Positions 1 to 64,000 of a DNA stretch of 64,000 bases are shown one piece after another. Every line of letters starts with the position of its first letter. The stretch's first letter is position 1. Source of the stretch: Polytrichum commune (taxonomy: Eukaryota; Streptophyta; Polytrichopsida; Polytrichales; Polytrichaceae). The notes beneath the pieces were generated by a model. The model saw nothing but the letters and a program-made list of their open reading frames with translations, did not search any database and had not been told where the DNA came from. Location: the NCBI GenBank assembly GCA_950295325.1, contig OX485803.1:11718001-11782000 (forward strand). The letters are read 5' to 3'. The translations under genes and the position numbers were made by a program.

Positions 1-750
1 TGTTAGGGACCTTGTGAAAAATCACCACTTGAGGAGTAGGCGGCCCTATTACCAATTGATTGGGACTTGTACGTAATTCATTGATTTTTTTTAAGTGATT
101 CTTAGTCCCCTATAACCAAGATTTCATGAGGGCTGCCCATTGTAATCGTTATGTTACCCATTCACGTCATGGTGGGGTGTGACAAAATGGGGTTGAATTG
201 CTTTAAGGGGCTCACAAAGAATGTAGATGAAAGAATTTCATGATTATTGACAAATAAAAAACAAAAACAAAAACAAAAAAAAATTGGAGTTTGTTTGCAC
301 CTCATGTGAAACTTGGAAGGTTGAGGGCAATGGCAAAGCTCATATACATGTGTAGATGAGTGACTTTCATGAATATTGAAAAGAAGAACAACAAATTATA
401 ATCAGCATTTGTTTGCACTTTCTATGAGATTCTAAAGGTTGAAGGCTTCAGCTCGGCCCTTATAATGCACAGTACTAGTCTTGAAGGGCAAAGCTCATAT
501 ACATGTAGATGAGATAATTTCATGAACATTGAAAAGAAAAATTAATGTTGGAATTCATTTGCACATTATGTGAATTTTTAAGGGATGAGGGCTTGAGGGT
601 GGCCCTAGTACTACACATTCCTAGTCTTGAGGGGCATAGCTCATATACATGTAGAATATTAAATTCCATGAATATTAAACTAAATTAAAATAATTATTTA
701 TTTGCACAATTTATGATTTTTTAAAGGTTGAGGGCTTGAGCTTGGTCAGG

Positions 751-825
<75 letters not shown>

Positions 826-1330
826 GTGAATTGTATGTATACGTAAAAAAAATTGAAATTGGATTTTGTTGCATTTTCTATGAAATCTTAAGGGTTGAGG
901 GCTTAAGCTCGGCCCTAGTATGGCACAATATTAATCCCAAAGGGCAAAGCTCGTATACATGTGAATGAGAGAATTTCACGAATATTGGGGATTTTTCCAA
1001 CTAAAATAAAATCATTTGCATTTTTGTGAAATTTTGAAGATTGAGGGCTTGACCTCGGCCCTAGTACTACAAAATACTAAGTCTTGAGGGGCAAAGCTCA
1101 TATACATGTTGATGAGAGAATTTCATGAATATTGAAGAAGAAGAAAAATCAAATTCTAGTGAAATATTAAAGGTCGAGGGCTTGAGCTCGGCCCTCATAT
1201 AGTACCAATCTCGAAGGACAAAACTCATATATATATGTAGATGAGAGAATTTCATGAATATTGAAAAGAAAAATAAATTGAAATTGAAATTCATTTGGAC
1301 CTTCTATGGTACTTAGAAGGTTGAAACGTG
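1..1330. repeat. degenerate ~145-bp tandem repeat array
   Basis: A block built around the phrase GCAAAGCTCATATACATGTA, followed by GATGAGAGAATTTCATGAATATTGAA and then a GAGGGCTTGAGCTCGGCCCT box, recurs near positions 209, 330, 484, 629, 937, 1085 and 1212. Spacing is 127-154 bp, with one gap of 308 bp where a unit would be expected. That gap holds the AC/GATA microsatellite. Copies are diverged, so this is an old array. Short ORFs inside it follow the repeat period and are not genes. Confidence 0.8.
757..824. repeat. compound microsatellite (AC)18(GATA)8
   Basis: Eighteen AC units (757-792) run directly into eight GATA units (793-824). The tract lies where one unit of the surrounding ~145-bp array should be, so it probably grew inside or replaced that unit. 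Confidence 0.95.
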
Positions 1331-4300
1331 GCAATGTTGTTGGACATGACTTTGATAGATCAACTCATACTATGTTGCCCAATTAAAAAATAAATCAACC
1401 GATCATCATAAGTGCACAATTAGGTGTCACAAGGAAGCAAGTTCCCAAGAATATGAACTTTGCATGCAACTAATTGAAAATGGTTACTAGTAGCCAAATG
1501 TTGGTTGTTGGAATCCTTTTGTAACAATTTGCTTTTAATTATTTTAATTTTTAAAAACATACCAATGAATTTTTCTAAATAATGTTTCCAATTCCTTTTG
1601 TAAGATGCTCCAGTTGGATGTCTTGCCACAATTTCTTTTTTTTTTGGGCAACCTTGCCCAATACACTTCCACGCCCTATATTTATGTGTCGAAGACTTAT
1701 AAAACATATGTCCATGTACTCTAAGATGAGCATGCTCATGTCAAGGTGCACATGAATACGCAACCCCCATAAAACACTCATAGGGTGGTGGTGGGCCCTT
1801 CATTCTTCATGTTCTAAAGTGCCATCTCGTAAGGGTCCACCCACACTAGGCCCTACTGAAGTTGATATGTAGTAGTTCCAATCAATGTTCCTTGGCAATA
1901 GGAGGAGTCCCTTTTGATAGAAAAATTCACCTCTTTTTGAATTTTACTACTACCAATAAGAATCTTCGTTCTACTCATAAGAACCTCACTAATATAGTGT
2001 ACTATAGTTTTGCCAATGCATGCAAGACAATATCTCCTATCATGATGGAAACTCTCCCACCGATGTGGGCTAGTCATTGGTAATAGTGTCGGGATGGTAT
2101 AAGAGAATTGGTTAATTTATGAATTGAGGAAGAATAGCTCACCAAATGCTTAGCTAACCACAATTATGGTCAAATCACTCGAACCAACTACTTAAGAAGA
2201 ACTAGCTAACTATATGAGTATTTTAGTGAGAACTAGCTAACCATTGTGCGAGTTGATTGATCTCACACCCCATGGTTACGATGAACCAAATGTTGACCAA
2301 CTCAAAAGATGAATTAATGTTGACCAGCCAAAATCTTAATCAACATGTCCAAAATTTGAACATGACACAATTACAAACATTATGATTTTTGTGGTTTACA
2401 CCATTTGTATTCCAGTACAATTAGTATGAAATTAAAGCCAAACATATATTTATTATTATAGCAAATTATATTATCATTATATCTATTTGTAACATTGGAA
2501 ATGAAATCATTCATATTATTTTTTGATTAAATATTGATATATGATTTAAACTACATGCTAATTTAGGATGCTTTCAGAATGGTGTGGTCTACCTCACAAT
2601 GGATAGGGAGAAGAGATGGACCAAATGAGAAACAACATTCAAGAAACCAACCAAGTTTGAGTATTGGTAATAAGTTAGTTAACATTAAGGGTAGGAATGA
2701 GGTTAGAGTTCTTCACAAAACAAGGTCCAAGAAGCAATCCAACTTCTAGTATGATAACTTTCATTTGAACCTAAATTTTCACTAGGTGGTGTGGACGTGA
2801 GATTGATTAGCTTCCCGTACACGTTAACTACCTCATATGGTGCTTAATTCTCTCAAGCAATGTGAATATGGCTTGGTGTTTAATAAAGAGATATATATGT
2901 GCTTGTATTAGAGGTGAATATACTTGTAGCATTGGTGGTGAACCCAAAGATACTCCATGTGGTGGATGCTTCGTTCTTGAAATCCTAGAATGTCGATTTG
3001 ATTGATAAAGGTAGAAAGCACATGAAACAACACGAGCTCCTAACTAGGGGATGATATTGTACATACATGGACGATGCCACGGGCCCACATCAATGTGTTT
3101 ACAATATCATGAGCCGAGCTCCTAAGAGCACAACCACCCATTATGTAGCAAACTCAATATGAATAAGCTTTAATATACAGTGGCCAACTTTAACTGAAAG
3201 CTCCAAATGTAGGCCCTAACCGCAACCGCCCATTCACAATTTGATTTCCGACGGGCAACTCAATTGCCCGAAACCAATTTTTTTTTTGTACTCTGCTCGA
3301 AATTTTTTTAGGTTGCATGCTACCAATAAATAAATAAAGAAAGAAAAATCATGCCCGCTTTGCGAAGAAAGCTGCAATTCCAACCTTACTTCTGCAAAAC
3401 AACGATCTTACAAACCAGCCTTCAATCCGGCCAAAACTCTACCTACATTCAACGGCACCCATCCAAAATTGAAAGGCACCCCCAACATTTTACAGCTAAT
3501 TGCAATCATAATGAAGCAATTAAACATAAAAAAAAGTACAAACAACTGAGAAATTGAAGTGAAAGTTGTGAGAGGTTGTCATTCTTATAAATATGAGCAA
3601 ATGTTGTTATTTTTTCATACGATTGCCTATCTAATGCTAGACTGATTGATATGTAACCCGAGATACTAGAAGAATACCACATAAACATCTCTAAACTACA
3701 TAATCAAACCACCCCAATTTTTTCAACGAATGTTTTTTCAACCCACATGTGCTAAGAACCAATTGCCTTACCCGAATCACGCCTCTTCTCACATTCTTCC
3801 TCCCCAATCATGATCACCCACTTCAATCGGATTTATCCGTGTATTGGGTGAGGTGTGTATGTATGAGCATGAAGAGTAAGAAATGATTGACCATGACGAA
3901 TAGGAGATTGACCACGAGGAGTAGGAGGTGAGTATGGAAGATGATTAGTCATGACATATGTCTCGAATGCAGCAGAGAGTACCAAATCATGTTCCATCGA
4001 TCTCTTCTTTTATTTTGCAAGTTCTTCATCTCGCCTCAAGGTGTAAAACTCACGTGTCATAGGATCCCTTATGGCATCAATGTCGATTTCAAAAAAATGT
4101 TATGCAATGGTGTCTTGCAAAATGTGGGCCTTCATGCGTGTTGCTCATGTCATCTCTAATGAAGCTTAAGCTTGTACACATGCCACACGACCGGCAGGAA
4201 GAACTAACATGGAGTTGCGATTGGCCGAAACGAACCCCTAATTACCACACAAGAGGACGTTTGAGGGGAGGCAACATGACGTGGCAAGGAATCTTTGTTA

Positions 4301-4628
4301 AGCGAACTACCAGGCGAGGTGCACTGGAAACCCATGGATTGTGGGAGAAGCAGCCCTGGGCCCACAGTCTTGGACTTTTTCCTCCAGGTCCAGCTGCCCT
4401 CACAGAGCCGAGCCCTACACCCTCCCCCGCGCAACCTGTGCGAGCGCCTGCCGAACCTCCCCCTACACTCTCGCCTCGTGGAGCTCTCCGCGCACGCCAT
4501 CCCAGCCGCCCTCCCTGCCACATCACCTTTGCAGCCTAGCTGCAATCACACTGTGCACCGAAAATGTTTTTTTTATCGCAACCCTCTCTCCTCTCCAAAA
4601 TTTCGTTGGTTTCCTGCTTCTAAATTGC
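1331..4628. other. intergenic stretch without recognised gene
   Basis: AT-rich sequence with only short, overlapping reading frames on both strands and no domain I recognise. From about 4,340 the composition becomes GC-rich and leads into the Harbinger ORF1 remnant. That GC-rich piece probably belongs to the element's 5' region rather than to a host gene. Confidence 0.5.
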
Positions 4629-5108
4629 ATGGATTCGCAAGGGCCTCTGCGAGACGTGGGTAGTAGCAATCCGAATGACATCTCTACTACCAATCCTCCT
4701 GCCGGGGGCAACAAATTCCGTGTACAACGAGGTAGCATTCCTCTTGCACCATATTTCCAGGGTTTTCCACATGTTGGGAGTCAAATGCCGTTTCTATTTT
4801 TGTCTCCTTCATGCCTCCAGTTCCAAGGGTGGGGTTTGCACCTCCGACTCAAGGCGGGCCTAGCCCCACCATCGACCTCACAGCAGGGTCTCAAAAGCGA
4901 GGTTCCCGGGAATGTATCATGGACCCATCCAAGTCCAGCAAGAAACGGAGAGGTCCTCGGAAAAAACCATAAATTGTTGAACTGGATGACGTGAAGGACG
5001 AAGTGGAGCTCCTGAAGACTGGTGGGCATTGGAAGGATCACTGGGTCATCCAGTTGATTACCATTCGGGGAGAGATGCACAGTATTTTCTCTGCACCACC
5101 GAAGCAAG
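4629..5108 (+). pseudogene. PIF/Harbinger Myb/SANT accessory protein, exon 1 remnant
   Basis: The 3' part reads as a basic stretch (SSKKRRGPRKKP) followed by VELDDVKDEVELLKTGGHW and WVIQLITIRGEMH, ending in SAPPKQG just before a GT donor at 5109 (CAAG|GTAATG). This is the usual start of the trihelix/SANT-like protein encoded next to Harbinger transposases in plants. The frame opened by the ATG at 4629 differs from the frame of the SANT part (ATG 4919), and an in-frame TAA sits at 4970. The copy therefore carries a frameshift and a stop. The intron starts with a T-rich tract. The matching second exon is not close downstream; the next recognisable SANT exon is at 13145. Confidence 0.6.
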
Positions 5109-5640
5109 GTAATGTTCATTTTTCCTTTTTTTCCTTTTTTTCAGGCCACATTCGACATCTCCAACCTCGCATGTGCAATGTTATTGTCCTCGTTGTCCAC
5201 ATTGCATTCAGAGGGGTTGGGCACATGTGGTGCCCAACCGGCGCAGTGTTGTACCTTGCAGCCGCGAGCCCCGTTTCCCAGGAAACAGGGGCTCCTGCCA
5301 GCTGGCCCCTGTGAGACCAAAATGGTGCCCACATGTGGTGATTAACTCTTCGAAACCAATTTTAGTTTGACTTTGATGTGTTATGATTATTCACAAAACA
5401 TAAAAAGAGTGAAGTGTGGTGTGGATTTAAGTTTAGGCATTAGAATGTGTGGTGTAGTTATTTCAAGGTTTGATTTCAATAAGAGGATGCCTTGATTATG
5501 TGAGTAGTGGGTAAGGTGAAGCAAGGTGAGCTCCGCGGGTTAAATGCCCACTTTTGGATCCACCTTGGTAGTTTAGGAAGAAGGAAGCTTGGTGGATGGG
5601 GATTAGTCCCTACTTTGGAGGAGAGGGTTAAAGGATTGTG
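5109..5640. other. Harbinger-derived intron/flank; block shared with 11.2 kb
   Basis: Non-coding. The stretch around 5300-5420 (ATGGTGCCCACATGTG, then ACATAAAAAGAGTG about 70 bp later) has a diverged direct copy at about 11230-11340. Both copies lie in sequence tied to Harbinger ORF1 remnants, which suggests two copies of one element or a duplicated intron segment. Confidence 0.5.
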
Positions 5641-5654
5641 ATTGGAGGTGCTAA

Positions 5655-5920
5655 TCCTCTCACCCTATCCTCACCTCTCTCTCCCTCTCTCCCTCTCTCC
5701 CTCTTTGCTACTTAAGGTGTTCTTTCTCTCATTTGCCTCTCTCTCCATCAAGCGCTCTCAAGGGAGCAAGCTCTTAAGAGCTTGAGCCACGTGTGTGGGT
5801 CGTTAGTTTTAGTGAAGTTAAGTAGTTAAGCTCTCCCTCTCAAATCCTCTAAAGGGGAGCGAGCTCTTAGAGTTTGAGGCTTATGTGTGGATTAGTTAGT
5901 TATAGTGAAGTTAGGAAGTT
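5655..5920. repeat. pyrimidine tract and ~85-bp duplicated block
   Basis: A CT-rich tract (CCCTCTCT repeats) at about 5676-5705 is followed by two similar blocks near 5765-5832 and 5851-5918. Both contain GAGCNAGCTCTTA, GAGCTTGAG or GAGTTTGAG, and TTAGTTNTAGTGAAGTTA. A pyrimidine patch followed by a leader-like stretch could be an old plant promoter, but no coding sequence follows. Confidence 0.5.
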
Positions 5921-6082
5921 AATCCCTCTTATGAGTAGGGGAAGCTTAGAGTCATTGCACTAAGCTCATGAGTAGTGGTTAGATTGGATTAATTTAGTGG
6001 GAGGTGTGCATTCATTAGTTAAGAGGCTTAGATGAGCAATTGATTAAGCACTAGAGTTGAAATTAGTTTGGTGTTGATTTCA

Positions 6083-6541
6083 TCAACTGCTGCCGGGACT
6101 ACTGGTCCAGGGGCCTCCCAAGGCTCAACTGCTGCCGGGACTACTAGTCCAGGGGCCTCCCAAGGCTCAACTGCTGCCGGGACTGCTTAATCCAGGGCCT
6201 CCCAGGCTCAACTGCTGTCGGGATTGCTTAGTCCAGGGCCTCCCAGGCTCAACTGCTGCCGCGACTGCTAGTCCAGGGGCCTCCCAAGGCTCAACTGCTG
6301 CCGGGACTGCTTAGTCCAGGGGCCTCCCAAGGCTCAACTGCTGCCGGGACTACTAGTCCAGGGGCCTCCCAAGGCTCAACTGCTGCCGGGACTGCTTAGT
6401 CCAGGGCCTCCCAGGCTCAACTGCTGCCGGGACTGCTAGTCCAGGGGCCTCCCAAGGCTCAACTGCTGCCGGGACTGCTTAGTCCAGGGCCTCCCAGGCT
6501 CAACTGCTGCCGGGACTGCTAGTCCAGGGGCCTCCCAAGGC
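6083..6541. repeat. 41-43-bp minisatellite, 11 units
   Basis: Eleven consecutive units begin TCAACTGCTGCCGGGACT and end in CAGGGGCCTCCCAAGGC or the shorter CAGGGCCTCCCAGGC. The middle varies between ACTAGTCC, GCTAGTCC and GCTTAGTCC. Long and short variants alternate in the right half of the array, which suggests expansion by a two-unit step. No spacer diversity is present, so it is not a CRISPR array. Confidence 0.95.
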
Positions 6542-7110
6542 TCGTTATCTCAATAGCCGAAAGGGCCGAGACCAGCTCATTGAAGTGGTGAAAGCGAAGG
6601 ACAACTTTAAGGGAACCTGGATGGTTGGTTTAAGCTGGGTTACCGAGGAATGGGTTTAGGGGCCTAAAGCTTAGCCCAAATCGAACATTATCACTAAAAC
6701 TAAGCATAGGGCAAGTTATGCATTTTAGATTATTCTAGTGCATATGTAAGTTTTAGACTTATTAGGCTAGGTAGTGTGAGGTGTGGCTTGCTAGTAAATG
6801 TAATTGGGGTTGTAGTTAGCTTTTTGGTTACAAACAAACCCAGGGAACAAGTCAGGGAAGACTTAAAAGGTGATTCTTATATCATCTAGGTGTCTTAGAC
6901 AAGGTTTTGTTAGGATAAACACAAAGGTATAACACTTTACTTCATCTTTGGTGTGACAATTCATTTAAAGGTAAGGGGTAAAAAACATCTAAAAGACCCC
7001 TCTTTTCCAGTACATGCAAGAGTGACAGTCTCTCACCTCACTTTACTTTTCATGGCAATCGTCTGGCAGTGAATTCTTTTTATTAGGACCAAGTGCGGTG
7101 CACAAACATA
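6542..7110. other. intergenic stretch, nothing recognised
   Basis: No long reading frame and no terminal repeats that I can see. It links the minisatellite to the motif-rich block starting near 7120. Confidence 0.4.
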
Positions 7111-7119
7111 GGCACAACC

Positions 7120-8520
7120 ATCGACTATAGTCTTTGCATAAGTATCATCATTGTGTCTTAATTATCAAAGCCAAGGGCACTTTGATCTTTGCTATAGTCT
7201 TTAGATTCATATTAGCATAATACACATTTGATTATAGCCTTTAATATAGTCTTTATGCATTATGAATCATAAATCCAACAAAACCATATGTAGGATAAGA
7301 GCGCATACATTCAATTATTAATCAATTACAAAACAACGAGATTAGGATTACCCCTTCCTGGAATAGGAAACATTCAGCCAATGATTGCGTTGTCCTTTCG
7401 GCTTCTCACCAAGGTAACTGTTCAAGGCTATAGTCTTTCCACTAGGCCCTTTCATCTCCCAGCATGACTATTGCCTTCTCAATCCATTAAGTTACTTATA
7501 CTTAGGATTACAAACACACACACACACTCTCATTGGGCTAGTACAGATTCCTTGATTTCATTTAATCATCTTATTAGCTTATGTCATCACTTACTTTATT
7601 AATTTCACATTCTTACTCCATTGCCATGAAGCTCTCAGATTTACATTTGATTACACCATGACAATTCCTCTATCAGAATTCCTCTTGATTACCAAGACTA
7701 TAGTCTTGCCTTAATTGGGTCTACCCCAATCCCTCCGGGAAATTCCCTAGTCAATCACGAAGACGATAGCCTTCACTCAAGGTAATTGAGAATGAAATCT
7801 CATCTTCCCTTCCCACAGGAAGGTAACTTCCCAGACTATTGCCTTAAACTATGATGAGAGATGATCTCAGTTATTAATGCAGACCATTGCCTGGCCGTGT
7901 ACATTTTCTCTGAATCATTATATAATGATAAATTTAGACTATGGCCTGATCATGTAATTGAGTTTACTCAATTCTATTGATTCAAGTGGTCTTGCAATCA
8001 ATTACACACAACACACAAGGCCATGAACTGTAATCACTGTAGCAAGGTAGAAACAATTCTAACAACAGTAATTCCTACACTTTGCAATCCCTGCAAGGTG
8101 TACTTACAACAGCCACAGACTATAGCCCTGACAATCACTTCAAATCAGTCTTCCATCCCAATATCAGACTATAGCCTGAATTCACAATTAATATCCAATA
8201 GACACAACAACAGAAACAAGATAAATCTCTCACAATGAAATAATTGAGGATTCACTCCCATATAAGTAATTACTTAATATTGATCAATGTTACATCAAAA
8301 GACTATCGTCATGCACAACCAAAGTGCATCAATTTGCAGACTATACTTCAAAAGGTCTAAAAACAATGGAGTTCAATCTCTATCCCAGAGATGACTAACT
8401 TCTTTCTTACCTCCCCCTTCCTTTATATTGTGTGGGGAGTCCTCTTCAGCCTTACATCCTTTCATATCAGACTATAGCCTTGGAAGTTATGCTTTTCAGA
8501 ATCTGAAGACTATAGTCTGT
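7120..8520. repeat. field of AGACTATAGYCTT-like motifs
   Basis: About sixteen variants of AGACTATAG(T/C)CTTG occur, near 7122, 7191, 7231, 7243, 7427, 7466, 7695, 7761, 7833, 7881, 7936, 8117, 8166, 8300, 8338, 8469 and 8508. The core AGACTATAGTCT is a perfect palindrome. Spacing is irregular (about 40-220 bp), and the sequence between copies is AT-rich and not repeated. All copies read the same way, with the T/C-rich tail on the right. I know no element family with this design. Confidence 0.65.
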
Positions 8521-8639
8521 TCACATGGACAATATCTTAAGATTTCAGTGCATATTTTGTCCCTTTTTACACTGAATTCTAATTTGCAAAAAGATAAACT
8601 AAAAATTGCTATCACAGGGGTGGACTACTAAGAACAGTG

Positions 8640-9630
8640 TTTTTGAACACTCGCATCTTATTGGGCAAATAAATCACTTGCATTATTAATGGAGAAGGTG
8701 GATGACCCCTGCGATGACGAGACAAAGGAGGTTAGGCCAAAGGTTGCGAGGGGGATGTCTTTAAAGGCATGTGTGGCCACGGCCGCGGGTTGGACTCTTG
8801 AGAAAGCCAACTCTAGCACAAGCCAAGAGGCCAACATTAATAAAGTACAATGAGTGAGACAATACATGTTCATTTGGACATGAAAATTACCTTGCACATG
8901 GTTCAATGTTGTAATAGATAAATGTGATTCTCAAAGTCATCACCTGGACTAGGACGCTTAAGGGTGGTGGGTTTGGCCTCACAGCCCCGTTGGGCACAAG
9001 GCTGCGGCGGCACAGCTTGGGCCGCCACATGGCGATGGCTGGGCCCCCATAACTTTTATAGGTTAAGGTTTTTTTTCTTTGAATTTTTTTGTGCTTGTTG
9101 GAACTTAAGGACTAGGGGTGTTTCAAGAATTTAGAGCTTTAGTTTTTTTTTTTTTTTTTCAAACACGGCTTCAATTTGGCGTGTTTTCTCCGGGATTAAT
9201 TTGTGGGTTTTGGATCAATTTAATCGAGATGGATGATACGGACATTGTAATGTTTTTATATATATATATTTTTTAATCGTGGATGCGGATACAAACCTTG
9301 TTTGGCACGTGAAGAGGTTACAGAGTCTCAACGGAGTTTGCATTGTCTCTGAGACATATCTCGCGTCTTGGGATGAGCAACCAGGGCAACGGCGGGGACA
9401 ATCCCATCTCTAATAGGCCCCTCCATCGATTCCATAAAAGTCTTAAAATTTGGACTAAAACCCAACACAGGGAAATATGCTAACTAGTTAATGCAATGTA
9501 CGGCATAAAAAACATGCAAATTCGAGCAAATGGCAATCAAATAATCGAGCATATGCGGAAATCCAAATATGACTGAAAACTGAGAAAAAACTCCTGGAAA
9601 TCCTAAGTATGATGTGCAAACAAACTGTTG
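8640..9630. other. intergenic stretch with a small shared repeat
   Basis: No gene recognised. About 60 bp near 8935-8990 (GGACTAGGACGCTTAAGGGTGG, then CTCACAGC) has a diverged direct copy near 12725-12785. The rest is T-rich and low in complexity. Confidence 0.45.
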
Positions 9631-9635
9631 TGTCT

Positions 9636-9759
9636 ACTCGGAGCAGTAAAAAAAATTGTATAAAAAACTACGGTAAAAACTATGGTAAAACATTCATGTA
9701 AAAAACTAAGTTTTTACTGCTTCGAGATAAAACGCAGTGCAATTTTTATTGCACCGAGT
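9636..9759. mobile_element. small MITE-like inverted repeat
   Basis: The left end ACTCGGAGCAGTAAAAA and the inverted right end TTTTTATTGCACCGAGT match in about 15 of 17 positions. The 124-bp unit also holds internal repeats of the type ACTAYGGTAAAA. Outer TA dinucleotides are present, but I cannot prove a target duplication. It is too short to code for anything. Confidence 0.5.
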
Positions 9760-11480
9760 AAAACCCTGGCAGCCTGGGCGGTTGCAGCTATTATTGTCGC
9801 AACCCTTGCTAGCCCCCCTTGACAATCTTGCCAATTTTCAATTCTAGCAAAGGTTACGAGCGCTAACCATTCGCATTCCGCCATGCCAATGATTAGCTCC
9901 TCCTACCCCGGACCTTATAGTTCATAGGAGGGAACCAACCCTCCTACTTTGCTTTCGGGACTCACCCCTTAATCCGTAACCCATTCCTAGATGTGGACTT
10001 CCATCCATGGAAGTCCAATCCCATGTTGATCATCGCATTGCCGGAGCAACACTACAACAACCCGAACCATACTAGGCAACTATGGCCTCACAATGGGCCA
10101 ATGCCCATGGAGGCCTTGCCGTTCGGCCTCGGGTGGGTGAGGCCACACCACCTCACCCATATAAGCCTCTAGGACTCTACGCGGGGCCCCTACCCCACCG
10201 TCAACCAACCTCTTGTCTCTCTACCAAGAGTTGGGGCCAAGTGGACATTTTCCCTTAGCCGCTGGGCCTAGAAGCCCCCAGCAGCTTCAGACCATCATAA
10301 CTTCCTTGTATGATGTCTGATTCCAGCAACCAACCACTCCATCTTCATCTACGCTTCACGTAGATGCCGATGGACTCCTCACTTGCCCCATTCGGGCAAG
10401 TGGTAAGGAAGTTATGCCTGTTTGAACCTTGGCAGTCCCGGGAATCACTCCCAGGCACTGCTGTACCAGAGCGCTGTCCCGGGACAGCTCCCCACTCAAA
10501 TGGCCATAACTCCTAGCTCACACCTCCGATTGAGGTGTTCTTGAGCATTCTAGAATCACCACGCCATGAGCTACGCATAGCTCATGGCCTTACCCTTGTG
10601 CCTCCTAGTCTTCGTGGATGGGAGGCGTTCCCAACGCCCGGGGACCTCATCCACACTAGGATCACTTGGGCCCTCTCACCAATGGCGCCACAAGTCCCGG
10701 GTGTCACTCCGGGGTCCCCCTTGTGCCCATGGTGTTTCGGGCACTCCTCATGGAGAGGTGCGCGACAATTATAATGTACCCTGCCGCCTCCCAGGTGGCT
10801 GCCATGCCTCCTAGGTGGCCATTTTTGGCTGCAGGGCAACATTTGGGCCTCATGTGCCCAACACTAGAGGGTAGTAGTTCTCCGAGACAGGTTCTTCGAA
10901 TGTCCAAAATGTGGATTTTTTTTGCAATATGTAAATGTCAGCTTTAGTTTGAGTTTCAATTTTTTCTATTGTCCGGTTTCCTCTCAATTTAGACACTTCC
11001 CTTGTAATTTGCTACCTCTCATTTTCGGTGACCATCACATTTTGTCGACGTCGGGAATGCCTTGCTCTACTTTCTAAAGTCTAGTCGTATGAACTCCCAC
11101 ACTGCTCTGAAGTACATAGACATCATGTTTTGGCTGCTCTAGAATTTAATCATTTTCTACAGTAGTTAGTGATTTTGTTTGATTTTTGGCACTGCTCCGG
11201 GGCACAAGGTCTTTCTGTCTTGGCTGCTGTGAGCCCAATATGGTGCCCACATGTGTTCTTGACCCTAAATACTATAGGATCTTTGAGTTGATGTTCATTT
11301 TTGCATTTTAAAAAAAACATAAAAAGAGTGGAGTCCTAGATTTGATTGTTATTTAAACCATAGGCTTGAATGCGGGTTCCTCTTCAGTTAAAAGAAATTA
11401 AAAACATTAATTAATAACTAGGTGTGGATTCTGGTTTTCCGAGAAGGAGCTGAGTTCAAATGGGTTGTATTGAGTAAGGA
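9760..11480. other. GC-rich then AT-rich intergenic stretch
   Basis: 10,000-10,870 is GC-rich and open in several frames on both strands at once, which is what GC-rich non-coding DNA gives; no protein domain is visible. 11,090-11,225 shares a diverged block (CTACAGTAGTTAGTGATTTT, then TTGGCACTGCTC) with 12,880-12,990. 11,230-11,340 matches 5,300-5,420. Confidence 0.45.
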
Positions 11481-13020
11481 GTGTGTTCGTTTTAGGCTTT
11501 GATTATGGTCGTTTAGGGGGGGTCCCTTGGTGTGTGGATGAGTTGGGAATTCGAAGGCGGAGAAGGCGTGTGAGGGCCCGAGATTTCGTGGGGGGGGGGG
11601 GGAAGGTCGAAGCTCTGGGTTGCGGTGAGTTTTATCTCTCTCTTCGCAGGACAACAAGGGGCTTCAAGGTAGGCCGCTGGCCTGAAGCAAGGGGGCGAGC
11701 TCAATTCCAGAGGAGGAGCTTCCAAGGGAAAGCATCGGAACCTAGATCGACTGGGAAGTTGAAGTCTGAGGTCGGGGAAAAAAAGGCTGAACTCCTGAGA
11801 GAAAATGGTCAGCAGCAGCCCAGGGAGGCGGTTGGATTGGGAGAACTCTGGCGACAAAATGACGTTGCATTTACTGTTTTTCCGAACTCGGAACACTGCC
11901 AGGATTCGACTAGACAGGCGGAAGTAAGGCAATTGGAGAATGGTCTTCGAAATCAATCAGTTCACATGTTGGCCATTTAAGAAGTGTTGCTCATGAGCAC
12001 AGAGAGGCCGAATGTGTGAGGGTCGTGAATGAAAACAGAGGAAAAGGCAGGAGTTGCATCAGGTGCATTCCTGGGAAGTCGGCCATCTTGGGTGAGAATT
12101 GAGTTTTTTAGTGTTGAGAATTTATCCACTACATCCTCATATTTGGCAGCTGAATTCGGGCCAAAGCAGCTCTTGGGCGCTGCTACCTTGAGCGCAGGTC
12201 GCTCAACAACCAGGCTACTGCGAGGTGAGGGAGATGCAGCCACAATAGGTCTGTGTGTAGCAAGGCTAAGAGAAATTGTGGCTGCCGGTCCAGGGGATGT
12301 AACGGTGCCAGTGGGGACCACCGAACTATGGTTGTGGCGTAGGGGTGAATCGGTGGCAGCATAGTGCTGGACGGCGTTAGGAGGAGACTGGGCCAACTGA
12401 GGTGATCTCGGCTGGTCGAACAGGGGGGGGTGTTAAGGTTTAAGCAGGGTTTAAGGGTGTAGCAAGAATTTCAGATTGACCCAAGATTATGATTAAGGTT
12501 GCATTAGTGAGGAAGGGGCAAATAGAGAGAGGGGTTAGGTTAGCCAAAACCCTCTTGTGTGATGGGTTGGTGTTTTAGTTGTTTAAGACCGATGAGCACA
12601 AGGTCGGAGTATTTTCTAAATACTAGGCGCTTGGTGTTTCGGGAATAAAGAGTGTGTGTCGAATTTTTACTTCATCAATATTTAAGTAAGCATGACCACA
12701 GGCCAAGTAATGGATTGTGAAGATGGGGGTCCTAAGCTCCTACCCAGACTACGACGCATAAGGGTGGGGGTTTAGGTCTCACAGCTGCTCTCAATTTTTA
12801 GAAGTTTTTGCACTGCTAGGCGATTACATTTGAATTTGGTGGTTGGTCTGAAGCATAGGGGCTTCCTGTTTTGGTTGCATTCGATTTTGACTAGTTCCTA
12901 CAGTACTTAGCGTTTTCATTTGAATTTTGGCCCTGCTCTCGGGTATAGTAACTTTTTTCTGGTTGTTGTTGGTTGTGATCACTTTCTGCACTACTTAGTG
13001 ATTTTCTTATAATTTTGGCA
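11481..13020. other. unassigned stretch with coincident open frames
   Basis: Reading frames of 111-165 codons exist on both strands (11483-11980 and 12029-12364 plus; 11513-11956 and 11977-12396 minus), but none shows a family signature. A run of 13 G lies at 11590-11602. Position suggests intron or filler of the Harbinger copy whose SANT exon starts near 13.1 kb. Function unknown. Confidence 0.35.
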
Positions 13021-13144
13021 ACGTGCAATGGAAGCAATTTGCAGGCAACATATATTGTGCGGTCGTTAGTGAATTCCAATTCCATCTCACATTTTACAAT
13101 GGTATTCAAGTGTGGACAACTAGTCGCGGGTATACACAAAATTT

Positions 13145-13594
13145 GTGTCTCTATGTCCGGATTTCACGAAGGATAGTGAGGTTTGCAAGAAAAAATGGAG
13201 TGTCATCTACAACGATTATAAGGAGGACAAGGCCATGAACATGAAGTATGGCTCCCAACGATCCGAGAAATGTAGTTGGTATCAGCTGGTGGATATGTTC
13301 ATGTTCGATAGAGCTAATGTTGTCTCACATGCTCACGCAAGCGTCATGAATGCAGATGGACTGAAGTCTACAGTCACATCGGATACCAACACTACGGAGC
13401 AGAGGAGTGGGGAGAGCACATCAAAATCTCCGGAACCAAAACGAAAGGAGGACATTTTCATGGAACGTTGTATAGGTGAAATTAGAGAGAGTAGTAAGAA
13501 TCTCATGGAAAGTTTAAAGGCCAGTGATGACATAAAGATGGTTTTACTTATAAGCATGCAACAAACCATACAGAAATTGGTAGAGAAGCTCTAA
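13145..13594 (+). pseudogene. PIF/Harbinger Myb/SANT accessory protein, exon 2
   Basis: The frame reads CPDFTKDSEVCKKKWSVIYN, then DYKEDKAMN, a CSWYQLVDMFM helix and DRANVVSHAHA, with a hydrophilic linker and a C-terminal helix, to a TAA at 13592-13594. This pattern (C..KW..I..DYK.DK, then W..vd.fm..RA) is the second half of the trihelix/SANT domain of Harbinger-linked accessory proteins. Just upstream (13,110-13,145) the expected residues appear only after a frame change, so the exon's 5' edge is damaged. It faces the transposase remnant tail to tail, the normal Harbinger layout. It may belong with the exon 1 remnant at 4629-5108 or with another copy. Confidence 0.65.
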
Positions 13595-13749
13595 CTAGCT
13601 ATACAGTAGTTGGTGGATGGTCAATCACTATCCATAGGAAAGGTTTGTGCAATGCACGTCTTTGTCTTCGCCATCCATAGACTTTTGGCAATGTCATTTC
13701 TTCTTGCACATAGTTCTCTGGATGTTTTGCCTCATGTGCTCATTGCAAT

Positions 13750-15047
13750 CTAAAATTCTTTGGCAGCTTTCTGTTTGATGTATTCCAAGGTTTCTCTCGA
13801 ATTATTCTCAATGTCAGCTAAGTTATGCAAAACATGGTTTGCTACTGCAAGTCTCTCTTGTGTTGATGCCCCCGGAACTTTCCCGAGTGTGAGGCCGTTA
13901 TGGACTTCATCTGAAGCCTCCTACATCCACTCGTTTTTCCAGAAGTTGTTCCCAAAAATGATGCAGATGTTGTGTAAAACCAAACACGTGTTGACCAATT
14001 CGGGCACATTCTTCAAATGCACGTCAATCCTCTTCAAGAAAATCCGCCATCTACCTTTGAACATATTGAATGCTCGCTCAATGCACATGCGTGTTGAGCT
14101 CTAGACGAAATTCCAGTGTAAGTCCTCTCGTGACAATCCGTCTTTATGTCCCTTGAACGGAACCAACATCTAGGGACGACATGGGTATGCAACATTGCCA
14201 ACCAAAGCATATGACGAGAGTTTTCCAGCCTTATAAAATTGTCCTATCATGGTCCGTCCCCACAGATTGGCATCATGCATTGAACATGCCCAACCTATGT
14301 CAAAATTCCAAAACAAACATTTGTTTCATATCACTCCCTGCAAGAGAATTGAATGAAATCCTTTGCGGTTGTAATAATCAGCAGCATGCAGCCGGGGTGC
14401 GATGATCGGTATGTGCGATCCATCGACCACCCCCACCACGTGTGGTACTTGATGTAAATTTTGAAATTCCCGTGCAAATTTGTCCATCACGGTGGTAGAA
14501 GGCCATCTGATAAATTTTTTGAGTATAAATATTTTTATGGCACTACTGAATTGAGAGACTGCTAGTTGACTTATTGAGAGGCCAATCGTATACAAATCTG
14601 CAATGTTTTGCATGGAATTACATGTGGCTAATCTTGAGATCGATACAGCTACCTTAATTTGAACTGGAATGGCTAACCACATATTCATATTTTGTTTCTG
14701 CAATTAGCGTGCGAGAGTGGAACACAAATACTCAAATGTCGAGACGTTCATACGCATGCGTTCCTTGAACTCCCTCGCATTAAATGATCCGAGCAGGTTT
14801 TGATTGAAAAAACTAGGTTGTCGCAACCCTCTCTCGTAAGCCCACAGTCGTCGTGGCCGCCTCCCATGCACTCGCCTGAATCCTTGCACTGCAAGCTCTC
14901 AATTGCAAAAACCTCTAGATCACCCAAAGCATCGACAAACTCTCTTCCTCTTGAGGAATTCGGAAGTCTTTGCCAATCATTATGGAACTCTATCCAACAT
15001 GGTATCCTTCTCAAGATATGCCAACAATGTCCATATCCAAAATCCAA
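13750..15047 (-). pseudogene. PIF/Harbinger transposase (DDE_Tnp_4 type), dead
   Basis: Read right to left, the frame gives a leader from ATG 15047, a frameshift near 14,890, a helix-turn-helix-like MNVSTFEYLCSTLAR, then HVVGVVDGSHIPI with the first catalytic Asp, YYNRKGFHSILLQGV, SMHDANLWG, the LVGNVAYP block, and RMCIERAFNMFKGRWRI with the catalytic Glu region, ending in VNTCLVLHNIC and a C-terminal tail to TAG at 13750. The order is that of PIF/Harbinger transposases. In-frame stops fall at 14704, 14326, between about 14,100 and 14,190 (two TAGs), and at 13921. The second catalytic Asp (usually GDAAYP) is Asn here. The protein is therefore dead by stops and by active-site loss. Confidence 0.85.
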
Positions 15048-15099
15048 ACCCTTGGGATACTTTAGTTGATAAAATTGATGAAAATCATGAAAGGAGGTT

Positions 15100-17585
15100 T
15101 ATCACTTTTCCACTTCCATTGAGAGCTTTCACATTTAGGTAGATCCCATGAAACTTGGACACATCGTGCTTGATGATCCCCTACTTCGTCTCCAAGTTTT
15201 TTGTCGTTCACTCTACAATCATTCTAATTAAGGCGATTTTTGTTCCAAACATTTTGTATTCCCACCCAAAAAAAACATCATTAATTTGTTGAATGAAAGT
15301 CATTAGATCTTGTGAAATTGATAGGTATGATCTAACCAACAATACCTCCTCTACTACCACATTTCTCCCCCTTTAGATCGCCACATTAGAACTAAAGTTG
15401 TTGGTGAAGTTGTTGGTCTCTCCTTTGTTGCATAAAATGCAAGTCTCTTTGTGTGCCAAGTTGGTACCATGTAGGCAATCTTGTACCACCTTTATGTGTT
15501 GGGTAACGAGGCGGTGCGAACCATAGTGATGGGGCAACTAATGGGTGGGCCCGACAGCTAGGTGAGAATCATGGGAAAACAAATAGGTAGTTGGGAGAGT
15601 ATTCGGGGCAGGGCTTGAGTTCATAAGCTCTATTATTGACTCAATTTTTAAGGAGCCAAGGCATGCCCCACAAAATTGCTTGAGGTTGCAGCTCGGGAGA
15701 TGATTGTCGATCTTGCTAATGACTTTATGAATTTTGTTGTAAGTTGGTGGATGCTCGCAAGTAGTTGAACCCAACACACTGTTGTAGCGGTCAATTGTCT
15801 CATAGATCCACGATCATAGTATGATGTGTTGATGACTTTGTAATTTCTATTATGGGTCCACACAAGGTGGGCTCGATGCTCGGAGGAATGGTCGGGCATC
15901 CTAAAGGATGACCGCGGATGGATGTAAAAGGCATGGAAGAAAGAGACAGTGGTCATTGGTCATTGTACCACATGTTGGTGTATGTGGGGTGGATCAGAGG
16001 TTAGTGGTGGACCCATATATTCTCTATGTGGTGGGCCCTTCACTTTTGGTATTTTTAGATGTCAATTTACCAAAGGATAGTTTACATCAGGATCCAAGAA
16101 ACTTGGGAACCTCATTAGACCTTGTTTTTAGACTCAAGATTGGAGCCGAGTTTGGAGATTGTTTTCTCAAACTAGGAGACATATATTCTTGAGTGGGGAC
16201 ACTTGGTGGGAAAGTGATACCACATAGTCTCACTTCATTTTCTCATACCTTGGATCCATATTTTAGTGTAAAATCCTTGGGTACAAAATTTCACTCCCAA
16301 CTAGTAAGATTGTTTGATTCTTTAGTTTCGTTGGTCCTTGATCCCAATTAAGTTTTTAGTGATTAGTACAATTTGCCTTCTATATTTGTTACCTCTATAA
16401 GTGTTAAAACTCCATATGTGTTTACATTTTCTACTCCCTACTTGGGAAGACTACAAAGATGTTAAGTGTTACCTGAAGATTTACTCCCCTTTTTGTATAT
16501 TTTCCATCTATATTTTTTAACTTACTATTATATTATATTATATAAGACATCATATAAAACTTCAAATAAACCCCAATTAGAAATGATGAAGTCCAAGATA
16601 TTGATTGCAAGTCCCCTTTCAAGTCTTGTCAACTCAAATTGCTCTAGTTGCTTGAACCACAAATTGAATGTACTAGTGCTCGTAGTTTTGAGAATGTTGC
16701 TTCTTACTTTCAAAACTGTAGGTCAAGCCATATGCCATCAAAAAGCTATCAAAGCAACGATTCCAAAGGTAGTAGTTTTGCTGAAATATGACGTGTAAAG
16801 GTACGGTGTTTGTTTGTTTTTGTGGATAGACTTTGTGTCCTTGCGGTTAAGGTCATTTTAATAAGTATCTTTCGATTGAATCTAGGGGAAGTAGAGTTGG
16901 GGAAGGCTTCAAAGTTTAGTTTAGCTTAGAAGAAAGAGATATTGTTGTATCGACAAAGTCAGTCCTTCATGTGAATCAACTCCAATAGACCTCTATAGAT
17001 AGCTTCTTCCATCCTAGAGGAATGGAAATGAAGGAGTCAAACTCCTCATTTGTATTTTGAACCCCCATTTAATGTTACAATAGTATTTTACATGCATTAC
17101 ATTTTATAAGTGTTATCTTCTTGTTTGTTAAACTATGTATTTGTTAACGTGTTCATATTCTATACATGTTAAGAAAATCTCCACCCCTCATTATTAACAT
17201 ATATAGAGGGCAAACTATAGGAAAAATGAAACGGACATTAGGTGATTGCAAATGTCGTAAATTGTGACTATTAAAAAATGCAAATATTTAAAAGAAACCA
17301 TTTATGGGTCGACCTTGTCTTCCACTTTAAAAACTCACAGAATATTCACCTTGAATATAATTATAGGAAGTTCATTCTTTATCAAGATTCACATATACCA
17401 AGTCAATGCTAGATAAAACTTCCGTGAAGGCATCTAGTAAAACCCTACCAAATCCCCCCCCCCCCAAAGTAAACATGGAGATTCTCAAATAATAGGTGTA
17501 ATATAACATTCCCCAACTCCATTGATTTGCACGTTTTCCAAGTATGGCAATTGGCCCCGCCCTTGCTTGAGGGATATTTTTACTG
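15100..17585. other. intergenic stretch, nothing recognised
   Basis: Short frames only. No domain, no obvious Harbinger right end, and a run of 12 C at 17454-17465. The Harbinger terminal inverted repeats could not be located with confidence on this side. Confidence 0.4.
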
Positions 17586-17590
17586 ATCTA

Positions 17591-17936
17591 GCTACACTAA
17601 ATAGGTAGATTAGTGTTAGATGAAGATTAGTGTTGGATGCAATAGTTACCTAAAACACTAATTTTCAACTGATATTACAAGTAGTGTTTGAATAGGGTTT
17701 GAACAAATTATACCTTTTACGAGGTTCTCATATTCTTCTTCCTTCAATTCTTCATTCCAAGATTTACAAAATATCATCTAACACTAAATGCGCTCATGTA
17801 AATATTTAAAGTTACTACTTGGTACAAATACTGTTAGAGTTGACATTTAGTGTTCTAACACTATAGAGACAATTTACATTTAGCGTTTTCGTCGACTATT
17901 AGTGTTTCCAACACTAATATACCTATTTAGTGTAGC
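17591..17936. mobile_element. MITE with TA target duplication
   Basis: The left end GCTACACTAAATAGGTAGAT and the inverted right end (reverse complement GCTACACTAAATAGGTATAT) differ at one position. TA flanks both ends (17589-17590 and 17937-17938). The 346-bp interior is AT-rich with repeated TTAGTGTT and AACACTAA words pointing both ways, and is non-coding. TA duplication and size suggest a Tc1/mariner-type MITE. Confidence 0.8.
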
Positions 17937-18004
17937 TAGCCAACCCCACAACACCGTCATGGTCTTCTTTGGCAACCGATGGGTTGCAAGGACGTACAGT
18001 CTAA

Positions 18005-18356
18005 GGGCCGGTTCACACTATGGCCAAACTTCGAGAGGAGAAGCGTTTGGACCAATGAAAATGCAGAAATGTCCAAAGTCCGTCCTCTCGGCCTTCACAC
18101 TAGAGGCCAAAGTCCAAAGGACATCGCCTCCAAAAGAGCCTAGGTGGCAACACTTTTAGGAAGTTATGGTGCCAAGAGTTCGGCCTCTCGAGCAAAGTTT
18201 GGGTCGAGCAAAATGCTCGACCCAAACTTCCGTCGAGAGGCCGAACCTTTTTTCATTAAAATATTCAAAATCTGAATATAGCTTCTCCTCTCGACATAGT
18301 TTGGTCTAGAAAAGTGACGCTTCTCCTCTCAACTTGGGCATAGTGTGAACCGGCCC
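18005..18356. mobile_element. Tourist-like (PIF/Harbinger) MITE, TAA target duplication
   Basis: Both ends carry GGGCCGGTTCACACTATG as an inverted repeat. The direct repeat TAA lies immediately outside (18002-18004 and 18357-18359). A GGG...CCC start and a TAA duplication are diagnostic for Tourist MITEs mobilised by PIF/Harbinger transposases. The repeats continue inward through GAGAGGAGAAGCG. A near-perfect hairpin lies in the centre. Confidence 0.9.
18178..18246. repeat. 33-bp-arm hairpin inside the Tourist MITE
   Basis: Arms 18178-18210 and 18214-18246 pair at 30 of 33 positions around a three-base AAA loop. A transcript through here would fold into a stable stem of a kind that plants can process into small RNAs. 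Confidence 0.85.
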
Positions 18357-18359
18357 TAA

Positions 18360-18876
18360 CCTCGTTTAAACGACACCCTCGATATTACGACATTACGACA
18401 CATGTTTGTGAGACCAAAATTTGTTGGTTCAAAACTCCCACTGTTATACGACCACGACACTCGACAATGCAACATTTAGAATCTCCGTTTTGTCGTATTA
18501 AAGAGGTAGTTAATGCTAATTTTTTTTTCCATCTATGTTATGTACATCTAAAATACATCCATTTTCACTTGGGAACTATTTGGGAACTTCACTTATCATT
18601 GGGAACTTAATGATGATTAGGGCTACTAGTGTAGAATGGACATGGGTAGGGTTAGAGTGGCATCTTGCCTAGCATGTTGCCTTGTACACAGGTGATATAA
18701 TATCACTGATATCTTGATGCTAAACGTCATGCATCATTGTTGTCTAGTTTCTTATTACAAAACTCTTTATATTTTGATGTTAATGAAATTCTTAGTTTTC
18801 AAAAGTTAATAAGGAATTTAGATAAGATGACAGTTGCTAACTTGGGTAGGCAACACCAGAGATCTTTGGGCTCCTA
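18360..18876. other. intergenic stretch between two MITEs
   Basis: No gene. The piece from about 18,361 to 18,515 begins CCTCGTTTAAACGAC and ends GTCGTATTAAAGAGG, a loose inverted pair that may be one more degraded small element. Confidence 0.35.
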
Positions 18877-19096
18877 CTCCCTCTGTTTCAAAATAAAATT
18901 GTGGTTTCTATTTCAGTGCGGGATTAAGAACAATGACCGGATTTGAACCACAATGTGCTTTTTAACCAAAATTGGGAGCTGCCGAAAAGTTGCCGACGTC
19001 TCTGTCATGCCCGGAGGAGGTCCGTAACGAAACCATGGTTTTATTCTGGCACGGAGTTTATGCAGAAACCATGGTTTTATTGTGAAACAGAGGGAG
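18877..19096. mobile_element. Stowaway MITE, TA target duplication
   Basis: The 220-bp unit starts CTCCCTCTGTTTCAAAATAA and ends with its inverted partner TTATTGTGAAACAGAGGGAG, flanked by TA at 18875-18876 and 19097-19098. The CTCCCTC start and TA duplication are the Stowaway hallmark. Inside, ACCATGGTTTTAT occurs twice. Non-coding. Confidence 0.93.
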
Positions 19097-19217
19097 TATT
19101 TCAAAAGTTCTCGAGAATATTTGTATTTGTTTGGAGCTATAAGTTATTATTCCATACCATCTATATTGCGTAAATTCGTTGTGTATATTTCTGAGCTCAT
19201 ATTACTTATGTTTTCAT

Positions 19218-19334
19218 ATTCCCTCCATAATATGACAACTTTACGCCATTTGTCATGTTAATGAGAAGACAACACCTCAATAATACGACGTTTTTTTGTG
19301 TGTTTCCCAAACGTGTCATACTAAAGAGGGAGAA
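19218..19334. mobile_element. probable degenerate Stowaway-like MITE
   Basis: The left end TTCCCTCCATAATATGACAA and the inverted right end (TTCTCCCTCTTTAGTATGAC) match imperfectly over about 120 bp. Ends and size resemble Stowaway, but the repeats are diverged and the boundaries are approximate. Confidence 0.4.
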
Positions 19335-20329
19335 CAGTAGAAGGTAGCAAGGGCCCTCCACATTCGCTTTAAGTAATAGGTTGTTGCATGAAGGTCATTG
19401 TGGGTCTTCGGCAATAAAACTTGCACCACATCACTTAATTAGTGGAAGGATTGTGGGTTGTTATTGAGCAAAAACACAACACAGTAAGGTCAACCATAAT
19501 ATACACGGCATATTCAACATCCCTTCACATTTGATCACGGACTTCGATTCATTACTTTGTGCAATTTGGGAAAGGATTTGGTGAGTTCATTTCAGGCAAC
19601 ACTTTGAATATCTTGCAATTGTAAGCACTTCAAGTGACCTTTTTGTGTGCAAAATCTGAACAATGTTATGAAGTCTTGCTCGGTTTTCTTTTTGATTCGA
19701 GGAGTTTGATGGTCAAAGTTGTTTTTTTGGAACTCGTAGAAGGTCGCCAAGACTTGAAAGAGGAAGCAAATTTTCATGTTTGGGATGTTTCTCCATTTGC
19801 AAGGGTCAACCATCTTTGGTAGTGTCAACAACACCCTAAATTAAACATGTTTCAAAATTGTGAGAGATACTCATCATCTGGTTAAAGAACTTTCACCGCC
19901 TTTAGCATAGGCATATGACCTCCAAAATTCGGAAATTAAGTTTCTCAAACATACGTGTTTTAAATATAACTTGCAATTTTTAAAAAATTATGCAACTTCC
20001 TCATCCACCCTGTCATCAAATTTTAAATTTAAAAAACAATATTTACCTACCCCAAATTCCACTTTGCGACCATTGAATCTTTTGAAATTTTGCTGAAACA
20101 AAAAATTGAAAATTGAAAATCTTTCTAATTCTTCTTAATGGAGTTGATTTCCACACACAAGTGGTTAAACATAAAATATGTTGATGAAAGTGGACTAAAT
20201 TACCCTCAACACGAAGGGTGGTATGAAAGTTCTGAGTTCATTGGAATACACAGGGGCAAATGGAAAAGGCTAATAAATGCAAGTAGACCTCCTTGTGGCA
20301 CGAGCACACGAAATCCCATACGTGGCATA

Positions 20330-20690
20330 CTATTGGATGAACATGGAGCCCCACATCATTCATCCATAAGGTGGATGACTGCATCCTCACTTATGGATGG
20401 ACTCAGAATACAGACCGCTACAGTAGCATTGTGCTGCATGCACATTCCTCTTCACATTCTTGCCAAAGAAAGTCAGGCTGAATTCCAGCATTCATTGGAT
20501 GAAAAGGTTGTTCGTGGGGTTGACAGCACCTGAAGTTGTTCATCCATCCACTACAGACACGGAGATCGGAGATATCGCCAACGTAGTCCCTCACTACAAG
20601 TGAAACAATATCATCCAACATCTTCATCCATCCAGTCAAATCCACAAAAGAACTGTTCTGTTTTACGGGTGTTATTTGGTCACCTTTCTT
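20330..20690. repeat. GGATGA/TCATCC-rich repeat block
   Basis: Dense GGATGAAC, TCATCCAT and CATGCACATTCC words recur here and in 23,345-25,100, largely in inverted order relative to those copies. The ORFs in this block follow the repeats and are not genes. Confidence 0.45.
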
Positions 20691-20784
20691 GATCATACAC
20701 TTATATTTAATTGGCGTGGGGATAGGTGAGGATCAAAGAACAAACATTAGAAAACACATATTTAACAAAGATTGGATATGATTT

Positions 20785-21105
20785 GATCAAGCTGGGATTT
20801 AAATTTGATCATGCCATAATCAATAGTGTCATGACACATGTCATGGGTTTTGAGTGCTAAATTGAGGAGGAATGAGCAGTTAAAATGAGCAGTTTTGGCA
20901 TACTCTAGACATTGGTAATATGTTTGGGCCAACTTTTGGTTTCATAATATTTTCATTTTTAAGGAATAAAATTACCAAAAAAAATTGCAGTCCTCCTAAT
21001 TTCTATCTTCCTACATAGGAAAAATCTGCACCGCCTTTATTCTTCTTCATATTTGGCACATGATCTCTTAAGTGGTTGGTTATGGGTGTCTCCACTATAG
21101 TTGGT
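20785..21105. repeat. dispersed repeat, copy 1 (pair at 55880)
   Basis: About 320 bp that match 55880-56200 in the same orientation: shared words include GTGGCATGACACATGTC or GTGTCATGACACATGTC, TTTTGAGTGCTAAA, ACTCTAGACATTGGT, AATAAAATTACCAAAAA, AATCCTCCTGATTTCTATC-like and GTTATGGGTG. Non-coding; family unknown. Confidence 0.75.
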
Positions 21106-23340
21106 AGTTGCAGCCACATATGTGGATGATATCCCAAGTTCATGCATCCATAGTAGGTATACTAGTGATGGCATGTGCCGGACACTGGCTCGGTGACAAT
21201 ATCATTCAACAAATATATATTGATATTTAAAAAAAAATCAATGGATTTCTCATTTTACATGAATGATTGTTAATGATGATTTGAATCTCTTATTGCTAAT
21301 AAAGCTCGTGTGAATACAATTCTAAAAGCACTCCAATCTTGCTATTCTCAATGTTGATCGTGTTAGGTTTATTCACAAACCTCGAGAACCTCACTTGACC
21401 TTTCCAAGTGACATAGGCCACCTCAAAATGGATAGTGGTGATCATTAAGATTTTGTCTTCAATAACCAATGAGTTGTATTTGTATTCCTTCGAATAATAC
21501 ATTTTGTGTTCTTGTTGAAGTACGTAGTTGCCCACCTTGGAGAAAAGTTGGTATTGGAATCAGGTGCTTAGGTCTTGTGAACCCTTACCCCCAAAAATTT
21601 GTGATGTGGTTGAATACTGTTAGGCTACACCATTCATGTCTTTTTGTGTCACTTATTGTTTGAAGTTACACAATAACTACAATTGTTTTGCTAAGAAGGT
21701 AGGTTTTTACCAAGCAAAAGTCATTTGAGTTATATAATGTTCATACAACCTATTTAATCTTTGTGTATACACAAATGAAACCTATTATAAGAAGTTATAA
21801 CATCACATAATCCCAAATACGAAGTGACACTAAACACCATTAACAATGTAGCGGTAAGTTTTTAGTGTAACTCAACATTGAATTCCAAAACACTACAACA
21901 TCGTGTAATATTTATAGTCATGTCTTAGTCTATCCAATTAAGTCATAGTTTATCCAATTAAGTCTCAATCAATATAGAAACTTTCCTTCATTTAAGTTAT
22001 CCACATGTCCCACATCCAATGCCCAAGGAGATTTTTGGGGCATGCATAATCAGTCGAGCTCCTAGTGGTGTTTCCAAGGCCAAATGGTCACATGTTGTGA
22101 TCTTCCAATTTTCCTCCATTAGATTGAGGTATATTCCATAGAGTCCTCTAAAAGGATTGGTAATTTTCTTGAACGTCTTGAACTTCAACAAATTATTTCT
22201 CAAACTCAACCGATTCATTTTGTAACTACATGTTGGTTCTTCCCGTTCATTGCCCGCAACATGGGAGGGGTGTGTTTTTTCCCGAGGCTGGAACCATCTC
22301 CTGGTCACATACAAAAAGCACCCCACCTTCATGTATAATAAACTAGTGACTGGACACCGGCTTAGTGACTACATCATTCAAAATAGATGTATAACATATT
22401 GCTCGAAAACAAAAGATGACAACAAGTTGATACATAATAATGTACATCTCATTCATCCAACATAAAAGCCCTGAAGTAGTATGCAATCTACAAAAAGATT
22501 AATTTTTTTAATTTTAAAGTTGATTTTGACATTCTAATTTTTGTGGATTATGACAATCACATTTTAGTGTAAGATGTAGCAGTGAGCTTTCCACCTACTT
22601 ATACCAAAAATACCTACAATTGTTTGTCATGCACATTCAACCACTGCAAAACAAATGATAAAACAATTGAGGACTTCTAGTTGAAAGATCAATCTTTACA
22701 ACATACATGCAAGATGTGCCAGTGTATTTCCCTTCGAAAAACTTGACACTCGAGCCAACTCAAAGATTGCATGTATATTTTTATTTTTATTTTATCTTTT
22801 TTGGTAAAGCTCTTTCATCCACGATGGATGAGTTTACATGGACACCACAAATCCCAAGCTTCATGATTCATCATTTTGATGCTCAAGTTTAATTTCCACC
22901 TCGAATTGAGCAGGTCTCCGTTAATTTAAGGTTGCCGTGTGGCAAAATCTCAAGATTAATTGTACGTTCAAAACCAAAGCATGTAACAATTTGTCATGGT
23001 AGAGTGTTTTTCCATGAACATAATTAGCGTGGACGGGTGTTGAATCAAGTTCCAACATAGAGACACCCCAATTGTTACCATGTATAGGGGTGAAGATAAG
23101 CAATTGGGTTTTCATGGCCCATGGGTTCCTTTTGTGAGTCTCTAGTTTGTTGGAGCATGATTTGAATGGACAAACAACGGGTGTGATATGAACGTGGGTT
23201 ATCATCTGCCCACACCATGAAGAAAGTTCCCCACTGGTGTGCATGAGAGGGGTGGATTTATTTTCCGTAGTCAACTTTTTTTCTCTCCCAGTTACAGACA
23301 AAAAGTATTGCCCCTCCGTGTATAATAAATACAGTAGCAG
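21106..23340. other. repeat-rich intergenic stretch
   Basis: No gene. 22,120-22,235 (TTGAGGTATATTCCA, then GGTAATTTTCTT and AAATTATTTCTCAAACTCAACC) has a diverged same-orientation copy at 44,750-44,850. 22,270-22,340 and 23,280-23,345 share ACAAAAAGYA and GTATAATAAA blocks. These point to an unclassified repeat family also present at 44 kb. Confidence 0.5.
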
Positions 23341-23344
23341 GAAG

Positions 23345-25100
23345 ACGACCATGTAAGACCATCAACATTTTGGATGAACAAGTAAAGACGACTCATCCAT
23401 CCTTTAGTGAACCACCAATTCACCCACCAATCAAATCCACATGCATTCTACAAACTTTGTGCGGTTGAAGTAGGCAACCACGTCTGTGGACGATAAAATA
23501 GATAGTATCATCTACGTCCTACAATATCACATCCCACACATATGGATGATATTACAAATGCATTTATCATCCACGAGGCACATATAGGAGAGAGACAACC
23601 TTTAAGCAATTGGGAACATAGAGAAGATGCTGACCACCATGTAAGTTCCTTCCTAGTTGGATGAGCGAGTGAAGAAAATCTCATCCACTTGTAATAGCAA
23701 GCCCAAGAGTTCATCCAAAGCCTTCATCTGCATGCATACCACATGTTTCTTTGTGTTGGAAATTTGTGGCACTCAAGTATTTTCATAAATTTTCGTTCGC
23801 TTTCATCTCATGGATGATAATGCCAATTTTATTATAATAAATTTAAACAACAAGTAATAAGACGGTCCCATGTCTCGTGGATGCCTTACATGCATGTCTA
23901 CAAATTCTGAAAAATCCTTAACTAACACACTAAGTTGTTGAATTTGCAATTTTGTCAACTCGTGGCCATGTGGGACCCTCCTCATCCTCACCCTTCACTT
24001 GCCACATAAAACAACACTAAATATGATATTTAGTGTCATCATAACATTATTCATATCCAAAATAGTGTTTTGTGGGATTGACAATATTCCCAGATATTCC
24101 CCATATTCAATATGGCTATGACGATATGTCATAGTGAGTCGTGACTTGCTGCATATCACACGTGTGCATACCTACATTGTTAGTCAAAATGGCTATGTGG
24201 AATCTAATGCCACATTTGTCTCTGGTGACAACTTGTGGGAGGTTATAACACATGCCTAATGTATCTAAAAGCCACATTATGCCCCCTTCCCAATTGTTTG
24301 TTATTTACAAAATAACATAATGCTTCATAATAGCTAGGAGGGGACAAAGGTAGCTTATGTGCCAACTTGAAGGTGCATACTTACACTAAGCTCCATCCAA
24401 GCCTCTTGATGGACTCATCTAGTTTTTTATTGGCAGAGGACTTTACTTGAGTGCCATGAATCTTTGGTCTAATTCATGTGGTTTATACATCCATGTTTCT
24501 ACATTGACATGTGTAATTAGGTTCACTCTACACATATGCAACTTATTTTGGCTCGGAACCATATTACAAAAACTTATAATTTTGTGTAATCTTTCATACA
24601 TCAACTTTCTTGTATTTTGTTACTATTATAATATATACTCAAAATAGTATGAAATGTCGATAAATTTGTGTGGGTCAACCTAATTGCACTCATCGGTATA
24701 GATGAGAAGGGGGTATTATCACCCACCTCCTATGATATCGCATCATTTAAACATGGATGAGTCTATGAGTACATTCATCCATGCGAGGCATATAAGACAA
24801 CCGGCCACCTCTGTACGCAACCGGGAAGGTGCAGGAAACCCTTAGGTCCTTCACCAGCTGGATGAACAATCGCAGAAACCTCATCCATTTTCCCACGAGT
24901 TCATCAATGTTGTTCATCCACAAGTCGAATCCAAAATGCACATGCATTCCACCGAATGCCTGCGTTCTATGGAACCACGTCGCTGGTCGAAAAGGAGGTA
25001 TCATCCGCCTCCTACAGTGTTGCATCCTACACATGCAGGGATGTCATTCCAAGTGCATTCATCCATAAGAGCCATATAGGAGAGACCTAAGCAAATCTGG
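23345..25100. repeat. ~270-bp repeat units rich in GGATGA
   Basis: Units near 23,345-23,480 (partial), 23,490-23,750, 24,695-24,985 and 24,985-25,090 (partial) share the order TATCATCCNCCTCCTACA, CATTCATCCATNNGAGGC, GGAGAGAC, GTCCTTCAC or TTCCTTCCT, GATGAACAA, CTCATCCA, CACATGCATTCCACC and AACCACGTCNNTGG. The last unit follows the preceding one directly, so they form a broken tandem array with unrelated DNA at 23,760-24,690. Confidence 0.65.
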
Positions 25101-28100
25101 AAGACGGAGAAGAACACGACGACGAAGGTGCAGGAGCAGCACAGATTGCTTTGGCGATGGCGGCCCCCGTGGCCCAACCTTCCCTTTGCTGATGCCTGCT
25201 TGTTATCTTGCTCCACCATGCCAGGTACATGCAACTCCATTCCAACTGTCTCTAGTTCCCTGCCACTTTCAGCTCACGTTGTGCCGTTGTCTGTGCGTTT
25301 TGTAAAACGCTGCTTTGCAGACATCAGGGTTTTAGCCAGGGTTTGGTTTCGTTGTTGGTTTTTTTCTCATTTCTAGAGCGAGGGAGGTAGAAATTAGGTG
25401 AACATTTTCGAGTGAGTTTCTTGCTTCGTGCTGGTCCGTCCTCCTCGTTATCTGCGTAAGACGAGATAGACATAGCAAAATAGCCTAAATCCAACCAAGA
25501 TAAAAATCCGGACGCCTATATTTGAGTGGTGTTTGGTTAGGTGTGGATTCAAGAACGGACACCACAATCACATCAGGTTTTTAAAAGAGATTGGACTGCG
25601 TGCTCAAAATATGTTAATCTAGGCTCAGTTGTCATCAACATAATTTGGTGGGGGGGTCGTACGTACGACCATTTAATGAGCACGAGAATCTTAACTTCGA
25701 AGATGATTGAGATATATTCATATGAGCTCCGAAAATTATGAGGCAAATGGCTTAGGGCACATTTGGGTTTGCTAATTATCTCGTACTAATTGAGCATTTC
25801 ATATCCTAAGAGAAGTGGGTGCAGAGGAGAGAAATGTATCCGAATAATACACGTCTATCTTAATTGGGCCTGCAGGTTTCTGTCTAGCTGCATGGTCATT
25901 CATGTGCTTGCAAGGGTTTGGTTGGTCGGTCGTCCACTCTGCTGCTGATTGTAATATACTTATCTTTAAAGTCTCTCCAAAAGTCGTGTTTTGATAGGGA
26001 GTGTCGCCCCACTTTTGAAATAGAAATTCTATTTTGTTGAAGGAGTGTTCAAGTGGTGTTGGAACCCCAATTTTGGTGAAATGAAAAGGACGTGTTTGAC
26101 TTTTGGCCAAAAGAAGGCTGTGCAGACCTCCTTTGTTAAATTTTCGATAACATCATATGAGGTTCCTTCAAAAGTGTGTCATGCAATTCAACTTTCTGAT
26201 AAAGATATGTATCAGAAAGTTGGAAACGATCATATTTGAACATCTATGTTACAGGAGCCCTTCCAATTATGCAGGGCATTTTCTAAGGCTGCTTATTAAG
26301 CCACATAATATCAAAGTGTGACAAACATGAGTATACCCGGTCCATATTTGCATAGAACACCACATATATGTGGAACATGCTTATTTAATATGTGCATTTA
26401 ATGAAGTTATCACTTTCGCTGCAAAAGCCTTCACACATTTGCGTTCCTATCAAAAGTTCAGTAGTCGTACACAACAACAAAGACCAGTCACAGAATACCA
26501 AAGACAGCAGAGATCAGAGTTTGATACGGACCTAGAGTTGGAGTTTTAGAGAACCTCAGATGTCCAGATTCTACCCTGCTTTGCCGATCAGTGACTGACA
26601 CAATGTTTTTGGTTTGGTGTATGCATGGTGAGTGTGAAGCTATCTCTCTGCTTAGCGATAGTGCATTCTCGTGATATATTTCATTCAACCTGAAATTATC
26701 ACCAGCTCTCAATTATATCCTTACCTTTGAACAGAGACATGTTGCGCTCAACTCACAGATTGTTGGTGTCTTCAGGAGTACAAAATGTACGCTGAAGCAG
26801 TGGCATCACTCTGTGAGTATAAAATATTCTGGCGGGAGGATGGTGTTCCATTATTACAGAAGTCATGGATTGAAGCAGAGTACCTGTTGTGATTTCTAAC
26901 TGGTTCTGCTTCAATTGAAGTCAAGACGCGCCACTCAATTGTAGGTTTTTCTTGATTATGAGTCATGGAGAATCAGTCCCTGATATGTTTGAGGAGAAAA
27001 CTATGGAGGACATGCATCACATGTAGATATTTATTTGAGAGGCAATATTCATGTCACTGAATCTGTGATAGGCATATGACTTGAAGAAGTTGAGTGGCTG
27101 TGTGAAATTTAACTCAAATCCCTGGACTAAAAATGAATGACAGAAGCTGTAGTTAAACCTGCAAAAAACTGCAACGTGCCATATAGAATACAGAGTATGT
27201 TAGTTCTACTCTTGGGAAGCTAGTTTGCTCAGAGAGAGTGGGTTGTGAGGCTTTGGATATTTTCATGTGGTTTGTTACACATGTTCTGATCTATGTTCAA
27301 TACAGTTTTTTAATGTGTTACAATGTGTAGGCCTTTCTTAGATGGAGAGACTTCTGTAGGATGGCTTACAATGAAGATTCCTGTTCTTGGCTGACTTCAG
27401 TTTCCAGAAAATTCAATTAATATTGTTATTAGTTTGGGGTAGTGTCAACTTTAGGTCTCACCAACTTTAATGTAAATTCAACTTTAGACCTCTAAATTAT
27501 GTCCAACAGTGCACAGTAAAGCATGTGGTCATTTACATATGCAATATATTGTCGACTAAATATTTCTCATTTAAATATTTCATATTGGAAATACATACCT
27601 ACGAAATTGATTTGTACATATTTTCTTTAGTAATTCCGCAAGGGTTTTCCCAAGTTCTGCAATTGACAAGAGAGCATTTGAATGCACTTGTCATGTTTTT
27701 GGCAACATCATATTTCTGCACATCTAGAATTACTGGATGGTGATGGAGACATGAACACTGCTACACTTCAGTGATTTGACACTAGTGGCCTCTTTTACAG
27801 TAGAGGTCAAGTCTTGAAAACTGCTACACTTCGACTATATCCAAGAAGCTCAAAACAAAACACTACTGTTAGCTGGCCAAACAAGAGCAACTACCTTCAT
27901 GTTAGCTATACCTTATGCCAATGAAGACTGTCTGGGATGGAAACTAACAACATACACTTACAATGAACAGCAAAGTACTCAAGCTGGAGAACCTAAAAAG
28001 TAAATGGTGAAATTTAGTCATTGACATATCAGCTGCAGTGAAAACAATCTGAATTGGTAGGACTATGTTCCCATTGCAACTCACGTATCTAGGTAACCAA

Positions 28101-28575
28101 GGATACGTGGTTTCAAGGGACAAAGAAATCTAAAGCCACGCTCAACATTGTGAATGTTGATTGTGCTACATGTGTGCAGTTTATGGACAACCTGATTGAA
28201 GTTTTCAGTCTGAAGTTTCATCTCTTGGAAACTCCTTTTGTTTTGAAGCTGGTGGGTGTCCAACTTCAAATTTGTGTCGACACAGATTTTGACTATCCTC
28301 ACCATCAAATTCTACAAGGTGTTGGTTACTTACTGGTAGTTAATTTTGATAGGCGACAATGTGATGATTTTATGATTCATTGTGACTTGATCTTGAAGTT
28401 TTATGAAATGTATGCTTCCTACCCAAATGTCGTGATTTCACAGCATTTTCCTGCACATGTAGAATTAGTCTCTCGTTCTCAATTCTCCTCTATTCAACCT
28501 CTACATGGAGGCTTCCCAGCTATTATAATTCTTATTAGGTTTTTGTGTGTGGACCGTTTGGATGAATGCAGCCAA
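25101..28575. other. upstream region of the PPR-SMR gene
   Basis: No conserved protein is visible. Around 25,090-25,210 a purine-rich leader-like stretch and a GC-rich piece end in CCAG|GTACATGC, which could be a 5' exon of an unidentified transcript. The frame upstream of the PPR start is open from 28150, and an AG lies 4 bases before the start codon region, so a leader intron is possible but unproven. Confidence 0.35.
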
Positions 28576-31500
28576 ATGCTTCGACCAAAACAGCTCCTGC
28601 CCTTGTTGAAGGCATCCCAACGAACATGGCTTGTAGCTGGCTCAACTAGTGGGACTCGTGCTGGTGATGGCACCAGCCACCCACATGGAGTATCTGCTGC
28701 CGATGACCGAGAAGGAGAGAATGGCAGAACGCCTTCCTCTTCTATACTTTCTTCTGGACATCTCCAAGGGGTAGGTGACCTTCCTGCCTATATTGTGTGA
28801 TTGCTCATGACCTTTCCTGTCCTACTTCCGTCACTTCTTCTTGATTGTGCTTGTGTCGCTTTAAAGTATGGGCTATACTTTGACCTCCTTCATGAGATCG
28901 TCACTTTTATATGGAGTCAGTTTAGTGGAGTGCATCTTTTCGGGGCTAACAATGTGCACATTTTTCTGTGGGCAGGTTGGGGGGTTTGGATCTTCCCCTC
29001 CCACGTCAAGTGGATTTCCAGGAGCACCGGGAAGAAGCCCACTTCCTTTTCACACTGCACCCATACCAGGACAATTTATAAAGGAATCAATTGGAGATGG
29101 AACTCTTGCTGGAAGTACTGTACTAGATCAATGTGGGCAACCGGATTCTAGGGTTGTTAGTGCAGTTGTATCTAGTAGCAATGCTGCTCAATCACCACAG
29201 AAGGTTGGCTTTGCAGCTGTGGGAGGTCTATCTTCTGTGGAGGCTGTGTCACCAACAGCTGGGAATAGGGCCGGCAGTTTTCGATTACCTAACCAACAGT
29301 CACACCCTGTGCCTTCAAGTACGAACTTAACTGTTGCACAAGATAGGGAGACGAGAGATGTTCAAGTTCTTAGCTCTGAGAGAGAGGCTCCTCTGATTCC
29401 AGCACGTAAAGCAGTGTCTGGCTCCTCAAATGGAAGTATTCCACCACAGAGGACAGGTAATTATAACAATTCTCATTACGGTGTAGGCAATTCCAGACCA
29501 GAATGGCAAGCAAGAAGCTCACAGCCCAAACCTTCAACCTTTAACACACCTGCTCCTCGTCCATGGACACCCACAAATAATTCCTTGCGTCAAGTTTCAG
29601 GTACATCTCTATCAAGGCAGCTCTCACCAGGATCTGCAGTGGATCCTGTGAGGAATGATTCAGTTTCTCCGAATCCGAGCAGTAAAGAGCGGTATGTTGG
29701 TACATCCACTAGGGGAGGACAGGGTGGGCGATCTCAAGCAGGAAACAAGAGATACTCCCAAAAGTCTACCTCAGAGAGTCGAGCAGTGAATGGGGAGGTT
29801 GTTGATCATGTCTGCAATATCTTGAGGCAGCTGAATTGGCGACCAGATACCCTGGTTGCGCTCTCACATGTCAACAGAACACTTAGTACCTACCACATCA
29901 ATGAGGTTCTGAAGCACCAAAAAGAGGCAGGTTTAGCTAAGAAATTCTTTGATTGGGCGAAAGGTCAGGATGGATATCAGCATGATGTTTGCACATATAC
30001 AACGATGATAGGAATACTTGGCCGAGCAAGGAATTTTGAAGCCTGTACTCAGTTGCTTGAGGAGATGCGCAGAGAAGGGTGTGAGCCTTGTGTTGTTACG
30101 TACAACAGGTTGATTCATGCTTATGGACGAGCAAACTACTTGGGAGAAGCTGTCAGAATCTTCCATCAGATGCAAGAAGATGGATGTAAACCTGACCGAG
30201 TCACATATTGCACTCTTGTGGATCTACATTCCAAAGCTGGGTTTCATGACATTGCAATGGATATGTACCGGCAGATGCAGCAAGCAGGTTTCCAGCCAGA
30301 CACATTTACATACAGGTCTAGATTTTGCAACCTTTCACATTTTGGTATTGCTGTTACATGTGATGAAGAGAGGAATGGAAAAGAGTGGGCATTAATCTTT
30401 CGTATAGCAATGCTAATGAAATTGACAGTAACATGGTGAAAGGAAACACACACCATTTATTCAAATTTTCAACTGGATTCATGTCATATTTGGAGGAGAT
30501 GATGCCACCTCCACTCTCCTTTAGCCTTATGTGAGAAACATGTACTTGATGAATTGAGATTTGAGTATGTGTATGTCAATGTTATATCCTGATTATTATT
30601 CTAAGTCGCTATAGGCAGGCCATTGCCATGCTTGCTGAAGGTTCATAATATCCAATGCAGCTATCATGAATTTGGCTTCAATTGCACGTCTGCAAAAAAG
30701 AAAGAAAAGTAGCTTATTGCAGTAAAAAATGGACTTCAATACTCATTTACTGATGTCAATGTGCAGTGTCATAATACATTGCCTTGGTAAGGCAAACAAA
30801 GCGAATGCAGCATTGAAGCTCTTCCAAGAGATGATTGAGCGAGGTTGTGCACCCAGCTTAGTCACATACAATATCATCATTGACTTGCATGCCAAAGCTG
30901 GCAATCATGTTATGGCAATGAAGCTCTATAATGACATGCAAGATGCAGGTTTCCATCCAGACAGGGTAACCTACAGTATCATGATGGAAGTTCTGGGTCA
31001 AGCTGGACATATAGACGAGGCAGAGCAAGTTTTTCATGAAATGGAACAAGCTGGCTGGATACCAGATGCTCCCATCTATGGAGCCATGGTGGATATGTGG
31101 GGAAAGACTGGCAATGCAGATAAAGCACAGGGGTGGTATCAGAAGATGTTAGATTCAGGACTGACCCCTAATGTACAAGTTAGCAACTCTTTATTGGGCA
31201 CTTACTTGCGCATGAATCGATTCGACTCAGCCCGTGAAGTGCTGGAATCAATGAATGCATGGGGTTTGGTTCCAACCCTTCAAACTTACACAGTTCTTTT
31301 GAGTTCTTCCACTGCTAGTTCACAACATCAGCAAGTAGTTAGCCTATTTCCAAGCCCATCTCATCCGGTATACACCCTTGTGTATACCTTATTGTCAAGG
31401 GAAGTCCCCAATTTAGAACTCAAACCAGTAGTCCGGCAATATTTTGAAAGTTTTCACGGGGAGGCCCACGACTGTAAACGAGGCTTTACTGATGCGTTCA

Positions 31501-31922
31501 TTGAGTTCCTCCACAATTTGGGGCGAAGAGCTGAAGCGGGTGTGGTTTGGGACGTAGCTAGGGAATTTGAGTTATACCCACAGGCGGTGAGGGAGAAGGC
31601 CAAGAACCAGTACTCCATCAACCTCCATGTAATGTCAATGGGTACAGCATTAGTGGCACTTTCACAGACTCTTTCTGGATTTAGAGAGAACATGCTCAGC
31701 ACTGGGATAGCTCCTGAGCGAATTGAGATCATCACCGGCTGGGGTAAGCACAGTCGGGTAACAGGAAGCTCACTTGTGCGACACTCGGTTTATAATCTGC
31801 TTCGAGCCTTAAGCTCTCCATTTTATGTAGATAGCTCCAATACAGGTTGTTTTGTCAGTCATGGAAAATCACTTTCCACCTGGCTACACCAGCCATATGT
31901 TGAGCACATGCTCTTGCTGTAG
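28576..31922 (+). CDS. PPR-SMR protein, At1g18900/At1g74750 type
   Basis: Three coding exons: 28576-28770, 28976-30315 and 30767-31922. Phases close (0/0 and 2/2) to give 896 residues; the Arabidopsis relatives have about 860. The start is set by MLRPKQL, which matches the conserved family N-terminus. Residues ~66-340 are a Ser/Pro/Gly-rich linker. About nine PPR motifs of 35 residues run from ~402 to ~720 (pattern VTYNRLIHAYGRA, PDRVTYCTL). The C-terminal Smr domain covers ~796-878 with SINLHVMS and TGWGKHSRVTG. PPR repeats bind RNA base by base; Smr domains bind or cut nucleic acid, and such proteins usually act in chloroplasts or mitochondria. The exact role of this branch is not known to me. 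The second intron splits a PPR motif after DTFTY. Confidence 0.93.
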
Positions 31923-32777
31923 GGCATTTTTTATCCCACCTCCAAATATTTGTCGACGCAGATTTATGTGAATAAACTACTTGTAGGTCCAAGCACTGTT
32001 TCCGAGTTTTTGATGTTCTCAATGTTGCCTAACAGTGAGGACTAAGTTGGTCTGTTTATTGTTCCATGGATACATGAATTTGAAGATTTCATCTCTACAG
32101 CTCTGATATTGTACAAGGTTTCTACATATTGGCACCAAGATTCTCTTTTGTTGTCAAATAGCTTTGAAAATGGAAGAAATGTAGAGCATCCTAGGTGCCT
32201 TAATAGTTCTAGTACTAATTTTCAATGAGTGCAATTGGTAATATTCAATAGGTGGACCTTCTATTTGTCAATCCTCTGGAACTTGTCTTTGAGCTTTCTC
32301 CACTTGTTGCCATGTAGGCTGTTATGTAGATTTTTAATCCATAAAAATTTCCCTGGTCCCACAGGCCCTCAGGATCTAGTGTAAAGCAAACTTGGACTGT
32401 CTCCAACCTCTTGACCAATCACAAACTTTGTATATCATGGGTCAAGGGTACTCAAGCTGTAGTGGAAAGCAACTCTCACTGTCATTGTGGCTTGCAGAAA
32501 CCTCACAAAGATAAAAAGAACAACACTTTCTCAGCACCACATGTCCTACCAGTTAATGTACACTTTGCATCAGAGCCCAACATTTTCCTTTTTAATTCCA
32601 CCCATACTTAGACCATGCCCATCAGCAGTGACCTATGCCCACCCATGAACAATAATATTGCACCCATGCCCACCCAAAACCCATGGGCATGGGCATGGGT
32701 ATGGGCACCCAATGTAGGACTCTGCTTTGCATGGAAGCCCAAAAGTTCTTGTAGTATGAGATACTAAATCTAAGGTA
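31923..32777. other. 3' region of the PPR-SMR gene
   Basis: Likely 3' UTR in its first few hundred bases, then intergenic DNA. Near 32,690 a GGGCATGGGCATGGGTATGGG tract pairs loosely with CCATGCCCA words upstream. No gene. Confidence 0.45.
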
Positions 32778-34302
32778 CTAAGGCCTTAGAGCGACACTTT
32801 AAGAAACTTTTTTCCTATTTCAGGAAGGCTAAGTAGCTCGGAATTTTTTCCAAAAAAAATCCACCGATAAGCAAATTTATACAGCGTCTAAAAAAAATCC
32901 TCAAAAATTAATAAATTCATATGCAACCCATCAAAATTTGCAAAGTTGTCTTAAGGAAAATCTTTGACTCTCCAATGAGAAAAAGGGGGGTGGGGGTCTA
33001 TTCATGTTGGATTGCGAAGTGAGACTCACCACAAAATCAACCTTATTGCACATGAGGATCTTCTAATACTGAAGGTGTTATCCCGCTTTTGTGGGTAAGT
33101 TCTTCGGCTGCCTTGTTGAGAGGATAGATCCTTGATTAGCCATTGTGATTGGTCAAAGTTGGTGTTCTTCTAGAAATGTTCATGCATCCTTCTTAGGGCC
33201 AAGTTCCATGTGCCGGTGCCGGTCCATTTTTTAAGTGGGTGAGAAATGGGTGACATCATCCACAAAATGGGTGATGTCACCCATTTAATGAAGGGGTACT
33301 TCTATGTGGGGTGCCGGTTTATTTCGATTTCCTACTTTCTTACCAAATTTGGTGAATAATAAGATGTCATACTTAGTGAAGGTGACCGGTAATGAGGGTC
33401 ATCATCATTTAACTTTTGATATTTGACTTGTACAAGAATTTATGTACATTTATTGAATGAATTTAAAATAATATGTTCTTGGTATAGGTTGGTACGGATG
33501 TCATCTATGGGAATATATATATATAAATATATATTTTACTTTCAATTGAAATCGTGATAATACATTGTTTATAAGTGATTTTCTGTACATTTGAATAGTC
33601 TTTTATTTTTATTTATTAAACCCAACACTTACTATCACATTGCATTTTTTGTATGTATTTTTTGTTATTAAGATCGAAATTCTTGAAAACATCATGAGAT
33701 ACATGTTCCCATGAGTTCATGATGAGATCTCCAACGATATAACATACAATCATATTCTATCTCTTCTTTCCTTTTCATTTCTTCTCACAACTAAGCTTTG
33801 AGTGTACACAAAGTGCATGATGCAAGAGCAAGGAGCCCTAGGAGTGCCCCAAAAGAAAGGACTTGAAGAACAATATGGCCTTTACTACCCAAGGTGACCG
33901 GCCGTTCCAATCACCAGAGCTTTTTAACCAGCACATGTCCTTCTCTTGACCGTTAGGACCGCCGGTCCTTTGGCACCAAGTCCTTGCACAATGTACAATG
34001 TGGGACACCCACCATTGGGGGTACCGGTCCTTAGGTGAGGGGGGATGGGCACATGGAACCATCCTTTTCCCATCCGCCCACCCATTTATTTTTCAAAAAA
34101 TGAACCGGAACCGGTACATGGAACCTCGCCCTTATACCGTTATTATGAATGGCCAAAGTGGTGCTATTTTATACTTAATGTTGCATGTAATCAATCGTTT
34201 TTAAAAATAAATTACTTGATGGCACCATTGCACTCACTTGTTGATGGCTTAAGGATTAAAAATAAGTGTCACCAAAAGGAAGGTGTTACTTTAAGGCCTT
34301 AG
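32778..34302. mobile_element. outer TIR element, TA flanks, split by another element
   Basis: The ends CTAAGGCCTTAGAGCGACAC and (inverted) CTAAGGCCTTAAAGTAACAC match at about 17 of 20 positions, flanked by TA at 32776-32777 and 34303-34304. Subtracting the inserted element at 33196-34131 leaves about 0.59 kb, a MITE-like size. No coding frame. Class is uncertain; the TA flank favours a Tc1/mariner-type element. Confidence 0.6.
33196..34131. mobile_element. Harbinger-type non-autonomous element, TTA duplication
   Basis: The left end GGGCCAAGTTCCATGTGCCG and inverted right end GGGCGAGGTTCCATGTACCG match well. The pairing continues inward through CCGGTYCATTTTTT, and TTA flanks both ends (33193-33195 and 34132-34134). 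GGGC ends with a TTA duplication are typical of PIF/Harbinger elements. It is 936 bp, non-coding, and sits inside the outer element 32778-34302. Confidence 0.82.
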
Positions 34303-35319
34303 TATCTTACATACAAAATGGAAAACGTGGTGGTGGTGGTAGTGATAGTAGTGACGTTCCCCACTATTTCTCAACATTTTGGAAAGGTAAGGGACCACAT
34401 TAAAGTGATGTGTCACATGATGGGTGGTGAGGTTGCCGCCCCACTACTTCACTTAACATGGGCTTGGGGGCATTGTGGGCATTGGTGGCTTGACTTGGGG
34501 GTTGGGATTAAGTGGTTGGGGTATGGGGTTCAGGGCAGGGACACGGTATCATAGTTAAGGGATGGATGTTAAGGGGTTGGGGTTAAGGGTAGGGAAGGAA
34601 AAATATAAGAAAAAGAGAAGGAAACAACATATGTCGCATGGGCGCTACAAGTTGAGATACACTAATTTGTATGCATGGGTGCAACGACTGGAGACAAAAA
34701 GAAAAAGAAAAAGAATTGTTGTTGTGATGAGATTGAACTACCTATGCTCTAAACATAAATTCCATTTCTAGTTCAATTTACTATATATTTTGGAGACGTT
34801 GAATGATAATTGCACGGGTGGTGAGGTTGTCAACGCTCAACCTTTTTAAGCGGCTACCCATCAATGTTCACATGTTGAGTGGATGATGTAGGGTAGCATG
34901 GGACATCAATTCAAATCCACGGGTGCAATTGGACGGAGTGGTACAAGCCCAAATGAGTGTTTATATTGAAGTGTAAGTCAAATGACATCCTTTCACCTTC
35001 ACCTTGTCTTACCAAGGTGAATTGGTTGTAGTGACCTGAACATGTCACCTAAACCTAAGGTAGATGGATCCTGAATGATTGACTTCCAACTAGTCCACTT
35101 CTCCTAAGTTATGAAACACGCTACTAGTACAAGATAATGAACAAATGCAATTGATGCCACAACTACCTTTCTCATAGTCTTTGGAGCTCATATGATCATC
35201 TTATTCATTCTCAAAAGTGATGATTCTTGTGCTCATTAATGGTCCTATAGGTCTCCACCAATATGTTGATTGTTGACCTAGAATGGTTATCATGCTTCAA
35301 GCATGTTGTCCCATCTCCT
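34303..35319. other. intergenic stretch left of the piggyBac element
   Basis: No gene. G-rich words (TTAAGGGGTTGGGGTTAAGGG) occur near 34,555-34,590, and a GTGGTGGTGGTAGTGATAGTA tract near 34,326. Confidence 0.4.
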
Positions 35320-36486
35320 TTAACCCCTAAATGCCCGAGTCCCTCCATGGACGTTTTTTCTAATAAAATAGTGCATGTCTTTACTACAATCCCCAAGCCA
35401 TGAATTGATCTTTGATCCAAAATCTAACCGTATAGATGTGATTAGAACTTGTATATTAGTAAGTACACCAATTTTGAGTCCTTGATTGCATAATAGTTGT
35501 GAAATTCAATGTAGATAAATGTGTGTAATCTTTTTTTAGTATGCTGCCCCTCCTCACAATGTTGGCTAAAATTGGTCATAAGTATTTTTGGTAGTTAGAG
35601 GTGACACGAACAACCCATCATGTTGAAGAGAACAAAAATGTGAATCCAATGACCCTATGTGTGCATGTAGACCTACCCAAATCTAATTCGCACTCCTCCT
35701 TGCAATTGGTGAAACGCATTTGTTTTTTTTTAACACTTGACAATTTCATATGGAAAATTGCTTCACATCAATGGTCGTGATTAGTAATATTTGACGGTGA
35801 AAAGAACAGGATTTTTTTACTCTTTCCGGTGCAACAATTCTCAAAAGAAATGACATACGGGAACTCCGTGGATGTCAAAAATAAGTAAATTGGTCCAATT
35901 AGCAAAAACATTTGGGAAATAGTGAAGAACTACCACCGCCCATTCCCAACATCATGGGTGGGACCCCTCTCCGCCTACAAGGTACCTTGTCCAACCTACC
36001 TCCTATTGCCTACATCATGGGTGGTTCCCTTTTCCCGCTAACAAGGTACTTCCTCCAACCTACCACCTAGTCGTCACCTAATTGCCACCTACTTGCCACC
36101 TCAATTGAGCCTATCCACTAAATGAAGTACTTATCTATTCTAAAATTTAGCCCGCCGCTCCCAGTCCCGCCATACAAGGTGCTGCCCCAATAATCAACAT
36201 TAGTCAATAGGTCATAACTTCTACATAATCAACTATTTTAGCGTGCAACTTTTTTTGACCGGTAGCTACAATGTTTGTGCATGTTCTCAGTTGTACAATC
36301 CAACAAAAAGGAATCACAGCCCCCTAGAATGTCACTAAAATCACTTTCACCTCGTGGTTTTTACATATATTTTCAAACATGCCTAACTTTTACATATGAA
36401 CATTGTTTCTAATGGCATTTTAGCTGCCTTTTGCATATTGAGGGTACAAATGTTAAAAAAATAAAACTTATTGATGAGCATTACCT

Positions 36487-39400
36487 TCAATCGAAAATGG
36501 GCCGGTGCACCGCCGCCCAACATTCTCCAATATGCATATGATGCCCAAGGCAACAAGGACAATAAGTTTGGCACCGTATGCGGCATTCACAACAAACTTT
36601 GCGGTGTGGGCTCCACATGGGCATATGAAGAAGTCCGACATGCCGATTGTACCGAGAAGTGCACTTGCGGGACCGGAGGTGGTGTGAGGCCAAAACTTTG
36701 GCCAAGCGCAATTGAAAAGATTTGTGACTCAAAGGTCGGTTTCCTAGAGTCAAAGACTGTGCGCAATGTAGTTTCCACATGTTTACCACGGTAGTGTCCA
36801 AAAGAAAGAAAAAAAGCCTGTGCCACCACTTATGAGTCCGAACTTGAGAGGAATATTCTCCCCTTAGTTGGTCCGCCACATCTACCCCCCGCATATAGGT
36901 TGTGTATTGGTAATGCATAGGGGAGGTCTCAACATCCTTACGCACGGAACCCACCCGCCGTGAGACCACCGGACATTCCTCCCCTACCCCATGGATTGGT
37001 GGGGCCACGGTGGACATCACAAGGACAGGTTTTTTATCCACCCATACAATAGCACTAAGTTTTTTGGATGCATGCATCCTCCACTCTAAATGCCCTTGAG
37101 GGGACTTTGCATAAAGTGATTTTTTAGCGAGGGCGGTTGGAAGGCCAATACGGTCGGCCCTAACCGTGCCCGTCGCATAGGTGCCCTTCCCCAAAAGTTC
37201 CATAAACAAGGGCACTGAAGAAAAAAAGTTATCCATAACTACTATGTGGCCCCTATTCTCCAACCCCTCCAATAATGCGTGTACCACAATTGCCCCTTGC
37301 TTAGCCTCCCCTTTCTTAGACCCCTTGATTCCGGGAACCCCCTTATTGGCCCCACAATATACGTCGAAAGTCCATACGTACCTCGATGTAGAGTCCGTAA
37401 GACACCATACCTTGATTCCCCACTTAGTGGGCTTTTTAGGCATGTATTGACGGATGAGACAATACTTGCCCTTGTATTGTACCATCATCTCGTCTACGGT
37501 AACCTTATCCCCTAAATTCCACATGCCCTTACAACGATCCCTAATCTCATCCAATAGCCACCGTAATTTTACCAATTTGTCAAAGTCCCCGCTTGACCGA
37601 TCCGTAGTTGCGGCATGGTCATTATGCACATGTAAGCAACGAATAATGTGTTCATAGCGATTCCGGGTCATAATTGAGGATATAACCGGGCACCACAAAA
37701 AATCACAAGATTTTTCCCAATAAGACCTTACATTGGGCTCAATTTTTATCCCCATATATAAAGAAATTGCTAAAAAGGCCCTCAACTCCGATGGGTGTAA
37801 GGCAAACCACGTATCCCCACCCCGTAACTTTTTGGGAGTGCATTTAGAACGTGGGTTTATCTCCGATGCATACCTATTTGTCTCCGCACATATTTTACGT
37901 AATGTGTGAGGAGTCCAGAACTTATGGAACAAGGTATACAACGTGGGCATTTTATTAGAAGGGATTGGCAAGCCTGGTGTCGGACCCCTAAATTTAGCAG
38001 GTGCCGGATCAAATGTGGAGACTGTCTTTTGCCACGATGCATCACAGTAAATTTCTTTCAAGGTTGGTAATTTTATACGCCCCATCTTCTGTCTACCCAC
38101 AACTTCATTATCCAACAATTCACCCTTTTTTGCACATGCTGCCAACACCACAAAAGCATAAACTTTGATAAGCATATGGTTTCAGTCTCTACTGTGAACA
38201 AGTCATTTATTTAGAAAAGAGAAAATAACAAAAAAATGCCCTCTCACATGCAATGATCGGGGAGAACCGGCTGGTATTTACATATGAACTGGTTGAGTTC
38301 TAGAAATAACCGGTTGAAGTTCTATTTAGCAGAAAAATAACTATCATCTTGGAGGAAATTTATAGAATGTACCCCAATTTAATAAAGGAAAACCGGAGGA
38401 TGTGATCATGTAACAGGTTGGACTTGCAAACACAAGGATTTGAACCGGTTATCCCCAAAAATCTTCCGGATGACTTCTCAGTGGCTAAATAAACAGAAAA
38501 AAATAGAAAAAAACCAAAGCTTACCAGCAGCCGTTGCCTGCGCTCCTCGCTGGTTCGCGCCAGGGCGCCTGCTCTGCTGGCCACGCGCTGTGCTGCCGAG
38601 CGGCACTGCGCTCCGACACTTTGAAATCTCCTCCCAAGCGCCTAAATGTGGGAACACCTGCTCTTCTTCGCCCATCCGCCTCGCAACCCCAGCATTGTTG
38701 ACAGGAGCAGGTAAGTTTCTGTCTCGCTCCTCTCTACCTGCTTTTGTTTTCTGCAATTCAATACATCTGCCAATGTAACTGATAGCTTCTTCGAGTTGGT
38801 GCAATAAAAGAAATTTGAGAATGGGTCGGTGTTTGATTCATGTGAGACTGGGTCGGTGTTTAATTTCATGTGAGACTGGGTCAGTGTTTGATTCATGTGA
38901 GACTTCGCGATTTCAATTCTTCCTGCAAGTTGCTGTCAATCACTATGTCTGTTCTCAGAGTGGCATCTATGTATGTTCAATTCATGCGGTCTTTTCTCTA
39001 AAATTGCTATCTGTTTCGGAACAGAGACAGATCGCGATTAGAGATTAGGTCTCCGAAGTGCTCCGCGACAATTAGCTACCTAGCCTGACAGCAACCTCAT
39101 GAACTGGCTCTCAAGATCAGTAACTTAACTCCAGTCTCGGAAAAGGACTGCAGGTTGTGTGTGTGGACTGCCACAGACTCGCGTCCCCGTGATGGCATTC
39201 GCAGTGCAATGATCTATAATTTAATGCGAGGCAGGTTATGGGGATGTTGTTATTCAGTTTGTGTTTCGTGTTCATCCAACTTCTACTGATCAGGTTTAGA
39301 CAACGGAACTTTGTGTTGCATTAGCAGATCTACGATTGAAGACTAACAAAAATTGGATTGAAAACCGACAAAAAATGGGTTGAAAATTCGGACATGAATC

Positions 39401-40993
39401 TTTGATTGGTTGTGATTATCGAAGGTGCATGTTTGTTGATTGTAACATCACATCAGGGATCCACTTCTTATAGATTTCATTGTGGCTGAGTTTTCAGGTG
39501 TGCAGGTGTGCTGAGTTTGCAGGTGTGCACTTGAACTCGTATCTTATGTCTGTTCTCAGAGTGGCATCTATGCATCATATAGTGTATTACTGTATTGTTG
39601 GATACAAGTGCCTCAATCTTCTCTGTTTTCATAGACGGATCAGAGGTCTAGGCAATTTTTTGCGACTGATAAAGAAAGATTCAAATCGACCACTATGATA
39701 GACTTATAAATATTTTAATGAAAAATGTCACTGCTGACCTGCTGCGCTGTTTTTGCAGGTGCCACTGCCCGCACCCTCACTGGTGATCGGACATCCTCGA
39801 CACCAGCTGTAGATGCAATTCCTCCTTGACAATCTGCCTTCGTGTTGGCCGCTCCAAGGGATTGTGCCCAAGCTTCCCATTCGGCTGCTTCGTCATGAAG
39901 GTCATTTTCATATGTTACCGGCCAACTGTCATCTCCATCCCTACTGCCATCGTCATCTTCCGACTCGTCATCACTGGAAATGTTACATGTTGGCTCAACA
40001 TTGTTTGTGGGTTGTATTGCATTTTTTTCATGCCTTAGTATTTGCTCCGTGAATCCACTTGGAATACATTTTCTATTTCCATCAGCAAATAAAACATCAT
40101 ACATTCTAGTATTTGATTGCTCTTCAATGTAGCTCCTTTGCACCACGCCTAATATCCACTCTAAATCTTGTTCTTCCTCTCCCAATTGTACTGACTCACT
40201 CACAACATACCTTGGAACTCTCACTGCTACTTCATGGTCTTGTACTACAAGCTCTGTAAATCTAAAGTCTTTCAAACCACTTTGGGAGTACACGTCCCGT
40301 TGTCCCTTTGGACTTGGTTGCAAATCCACTACTTCCGTTGCCTTCCTCTTCAGGTCTTGATCGTTTCTTGGTGCAGATGCCTTGTCCGCCGTCATGATGC
40401 TCCCCTTCTTCGCAACAATCCTCAATCTTTCCCCCGTTCGCTTCCTTCCCTCTGACCATCCTTTTGTGTATGTGACTTGTGTGGTCGTTGCTATCTTTGA
40501 TGTGCACCTCCTTACTGCTAACTTGGGCGCCTTCCGACTTAGATTTACCTCCCTTGGCAATTGCAGATCGCTCCATTGAAGCCCCAATGTGTGGGCTCCT
40601 CTTCTCTCCAATGCCTTGAGAATTATCTGTTGCCATGTCTCTTTGTTCCTCTCCATGGTCTGGCCACACCTCTTTCCTCAAGGTGTCTCTCACGGCCTCC
40701 GAAAATCCATGCACATGTCTCTCCTTCCACCCTAAAATGTGAGCTACTTGTTGATAGTACCTAGATCTAAACGCTCTATTCTTTGGTATAGTGCCGATCT
40801 CTCGCCACTTCTTTGGCTTGGGCAACTTTGCAAGATAGTTTGAATCCAATGCTGCTAGAATAACTCTCTCTTGTTGTACACTTGCACCTTGCAACCTTAC
40901 CCAATTTCGAACTATGTCTACTGGTCCTCCGATGTAGCAAAGAGAGATAGGAGGGTTTGGAATGTCGTCCATTGTGACAAATGTGTATGACAA
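36487..40993 (-). CDS. piggyBac transposase (DDE_Tnp_1_7), multi-exon
   Basis: The last exon (38138 down to 36487) encodes the transposase core: catalytic aspartates in VTVDEMMVQYKGK, VVMDNFFSS and RGVDVADQLRGEY, matching insect piggyBac D268, D346 and D447, plus a C-terminal Cys-rich zinc-binding tail (CCECRIRCQTYCPCC) used for end binding. Upstream pieces fit by splice sites and phase: exon 38750-38525 (phase 0 in, 1 out) and an exon ending at 39739 (CAG|GTCAGC, phase 0). That exon carries a short YDVLFADGNRKCIPSGF Tudor-like strand set and an acidic stretch. The N-terminus from ATG 40993 (or 40972) lies in a different frame, overlapping over 40262-40656. A small intron or a frameshift there is unresolved. 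It would excise and insert DNA at TTAA in the nucleus. Confidence 0.85.
38260..38470. repeat. ACCGGTT-rich repeat in a transposase intron
   Basis: Shares TGAACTGGTTGAGTTC, GAAGTTCT, GAGGAAATTTATAGAATGT and GGTTGGACTTGCAAACACAAGGATTTGAACCGG-like words with the right arm of the foldback element at 44.2-45.7 kb. It is probably a diverged relative of that element inserted between the last two piggyBac exons. Confidence 0.55.
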
Positions 40994-41631
40994 TGAAGAC
41001 CTGTGAATTGGAATTTGAATGGTTCAAACATATATACACGCTTTTTGCATTCAACCCATCACTAACCGTTATCTTGCATAATGTTGGTGTTCTTTATGAA
41101 ATTCCTTACTGATTTGTTAGTTGAACCACTTTGCAACGTTGTGTAGGTATAAATTTTTCCATTTTTTCTCATTTCAATCCGTTGTGAGCACCGCCATTTT
41201 CATGTCTTCATGTTGTGAAAGCAATAGAGGCGGTTGAAAGTGATGAGGTTCCCGCCACACCTTGCCACAGTGGCTACAGTGCACTTTTTTTTTCATTTAG
41301 GAGGTTGCAAGCATGGAGTGATCTCATTAGTTACAAATTCATGATTTACTGCGCCAAACGAAGCGCCATTTTCTCCAATCAAGGGCCCATTACTTTCCAC
41401 TTTACCAAGAGCCAAACCCATTGCCCCCACAATTTTTTTTTTACTTGACCGCTCAATGGATGGGAAATTCTCATTGGTTCTCCAATGCTGCCCTTTTCTA
41501 CTAGTAGGACATATATGCCTTTGCGACCCTCTCTAAAATCAAATATTTAATCTTTTTGGTCAAAAATGCCTCAATCCAAAAGTTGCCCTTTCATACTGCT
41601 CGCCAAAAAAAATTTCGCGGTCAAAGGAATT

Positions 41632-41695
41632 TAACTGCCCACACACAAACGAGCCAAAATTTTTGGTCGACCATATATGGTCGCTCGGGCAGTTA
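41632..41695. repeat. nested palindromes at the piggyBac right end
   Basis: AACTGCCC at 41633 pairs with GGGCAGTT at 41687. Between them lie CCAAAATTTTTGG and CGACCATATATGGTCG, each nearly self-complementary. The outer GGGCAGTT is also part of the terminal repeat. Subterminal palindromes are common binding sites for the transposase's Cys-rich tail, so this is a likely recognition site. Confidence 0.7.
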
Positions 41696-41703
41696 GGGGT
41701 TAA

Positions 41704-42670
41704 ACACATGTATTAAGTAACCAAAAAAGGTTTGTCTACCTTATATTTGTCCTCGGGGGGTGCACCTTTCATTAAAACCTAGAATCACGTGCGTTCACTA
41801 CATATTCTAAAAACCCCCTATATACAAGTTATTTTTTGTGAAATGAAGTAATACACATACAATTACAACAATAAATATACAAGTGACAATATGTATACAC
41901 AAAAAAACATCCATTCATATATAGTCATTAACATAAGTATACAAATATACTTTTGAACAATAACAAACCCTTATAATATGTATAACAAAATATCCTAGCT
42001 TTCATCAGCAAAGTCGTTGAAAACTTTTTCATCTCCCGGATGTAACTCATAAACATTTGATTCACCAATATATGTCATTATAGCCAATGCAATTATTGTC
42101 TCTAAGTCTACCATCAAATGATCAATAAGATCACATGTCCACTTGTTGTTAGCCCCTTTTTGATACCAACATAAACCAATCTCCTTGTTACTTTGAGCTG
42201 AACGAATCATTTCAAAACCCTAATACTGCCTCTTTCCCCGATATTACCTTGACACCTTGTACATGGTTCATACTACCCTATAAGGTTGCTAACGAAAATC
42301 GTTAATCCTAGTTAATCATAATTTCATCCAATATGAAAACTTATGATATGTAGTATAGTAACAATACCATACAAGTACAATTATTGTATACTTTTTAAAG
42401 GCCTTCCATATATGTACGTAATTATAAATTATAACATGTATACCATATGTATACGTAATATGGCAAGGTCCAAATCAATACCCCTCTTGTGCACTCACGT
42501 ATACTCGTACATGTTTAGTACAATGCACCCCCCGAGTATTTGTCGAGCCCAAGTGAAGATCGCACAAGCTCAATCATATTATTAAGAGGCAACCTTCACA
42601 ACAATCTTATGTGGAAAGTACAGTTGGGGTGAACCAACCCGTACACTCATTCCTTGGAGGCAGGACCAAC
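41704..42670. other. intergenic stretch between piggyBac and the dioxygenase gene
   Basis: AT-rich. A 71-codon minus frame at 41995-42210 reads like a soluble protein (IGLCWYQKGANNKWTCDLID) but has no family I recognise and is short. No promoter-like element besides the telomere units at 42671. Confidence 0.4.
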
Positions 42671-42698
42671 AAACCCTAAACCCTAAACCCTAAACCCT
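42671..42698. promoter_or_regulatory. four telomere units (AAACCCT), telo-box-like
   Basis: Four perfect AAACCCT units. In plants AAACCCTA (telo-box) is a known promoter motif. Here it ends 43 bp upstream of the dioxygenase ATG at 42742. It can equally be an interstitial telomere scar from break repair. The window continues normally on both sides, so it is not a chromosome end. Confidence 0.75.
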
Positions 42699-42741
42699 AT
42701 ATGATAATGGTGGGGGACGTGGATGCAAAGGAAAACACCAT

Positions 42742-44165
42742 TTGTTTCAACATTTTTCAAAGTTGTATATTGTGCCATGCAAGAAAACTTTGGATTGTGC
42801 ATATTTTAAAAAAATATTTATGAATAATTCAATAGACATGGAATTGGATATATTGAACAAACAACAATATTATGTCAGTTTCTGTCACAAACTATGTGAG
42901 GAGTGTTTGACACGTCCAAACCCTATGAAATGTCATGTATGTGATTCTAATCACGGCATAGACTTTGGCATCCACACAAAGTGGGTGTTTAATCTCCCAA
43001 TACTTCAAGGATGCAAAATCCAAATTCTACAAGAGTTTCATGATGTATATGAACAATTCAATATGTATTTGGCCAACAATGGGGAGTGTACATCATCTAA
43101 AACTCGATTTGAACGTAGTTCTTTTATGATTCTCCAATGCGAATTTGAAGAACATGGACTTCAAGAACAATTAATACTAAAGGAATTTGGTATTAAACAA
43201 AATATGCGTGTTATGACTAGTTTTTCAAATATTCCAAGGAAGGTTAAAAAAAAAAGCAGGTTGCATTACCTTTTTGGGATGATTCAACTTTCCAAGAAAA
43301 TTGGCAAGACATTTACGACAACAATACAATATTTCCAACAGTGAACAAAAGTTTAATGATATTGAATGGGCTTGATATTATACAAATGGGAATCATGAAC
43401 ATTGAAGACTTCAAGTTTGACCATGTAATAATGATATATATTCCCAATATGTGGACTAATGACCTTCATTACCAACGAACTCTCGTTGAAGCAAATCACT
43501 ATTATGAAACATCCCCATATCTAGCGAGAGATAACCAAAAAAATCCAAAGCGGGGGAGATACAAATCTGTAAGTCACGGCTATGTTGCACATGGTGGAGC
43601 AAAATCAAAAGGCAATGTAGTAAAATATCATCAAAATAAAATACCAAATTCCATACAAAAAAGTTTTAAAGGACTTGGTGATAGCATTGCTTCCTCTATT
43701 TGGATGCAATTGGATCAATTCGGCAGTCAGGTACAAAAAAATTTTAATGACCAATTTGATCATGTTTCGATTGGATTGGATGGATATGCCACCAAGGTCC
43801 ATCAAATGCATATTTCCAAAAATTCGTTCATCAAGCCTCATCTAGATGCGGCTGATATGGAAGCATCTTTTATTATTTGGTTTACAAGAGGAGATCCTAA
43901 AGGCGGACATTTTGGTTTGTTCCAACATTGTTTGAAATTTGATACAAATATAAGAGCTGGAGTATTTGTCCGAAGCAAGACTGCTGTCCATGGAACATTA
44001 AGATTTATACATAAGACATTAGCAGAGAATGTGTATAAATTAGGGGTAGCATTAGTGAACAAACAAGAACTTAGGACAAGAATAAAACATCAACTTAGAG
44101 ATGGAGCGCCAGTGACTTGGCAAAGCAGTGACTCTGACTCTGACTCTGATAATAACAATGAATAA
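42742..44165 (+). CDS. TET/JBP-like 2OG-Fe(II) dioxygenase protein, one frameshift
   Basis: Two frames join into one intronless protein of about 475 residues. Frame one starts at ATG 42742 and carries a Cys-rich piece (CHKLCEECLTRPNPMKCHVC). At the ten-A run 43246-43255 the sense passes to the -1 frame, which continues KQVALPFWDDSTFQENW and then the 43341-44165 frame. The C-terminal half has PHLDAADMEASFIIWF, GGHFGLF and RSKTAVHGTLRF. These give an HxD...H iron site (H167, D169, H217 counted from 43341) and R221 as a possible oxoglutarate contact. The spacing and the GG(H)F block resemble TET/JBP-type DNA dioxygenases, some of which are spread by transposons. The protein ends in a Ser-Asp acidic tail. 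Substrate is unknown; oxidation of 5-methylcytosine is an inference. Confidence 0.65.
43246..43255 (+). other. A10 run at the frame change
   Basis: Ten A followed by GCAGG. Frame 1 upstream and frame 0 downstream are both protein-like; one more A would join them. It could be a recent one-base loss, an assembly error in the homopolymer, or a -1 slippery site (A AAA AAG). Confidence 0.7.
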
Positions 44166-44379
44166 AAAAATTATATATGAATATATAAAATTCTCCCTCA
44201 AAATTTGAAAGGACAAGGTGTTAAGCATTCGTGTTGTGGCCCTAAGGGGAGGGGGGCAGGCTCTAAACCAGTGCCCTTGAGATTCTAAATCCAACCAGTC
44301 CGATGTTGACATCTGCCGGTCATGCTTTATACATTTATTTATTCTATACATTCTTCTAAAATGAGTGGCAAGTGCCCTT

Positions 44380-44692
44380 AAGTTTGGAACTTCTACCGGC
44401 TATTTCTCGACCTCAACCAGTTCATCTTCAACTAATCAGTAAAATGCCATCGAGTCTGGAGCTTCCACCGGTTATTTCTCGAACTCAACCCATTTATCTT
44501 CAACTGAGCAGTAAATTTCCTTGAGTCTGCAGCTTCTACTGGTTATTTCTCGAAGTCAACCGGTTCATCTTCAACCGATCAGTAAATTTCCTTGAGTCTG
44601 CAGCTTCTACTGGTTATTTCTCAAACTCAACCGGTTCATCTTCAACTGATCAGTAAATTTCCTTAACTCTGGAACTTCTACCGGTTATTTCT
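44380..44692. repeat. ~71-bp tandem repeat, about 4.4 units
   Basis: Units run from a TCTGGAACTTCTACCGG-type start through TTATTTCTCGAACTCAACCG, TTCATCTTCAACTGATCAGT and AAATTTCCTTGAG. It forms part of the left arm and centre of the foldback element. ACCGGTT is repeated in both orientations. Confidence 0.8.
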
Positions 44693-45183
44693 ATGTATTG
44701 ATGGATTGTCACAATCGGTAGAGTTGTAAATTTCATTTTAAGAGACACATTACATTGAGGTATATTCCACAAGTTATTGTAAAATAACTGGTAATTTTCT
44801 TTAAAGTCTTGAACGTGAAACAATTATTTCTCAAACTCAACCCAACTCATCTGTAACTAGCAGGCAATTGTCTGCTGAATACATTACAATATACTAAAGT
44901 AGCAATAAACATAAGTAATATACAACATCATTTAACACTTGTGCCCCAATAAACTAGTTTAGCTATAAGAAAGTTGAAGATCAAGACTTAAGGAAATTGT
45001 TTGATCAGTTGAAGATGAACCGGTTGAGTTCGAGAAATAGCCAGTAGAAGTTCTAGACTTAAGGGCACTTGCCACTAATTTTAGAGGAATGTATAGAATA
45101 AATAAATGTATAAAGCATAACCGGCAGATGTCAACATTGGACTGGTTGGATTTAGAATCACAAGGATCTTGACCGACTATATA

Positions 45184-45605
45184 CAGTCTACCCTCTATAA
45201 ATGTTAACCCTCGGGAGTGGATCAAAGTTAACATTTATAGAGGTGTTAACAATTAACGATTATAAAATTACCTTTTTGAGCAATATACAAATCTTAACAT
45301 TTATAAATACAAGCAATTGTGAAGAGTCCTTGTGAGAGAATACCATTCATAAAATTGCAAACCCAATCAAAACTTTATTCAATATCAACGCATGGTGAGA
45401 GAGAGAGGATTGTAATTGGATGTGTAGTTTTTATCATCCATATTATAGTTGTATTTCATTTGTTAACATTTATAGAGTCAAATTTACAAAGAAGGGAGTA
45501 CCATTTTGTTAACATTTATAGTGTGCAATATGTGGGGAGTAGAAGAAAGTTAACATTTAGAGAGGGTTAACACTTATAGGTGTAACATTTATAGAGGGTG
45601 GACTG
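45184..45605. mobile_element. pogo-type MITE with TA target duplication
   Basis: Ends CAGTCTACCCTCTATAAATG and (inverted) CAGTCCACCCTCTATAAATG differ at one base. TA lies outside both (45182-45183 and 45606-45607). CAGT ends with CTCTATAAAT and a TA duplication match plant pogo-like (Lemi-type) MITEs. Inside, TTAACATTTATAGAG recurs several times. It inserted in the right arm of the foldback element. Confidence 0.9.
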
Positions 45606-45656
45606 TATATGCCCAGATCTTCCGGGGCACTGGTTTAGAGCCTGCCCCCCTCCCCT

Positions 45657-46890
45657 GTTGTGGATAGCTCCCCGCCGTACCTGTCTACTCTCCCTGTGTG
45701 GACACCGTAGCTCTTCTAATACTTGATGCAGCAACTACCCATGTGGGGATAACTAACGAGCCCGGGGCCGGGCCTGCCCTTGCCCTGCCCGATACTTGGC
45801 TGCCCGCACTAAATCCGGACCGTCAAGCACCCTAGGGCGCATCCATGGCCCAAAATGACTTTGCCCTTGAAGCCATGGAGCGCCCTATTGACAGGGCGCG
45901 GCCAGGCCTTCATGCGACATGTTTTTGTTTCCATGGCGAGTTGTGCGGATAAGAGAGATACTGTCGAGGCTTATGCCACCAAAACCACTAGGCGAAATCT
46001 GGAACTAGTTAACAGAAAGGCTTAATTTACGGTCGTCCCATGTAGTGAAGGAGCATGAGTAGACTAAAGTCTCTTTGCGGTTTTTTAGCCCGTAGTCTCT
46101 TGGAAAGCATATCGGCACCCAAGTGGTGCAGTCACATCACTCTAAAGCATTATTGTATTTGTTATTTTTTTAATTGTAATGATATTTTGACTTTCTACCT
46201 ATTTTTATGATATTATCACATTATGCACAAATCTTCAAAATGTGACATTTCTCAAATATGACACACCCTGTTTATATCACACTTTATGGTGCAACGGAGG
46301 TTGGTTCATTGTGAAGGTTAGACTGTATGCGTGGGCAACGGTGGAGTCTGACGACGTGGGAGCGATTGGTAGCTCATAAAGAGTCCTCCTACTTCGATGG
46401 GCGTGCCATTAAGTTTTTGTGACACTTTCCATGCTTTAGAGTTCAGTGGTGTCAGGGGTTTCATGATCGCGCGGCCTAGCCTTCGCGCAACATGCTCTTG
46501 TCGAGGCATGCGGATAAGAGCAAACCCGTTGAGGCTTACGCCCTAATCACCAGTGGGAGAGATCTAGGAGTAATAGAAGGTAGTGCTTAATTTGCGGTCT
46601 ACCCTCACAAAGAAGTTCCCAGTGGAATGAGTCGACCAAGGACTCCTTGCGGTTTTGACGCCCGTACTCTTCTGCAAAGCAGATCCGCACCCCGCAACCT
46701 AGTGGTGGAGTCGCATTACCCTGCAACCGCCCTGCTGGCGATACAATTCAGTCGGAGGTTGTCTTCAGGCAGGGCACGTAAGTGATATTCTAAAATTAGC
46801 TGCGTTCGGAATTAATGAATGTGCGTTGCCATCGGGAAATTTGCGTACTTCCTTTGTCTTATTACTGGATTTGGTGCTTCATGCAGACAT
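45657..46890. repeat. intergenic DNA with a diverged ~260-bp direct repeat
   Basis: 45,895-46,155 and 46,470-46,730 share in order GCGCAACATG or GCGACATG, GCGGATAAGAG, GAGGCTTA, GCTTAATTTNCGGTC, CTCTTTGCGG or CTCCTTGCGG, CCCGTA and GTGGTGCAGTC or GTGGTGGAGTC. Identity is only moderate. No ORF is involved. It may be subterminal DNA of the element carrying the two genes downstream. Confidence 0.5.
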
Positions 46891-46911
46891 CCAATTTAGG
46901 GTGGACTAGTG

Positions 46912-47749
46912 ATGGAGGTGTGGGGGGATCCCTCCGGCATGGCCTCTCGGTGTGGCGGATGCTTTGAAGGACGAGCACTCCCTTCTCTGGATCGGGCACA
47001 GACGCCAGCAGACACTTTTGTCCTGCAATTCCAACAGGTAAGTGATCCTAAACCATGCAACTGTTTTGTGTTTGTCGCCCGCATTGTAGCTTCATTAGCG
47101 CTTAGGGTTACAGACACGGTCGTCAATTGCCGCAGACTCTATTCCCTACTGTTTGCACCTCGGAATGTCGAATTACGCCGTTTGGAAGGTAGGCGATAAA
47201 AGTCAGAGTTTCAACGACTTAGTGCGGAGAATTGTAGATGCAAGAGGCCCTCGTCGACGTGTGCGGCTCGATATACCCCTGCACGAGGCAATGCGGAGCG
47301 TTGTCGAAGATGCGAGAGCTCGCATCTTCGCTTGGAGTGAGCGACAAAGTTTGCCTTTTATGGTCCCAACAAACGATCACATGTGGGGGAGAGCCAGGAA
47401 ACGCCGCCCGTGGGAACCAGTGCCAGTAAAACAAGAGAGTTTCATGGACGCCCTACCTAGGGCAGTAGTTCTGGGAACCCTATGGCCCCTCATTGTGGAC
47501 GGGCAGTCGGCAGTAGAGACCTTCCATATTTGTTGTTGTCTGCGAGTCATTTGCAAAGGGTGGAAGGAATTCGTGGAGGGTACGAAGGAGTGGGAGAAAG
47601 GTCTGGAAGCATGGACAACGGGTGAGGGAAGAGTGGTATTTGGAGGCGATGAGGACCCGTACGCAAGCCCGCGCTCCGAGTGCAACGATGAAACAGACGA
47701 GGAATGGGTGCTCCGTAATTCCCGGGGTTCGGACTCAGAATTAGAGTAG
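46912..47749 (+). CDS. F-box-like protein, two exons
   Basis: Exon 1 46912-47037 ends at a perfect CAG|GTAAGT donor. Exon 2 47114-47749 starts after a TTACAG acceptor in matching phase 0, giving 253 residues. Residues in the second half read ALPRAVVLGTLWPLIVDG, ETFHICCCLRVICKGWKEFV, an order (LP..V...LW..L, then C..RVCK.W) that fits an F-box motif loosely. The C-terminus is acidic. F-box proteins select substrates for SCF ubiquitin ligases, but no substrate-binding repeat is present here. The neighbouring transposase-like gene on the same strand suggests it travels with a mobile element. The alternative is a single-exon frame starting at ATG 47165. Confidence 0.5.
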
Positions 47750-48232
47750 AAGGAGACCGCTGTCGACGTATTGTAGCGCTACTCTCAGGATACCATGATT
47801 AGCAGTGGTGTCATATCTCCTTGTTCCGGAGTGTGTATCGTGTCTGGCCATGAGGCTCAAATTTAATTTACCGCGGATAACCCGCGTTGACAGTTGTCAA
47901 ACCTTTACACCCTCATGTGTTTTGTTGCGTCTATCCATATGTTGATGCAAAATACTTGTTCGACGGTTTTAAAATATTGTGATGGTGTTGTTTCGAGTTG
48001 TCTCCCAGGAAGGCTGGCTAGTAACGCTTTCAGGGAACCACGCCGAAAACAAAAAGATCTCCACAATCGGAGACACCATGGGATCCAATGGCTTCAACCA
48101 GCCTAGTCCATCAGGTCAAGTGATATACTATAACTCTTTGTACCAGAGGTACACAAGTTAGGGATCCATTTCAACGGAATCTATTAGTTTTTTTTTTCCA
48201 CAATATGGCACTAACTTTACTTGTCGTTGTAG

Positions 48233-51200
48233 GGCGCATCCGTTGGGCACATGCCAATGATATCGACCTATTCCCAGAGACCCCCTTACGTCCAGGCATG
48301 GGGACCCCAAGTATTGTTTCAATCCGGAATGTCGCCGTCTGTGGATGCAGGGTCGCAGATGCAATACATGTATCATGGATTTCCGCACCACCAATCATCC
48401 GGACAGCAACCCATTATGCAACCTCTCCCAAGTAGAACAGGGCCGGTCAACTTGTCAGACCAAGGGATGGAGTACAAACGCACAAATAATCTTCAAAGGA
48501 CTGGTTCGTCGGTTGGAGTTGGACCCCAACCGACGCAACATCTAGGAGGGAAGATATTGCCGCCAAATTCGTTTTCAGAGAACGACAACAGAGGAGAGAG
48601 CGGCGGGAGCACATACATGTCGCACAACGAAGGCTCCGGGAGTGGGCATTCCAATCGGTCAGGTACGACCCCATTGCAGGCTCCCCATCCGCCATACTTC
48701 CATACAGGCACGGGAGTGTGGCCCTCATGGAGGGGCTCGTCGGTGCTGTCTCCTTTTGCAGATCCAGCTTCACACATGGGTGGGTTAGGCTCAGCGACTC
48801 CAGCGGGCTACAACAACCTTCATAATTCCTCCGGGAAGACAATTTCTAATTTAGGCGAGAACGAGGTTACAACGCAAGATGGATCTAAGAAAACAATACA
48901 GCGTCGGGTTCAGAGGGAGAGAAAAAACGCTTTCAAGGCAAAATCAAAGAACTGGCCAATGACGATCCAATGCACCAAGTCAGGTGACATTCCCAAGGAA
49001 GTACGAACATTCATGCACTCCCAGTTCAGGGCAAACGCGCGAAGGTTCTTGAAATTATCAGTGATACATTTTAGGGACCATCCTGACTCGGACCTGAAGC
49101 TCATCAAGGACGACCTTGATCGTCGATTTATCTTCAACCCTCCTCTTCGGGAAGACTACATTCTGTTTTACATTGAAAACTCTATCCGAACAGCTAGGTA
49201 CTTGTGGCACAAGTACTGGGTGAAGACAGGTCGTGGCGAGAAACACAAATTTTGCCCTATTCGTTACTTTCCAGCACTTGTGAAGTATTGGCGGACAACG
49301 GAGGCAGAAGAGGAAAGCAAACGAATGAAGGAGGCCCGAGCTGCAGCGAAAAAGAATAAACAGATGCTGCTTACGAACGGTGTCTCCTCCTCGGGAGATT
49401 CCGATGACGCGTGGGATGTGAGTGGACTTTGTCGCCCACTAAGTGACTGCTATAGTGTTGTCAGTTGACAGTCCATTGCACACCTGGTGATAACATTGAT
49501 AGTTTTGTTTCCAGTAAGCTCCACAACCGTTTGGGTGTAGAGTACGTAGTTTTCACATTGGCCCCGCAACGAGAAATACTAACAAGGATATGTGTCGCAA
49601 TGCAGCCATTACTCGATGAGGACGCCGACAATTTCATCTGGGACGACTGCCAAGATAGCGAGGACTCTATTGCCAATGGAGAGCTAATTCCTTCTGCCTG
49701 CAACCATGATGTCCACATAAATGTAAGTTGTGGTTTTCACCTTTGTGCAAGCCAACTGCGTTCAATGGTATACCGTAAAATGAAAATTGCGCTCTTATAC
49801 ACTGGAAATATGCTTTACATGAGTCACTGAATTATGAGTCGACAAATATGCTTGGAATGTCGTTCCATTGCTCAGTGTTAATACTGCAATCCATGCTGCA
49901 CATGCAGATTCAGGAAATGCACCAGCTTCAAAGGATCACGAGGGATCCGTGCAGGTGAGCGCATTATATTGACCCCAACCTGAGTCAATTCAGATTCAGT
50001 GGGGGAAGGGCTCCAGGAGGCGATGCTAGAAGGGGGCAATGAGTTTGCAGTCTGTTGGTGGTTGTGACTTTGTTATGATCAATGTTTTGCAATGCAAGAG
50101 ATCCAATGTAGGGTCAAGGATGTGTAGGACTTTAGCTATCATAGTGGGTTGTTTTATTAATCAACACTGGCCTTGAATTCATTTTCGAGATTACAACACA
50201 CACACCGGTTACGTCACATGTATCTAGTGCTCATCTAAATTGTTTCACCATGCGGTATCCTGTACAGGCCCTGAATGACAACGTTGGTACACCAAGCCAC
50301 ACAACGGTGGCTGTTACGCACTCCAACAAAACAGCGAGTGCTGCCCGATCGGTTGGCAGAGAGCTTGATGTTGTGAAGAGGACCCTAAATTCACTGTCAG
50401 TGTGGAGGGAAGGCGTTGTACAACACATGTCGGAGAACAGGGAGGACATGGCGGCTGTGAACAAAAAGTTGGATCTCCTATTGCAAGCCATTCTCCCATC
50501 GAGTGTGAAACCAGCTACAAAGGTGGAAAGTTGCGAACCAGAAAAGGAAGATTTTGCGAGTGCGGAACACGAACATGTCGGGGGCGATGACGATGGTGAA
50601 AGGGCAGATGTCATAACAATTACAGTTGCCGGTCAGGAGAGAGCATGCTCAGCGTCATTGATGTCCGACGAGCTTGGCGAGACATTTCCAGGGACTGCAA
50701 TTCCTGGTAGGTGCTCGTGAATCACCTCTTACGAAATAATGTAGCAATGAGGATGACGGCACCCCCATGATCGGTGTTGTGTGACTGTTGTTAGAGTTAA
50801 GTATATCAGCAGGGATGACATGTGAATTATTTGGTTGTAATGTAGAAGGGGCAGTGGAATCAACCGATGGCGAGGGGCAGCACAGAGTAAATCAATCTGG
50901 GGGGGTCACGAGGGCCCCTGTATCCGCTCTGGCCGCAACATTCGGGTTGCTAGACACAGTCGCCAACACTCAACCATTCAAGAGGCTTGCCGAACACGGT
51001 GAGTCAGGATGTAGTTACAGTAAATTTTGATATATGGCATTAACCAATATTGGCACAATCAATAACCGTGCAATGATGCAATGCAGGGCCCACATAAAGA
51101 GGAAATGTGACAGTCCGTTGCGAACCTAGGACGGTGAAACGGGTGGCACCTGAGGGTGAGTTAAGTTGCCGTCTATGCAGGTTCAATAGTTACTACCAGA

Positions 51201-51909
51201 AAAGATTCCAAGCATTCCAACAATTTATGTGGGCGTGCGTCGGAGGTGAAACGCAGGTATTGCAAGAGCGCTCAGTGACGAAACGAGGGAGGCCGAGCAC
51301 CAGAACAAATGCAACAAAGCCCCCGGCAATGCAGAGTGTGACGATAAAAATGTCCGAGAATACCACTCACGTTGAGTCCATGGAAATCGGACAACGCCCA
51401 CGCCGCGCCCGGAAGCGTCCGTCGAAGTTCCTTGACTACATACCGCCTGCAGAAAACAAACCACGAGGAGAGGAGGTGCGTTAATTACTATAGTGGGTAT
51501 AAATCACACGTCCCATATGATCATGACCTTCCTATTCACCTTGTGTATTGAACATGTGTTGTTGTTGGCGTAGTGTGGACCATTGAAGCCCAACAAGGCT
51601 GTCTGGATTCTACATCCGGACCACCAAAACAAAACCATTGCTCTTGGCCGATGTGGTCCCCATTGGCGATCGTACAAGAAGAAACTTGTCCCTAATGTGA
51701 AAGGGGTCTCCTGGGAGCATGGGATGCAACAAGTGACAATTGAACATGTATATCCTAAGTGGGCGCATACAAAGGTATTGTACCCCGACCATCAACGCGA
51801 AGGGATAGTTACAATTTCGGATGCAATGAGAGGCGAGTTTGCTGAGGACGCCATTATTTTATGGGAGACTCGATACCTGAACTTCGTGGAAGTGAGCACA
51901 CTTAATTAA
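48233..51909 (+). CDS. Transposase_24-like (Ptta/En/Spm) protein, multi-exon
   Basis: Exons 48233-49417, 49606-49722, 50268-50706, 50846-50998, 51114-51475 and 51574-51909 join with matching phases and no stop; from ATG 48251 they encode 857 residues. A Gly/Ser/Pro-rich N-terminus precedes a basic block (RERKNAFKAKSKNW). Next come RFIFNPPLREDYILFYIENS and a VKYWRTTEAEEESKRMKEAR helix, as in plant Transposase_24 proteins. A coiled-coil exon (ARSVGRELDVVKRTLNSL), an AT-hook-like KRGRPS and PRRARKRPSKF follow. The last exon (ALGRCGPHWRSYKK, VTIEHVYPKW, ISDAMRGEFAEDAIILWE) resembles the C-terminal domain seen with that family. A leader exon from ATG 48078 is likely, but its splice partner is uncertain. 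Probably an element-encoded DNA-binding protein; no DDE transposase of a CACTA element is in the window. Confidence 0.6.
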
Positions 51910-53165
51910 CGGTGAGTTTTTGACTCCTGAGCTGTCTAAGCCTGTTAAGAGAGACTGTCCCCTAATTAGTTGTACGCCTGGAAACGAATGTTGGCCAAGG
52001 AATAGGCATGGGGTGGATGCATAATGTTTGGATATAGTAATGTAGTGCGTAACAACATAGACGTAGTGAGCAGAAGGAAGTTGTAATTTTTCACATTTTA
52101 TTTCATAACAAGTTGAGCCTTGACATTGTTAACTAATTCAGCATGGATGCATATTTTTAACGCAACCACTATGCGTGCGGAGGGGACAACAAATTCTGCA
52201 ACACCAAGCTTGAAGGTGAACCACGATTGGAACCAGATGTCCAGAGCGAACTCAAGAAGTCAGACGGTCATCTAAGATAAAACCTTGAAGGCAAACGAGG
52301 TGAAGACTCTTGCAACAACCCTTCACCGGAGGTCCGATAATAGTTTCTGGAGACTGATGCGGGCCATGACCAATCGAATGTGACTCTGTTCATTAGCAGT
52401 TTGTGTCGGAGATATGAGGCTTTTAAAAGTTTCAGGGTAGTTGTATGCGTGTAGTCCACATGTTGGAGTATGTAGAAGCCCTTGAGGGTGAGCACTAGAG
52501 AGTCAATGCAAGTGGTGTGCTCATGGTTCTCTAGGTGCTCCTAGGAAGTGGATTCAGACGCCACATTACTGTAAATTTAAATATGGAAATTTGTACCCTA
52601 GTAGGTACATTTCAAAAATTACATGAGTCAGTGGATGTCGCTACCTCCCATTTTTTCATCCGTGCACTCCACAGCCCTGAAAACACAAAAATATTCTGTC
52701 ATGCAATATACTGCGGTTGGAAAATTACCTATTGGCATAATTGCAGTAATTTTACATAGATGCCACACGTCAAAGTACCATTCGATGTTTACCCGAGAAA
52801 CGACGTCCACAGAGCCGTTCAGATCTGTTCCGAGCACCTCGACGAACCAATCCCAAACCGAGTAACTTCGCACACAACAAGGCATGTAATTCCGGTGTTT
52901 TAACCCCCCAGTGAAACAGCTCCAAGCCCGGTGCTCCAAGTCAGCACTATGCAAATCCACACCGTACGCCTCGAGACCACAAAATCGCAGGAACAGGGAT
53001 TCGCAACATCAAATACAATCGAAGGGACCTCAGGATATGAAACCGTCGTTGTTGCCTGGGCCCACGGTTTGTTTTTTGTGACTCTAAGCACTCAACAGCC
53101 CTCGAGAACAGCGGGACAGCAGACCTCCTGCTGCCGATTGTGTTATGTGTCGCCGGAGCCCTTTT
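51910..53165. other. intergenic stretch, nothing recognised
   Basis: Short frames on both strands only. A 90-codon plus frame at 52931-53203 shows no known domain. Confidence 0.4.
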
Positions 53166-53389
53166 TTGCTATATTAAACAGTGAGCAACGACGGCAATGC
53201 TAGTAGTGTGATGGAAGATGAATAGGAGCATATTGATTGTATATTGTGGTGGTTGCTCCCACTGGTGATGGTAATGCAATAGAAGGAATGGGAGTGGTGA
53301 TAATGGATACATCCTAAAATAATACACATGGTAAAATTGAGAAAACTTCCCTGCGGTTTCATCAATTTTGTAGTAAGAGCTCTCAATCA

Positions 53390-54205
53390 CTTTGTTGCAT
53401 TGAGGGTCTCGAAATCATTAAGCCTTGGATGTCAAACTGTAGGCGACAGAGTACGCCACAAAACTTTTCGGGTCGAGATTTGTGCGCACCTCCTTGTTTA
53501 GAGATACATAAGCATGTGATTTCAACACTTGATAGTGTTGAACATTGGGTTTCGTATTGTACCACATCTCAAATGGTGTCTGATCACCAAGTTGTATATT
53601 CACAAGCTTGTTTGAAATATAGACAATGGTATTAACCGCCTCTGCCTAGCTAGGTAAGCCTTTTGCATGTAAAATACTCCTTGCCATCTTCATAATATTC
53701 ATGTTCTCCCATTCTATATACCCATTTTGTTGAGGAGTGAAAAGGGTGCTTGTCATATGATCGATCCTGTGTGTCTTCCGAAATCGAAATCAGTGTTGTA
53801 GAATTTGTCTCCTTTGTCCGATTGAAAATTTTGAATTGGATGCATGTATCCCGTTGGACTACTAGAGCAAAAACGTGTTGGAAGAAAGAAAATGCTTTGG
53901 GGTTCTATTTGGCAAAGTGAATGAATATGAAAGATGTACAATCATCTTTACATAGGATACAAAAAATAGCCCGCGAAGTGAAGGGATGTTAATCTTCCCT
54001 AAGACATCTCCATATATAAATTAACTTGAACTTTGACATCGGATTTTACCAGGAGTAGTGGGATAAGAGCTCTTGTGTTGTTTTGCCCTAGTAAATACCC
54101 TTCACACAAAGCTTCTTCGACAACGGGTTTGTCCAGTTGAAAATCGTATAGGCTTTTAGACGTTGACATGTGGTTAATGGTTGCAATGGGAAATTTACCC
54201 ATCCA
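53390..54205 (-). pseudogene. Ty1/copia pol fragment (GAG-pre-integrase and integrase), dead
   Basis: Read right to left: LCEGYLLGQN with LLLVKSDVKVQ (end of the GAG-pre-integrase domain), NFQSDKGDKFYNTDF (the integrase strand with the catalytic Asp), TPQQNGYIEWENMNIMKMAR, AEAVNTIVYISNKL, TPFEMWYNTKPNVQHYQVLK and NLDPKSFVAYS. This is the usual copia order. The pieces lie in shifted frames, with a TAG after KGLPS and a frame break near 53,760. No reverse transcriptase or LTRs are recognisable beside it, so it is a decayed piece of one retrotransposon. Confidence 0.82.
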
Positions 54206-55879
54206 TGCATGCCATGGAAGTTTTGTTGGGAGAAATGATTATGTTGGATTCAAGAAATAAGGCTGAAGAAGGTATAGTGTGTAGAGATTACAATGATGTG
54301 TGTTTTCTGGAAGAGTGTTGCTAGAGGTAGTGCGAAGTATACAAGAATCAGGAAGCGTAACAAACCATAATATATGGATTGCTTTCTTAGGATTGCGGAT
54401 GATGCTTAGCATGTATGTGATTTTTTAGAAGCGCAAAATGACTTTAAGAGAAGCACACTTTTATGATGTCTTTTACCTCATGGCACCAACAAAGGTGCAA
54501 CAAATAACACTCACCTTACTCATAGGTAGAGAAATGATGGCACACATGACCATGTGTTGAAGTAAACAACTTTTGTACTAGTTATAATTGCGATACTAAC
54601 CGGTTTCATATGAAGACACCTCGTATATGCTTCCTAACAAAATTGTGCTTATGTTGGGTGGCATGGGCACAAGTGAGGATGAACCCATATTTTAATGTAG
54701 AGATTAGCTTCTACATTCAGTTAAAGGAGCAACCACATATGTATATGATCACTTGTTGTTTTTCTTCTACACATGCACTTGTGACTTATGCAAGTTGTTG
54801 TTAAGGCATTTTACATATGTAAAATGACTGTGATTTTGTGTTTTGTTTTTGTTCGCTAAATCCATGGATTTCAAGATGCAAGGCAAACTTACCCTTAATC
54901 CTCAAAGTTATTTTGAAATGGCTACACTAAATATTGTATTCAATGTCTATGGTATTTAATGTCAATGTGGTAACTTTTCTATTGACACTTCTTACAAATA
55001 TATTTACAAGTACTGTCATCCCAATTTACTTTCAGTTCATCCACTTTTAGCTTGGTATATTCTGCATCCTGACACTTTTGTAGTGAAATATTGTCATGGA
55101 TGATTAAAATTTGGATGAAAATCACTTAGTGACAATAATTGCGAGATTTTAAACCTATAATGCTGAAAATGTTTTTACAAAGAATGACAAATGATGTTAG
55201 GTTTACACTTAGTGTTGGTGACACTACATGGGTGATTTACAATTAGTATTGAGCAAGACATATAGAATTGGTGACATGGAATACAATATTTAGTTTAGTT
55301 TTATGCAAATGGTCAATTTTGCTGGACTTACACTCTTTCATCAAAATAACGTGATATGCAACACACCATGCCTTAATATTATATATTACTATGTATTTCG
55401 ATACTATACGTTTTGCTAAGTTAGTGAACCAATATGAATTAGAAGGAACTTGGTCCTACCCACCCACTCAAGGATATGAGTACTAAAGTGAAATGGACAA
55501 TTACATTTTGGGAAATTTTGCCAAACTTTGACTTGGGGTGGCAAACCTCTCTCTCTCTCCAGTACATGATTGTCTTCTATAAATGCTAACATACAATCAT
55601 TCAAATTTATGAAATCATAGTGACATTTGGATGTTTTTTAGTTTGTTTTATTTTATTTTTTCAAAACAAAAGTTCCTTCACATTGGACCAATGAAAAGGG
55701 TTCACCAGTTACGCATATAATTTGAGAAAATTCATGATTTTTATAAGTAACATAAACAAATATATGAATTTGTGGAATCTTTAGTCTCCCCCTCCCTTTA
55801 CAAGTAATTATATATGCCATATATAGTAGAGGAAAATGTTCTTGATTAGTACCCCATCAACAATCTATAGGGTATTGGA
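54206..55879. other. AT-rich intergenic stretch
   Basis: No gene or clear terminal repeats. A short CTCTCTCTCTCC tract lies near 55,550. Confidence 0.4.
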
Positions 55880-56200
55880 ATTTCGATTGGGATGAGATTG
55901 AATTTCGATCAAGTTGGAACCAATAGTGGCATGACACATGTCTTAGTTTTGAGTGCTAAAGTGAGGAGGAGTGAGCGGTTATGGTAGACTCTAGACATTG
56001 GTTTAAATATGTTTAGGCCAATTTTTAGCTTCAAAATTTATATCAATTCCAGTTTAAAGAATAAAATTACCAAAAAGGTGCAATCCTCCTGATTTCTATC
56101 TTCTTATATTGGAAAAAATTACACCACCTCATACTTTCTCCCAATCTGGTGCAAAATCTTTTAAGTGATCGGTTATGGGTGCCTCTACTCTATATTTAAG
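55880..56200. repeat. dispersed repeat, copy 2 (pair at 20785)
   Basis: Same orientation as 20785-21105, about 35 kb away, with many substitutions and a few indels, so an old duplication or transposition. Non-coding. Confidence 0.75.
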
Positions 56201-56599
56201 CCAAAGTGATTTCATTTGCATCCACAACCACATCCACCTTTCCAAAATCTATCATTTGGATCAAAAAAAGTCCTCGCAAACTCTTCGGGGAACTATGTCA
56301 AATCTATTTCTCTATTTCAAAGTTTCAAATAATTTATGTTCAACAAACATTATTTAGTTCACGATGTGAGGATGTCTGTAACTTATATGATAAAATGTCC
56401 CTGCACCAGCACATTAAGATACATATACTCAAAACCACAATTGGACTACAAATGTATAACCGTGTACATAGTGTTGGTTTTGGTTAAATAGTTACTGCAG
56501 TAATTTCTAAAGGGCATAACCTTTGGAATCAGCCATTTGTAGGAATACCTCTGGAGGGATTCGAAACCGTGATCTCTACAACCAGTTCTACGAGACGCA

Positions 56600-56784
56600 A
56601 ACTCGTCTTCTTCTGCTTCTTCTTCCCCAAACCCTAATTTGGGAATCGTTTGCAGGAGGGCTTCTTTGTACAGGGGAGAGCTCGCTCCATTGCAATCCAT
56701 GGTGGAGTAAGTTTAGTGTTGGCAATTCAATTCATCCTCACTCTTCGCCGTCGTGTTCGCGGATGCAGTGACAACGATCTGAAG
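56600..56784 (+). promoter_or_regulatory. probable CAND1 promoter/5' leader exon
   Basis: A pyrimidine patch (56606-56627) is followed by AAACCCTAA (56629), the telo-box found in many plant housekeeping leaders. A CTGAAG|GTATTG donor follows at 56784/56785. With the first coding exon only at 58390, this fits a leader exon followed by a long 5' UTR intron. No transcript proves it. Confidence 0.45.
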
Positions 56785-58389
56785 GTATTGTAACTTTCTT
56801 CCTTCGATTTGGTAAAATGTCGTAAATTTGGTCCTCCAAAATAGGTGATACAATGTGTGTATGTATACATGCACGTATGCTTTCAAAGATTGGCAATTCC
56901 TGAGCTCCCAGGTGTATCGAGAAGTCTCTGATCTTGAATGAAAGAATGAGTCTCTCTACAGATGTGAAGTCCTTGTTTGTTTTGTTTGCTTGGGAGGGAG
57001 GGCATAAGTTGCTTTGATTGGTATGTTAGGAATTGCAGCGGGGGAAAATGCACTGATGGATTCGGCGTGTGAAGACATGCTTTGTTGCATGGTAGAAGAA
57101 TTTTGAGAGACATCGGAAGGAAGGAGATTAGTCAGCTGAGGATTATTTGATGCTAAATCTAAGTGATAGTCCCGATCTTCTTATTTCCTCCAGATTGGCA
57201 GGAATGGCAATTAATTTTGCTTAGTCTATAGAATTTCTTTATACTTTGAATTTCCGTGTGTTGCCAATATCAACATCAATCAATCTGGTCAATGTATGTG
57301 AGCTGCAAAGAAGCTGGAGCGGGGAAACAAATTTCTACTGCGGAGATTTCTTTCAGTTGTATTGTATTAATTGTGTAGAGTGGAGTGCAAACCGCTGCTT
57401 AGTTCTTCAAAAATTCCGCCCAATATCCAGTGCTTGAAAGCAAATTGTACAGCAATTTTCTTCCCTCAGGAGGCAGTAAAACGTTTTTTAACTTGAGAGC
57501 CATTTTTAGAGGAATTAGACCCACCATTTCATCTTTAGTCGAGAGAAGTGCCAGGAGATGTAAAACTACAATTTTGATATCGGCCCACCAGATATTTCCG
57601 TGGGAACTTCTATACGGTCGAGCCAGAGTAGACTGTTCAGATACAGGTGATAGATACAAGGAGAGCCGTTATATAAATTCATTAACAGTATTGATGGGAT
57701 CTGAAATACTCTATCTTAATGTTTGGGTCCGCAGTGTACTTAAATATTTCTAGACTATGAGTAAGATCAAGAAAAGCATTTCAGCTCCGATTACATTTTT
57801 TTCCTTCCCATGACTGTTCTAATCCAATCAGGGAGTGTCCAGCAGCCTGCGAAGCTTGGCAGTTATATATTGGCAACAGTTTTCAGTTGTTGATTTGTAT
57901 TGAATTTTTTAGAGGAATCTGACGTAGCCCTATCTATAGCGTATTCATGTTCTACGCCAGCTATTTGTTGCTGGGAACTATGGATTCATGTTATAGACTA
58001 CAGCAATCCTTTGAGAAATCTGCAGTTAGAGGAGAGCAAGATTTAAACCAGTTCAGGGGTATGAATATCTCAATGGGTTTCTGCATCATCCTATGCCTAG
58101 TGAATTTTCACCATTTAGCTATACATTCCATGTTCTGAGATGCTGTTATGACATTTCTGACATGCATCTTATGGGTTTCAAGGAGTAGAATTGATCATTC
58201 AGCTAAAATTTTGGCGCCATGTGTACATTGCAGCAGCTCTTATGACCAGACCTCCCTTGCAGTGCTTGATGTAGCCGCCTCGTCAACGTAATAATCTATG
58301 AGCAATAGGAAGAGGTTTGCGCAGGGGAGGGTGTCGTAGGAGGCCTGCTAGAAAATTCAGAGAGATCTGGTCAAACATAGTTTGACAAG

Positions 58390-61300
58390 ATGGCAAGCCT
58401 TGCAGTGGGCCTGATATTGGAGAAGGTGTGTCCACCATCCTTCTGATCCTGTGGTCCTGTGTGAGATGAGCAAGTGTGTTACTATGATTAAATTGTGCTT
58501 GGAGATGGCTGCATATAATATCTTAAATGTTATAGTGATTGCTTCTGCTGTTTTCATTGCATAAAGTCATTGCATTGCATTGCATGCATCAAGAGTGCTT
58601 AGTACTCGAATCAACAGAGCACACAACCTTCTGTTGGACTTGCTAATTGATGCTAAACCTGCTATTCTTTTGCAGATTGCATCAAAGGACAAGGATTTCC
58701 GATATATGGCCACATCAGATCTGCTGAATGAACTCCAGAAGGATAATTTCAAGTTGGACACAGATACAGAGCGAAAGGTGTCACAGATAGTTCTTCAGCA
58801 ACTTGATGATGCATCTGGAGATATTTCAGGGCTTGCAGTCAAGTGGTAAGTTGATTATCATTGGTACAAAAAATACTTTTTTGTAATTGTAGATGTACTG
58901 ATACAGTATGTTTGAAAGATATGTCTAGGACAGCATTGACAGCTTAACAAGGGAATATCTTCCTTGTATTTTAGAAGACTATGCTATAGAGTTTATTGCG
59001 CTTTGATCTTCAATGGGAGCTCCTTGGCCCACACTAATTTATTTGGAGCTAAAGAATGGCTGCAAGTATGGAAAAGCCTGGATTGCTTCAGCATTTGAGC
59101 TTCAGTACTAGAGATCTTTATGTTTGGCTAAAGCTTGAGCTTCTGAATGGGAATTATTGGGTTTTATTAATCTTTTTCTGTTCTCATGATTGAGAAGTTA
59201 AGTGAGGCTTCAGTGCCTCCTTTTGTGCCTTAGGTATGGTGTGAGCTGATTACAGTTATGCATTAGGTGATCCATTATAAGAATTTGCATGTGTGTTGCA
59301 GGTTGGTTGTTTTTAGAACAGACTTGGCTTACAATATGTTTAAGAGTCCTACTTTTAAACAGGCTGGAAATTCCAAATGAAAAAATCTTCCTGTGCATAA
59401 ATCTGAAATATCTATATATAAGGGAATAACTGTGGTGATCAGAAAAGAATAATAGGCTTGAGCAGAGTTGGACATATATCTACATCTGACCAACCCCTCA
59501 ATGGACACTCCTAATGGTGCATTCAGATTTTTCTCCACCCTACTCAGGCCTGTTCCATGTAAAAGGTGGTGTATGCACTAACATTGGAATTCTCTTAAGC
59601 TTTGTGTGGGATTAATAGAAGATCCATTGGAGAGGCATGTAGGATAGTGACGTCCAAATCATATCCTTAATATTATTCTATTTTCTGTAATTTCTACATA
59701 CTGCAAACATAAATTTCTCCATCAGCAAAATTCTTGCACATTATTGAGATTTGTTATTAGTTTATCCCAGCATCTTTTCATTCCATTATAAATGGCAGCC
59801 ACTTGTTCTTATACTGCTAAAGGAGGTCATTGGGACTGATTAAGTTTTATCTTGATCTCTGGCCTTTTGTGTATAAATAATATTGTCATCAAGATCAGAT
59901 GAAAATTGCACCTCACGTTTGCAACTTTGCAAAGCGAGATTGTTATATGCATAATAAGGTGAAATAGCATATTAGTATATTTAGGGTACCCTTTTTCAAC
60001 TGTTATTGCAGTTTCATCTGTTGACCTGACATCCAGGCACCTGTATGCAGCCTTGCGCCTCTGGTGAAGAAAGTGCATGAGGGTAGAGTTGTGGAGATAG
60101 TGGAGTCTTTGTGCCAGAAGCTGCTAACTGGAAAAGAGCAACAACGAGACATTGCTAGTATAGCCCTTAAGACAGTAGTTGCAGAAATCTCCAGCGGAAA
60201 TGTTGCTCAATGTGTTGTTGTATCCCTCACACCTAAGCTGATCAAGGGCATCACTTCTCCGGTATGTCCAAATTCCCTGTTTCAGCTAATGTATATGATA
60301 TCTTATATCAACAATCAATCATTACCTATTTTGCTAAAGTCTTCAATGTCAGGAGCATAAGAAATCATCATATCCAGGTTCTTTGTTTGAGAAATTGGAG
60401 ATTGTTTCAGGACATGAGTACAGAGGTTAAGAGTGAGTGCTTGGACATTCTCTGTGATGTGCTCCATCGATTTGGAGGTCTCATGACTGCTGATCATGAG
60501 AAGCTGATGAATGCTCTTCTAGTGCAACTTAATCTGCAACGTGCAGGCCTTCGCAAGCGTGCAATTCAATGTCTTGGTAAGTATGCTCACCCTTTGTTAG
60601 CTAGCGAAGTAGGGAAAAGGTATGTTTATATGCTTCACAGATATGTTCTACAATTATGAAACAATGTAGGGGAAGAAGATATGTTTGTGTTTGGCAACTT
60701 AACGATTGTTAGTTCCATGAGATACCAGATGCTTTCTGACATAATTTTGTTGTACAGCTACATTGGCTGCCAGTATGTCAGACGATCTACTTGCAAGGGC
60801 AACAATCAATGTCGTTCAGATTCTAAAAAATAAAGATGTGAAACCAGACATGACCCGCACCAATATCCAAATGATTGGTGCTTTCTGGTGAGAGTTATGT
60901 TGACTCATCTTTCACGTCCTACTTGTATGAAATGTAATTTCTCCACATAACATTTTTTGCATATTGTTTATAAAATGCTATGCCCACTGAGTTGCATTTC
61001 ATATTTCTTTGTACCGATTCTCAGTGACACAATATTGCAGAAGGCTATCAATTTCACTGTATGGTAAACTAGAAGTATGTGTATGTGCTGTGGTTTACTT
61101 GCAGTCGAGCAGTTGGATATCGTTTTGGTCCGCACCTAAGTGAAGTCGTTCCACTTCTTATCTGCTACTGTGAGAGTGCATCTGAAAATGATGATGAACT
61201 CAGAGAGAATAGTTTGCAGGTACCACTCTATGAGCCATTTCTATAATATTTACACACTTCCCTCACTTTGGAGTTTATCTAGTGATACCTGTCACTTGCT

Positions 61301-63732
61301 CGCAAATAGCTTGGTACTTAGGTCATCGTGAATGGGCTCCAAACCAAAGGTATTCACTTTCTTGCAAAAAATAGTATGCTCTGTTGCAAGGAGGATGCAA
61401 TTCATCACATGGCCATTCACAAGGATATTTTGCTAGTAATGAGTTCTTTATGATCAAGGAATCACTCCTGGTAGCAGCAGCAACTGGTCATTTTCAAGTG
61501 TTACTTCAACTTTTCTTTTGGATGGTTTCAGGCACTTGAGAGTTTTGTCCTGCGATGCCCCAGAGATGTCTCACCACACACTGAGATGATCTTGGACCTA
61601 GCTTTGGACTACTTAAGCTATGACCCTAATTTCACAGATGACATGGATGAAGATCAAGATGAACACATGGATGGTGAAGAAGATGAGGATGAGTAAGAAA
61701 CCTTTTCAACAAAGTACACCTATGCATTAAAAACAATATTCTAGAGTTACCTTTGACCATAAAGTATGGAGGTTTCTTATTATCAATATGGATATTCTTG
61801 TCTGTATTAAAATATTCCTCAACGAGAATGAATCTCACTTGGTTGATCTTCATACGGGTTTCTTTGCAATGTTATTGTCTGTATTTGCAGAGAAAGTGTA
61901 GATGAGTACAGTGATGATGAAGATGTCAGTTGGAAAGTGCGAAGGGCTGCTGCCAAATGCTTGTCAGCTGTTGTTTCTTCACGTCCTGAAATGCTTGGAA
62001 CTCTTTATGTAAAAGTAAGACCTCTTTTTGTGCCTTACCTATCAACTACCTTTTGTGAAAGGTATTTGAGGGTACATTGAGCCTGTCTAGGGCTTGAACT
62101 TTATGGTTTCCAGAAAAATATTAGTCATATACCTGTCTAAAGGACAGTTCCTTATGCTTTGGAAATTTTGTGCACATTTTCAACAAGTTAAGTAGAATTG
62201 AAGTATGTGTAGCTTTTTCATACTAGTACTGACAACAAGAAATCTTCTAAAAACCATTTTCTGACCAATCTTGTTCTTCTGTGATAATCCAGGCTAGTCC
62301 AAAGTTGATTGAGCGCTTCAAGGAAAGGGAGGAAAATGTGAAGGTGTGTGCAATGTGACCACTTTGTAGAGAGGTATCGTTGCGCTTTGTCTCCTTATTA
62401 ATTCAGTTTCTAAATTGCTTTAAACTTGCCTCCAGATTGATGTTTTCAATACATTTATTGATCTTCTTCGACAAACTGGAAATGTGACGAAAGGATCTGG
62501 AGGTCTCACTAATCTGTCAAGGTACTATGACTTCAGCATACTGGTTCCATGTTTATGTAAGTGCTGACATGCGTTTCTCCACTACCAAGCATTCTTGGAT
62601 CGAAAGCATCTTTGAGAAACAATAATATTGAAGAGTACTGCTCTCCAGAGAAATGCTTATGATGAGGAAACCAACAAAATTCTGAACTTTCTTGGTACTT
62701 ACATTGTGGTAAAGATAACAGCCAGGTGTCCATACATCAAATCTAACAGCCTCTTTTGGTTGAAATTTATGCAGCCCTCTGCATGTTCTGCAGCATGAAG
62801 TGCCGAAGGTGGTCAAATCTCTGAACAAGCAGCTTCGAGAAAAGTCTTTGAAGACTAAGGTGAAATCTATTTCCTCTTGTTCAGATCTAGATGTGGAGAT
62901 ATATCTCTAGAAAATGTGATATTTGGATTTGTCACACCTTTTCCTATTAGACTGTATATATTGTTCAGGCCGTGCAGAATTCAAACAAGAACTTTGCTGC
63001 TGTAATGTGAGTGGTTATGGCAGCCAGGTGTCTACAGCACAGACCATGATTTTGCCTACTTGGTGTGGGTGTGTATTCTGCAGGTTGGAGCATTCTCTGT
63101 TCTGAAGGAGTTGGTCATTGTGCTACCCAATTCTCTGTCAGAGCATATGGGATCGTTGGTTCCAGGAATTGAAAAGGCTCTAAATGTAAGTGCCTAGCAT
63201 GGTAATCTTTGCTGGATTTGGTGTGGATATTTCTATGAACATATTGCTGATTCTGTCTTCATGAACACAGGATAAGTCCTCAAATTCCAACTTGAAAATT
63301 GAAGCCCTGGTTTTCACTCGACTGGTTATGGCATCTCACTCTCCAGGAGTTTTTCATCCTCACATCAAGGTATGCTGGTCATGGCCTTGTGTTGACATCT
63401 ATTTTAAGTGTTGCAAAATTCTTTGTTGTCGATCAATCGTTTGTGTATATTGGAGTTGGGTTCTATAGATGGAAATTATGTATCTTGCTTAGCAAAGTCT
63501 TCAAGCTGTGGCCAACTGAAAGGAACTCATTGTTATACACATGCCTCAATTGTGGAGCAAGTTAGAAAAGAGGGAGGTGCATTCATCTGTGACAGTGGTT
63601 GACCTGTATTTGTTTCAGGCATTGTCAACACCTGTGCTTGCAGCTGTGGGAGAGAGGTACTACAAAGTAACTGCAGAAGCATTACGGGTTTGTGGAGAGC
63701 TTGTCAAAGCTGTTCGTCCTAATTTTGACAAT
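58390..63732 (+). CDS. CAND1: CAND1, cullin-associated NEDD8-dissociated protein, 5' part
   Basis: Fourteen exons, all phases consistent: 58390-58425, 58676-58845, 60051-60261, 60411-60576, 60758-60887, 61105-61219, 61532-61692, 61891-62014, 62293-62343, 62436-62521, 62775-62859, 63084-63185, 63271-63369 and 63619-63732. They encode 550 residues of a protein usually near 1,220, so the gene runs off the window. [12 protein letters not shown] plus [19 protein letters not shown] is the conserved start. HEAT repeats continue through DPNFTDDM, the acidic loop, [42 protein letters not shown] and [24 protein letters not shown]1 wraps around unneddylated cullin-RBX1 and swaps substrate receptors of SCF ligases, in cytosol and nucleus. 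It is normally single-copy and conserved. Confidence 0.96.
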
Positions 63733-64000
63733 GTAAGGTTACCATCAATTCTAGAAACTAAGGGTGGATCTTGTTCAGCCTTGATCAGTGAACTACAGCA
63801 GGAAATCGCTCAGTTCAGTATTTAAATCATACTGTTTGATTTTAGATATGACTCCTTTTTGGATGAAAGTATGATTGATTTGGTACGCAATTGAATTTGG
63901 TATCAAGGTGGCCTACCATATGTGACACCTTCAGACTGCATATGGGGGTTGGGATGCCCCTACAGGACCTGTGGGTCGCTTTTATATCAGAATTTGTGCA
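63733..64000 (+). other. CAND1 intron 14, cut by the window edge
   Basis: Begins GTAAGGTT after VRPNFDN. The next conserved CAND1 block (the second half of the HEAT superhelix) is not in the remaining 268 bp. Confidence 0.8.

Follow-up and report, generated by a model that had tools for sequence, protein, structure and literature searches.

The moss Polytrichum commune carries in its nuclear genome a complete DNA transposon of the piggyBac superfamily, and we conclude with high confidence that it belongs to a family that has moved very recently. The element lies in a stretch of 64,000 nucleotides of contig OX485803.1 (positions 11,718,001 to 11,782,000 of the forward strand), referred to here as the window; its features are listed in Table 1 in window coordinates. 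The initial annotation of this stretch had described a complete, possibly active piggyBac element in a plant genome, and this identification was borne out by the ends, the flanking TTAA and an open reading frame (ORF) for a DDE_Tnp_1_7 transposase. The photosystem I genes psaA and psaB, neighbours on contig C8 of this genome, indicate a moss host: they score highest against the PDB entries 6l35, 8htu and 7ksq of Physcomitrium patens photosystem I (up to 1704 and 1702 bits), ahead of 9lut (1678 and 1665 bits) and of the best flowering-plant entry, 7wfd (1633 and 1628 bits), and a flowering plant was rejected as host on these scores.

Table 1. Positions of the piggyBac element and its parts in the window
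Feature	Position	Strand	Size	Remarks
TTAA target site, left	35320-35323	none		read in sequence
Complete element	35324-41699		6376 bp	ends, flanking TTAA and transposase ORF
Left terminal inverted repeat, CCCCTAAATGCCCGAG	35324-35339	+		3' end of the transposase strand; A-type
Transposase core ORF	36487-38175	-	562 aa	DDD motifs, Cys-rich C-terminus; probably the last exon
Mosaic breakpoint (approximate)	38235-38245	none		left 99% identical to L009-L012, right like L014-L016
ORF2, 5' part	39715-40677	-	320 aa, stop to stop	earliest ATG at 40656; a presumed intron lies between it and the core
ORF1	40262-40972	-	236 aa from its own ATG	overlaps ORF2, with ORF2 in the +1 frame
'WPD' domain of ORF1 (N-terminal, conserved; name coined here)	40658-40972	-		predicted mostly helical, low confidence
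Right terminal inverted repeat, CCCCTAACTGCCCGAG (minus-strand reading)	41684-41699	-		5' end of the transposase strand
TTAA target site, right	41700-41703	none		read in sequence

Ends and target sites

The element has short terminal inverted repeats that start with CCC, as is typical of piggyBac. The left 16-bp end and the reverse complement of the right end are identical at 15 of 16 positions, and TTAA is found at both borders, in agreement with the initial annotation on both points. Genome-wide, the 17 bases that open the flanked end (TTAACCCCTAANTGCCC) were found 212 times, and a control in which the pattern was read backwards 0 times; the end pattern is therefore not due to chance. The TTAA target duplication that is also characteristic of piggyBac was present on both sides of eight of the nine long copies read and of all 13 short copies, the sole exception being the long copy L015, which has TCAA at its left. 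Two further repeats were seen at this locus. Inside the left part of the element there is a direct repeat (window 35932-36069), made up of two copies of approximately 75 bases that are 79% alike and seen as cross-matches in other copies. About 50 bases to the right of the element, a very abundant repeat extends from approximately 41750 to at least 41903 (it accounts for 31 of the 46 matches listed, at ≥95%).

Transposase core

The core ORF contains no internal stops and matches the Pfam family DDE_Tnp_1_7 (E-value: 3.7e-79) over positions 3-349 of the 349 in the profile. Its three catalytic Asp motifs (TVDE, MDNFF and RGVDVADQ) were also found in the other lineages aligned (four lineages); in the degenerate copy L025 the second motif reads DKKF, with the Asp retained. 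The three Asp residues also align with two PDB proteins, and these are the two PDB sequences matched at an E-value ≤0.01: piggyBat (9c0f; E-value: 8.1e-24) and Trichoplusia ni piggyBac (6x67/6x68; E-value: 3e-22). As the Cys/His pattern of the Cys-rich C-terminus is conserved in the alignment, this region is predicted to form a zinc-binding domain. The ratio dN/dS of the core is 0.23-0.37 in three comparisons among lineage A copies, each with few changes. The ORF, the Pfam match and the alignment uphold the earlier description of a stop-free minus-strand transposase with three catalytic Asp motifs and a Cys-rich tail. From what is known of the family, this protein would be expected to mediate excision of the element and insertion at TTAA.

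Long copies and recent mobility

A genome of 407.8 Mb in 64 contigs, seven of them large (six of 42-78 Mb, among them C1 with 77.9 Mb, and one of at least 50 Mb), was searched with the transposase. At least 83 matching stretches were found (77 of 318 candidates were scored), all of them on contigs C1 to C7. The 562-aa core is intact and free of stops at five places including the window copy, with 98-100% identity, while at a sixth place (L013) the DNA is 99.3% identical and the core frame is broken. Other pieces of the same family show 63-85% amino acid identity, many of them with stops. The genome-wide search for further copies that the initial annotation had proposed recovered many ends and several near-identical long copies.

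Some of these copies are very similar: the alignment of L010 with L011 has 3 differences in 6060 bases, and that of L009 with L012 has 8 in 5971. The silent rate of mosses is near 9e-9 per site and year, which would place the near-identical pairs, as a rough estimate, at a few tens of thousands of years. When flanks of 1300 bases were compared among six copies, four similarities were detected (72 to 237 bases at 78-93%), all of them inverted, and no insertion site was shared. As these similarities are short and inverted, the insertion sites of the near-identical copies differ; the pattern is as scattered repeats would give. Segmental duplication was considered as the source of the near-identical pairs and rejected, because no flank similarity in the same orientation was found within 1300 bases. 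L010 and L011 both lie next to fragments of shared repeats (72 bases, 93% alike, and 237 bases, 89% alike), mutually inverted. A search for empty sites of five nearly identical long copies was swamped by a repeat; among the best 40 of 9312 candidates it yielded only one place, a paralogue that is 81% identical to the L010 site and has GTAA instead of TTAA.

The copies and their sites support very recent mobility of the family, with the activity of the window copy itself putative. The presence of multiple near-identical copies, complete with ends and TTAA, at separate sites also bears on whether the window sequence could be a domesticated piggyBac-derived host gene and not a transposon. In all coding comparisons made dN/dS is below 1, as such a gene would show, but domesticated PGBD-type genes exist as single or few copies without terminal repeats, and the window family has neither property. 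A single domesticated gene, the alternative that the initial annotation had set against its own proposal, is excluded by the copies and the ends, and we give this explanation almost no weight.

Short non-autonomous copies

All 13 of the short copies that were read are 824-827 bp in length (the ~826-bp copies) and differ pairwise by 0.24-3.6% (median 2.4%). Their left end, of a related type, occurs 82 times in the genome, 72 times exactly and 0 times in the control, a count that includes some long relatives. To look for empty sites, the flanks of the 13 short copies were joined with one TTAA and compared with the genome (best 40 of 5354 candidates). All 40 places listed match the full 220 bp at 99-100% with a single TTAA, and all belong to two of the 13 sites, L033 (19 places) and L035 (21 places). 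Both of these insertions sit in abundant repeats, other copies of which carry the empty TTAA site; the empty sites are thus other copies of a repeat and not sites of excision. The recently mobile plant lineage that had been proposed is therefore backed by near-identical copies at different TTAA sites, by young short copies and by empty sites for two of the 13 short copies. Judging from the family, the transposase of the long copies may also move the ~826-bp copies in trans.

Mosaic copies

The window copy and L013 are assembled from two parts. On the transposase side (approximately 2.9 kb) both are 99% identical to L009-L012. On the other side they are only about 82% identical to those copies and instead resemble L014 and L015 (96-97% over the last 2.3 kb) and L016 (96% over the last 1.1 kb). 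The switch falls just upstream of the core ORF. From these identities, the window copy and L013 are recombinants, mosaics of two subfamilies. L013 is the only other copy of this mosaic type that was seen, and it differs from the window copy by 42 mismatches. The divergence between L009 and L010 is likewise uneven, reaching 3.5% in the 5' part against 0.8% in the transposase part. Because of this unevenness and the mosaic structure of the window copy and L013, exchange between copies seems to be frequent; gap repair after excision could be the source of the mosaics. In the old copies L014, L015 and L016, ORF1 is open and the transposase core has stops, as if the parts were decaying separately or the 5' side had been renewed by exchange.

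Other piggyBac lineages and the origin of the family

Beyond lineage A, to which the older relatives L014-L016 are counted, at least three further piggyBac lineages are present in the genome; they show approximately 33-57% amino acid identity to A or to each other. They are represented by L019-L021 (lineage B), L022-L023 (lineage C) and L024-L025 (lineage D). Inverted ends that start with CCC beside TTAA were found at 2/2 loci of C, 1/2 of D and 2/3 of B; in L025, a member of D, the best pair of ends is AT-rich and does not start with CCC. Controls with direct instead of inverted ends, or with AATT, ATAT or TATA as anchors, gave 0 at all seven loci. In lineage B, two of three loci have ends separated by 9-11 kb; at the third only one end was seen.

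Places resembling lineage B number eight (three of which were read), with stop-free open frames of at least 930 aa. Between lineage B frames dS is 0.78-1.01 and dN/dS 0.11-0.12, compared with a dN/dS of 0.21 in lineage C. These values led us to consider B as a domesticated gene family, a candidate explanation that is weakened by inverted, TTAA-flanked ends at two of three loci. As a separate observation, this second lineage comprises L019-L021 and L039-L044 (C7:20.36M, C2:16.92M, C7:5.64M), with frames of 930-950 aa that are open at a dS near 1.

The initial annotation had offered recent horizontal entry as one explanation for a piggyBac element in a plant, and this was not borne out. Such a transfer, with an animal, fungus or oomycete as donor and the moss as recipient, would fit the very low divergence among some copies and a piggyBac literature that is mostly on animals among the papers surveyed (PMC10140906 included). 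Against it, the same genome holds degraded older relatives (63-85% amino acid identity), the three or more further lineages and an N-terminal domain, that of ORF1, common to them. In addition, the other lineages score up to 375 bits against the window protein, while the two animal proteins from the PDB score 87 and 82 bits (the two sets of scores being from different programs). We consider recent horizontal transfer very improbable. Because of the degraded relatives, the further lineages and the common domain, the evidence points to a long residence of the family in this moss lineage, alongside three or more other lineages of piggyBac.

ORF1 and ORF2

Coding sequence reaches further upstream of the core than the initial annotation had reported, in the form of ORF1 and ORF2. 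The conserved domain of ORF1 (105 residues) gave 48 matches in the genome at an E-value ≤1, of which 33 are at ≤1e-3. A transposase match on the same strand lies within 12 kb downstream of 38/48 of these (29/33 of the stronger matches and 9/15 of the others), compared with 0/48 in a reversed control. Four matches at ≤1e-3 have no transposase match within 12 kb (C2:50154320, C6:37911907, C6:43982788 and C7:6737050); these may represent host genes, remnants or elements that were not scored.

The domain occurs in four lineages, has 13 invariant columns in an alignment of seven sequences and shows a dN/dS of 0.30 between the window copy and L010. A profile of the domain had no matches in the PDB at an E-value ≤10, and none of its seven members matched a Pfam family at an E-value ≤1, Myb-like families included. 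A single-sequence AlphaFold model has six helices and a mean pLDDT of 60.5, which is too weak for a fold search. When relatives were sought in viral contigs, three pattern matches were obtained and none was confirmed. For the extended ORF1 and ORF2 frames in the window, all Pfam matches were below the cut-off, and for ORF2 of L009 and L010 there was none at an E-value ≤0.5. For ORF2, dN/dS is 0.44 between the window copy and L010 (codons 71-268).

In 8/8 sequences from four lineages, ORF1 begins at an ATG and ends at a stop of its own, with 121 to 278 aa counted from the first ATG; in lineage D the stop comes only 15 codons past the domain. In eight sequences the end of ORF1 is overlapped by an open +1 frame whose first ATG lies no more than 22 bases from where the domain ends. 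This overlapping frame is ORF2 in lineages A, C and D. In C and D, ORF2 and the transposase form one uninterrupted frame. For A, we presume a short intron before the core: the gap between ORF2 and the core is approximately 80 bases in L009 and L010 and longer in the window copy (1982 to 3519 on the sense strand). In B, the +1 frame is only 71-89 aa in length and is followed in L020 and L021 by a donor-like AG|GTNNGT, and a long intron is presumed before the frame of 931-947 aa. The layout of ORF1 and ORF2 would thus be kept directly in three lineages and, with the presumed intron, in the fourth.

This layout, in which ORF1 overlaps a frame on the transposase side, suggests a two-protein piggyBac. 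We give somewhat less than even odds to the reading that the moss piggyBac elements are two-protein transposons, in which a small ORF1 protein with a previously unrecognised helical domain, and in A and C a basic tail resembling a nuclear signal, is an ancient and required accessory of a plant branch. A reading that we also take seriously, while holding it to be short of probable, is that there is a single long transposase, with ORF1 as its initial coding exon and the connection to ORF2 made through an intron or a +1 ribosomal frameshift. In A, C and D the open +1 frame starts where the domain ends and continues as ORF2, which would fit a single protein, as would the short frame of B, where the adjoining donor-like sequence makes an intron likely. 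Between the window copy and L010, changes tend to fall at third positions of ORF1 up to approximately sense base 1100 and at third positions of ORF2 from approximately 1400 (small counts), and in the overlap of A neither frame is well constrained (dN/dS of 0.67 in both). A single transposase is, however, harder to reconcile with an ATG and a stop of its own in every ORF1, including the early stop in D, and with the behaviour of the overlap when codons are permuted.

For this last comparison we relied on permutation of synonymous codons within the overlap (5000 per sequence), which is stricter than drawing on the codon pool of the whole of ORF2; an earlier resampling from that pool had given 0 to 2 of 2000. 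With ORF2 held, between 19 and 134 of the 5000 permutations left ORF1 open across the overlap (5/5 sequences). With ORF1 held, ORF2 was open in 675 to 2706 of 5000, which is unremarkable. The five sequences, which represent two lineages, are not independent. Because ORF1 is so rarely open in the permutations, its tail is probably coding sequence, and the stretch of ORF2 within the overlap is putative coding sequence only.

If the elements encode two proteins, ORF1 and the transposase would be made from the overlapping frames, as the anatomy suggests. As in the known family, the transposase would bind the ends, cut at TTAA and insert at a new TTAA, moving both long and short copies, and the ORF1 protein could help to bind the ends or to reach the nucleus. 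Its most likely role, which we infer, is that of an accessory DNA-binding or nuclear-targeting protein.

Comparison with known piggyBac elements

Most known piggyBac elements that are complete and recently mobile come from animals. The moss element shares with T. ni piggyBac a DDD transposase, matched at the sequence level, together with TTAA sites, ends starting with CCC and a Cys-rich C-terminus. The T. ni element is approximately 2.5 kb in length with one ORF, whereas the moss element has a longer coding region, an ORF1 with a domain unmatched in Pfam and the PDB, presumed introns and a plant host. PiggyBat of the bat Myotis, which is recently mobile, is the best PDB sequence match (over residues 95-470), but its host is an animal and we know of no counterpart of ORF1 in it. 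In the way it may work, the moss element can be compared with PIF/Harbinger, which encodes an accessory DNA-binding protein and a transposase of an unrelated family and uses a 3-bp target site. Two element-encoded proteins are likewise suggested for the moss element; its ORF1 domain matches no Pfam family, Myb-like included.

Reports of piggyBac cover fungi, plants and animals (PMC10140906); 1230 piggyBac fragments have been annotated in a fern (PMC6890710), and one group of the MITEs of flowering plants is of piggyBac type (PMC10004981). Those MITEs resemble the short moss copies as small non-autonomous elements assigned to piggyBac, but the moss genome also holds long relatives with an open transposase ORF. 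In term searches, the word piggyBac did not appear in a review of land-plant transposons (PMC9033089) or in the main text of the Ptychostomum moss genome paper (PMC11704416), and our searches of open-licence papers turned up no autonomous moss piggyBac.

Several lineages and a burst of young short copies in a land plant would make piggyBac a long-standing part of the plant genome, and mosses would have a native cut-and-paste system directed to TTAA. The conserved additional ORF, a feature new here for whose domain neither Pfam nor the PDB gave a match, raises a question that can be tested.
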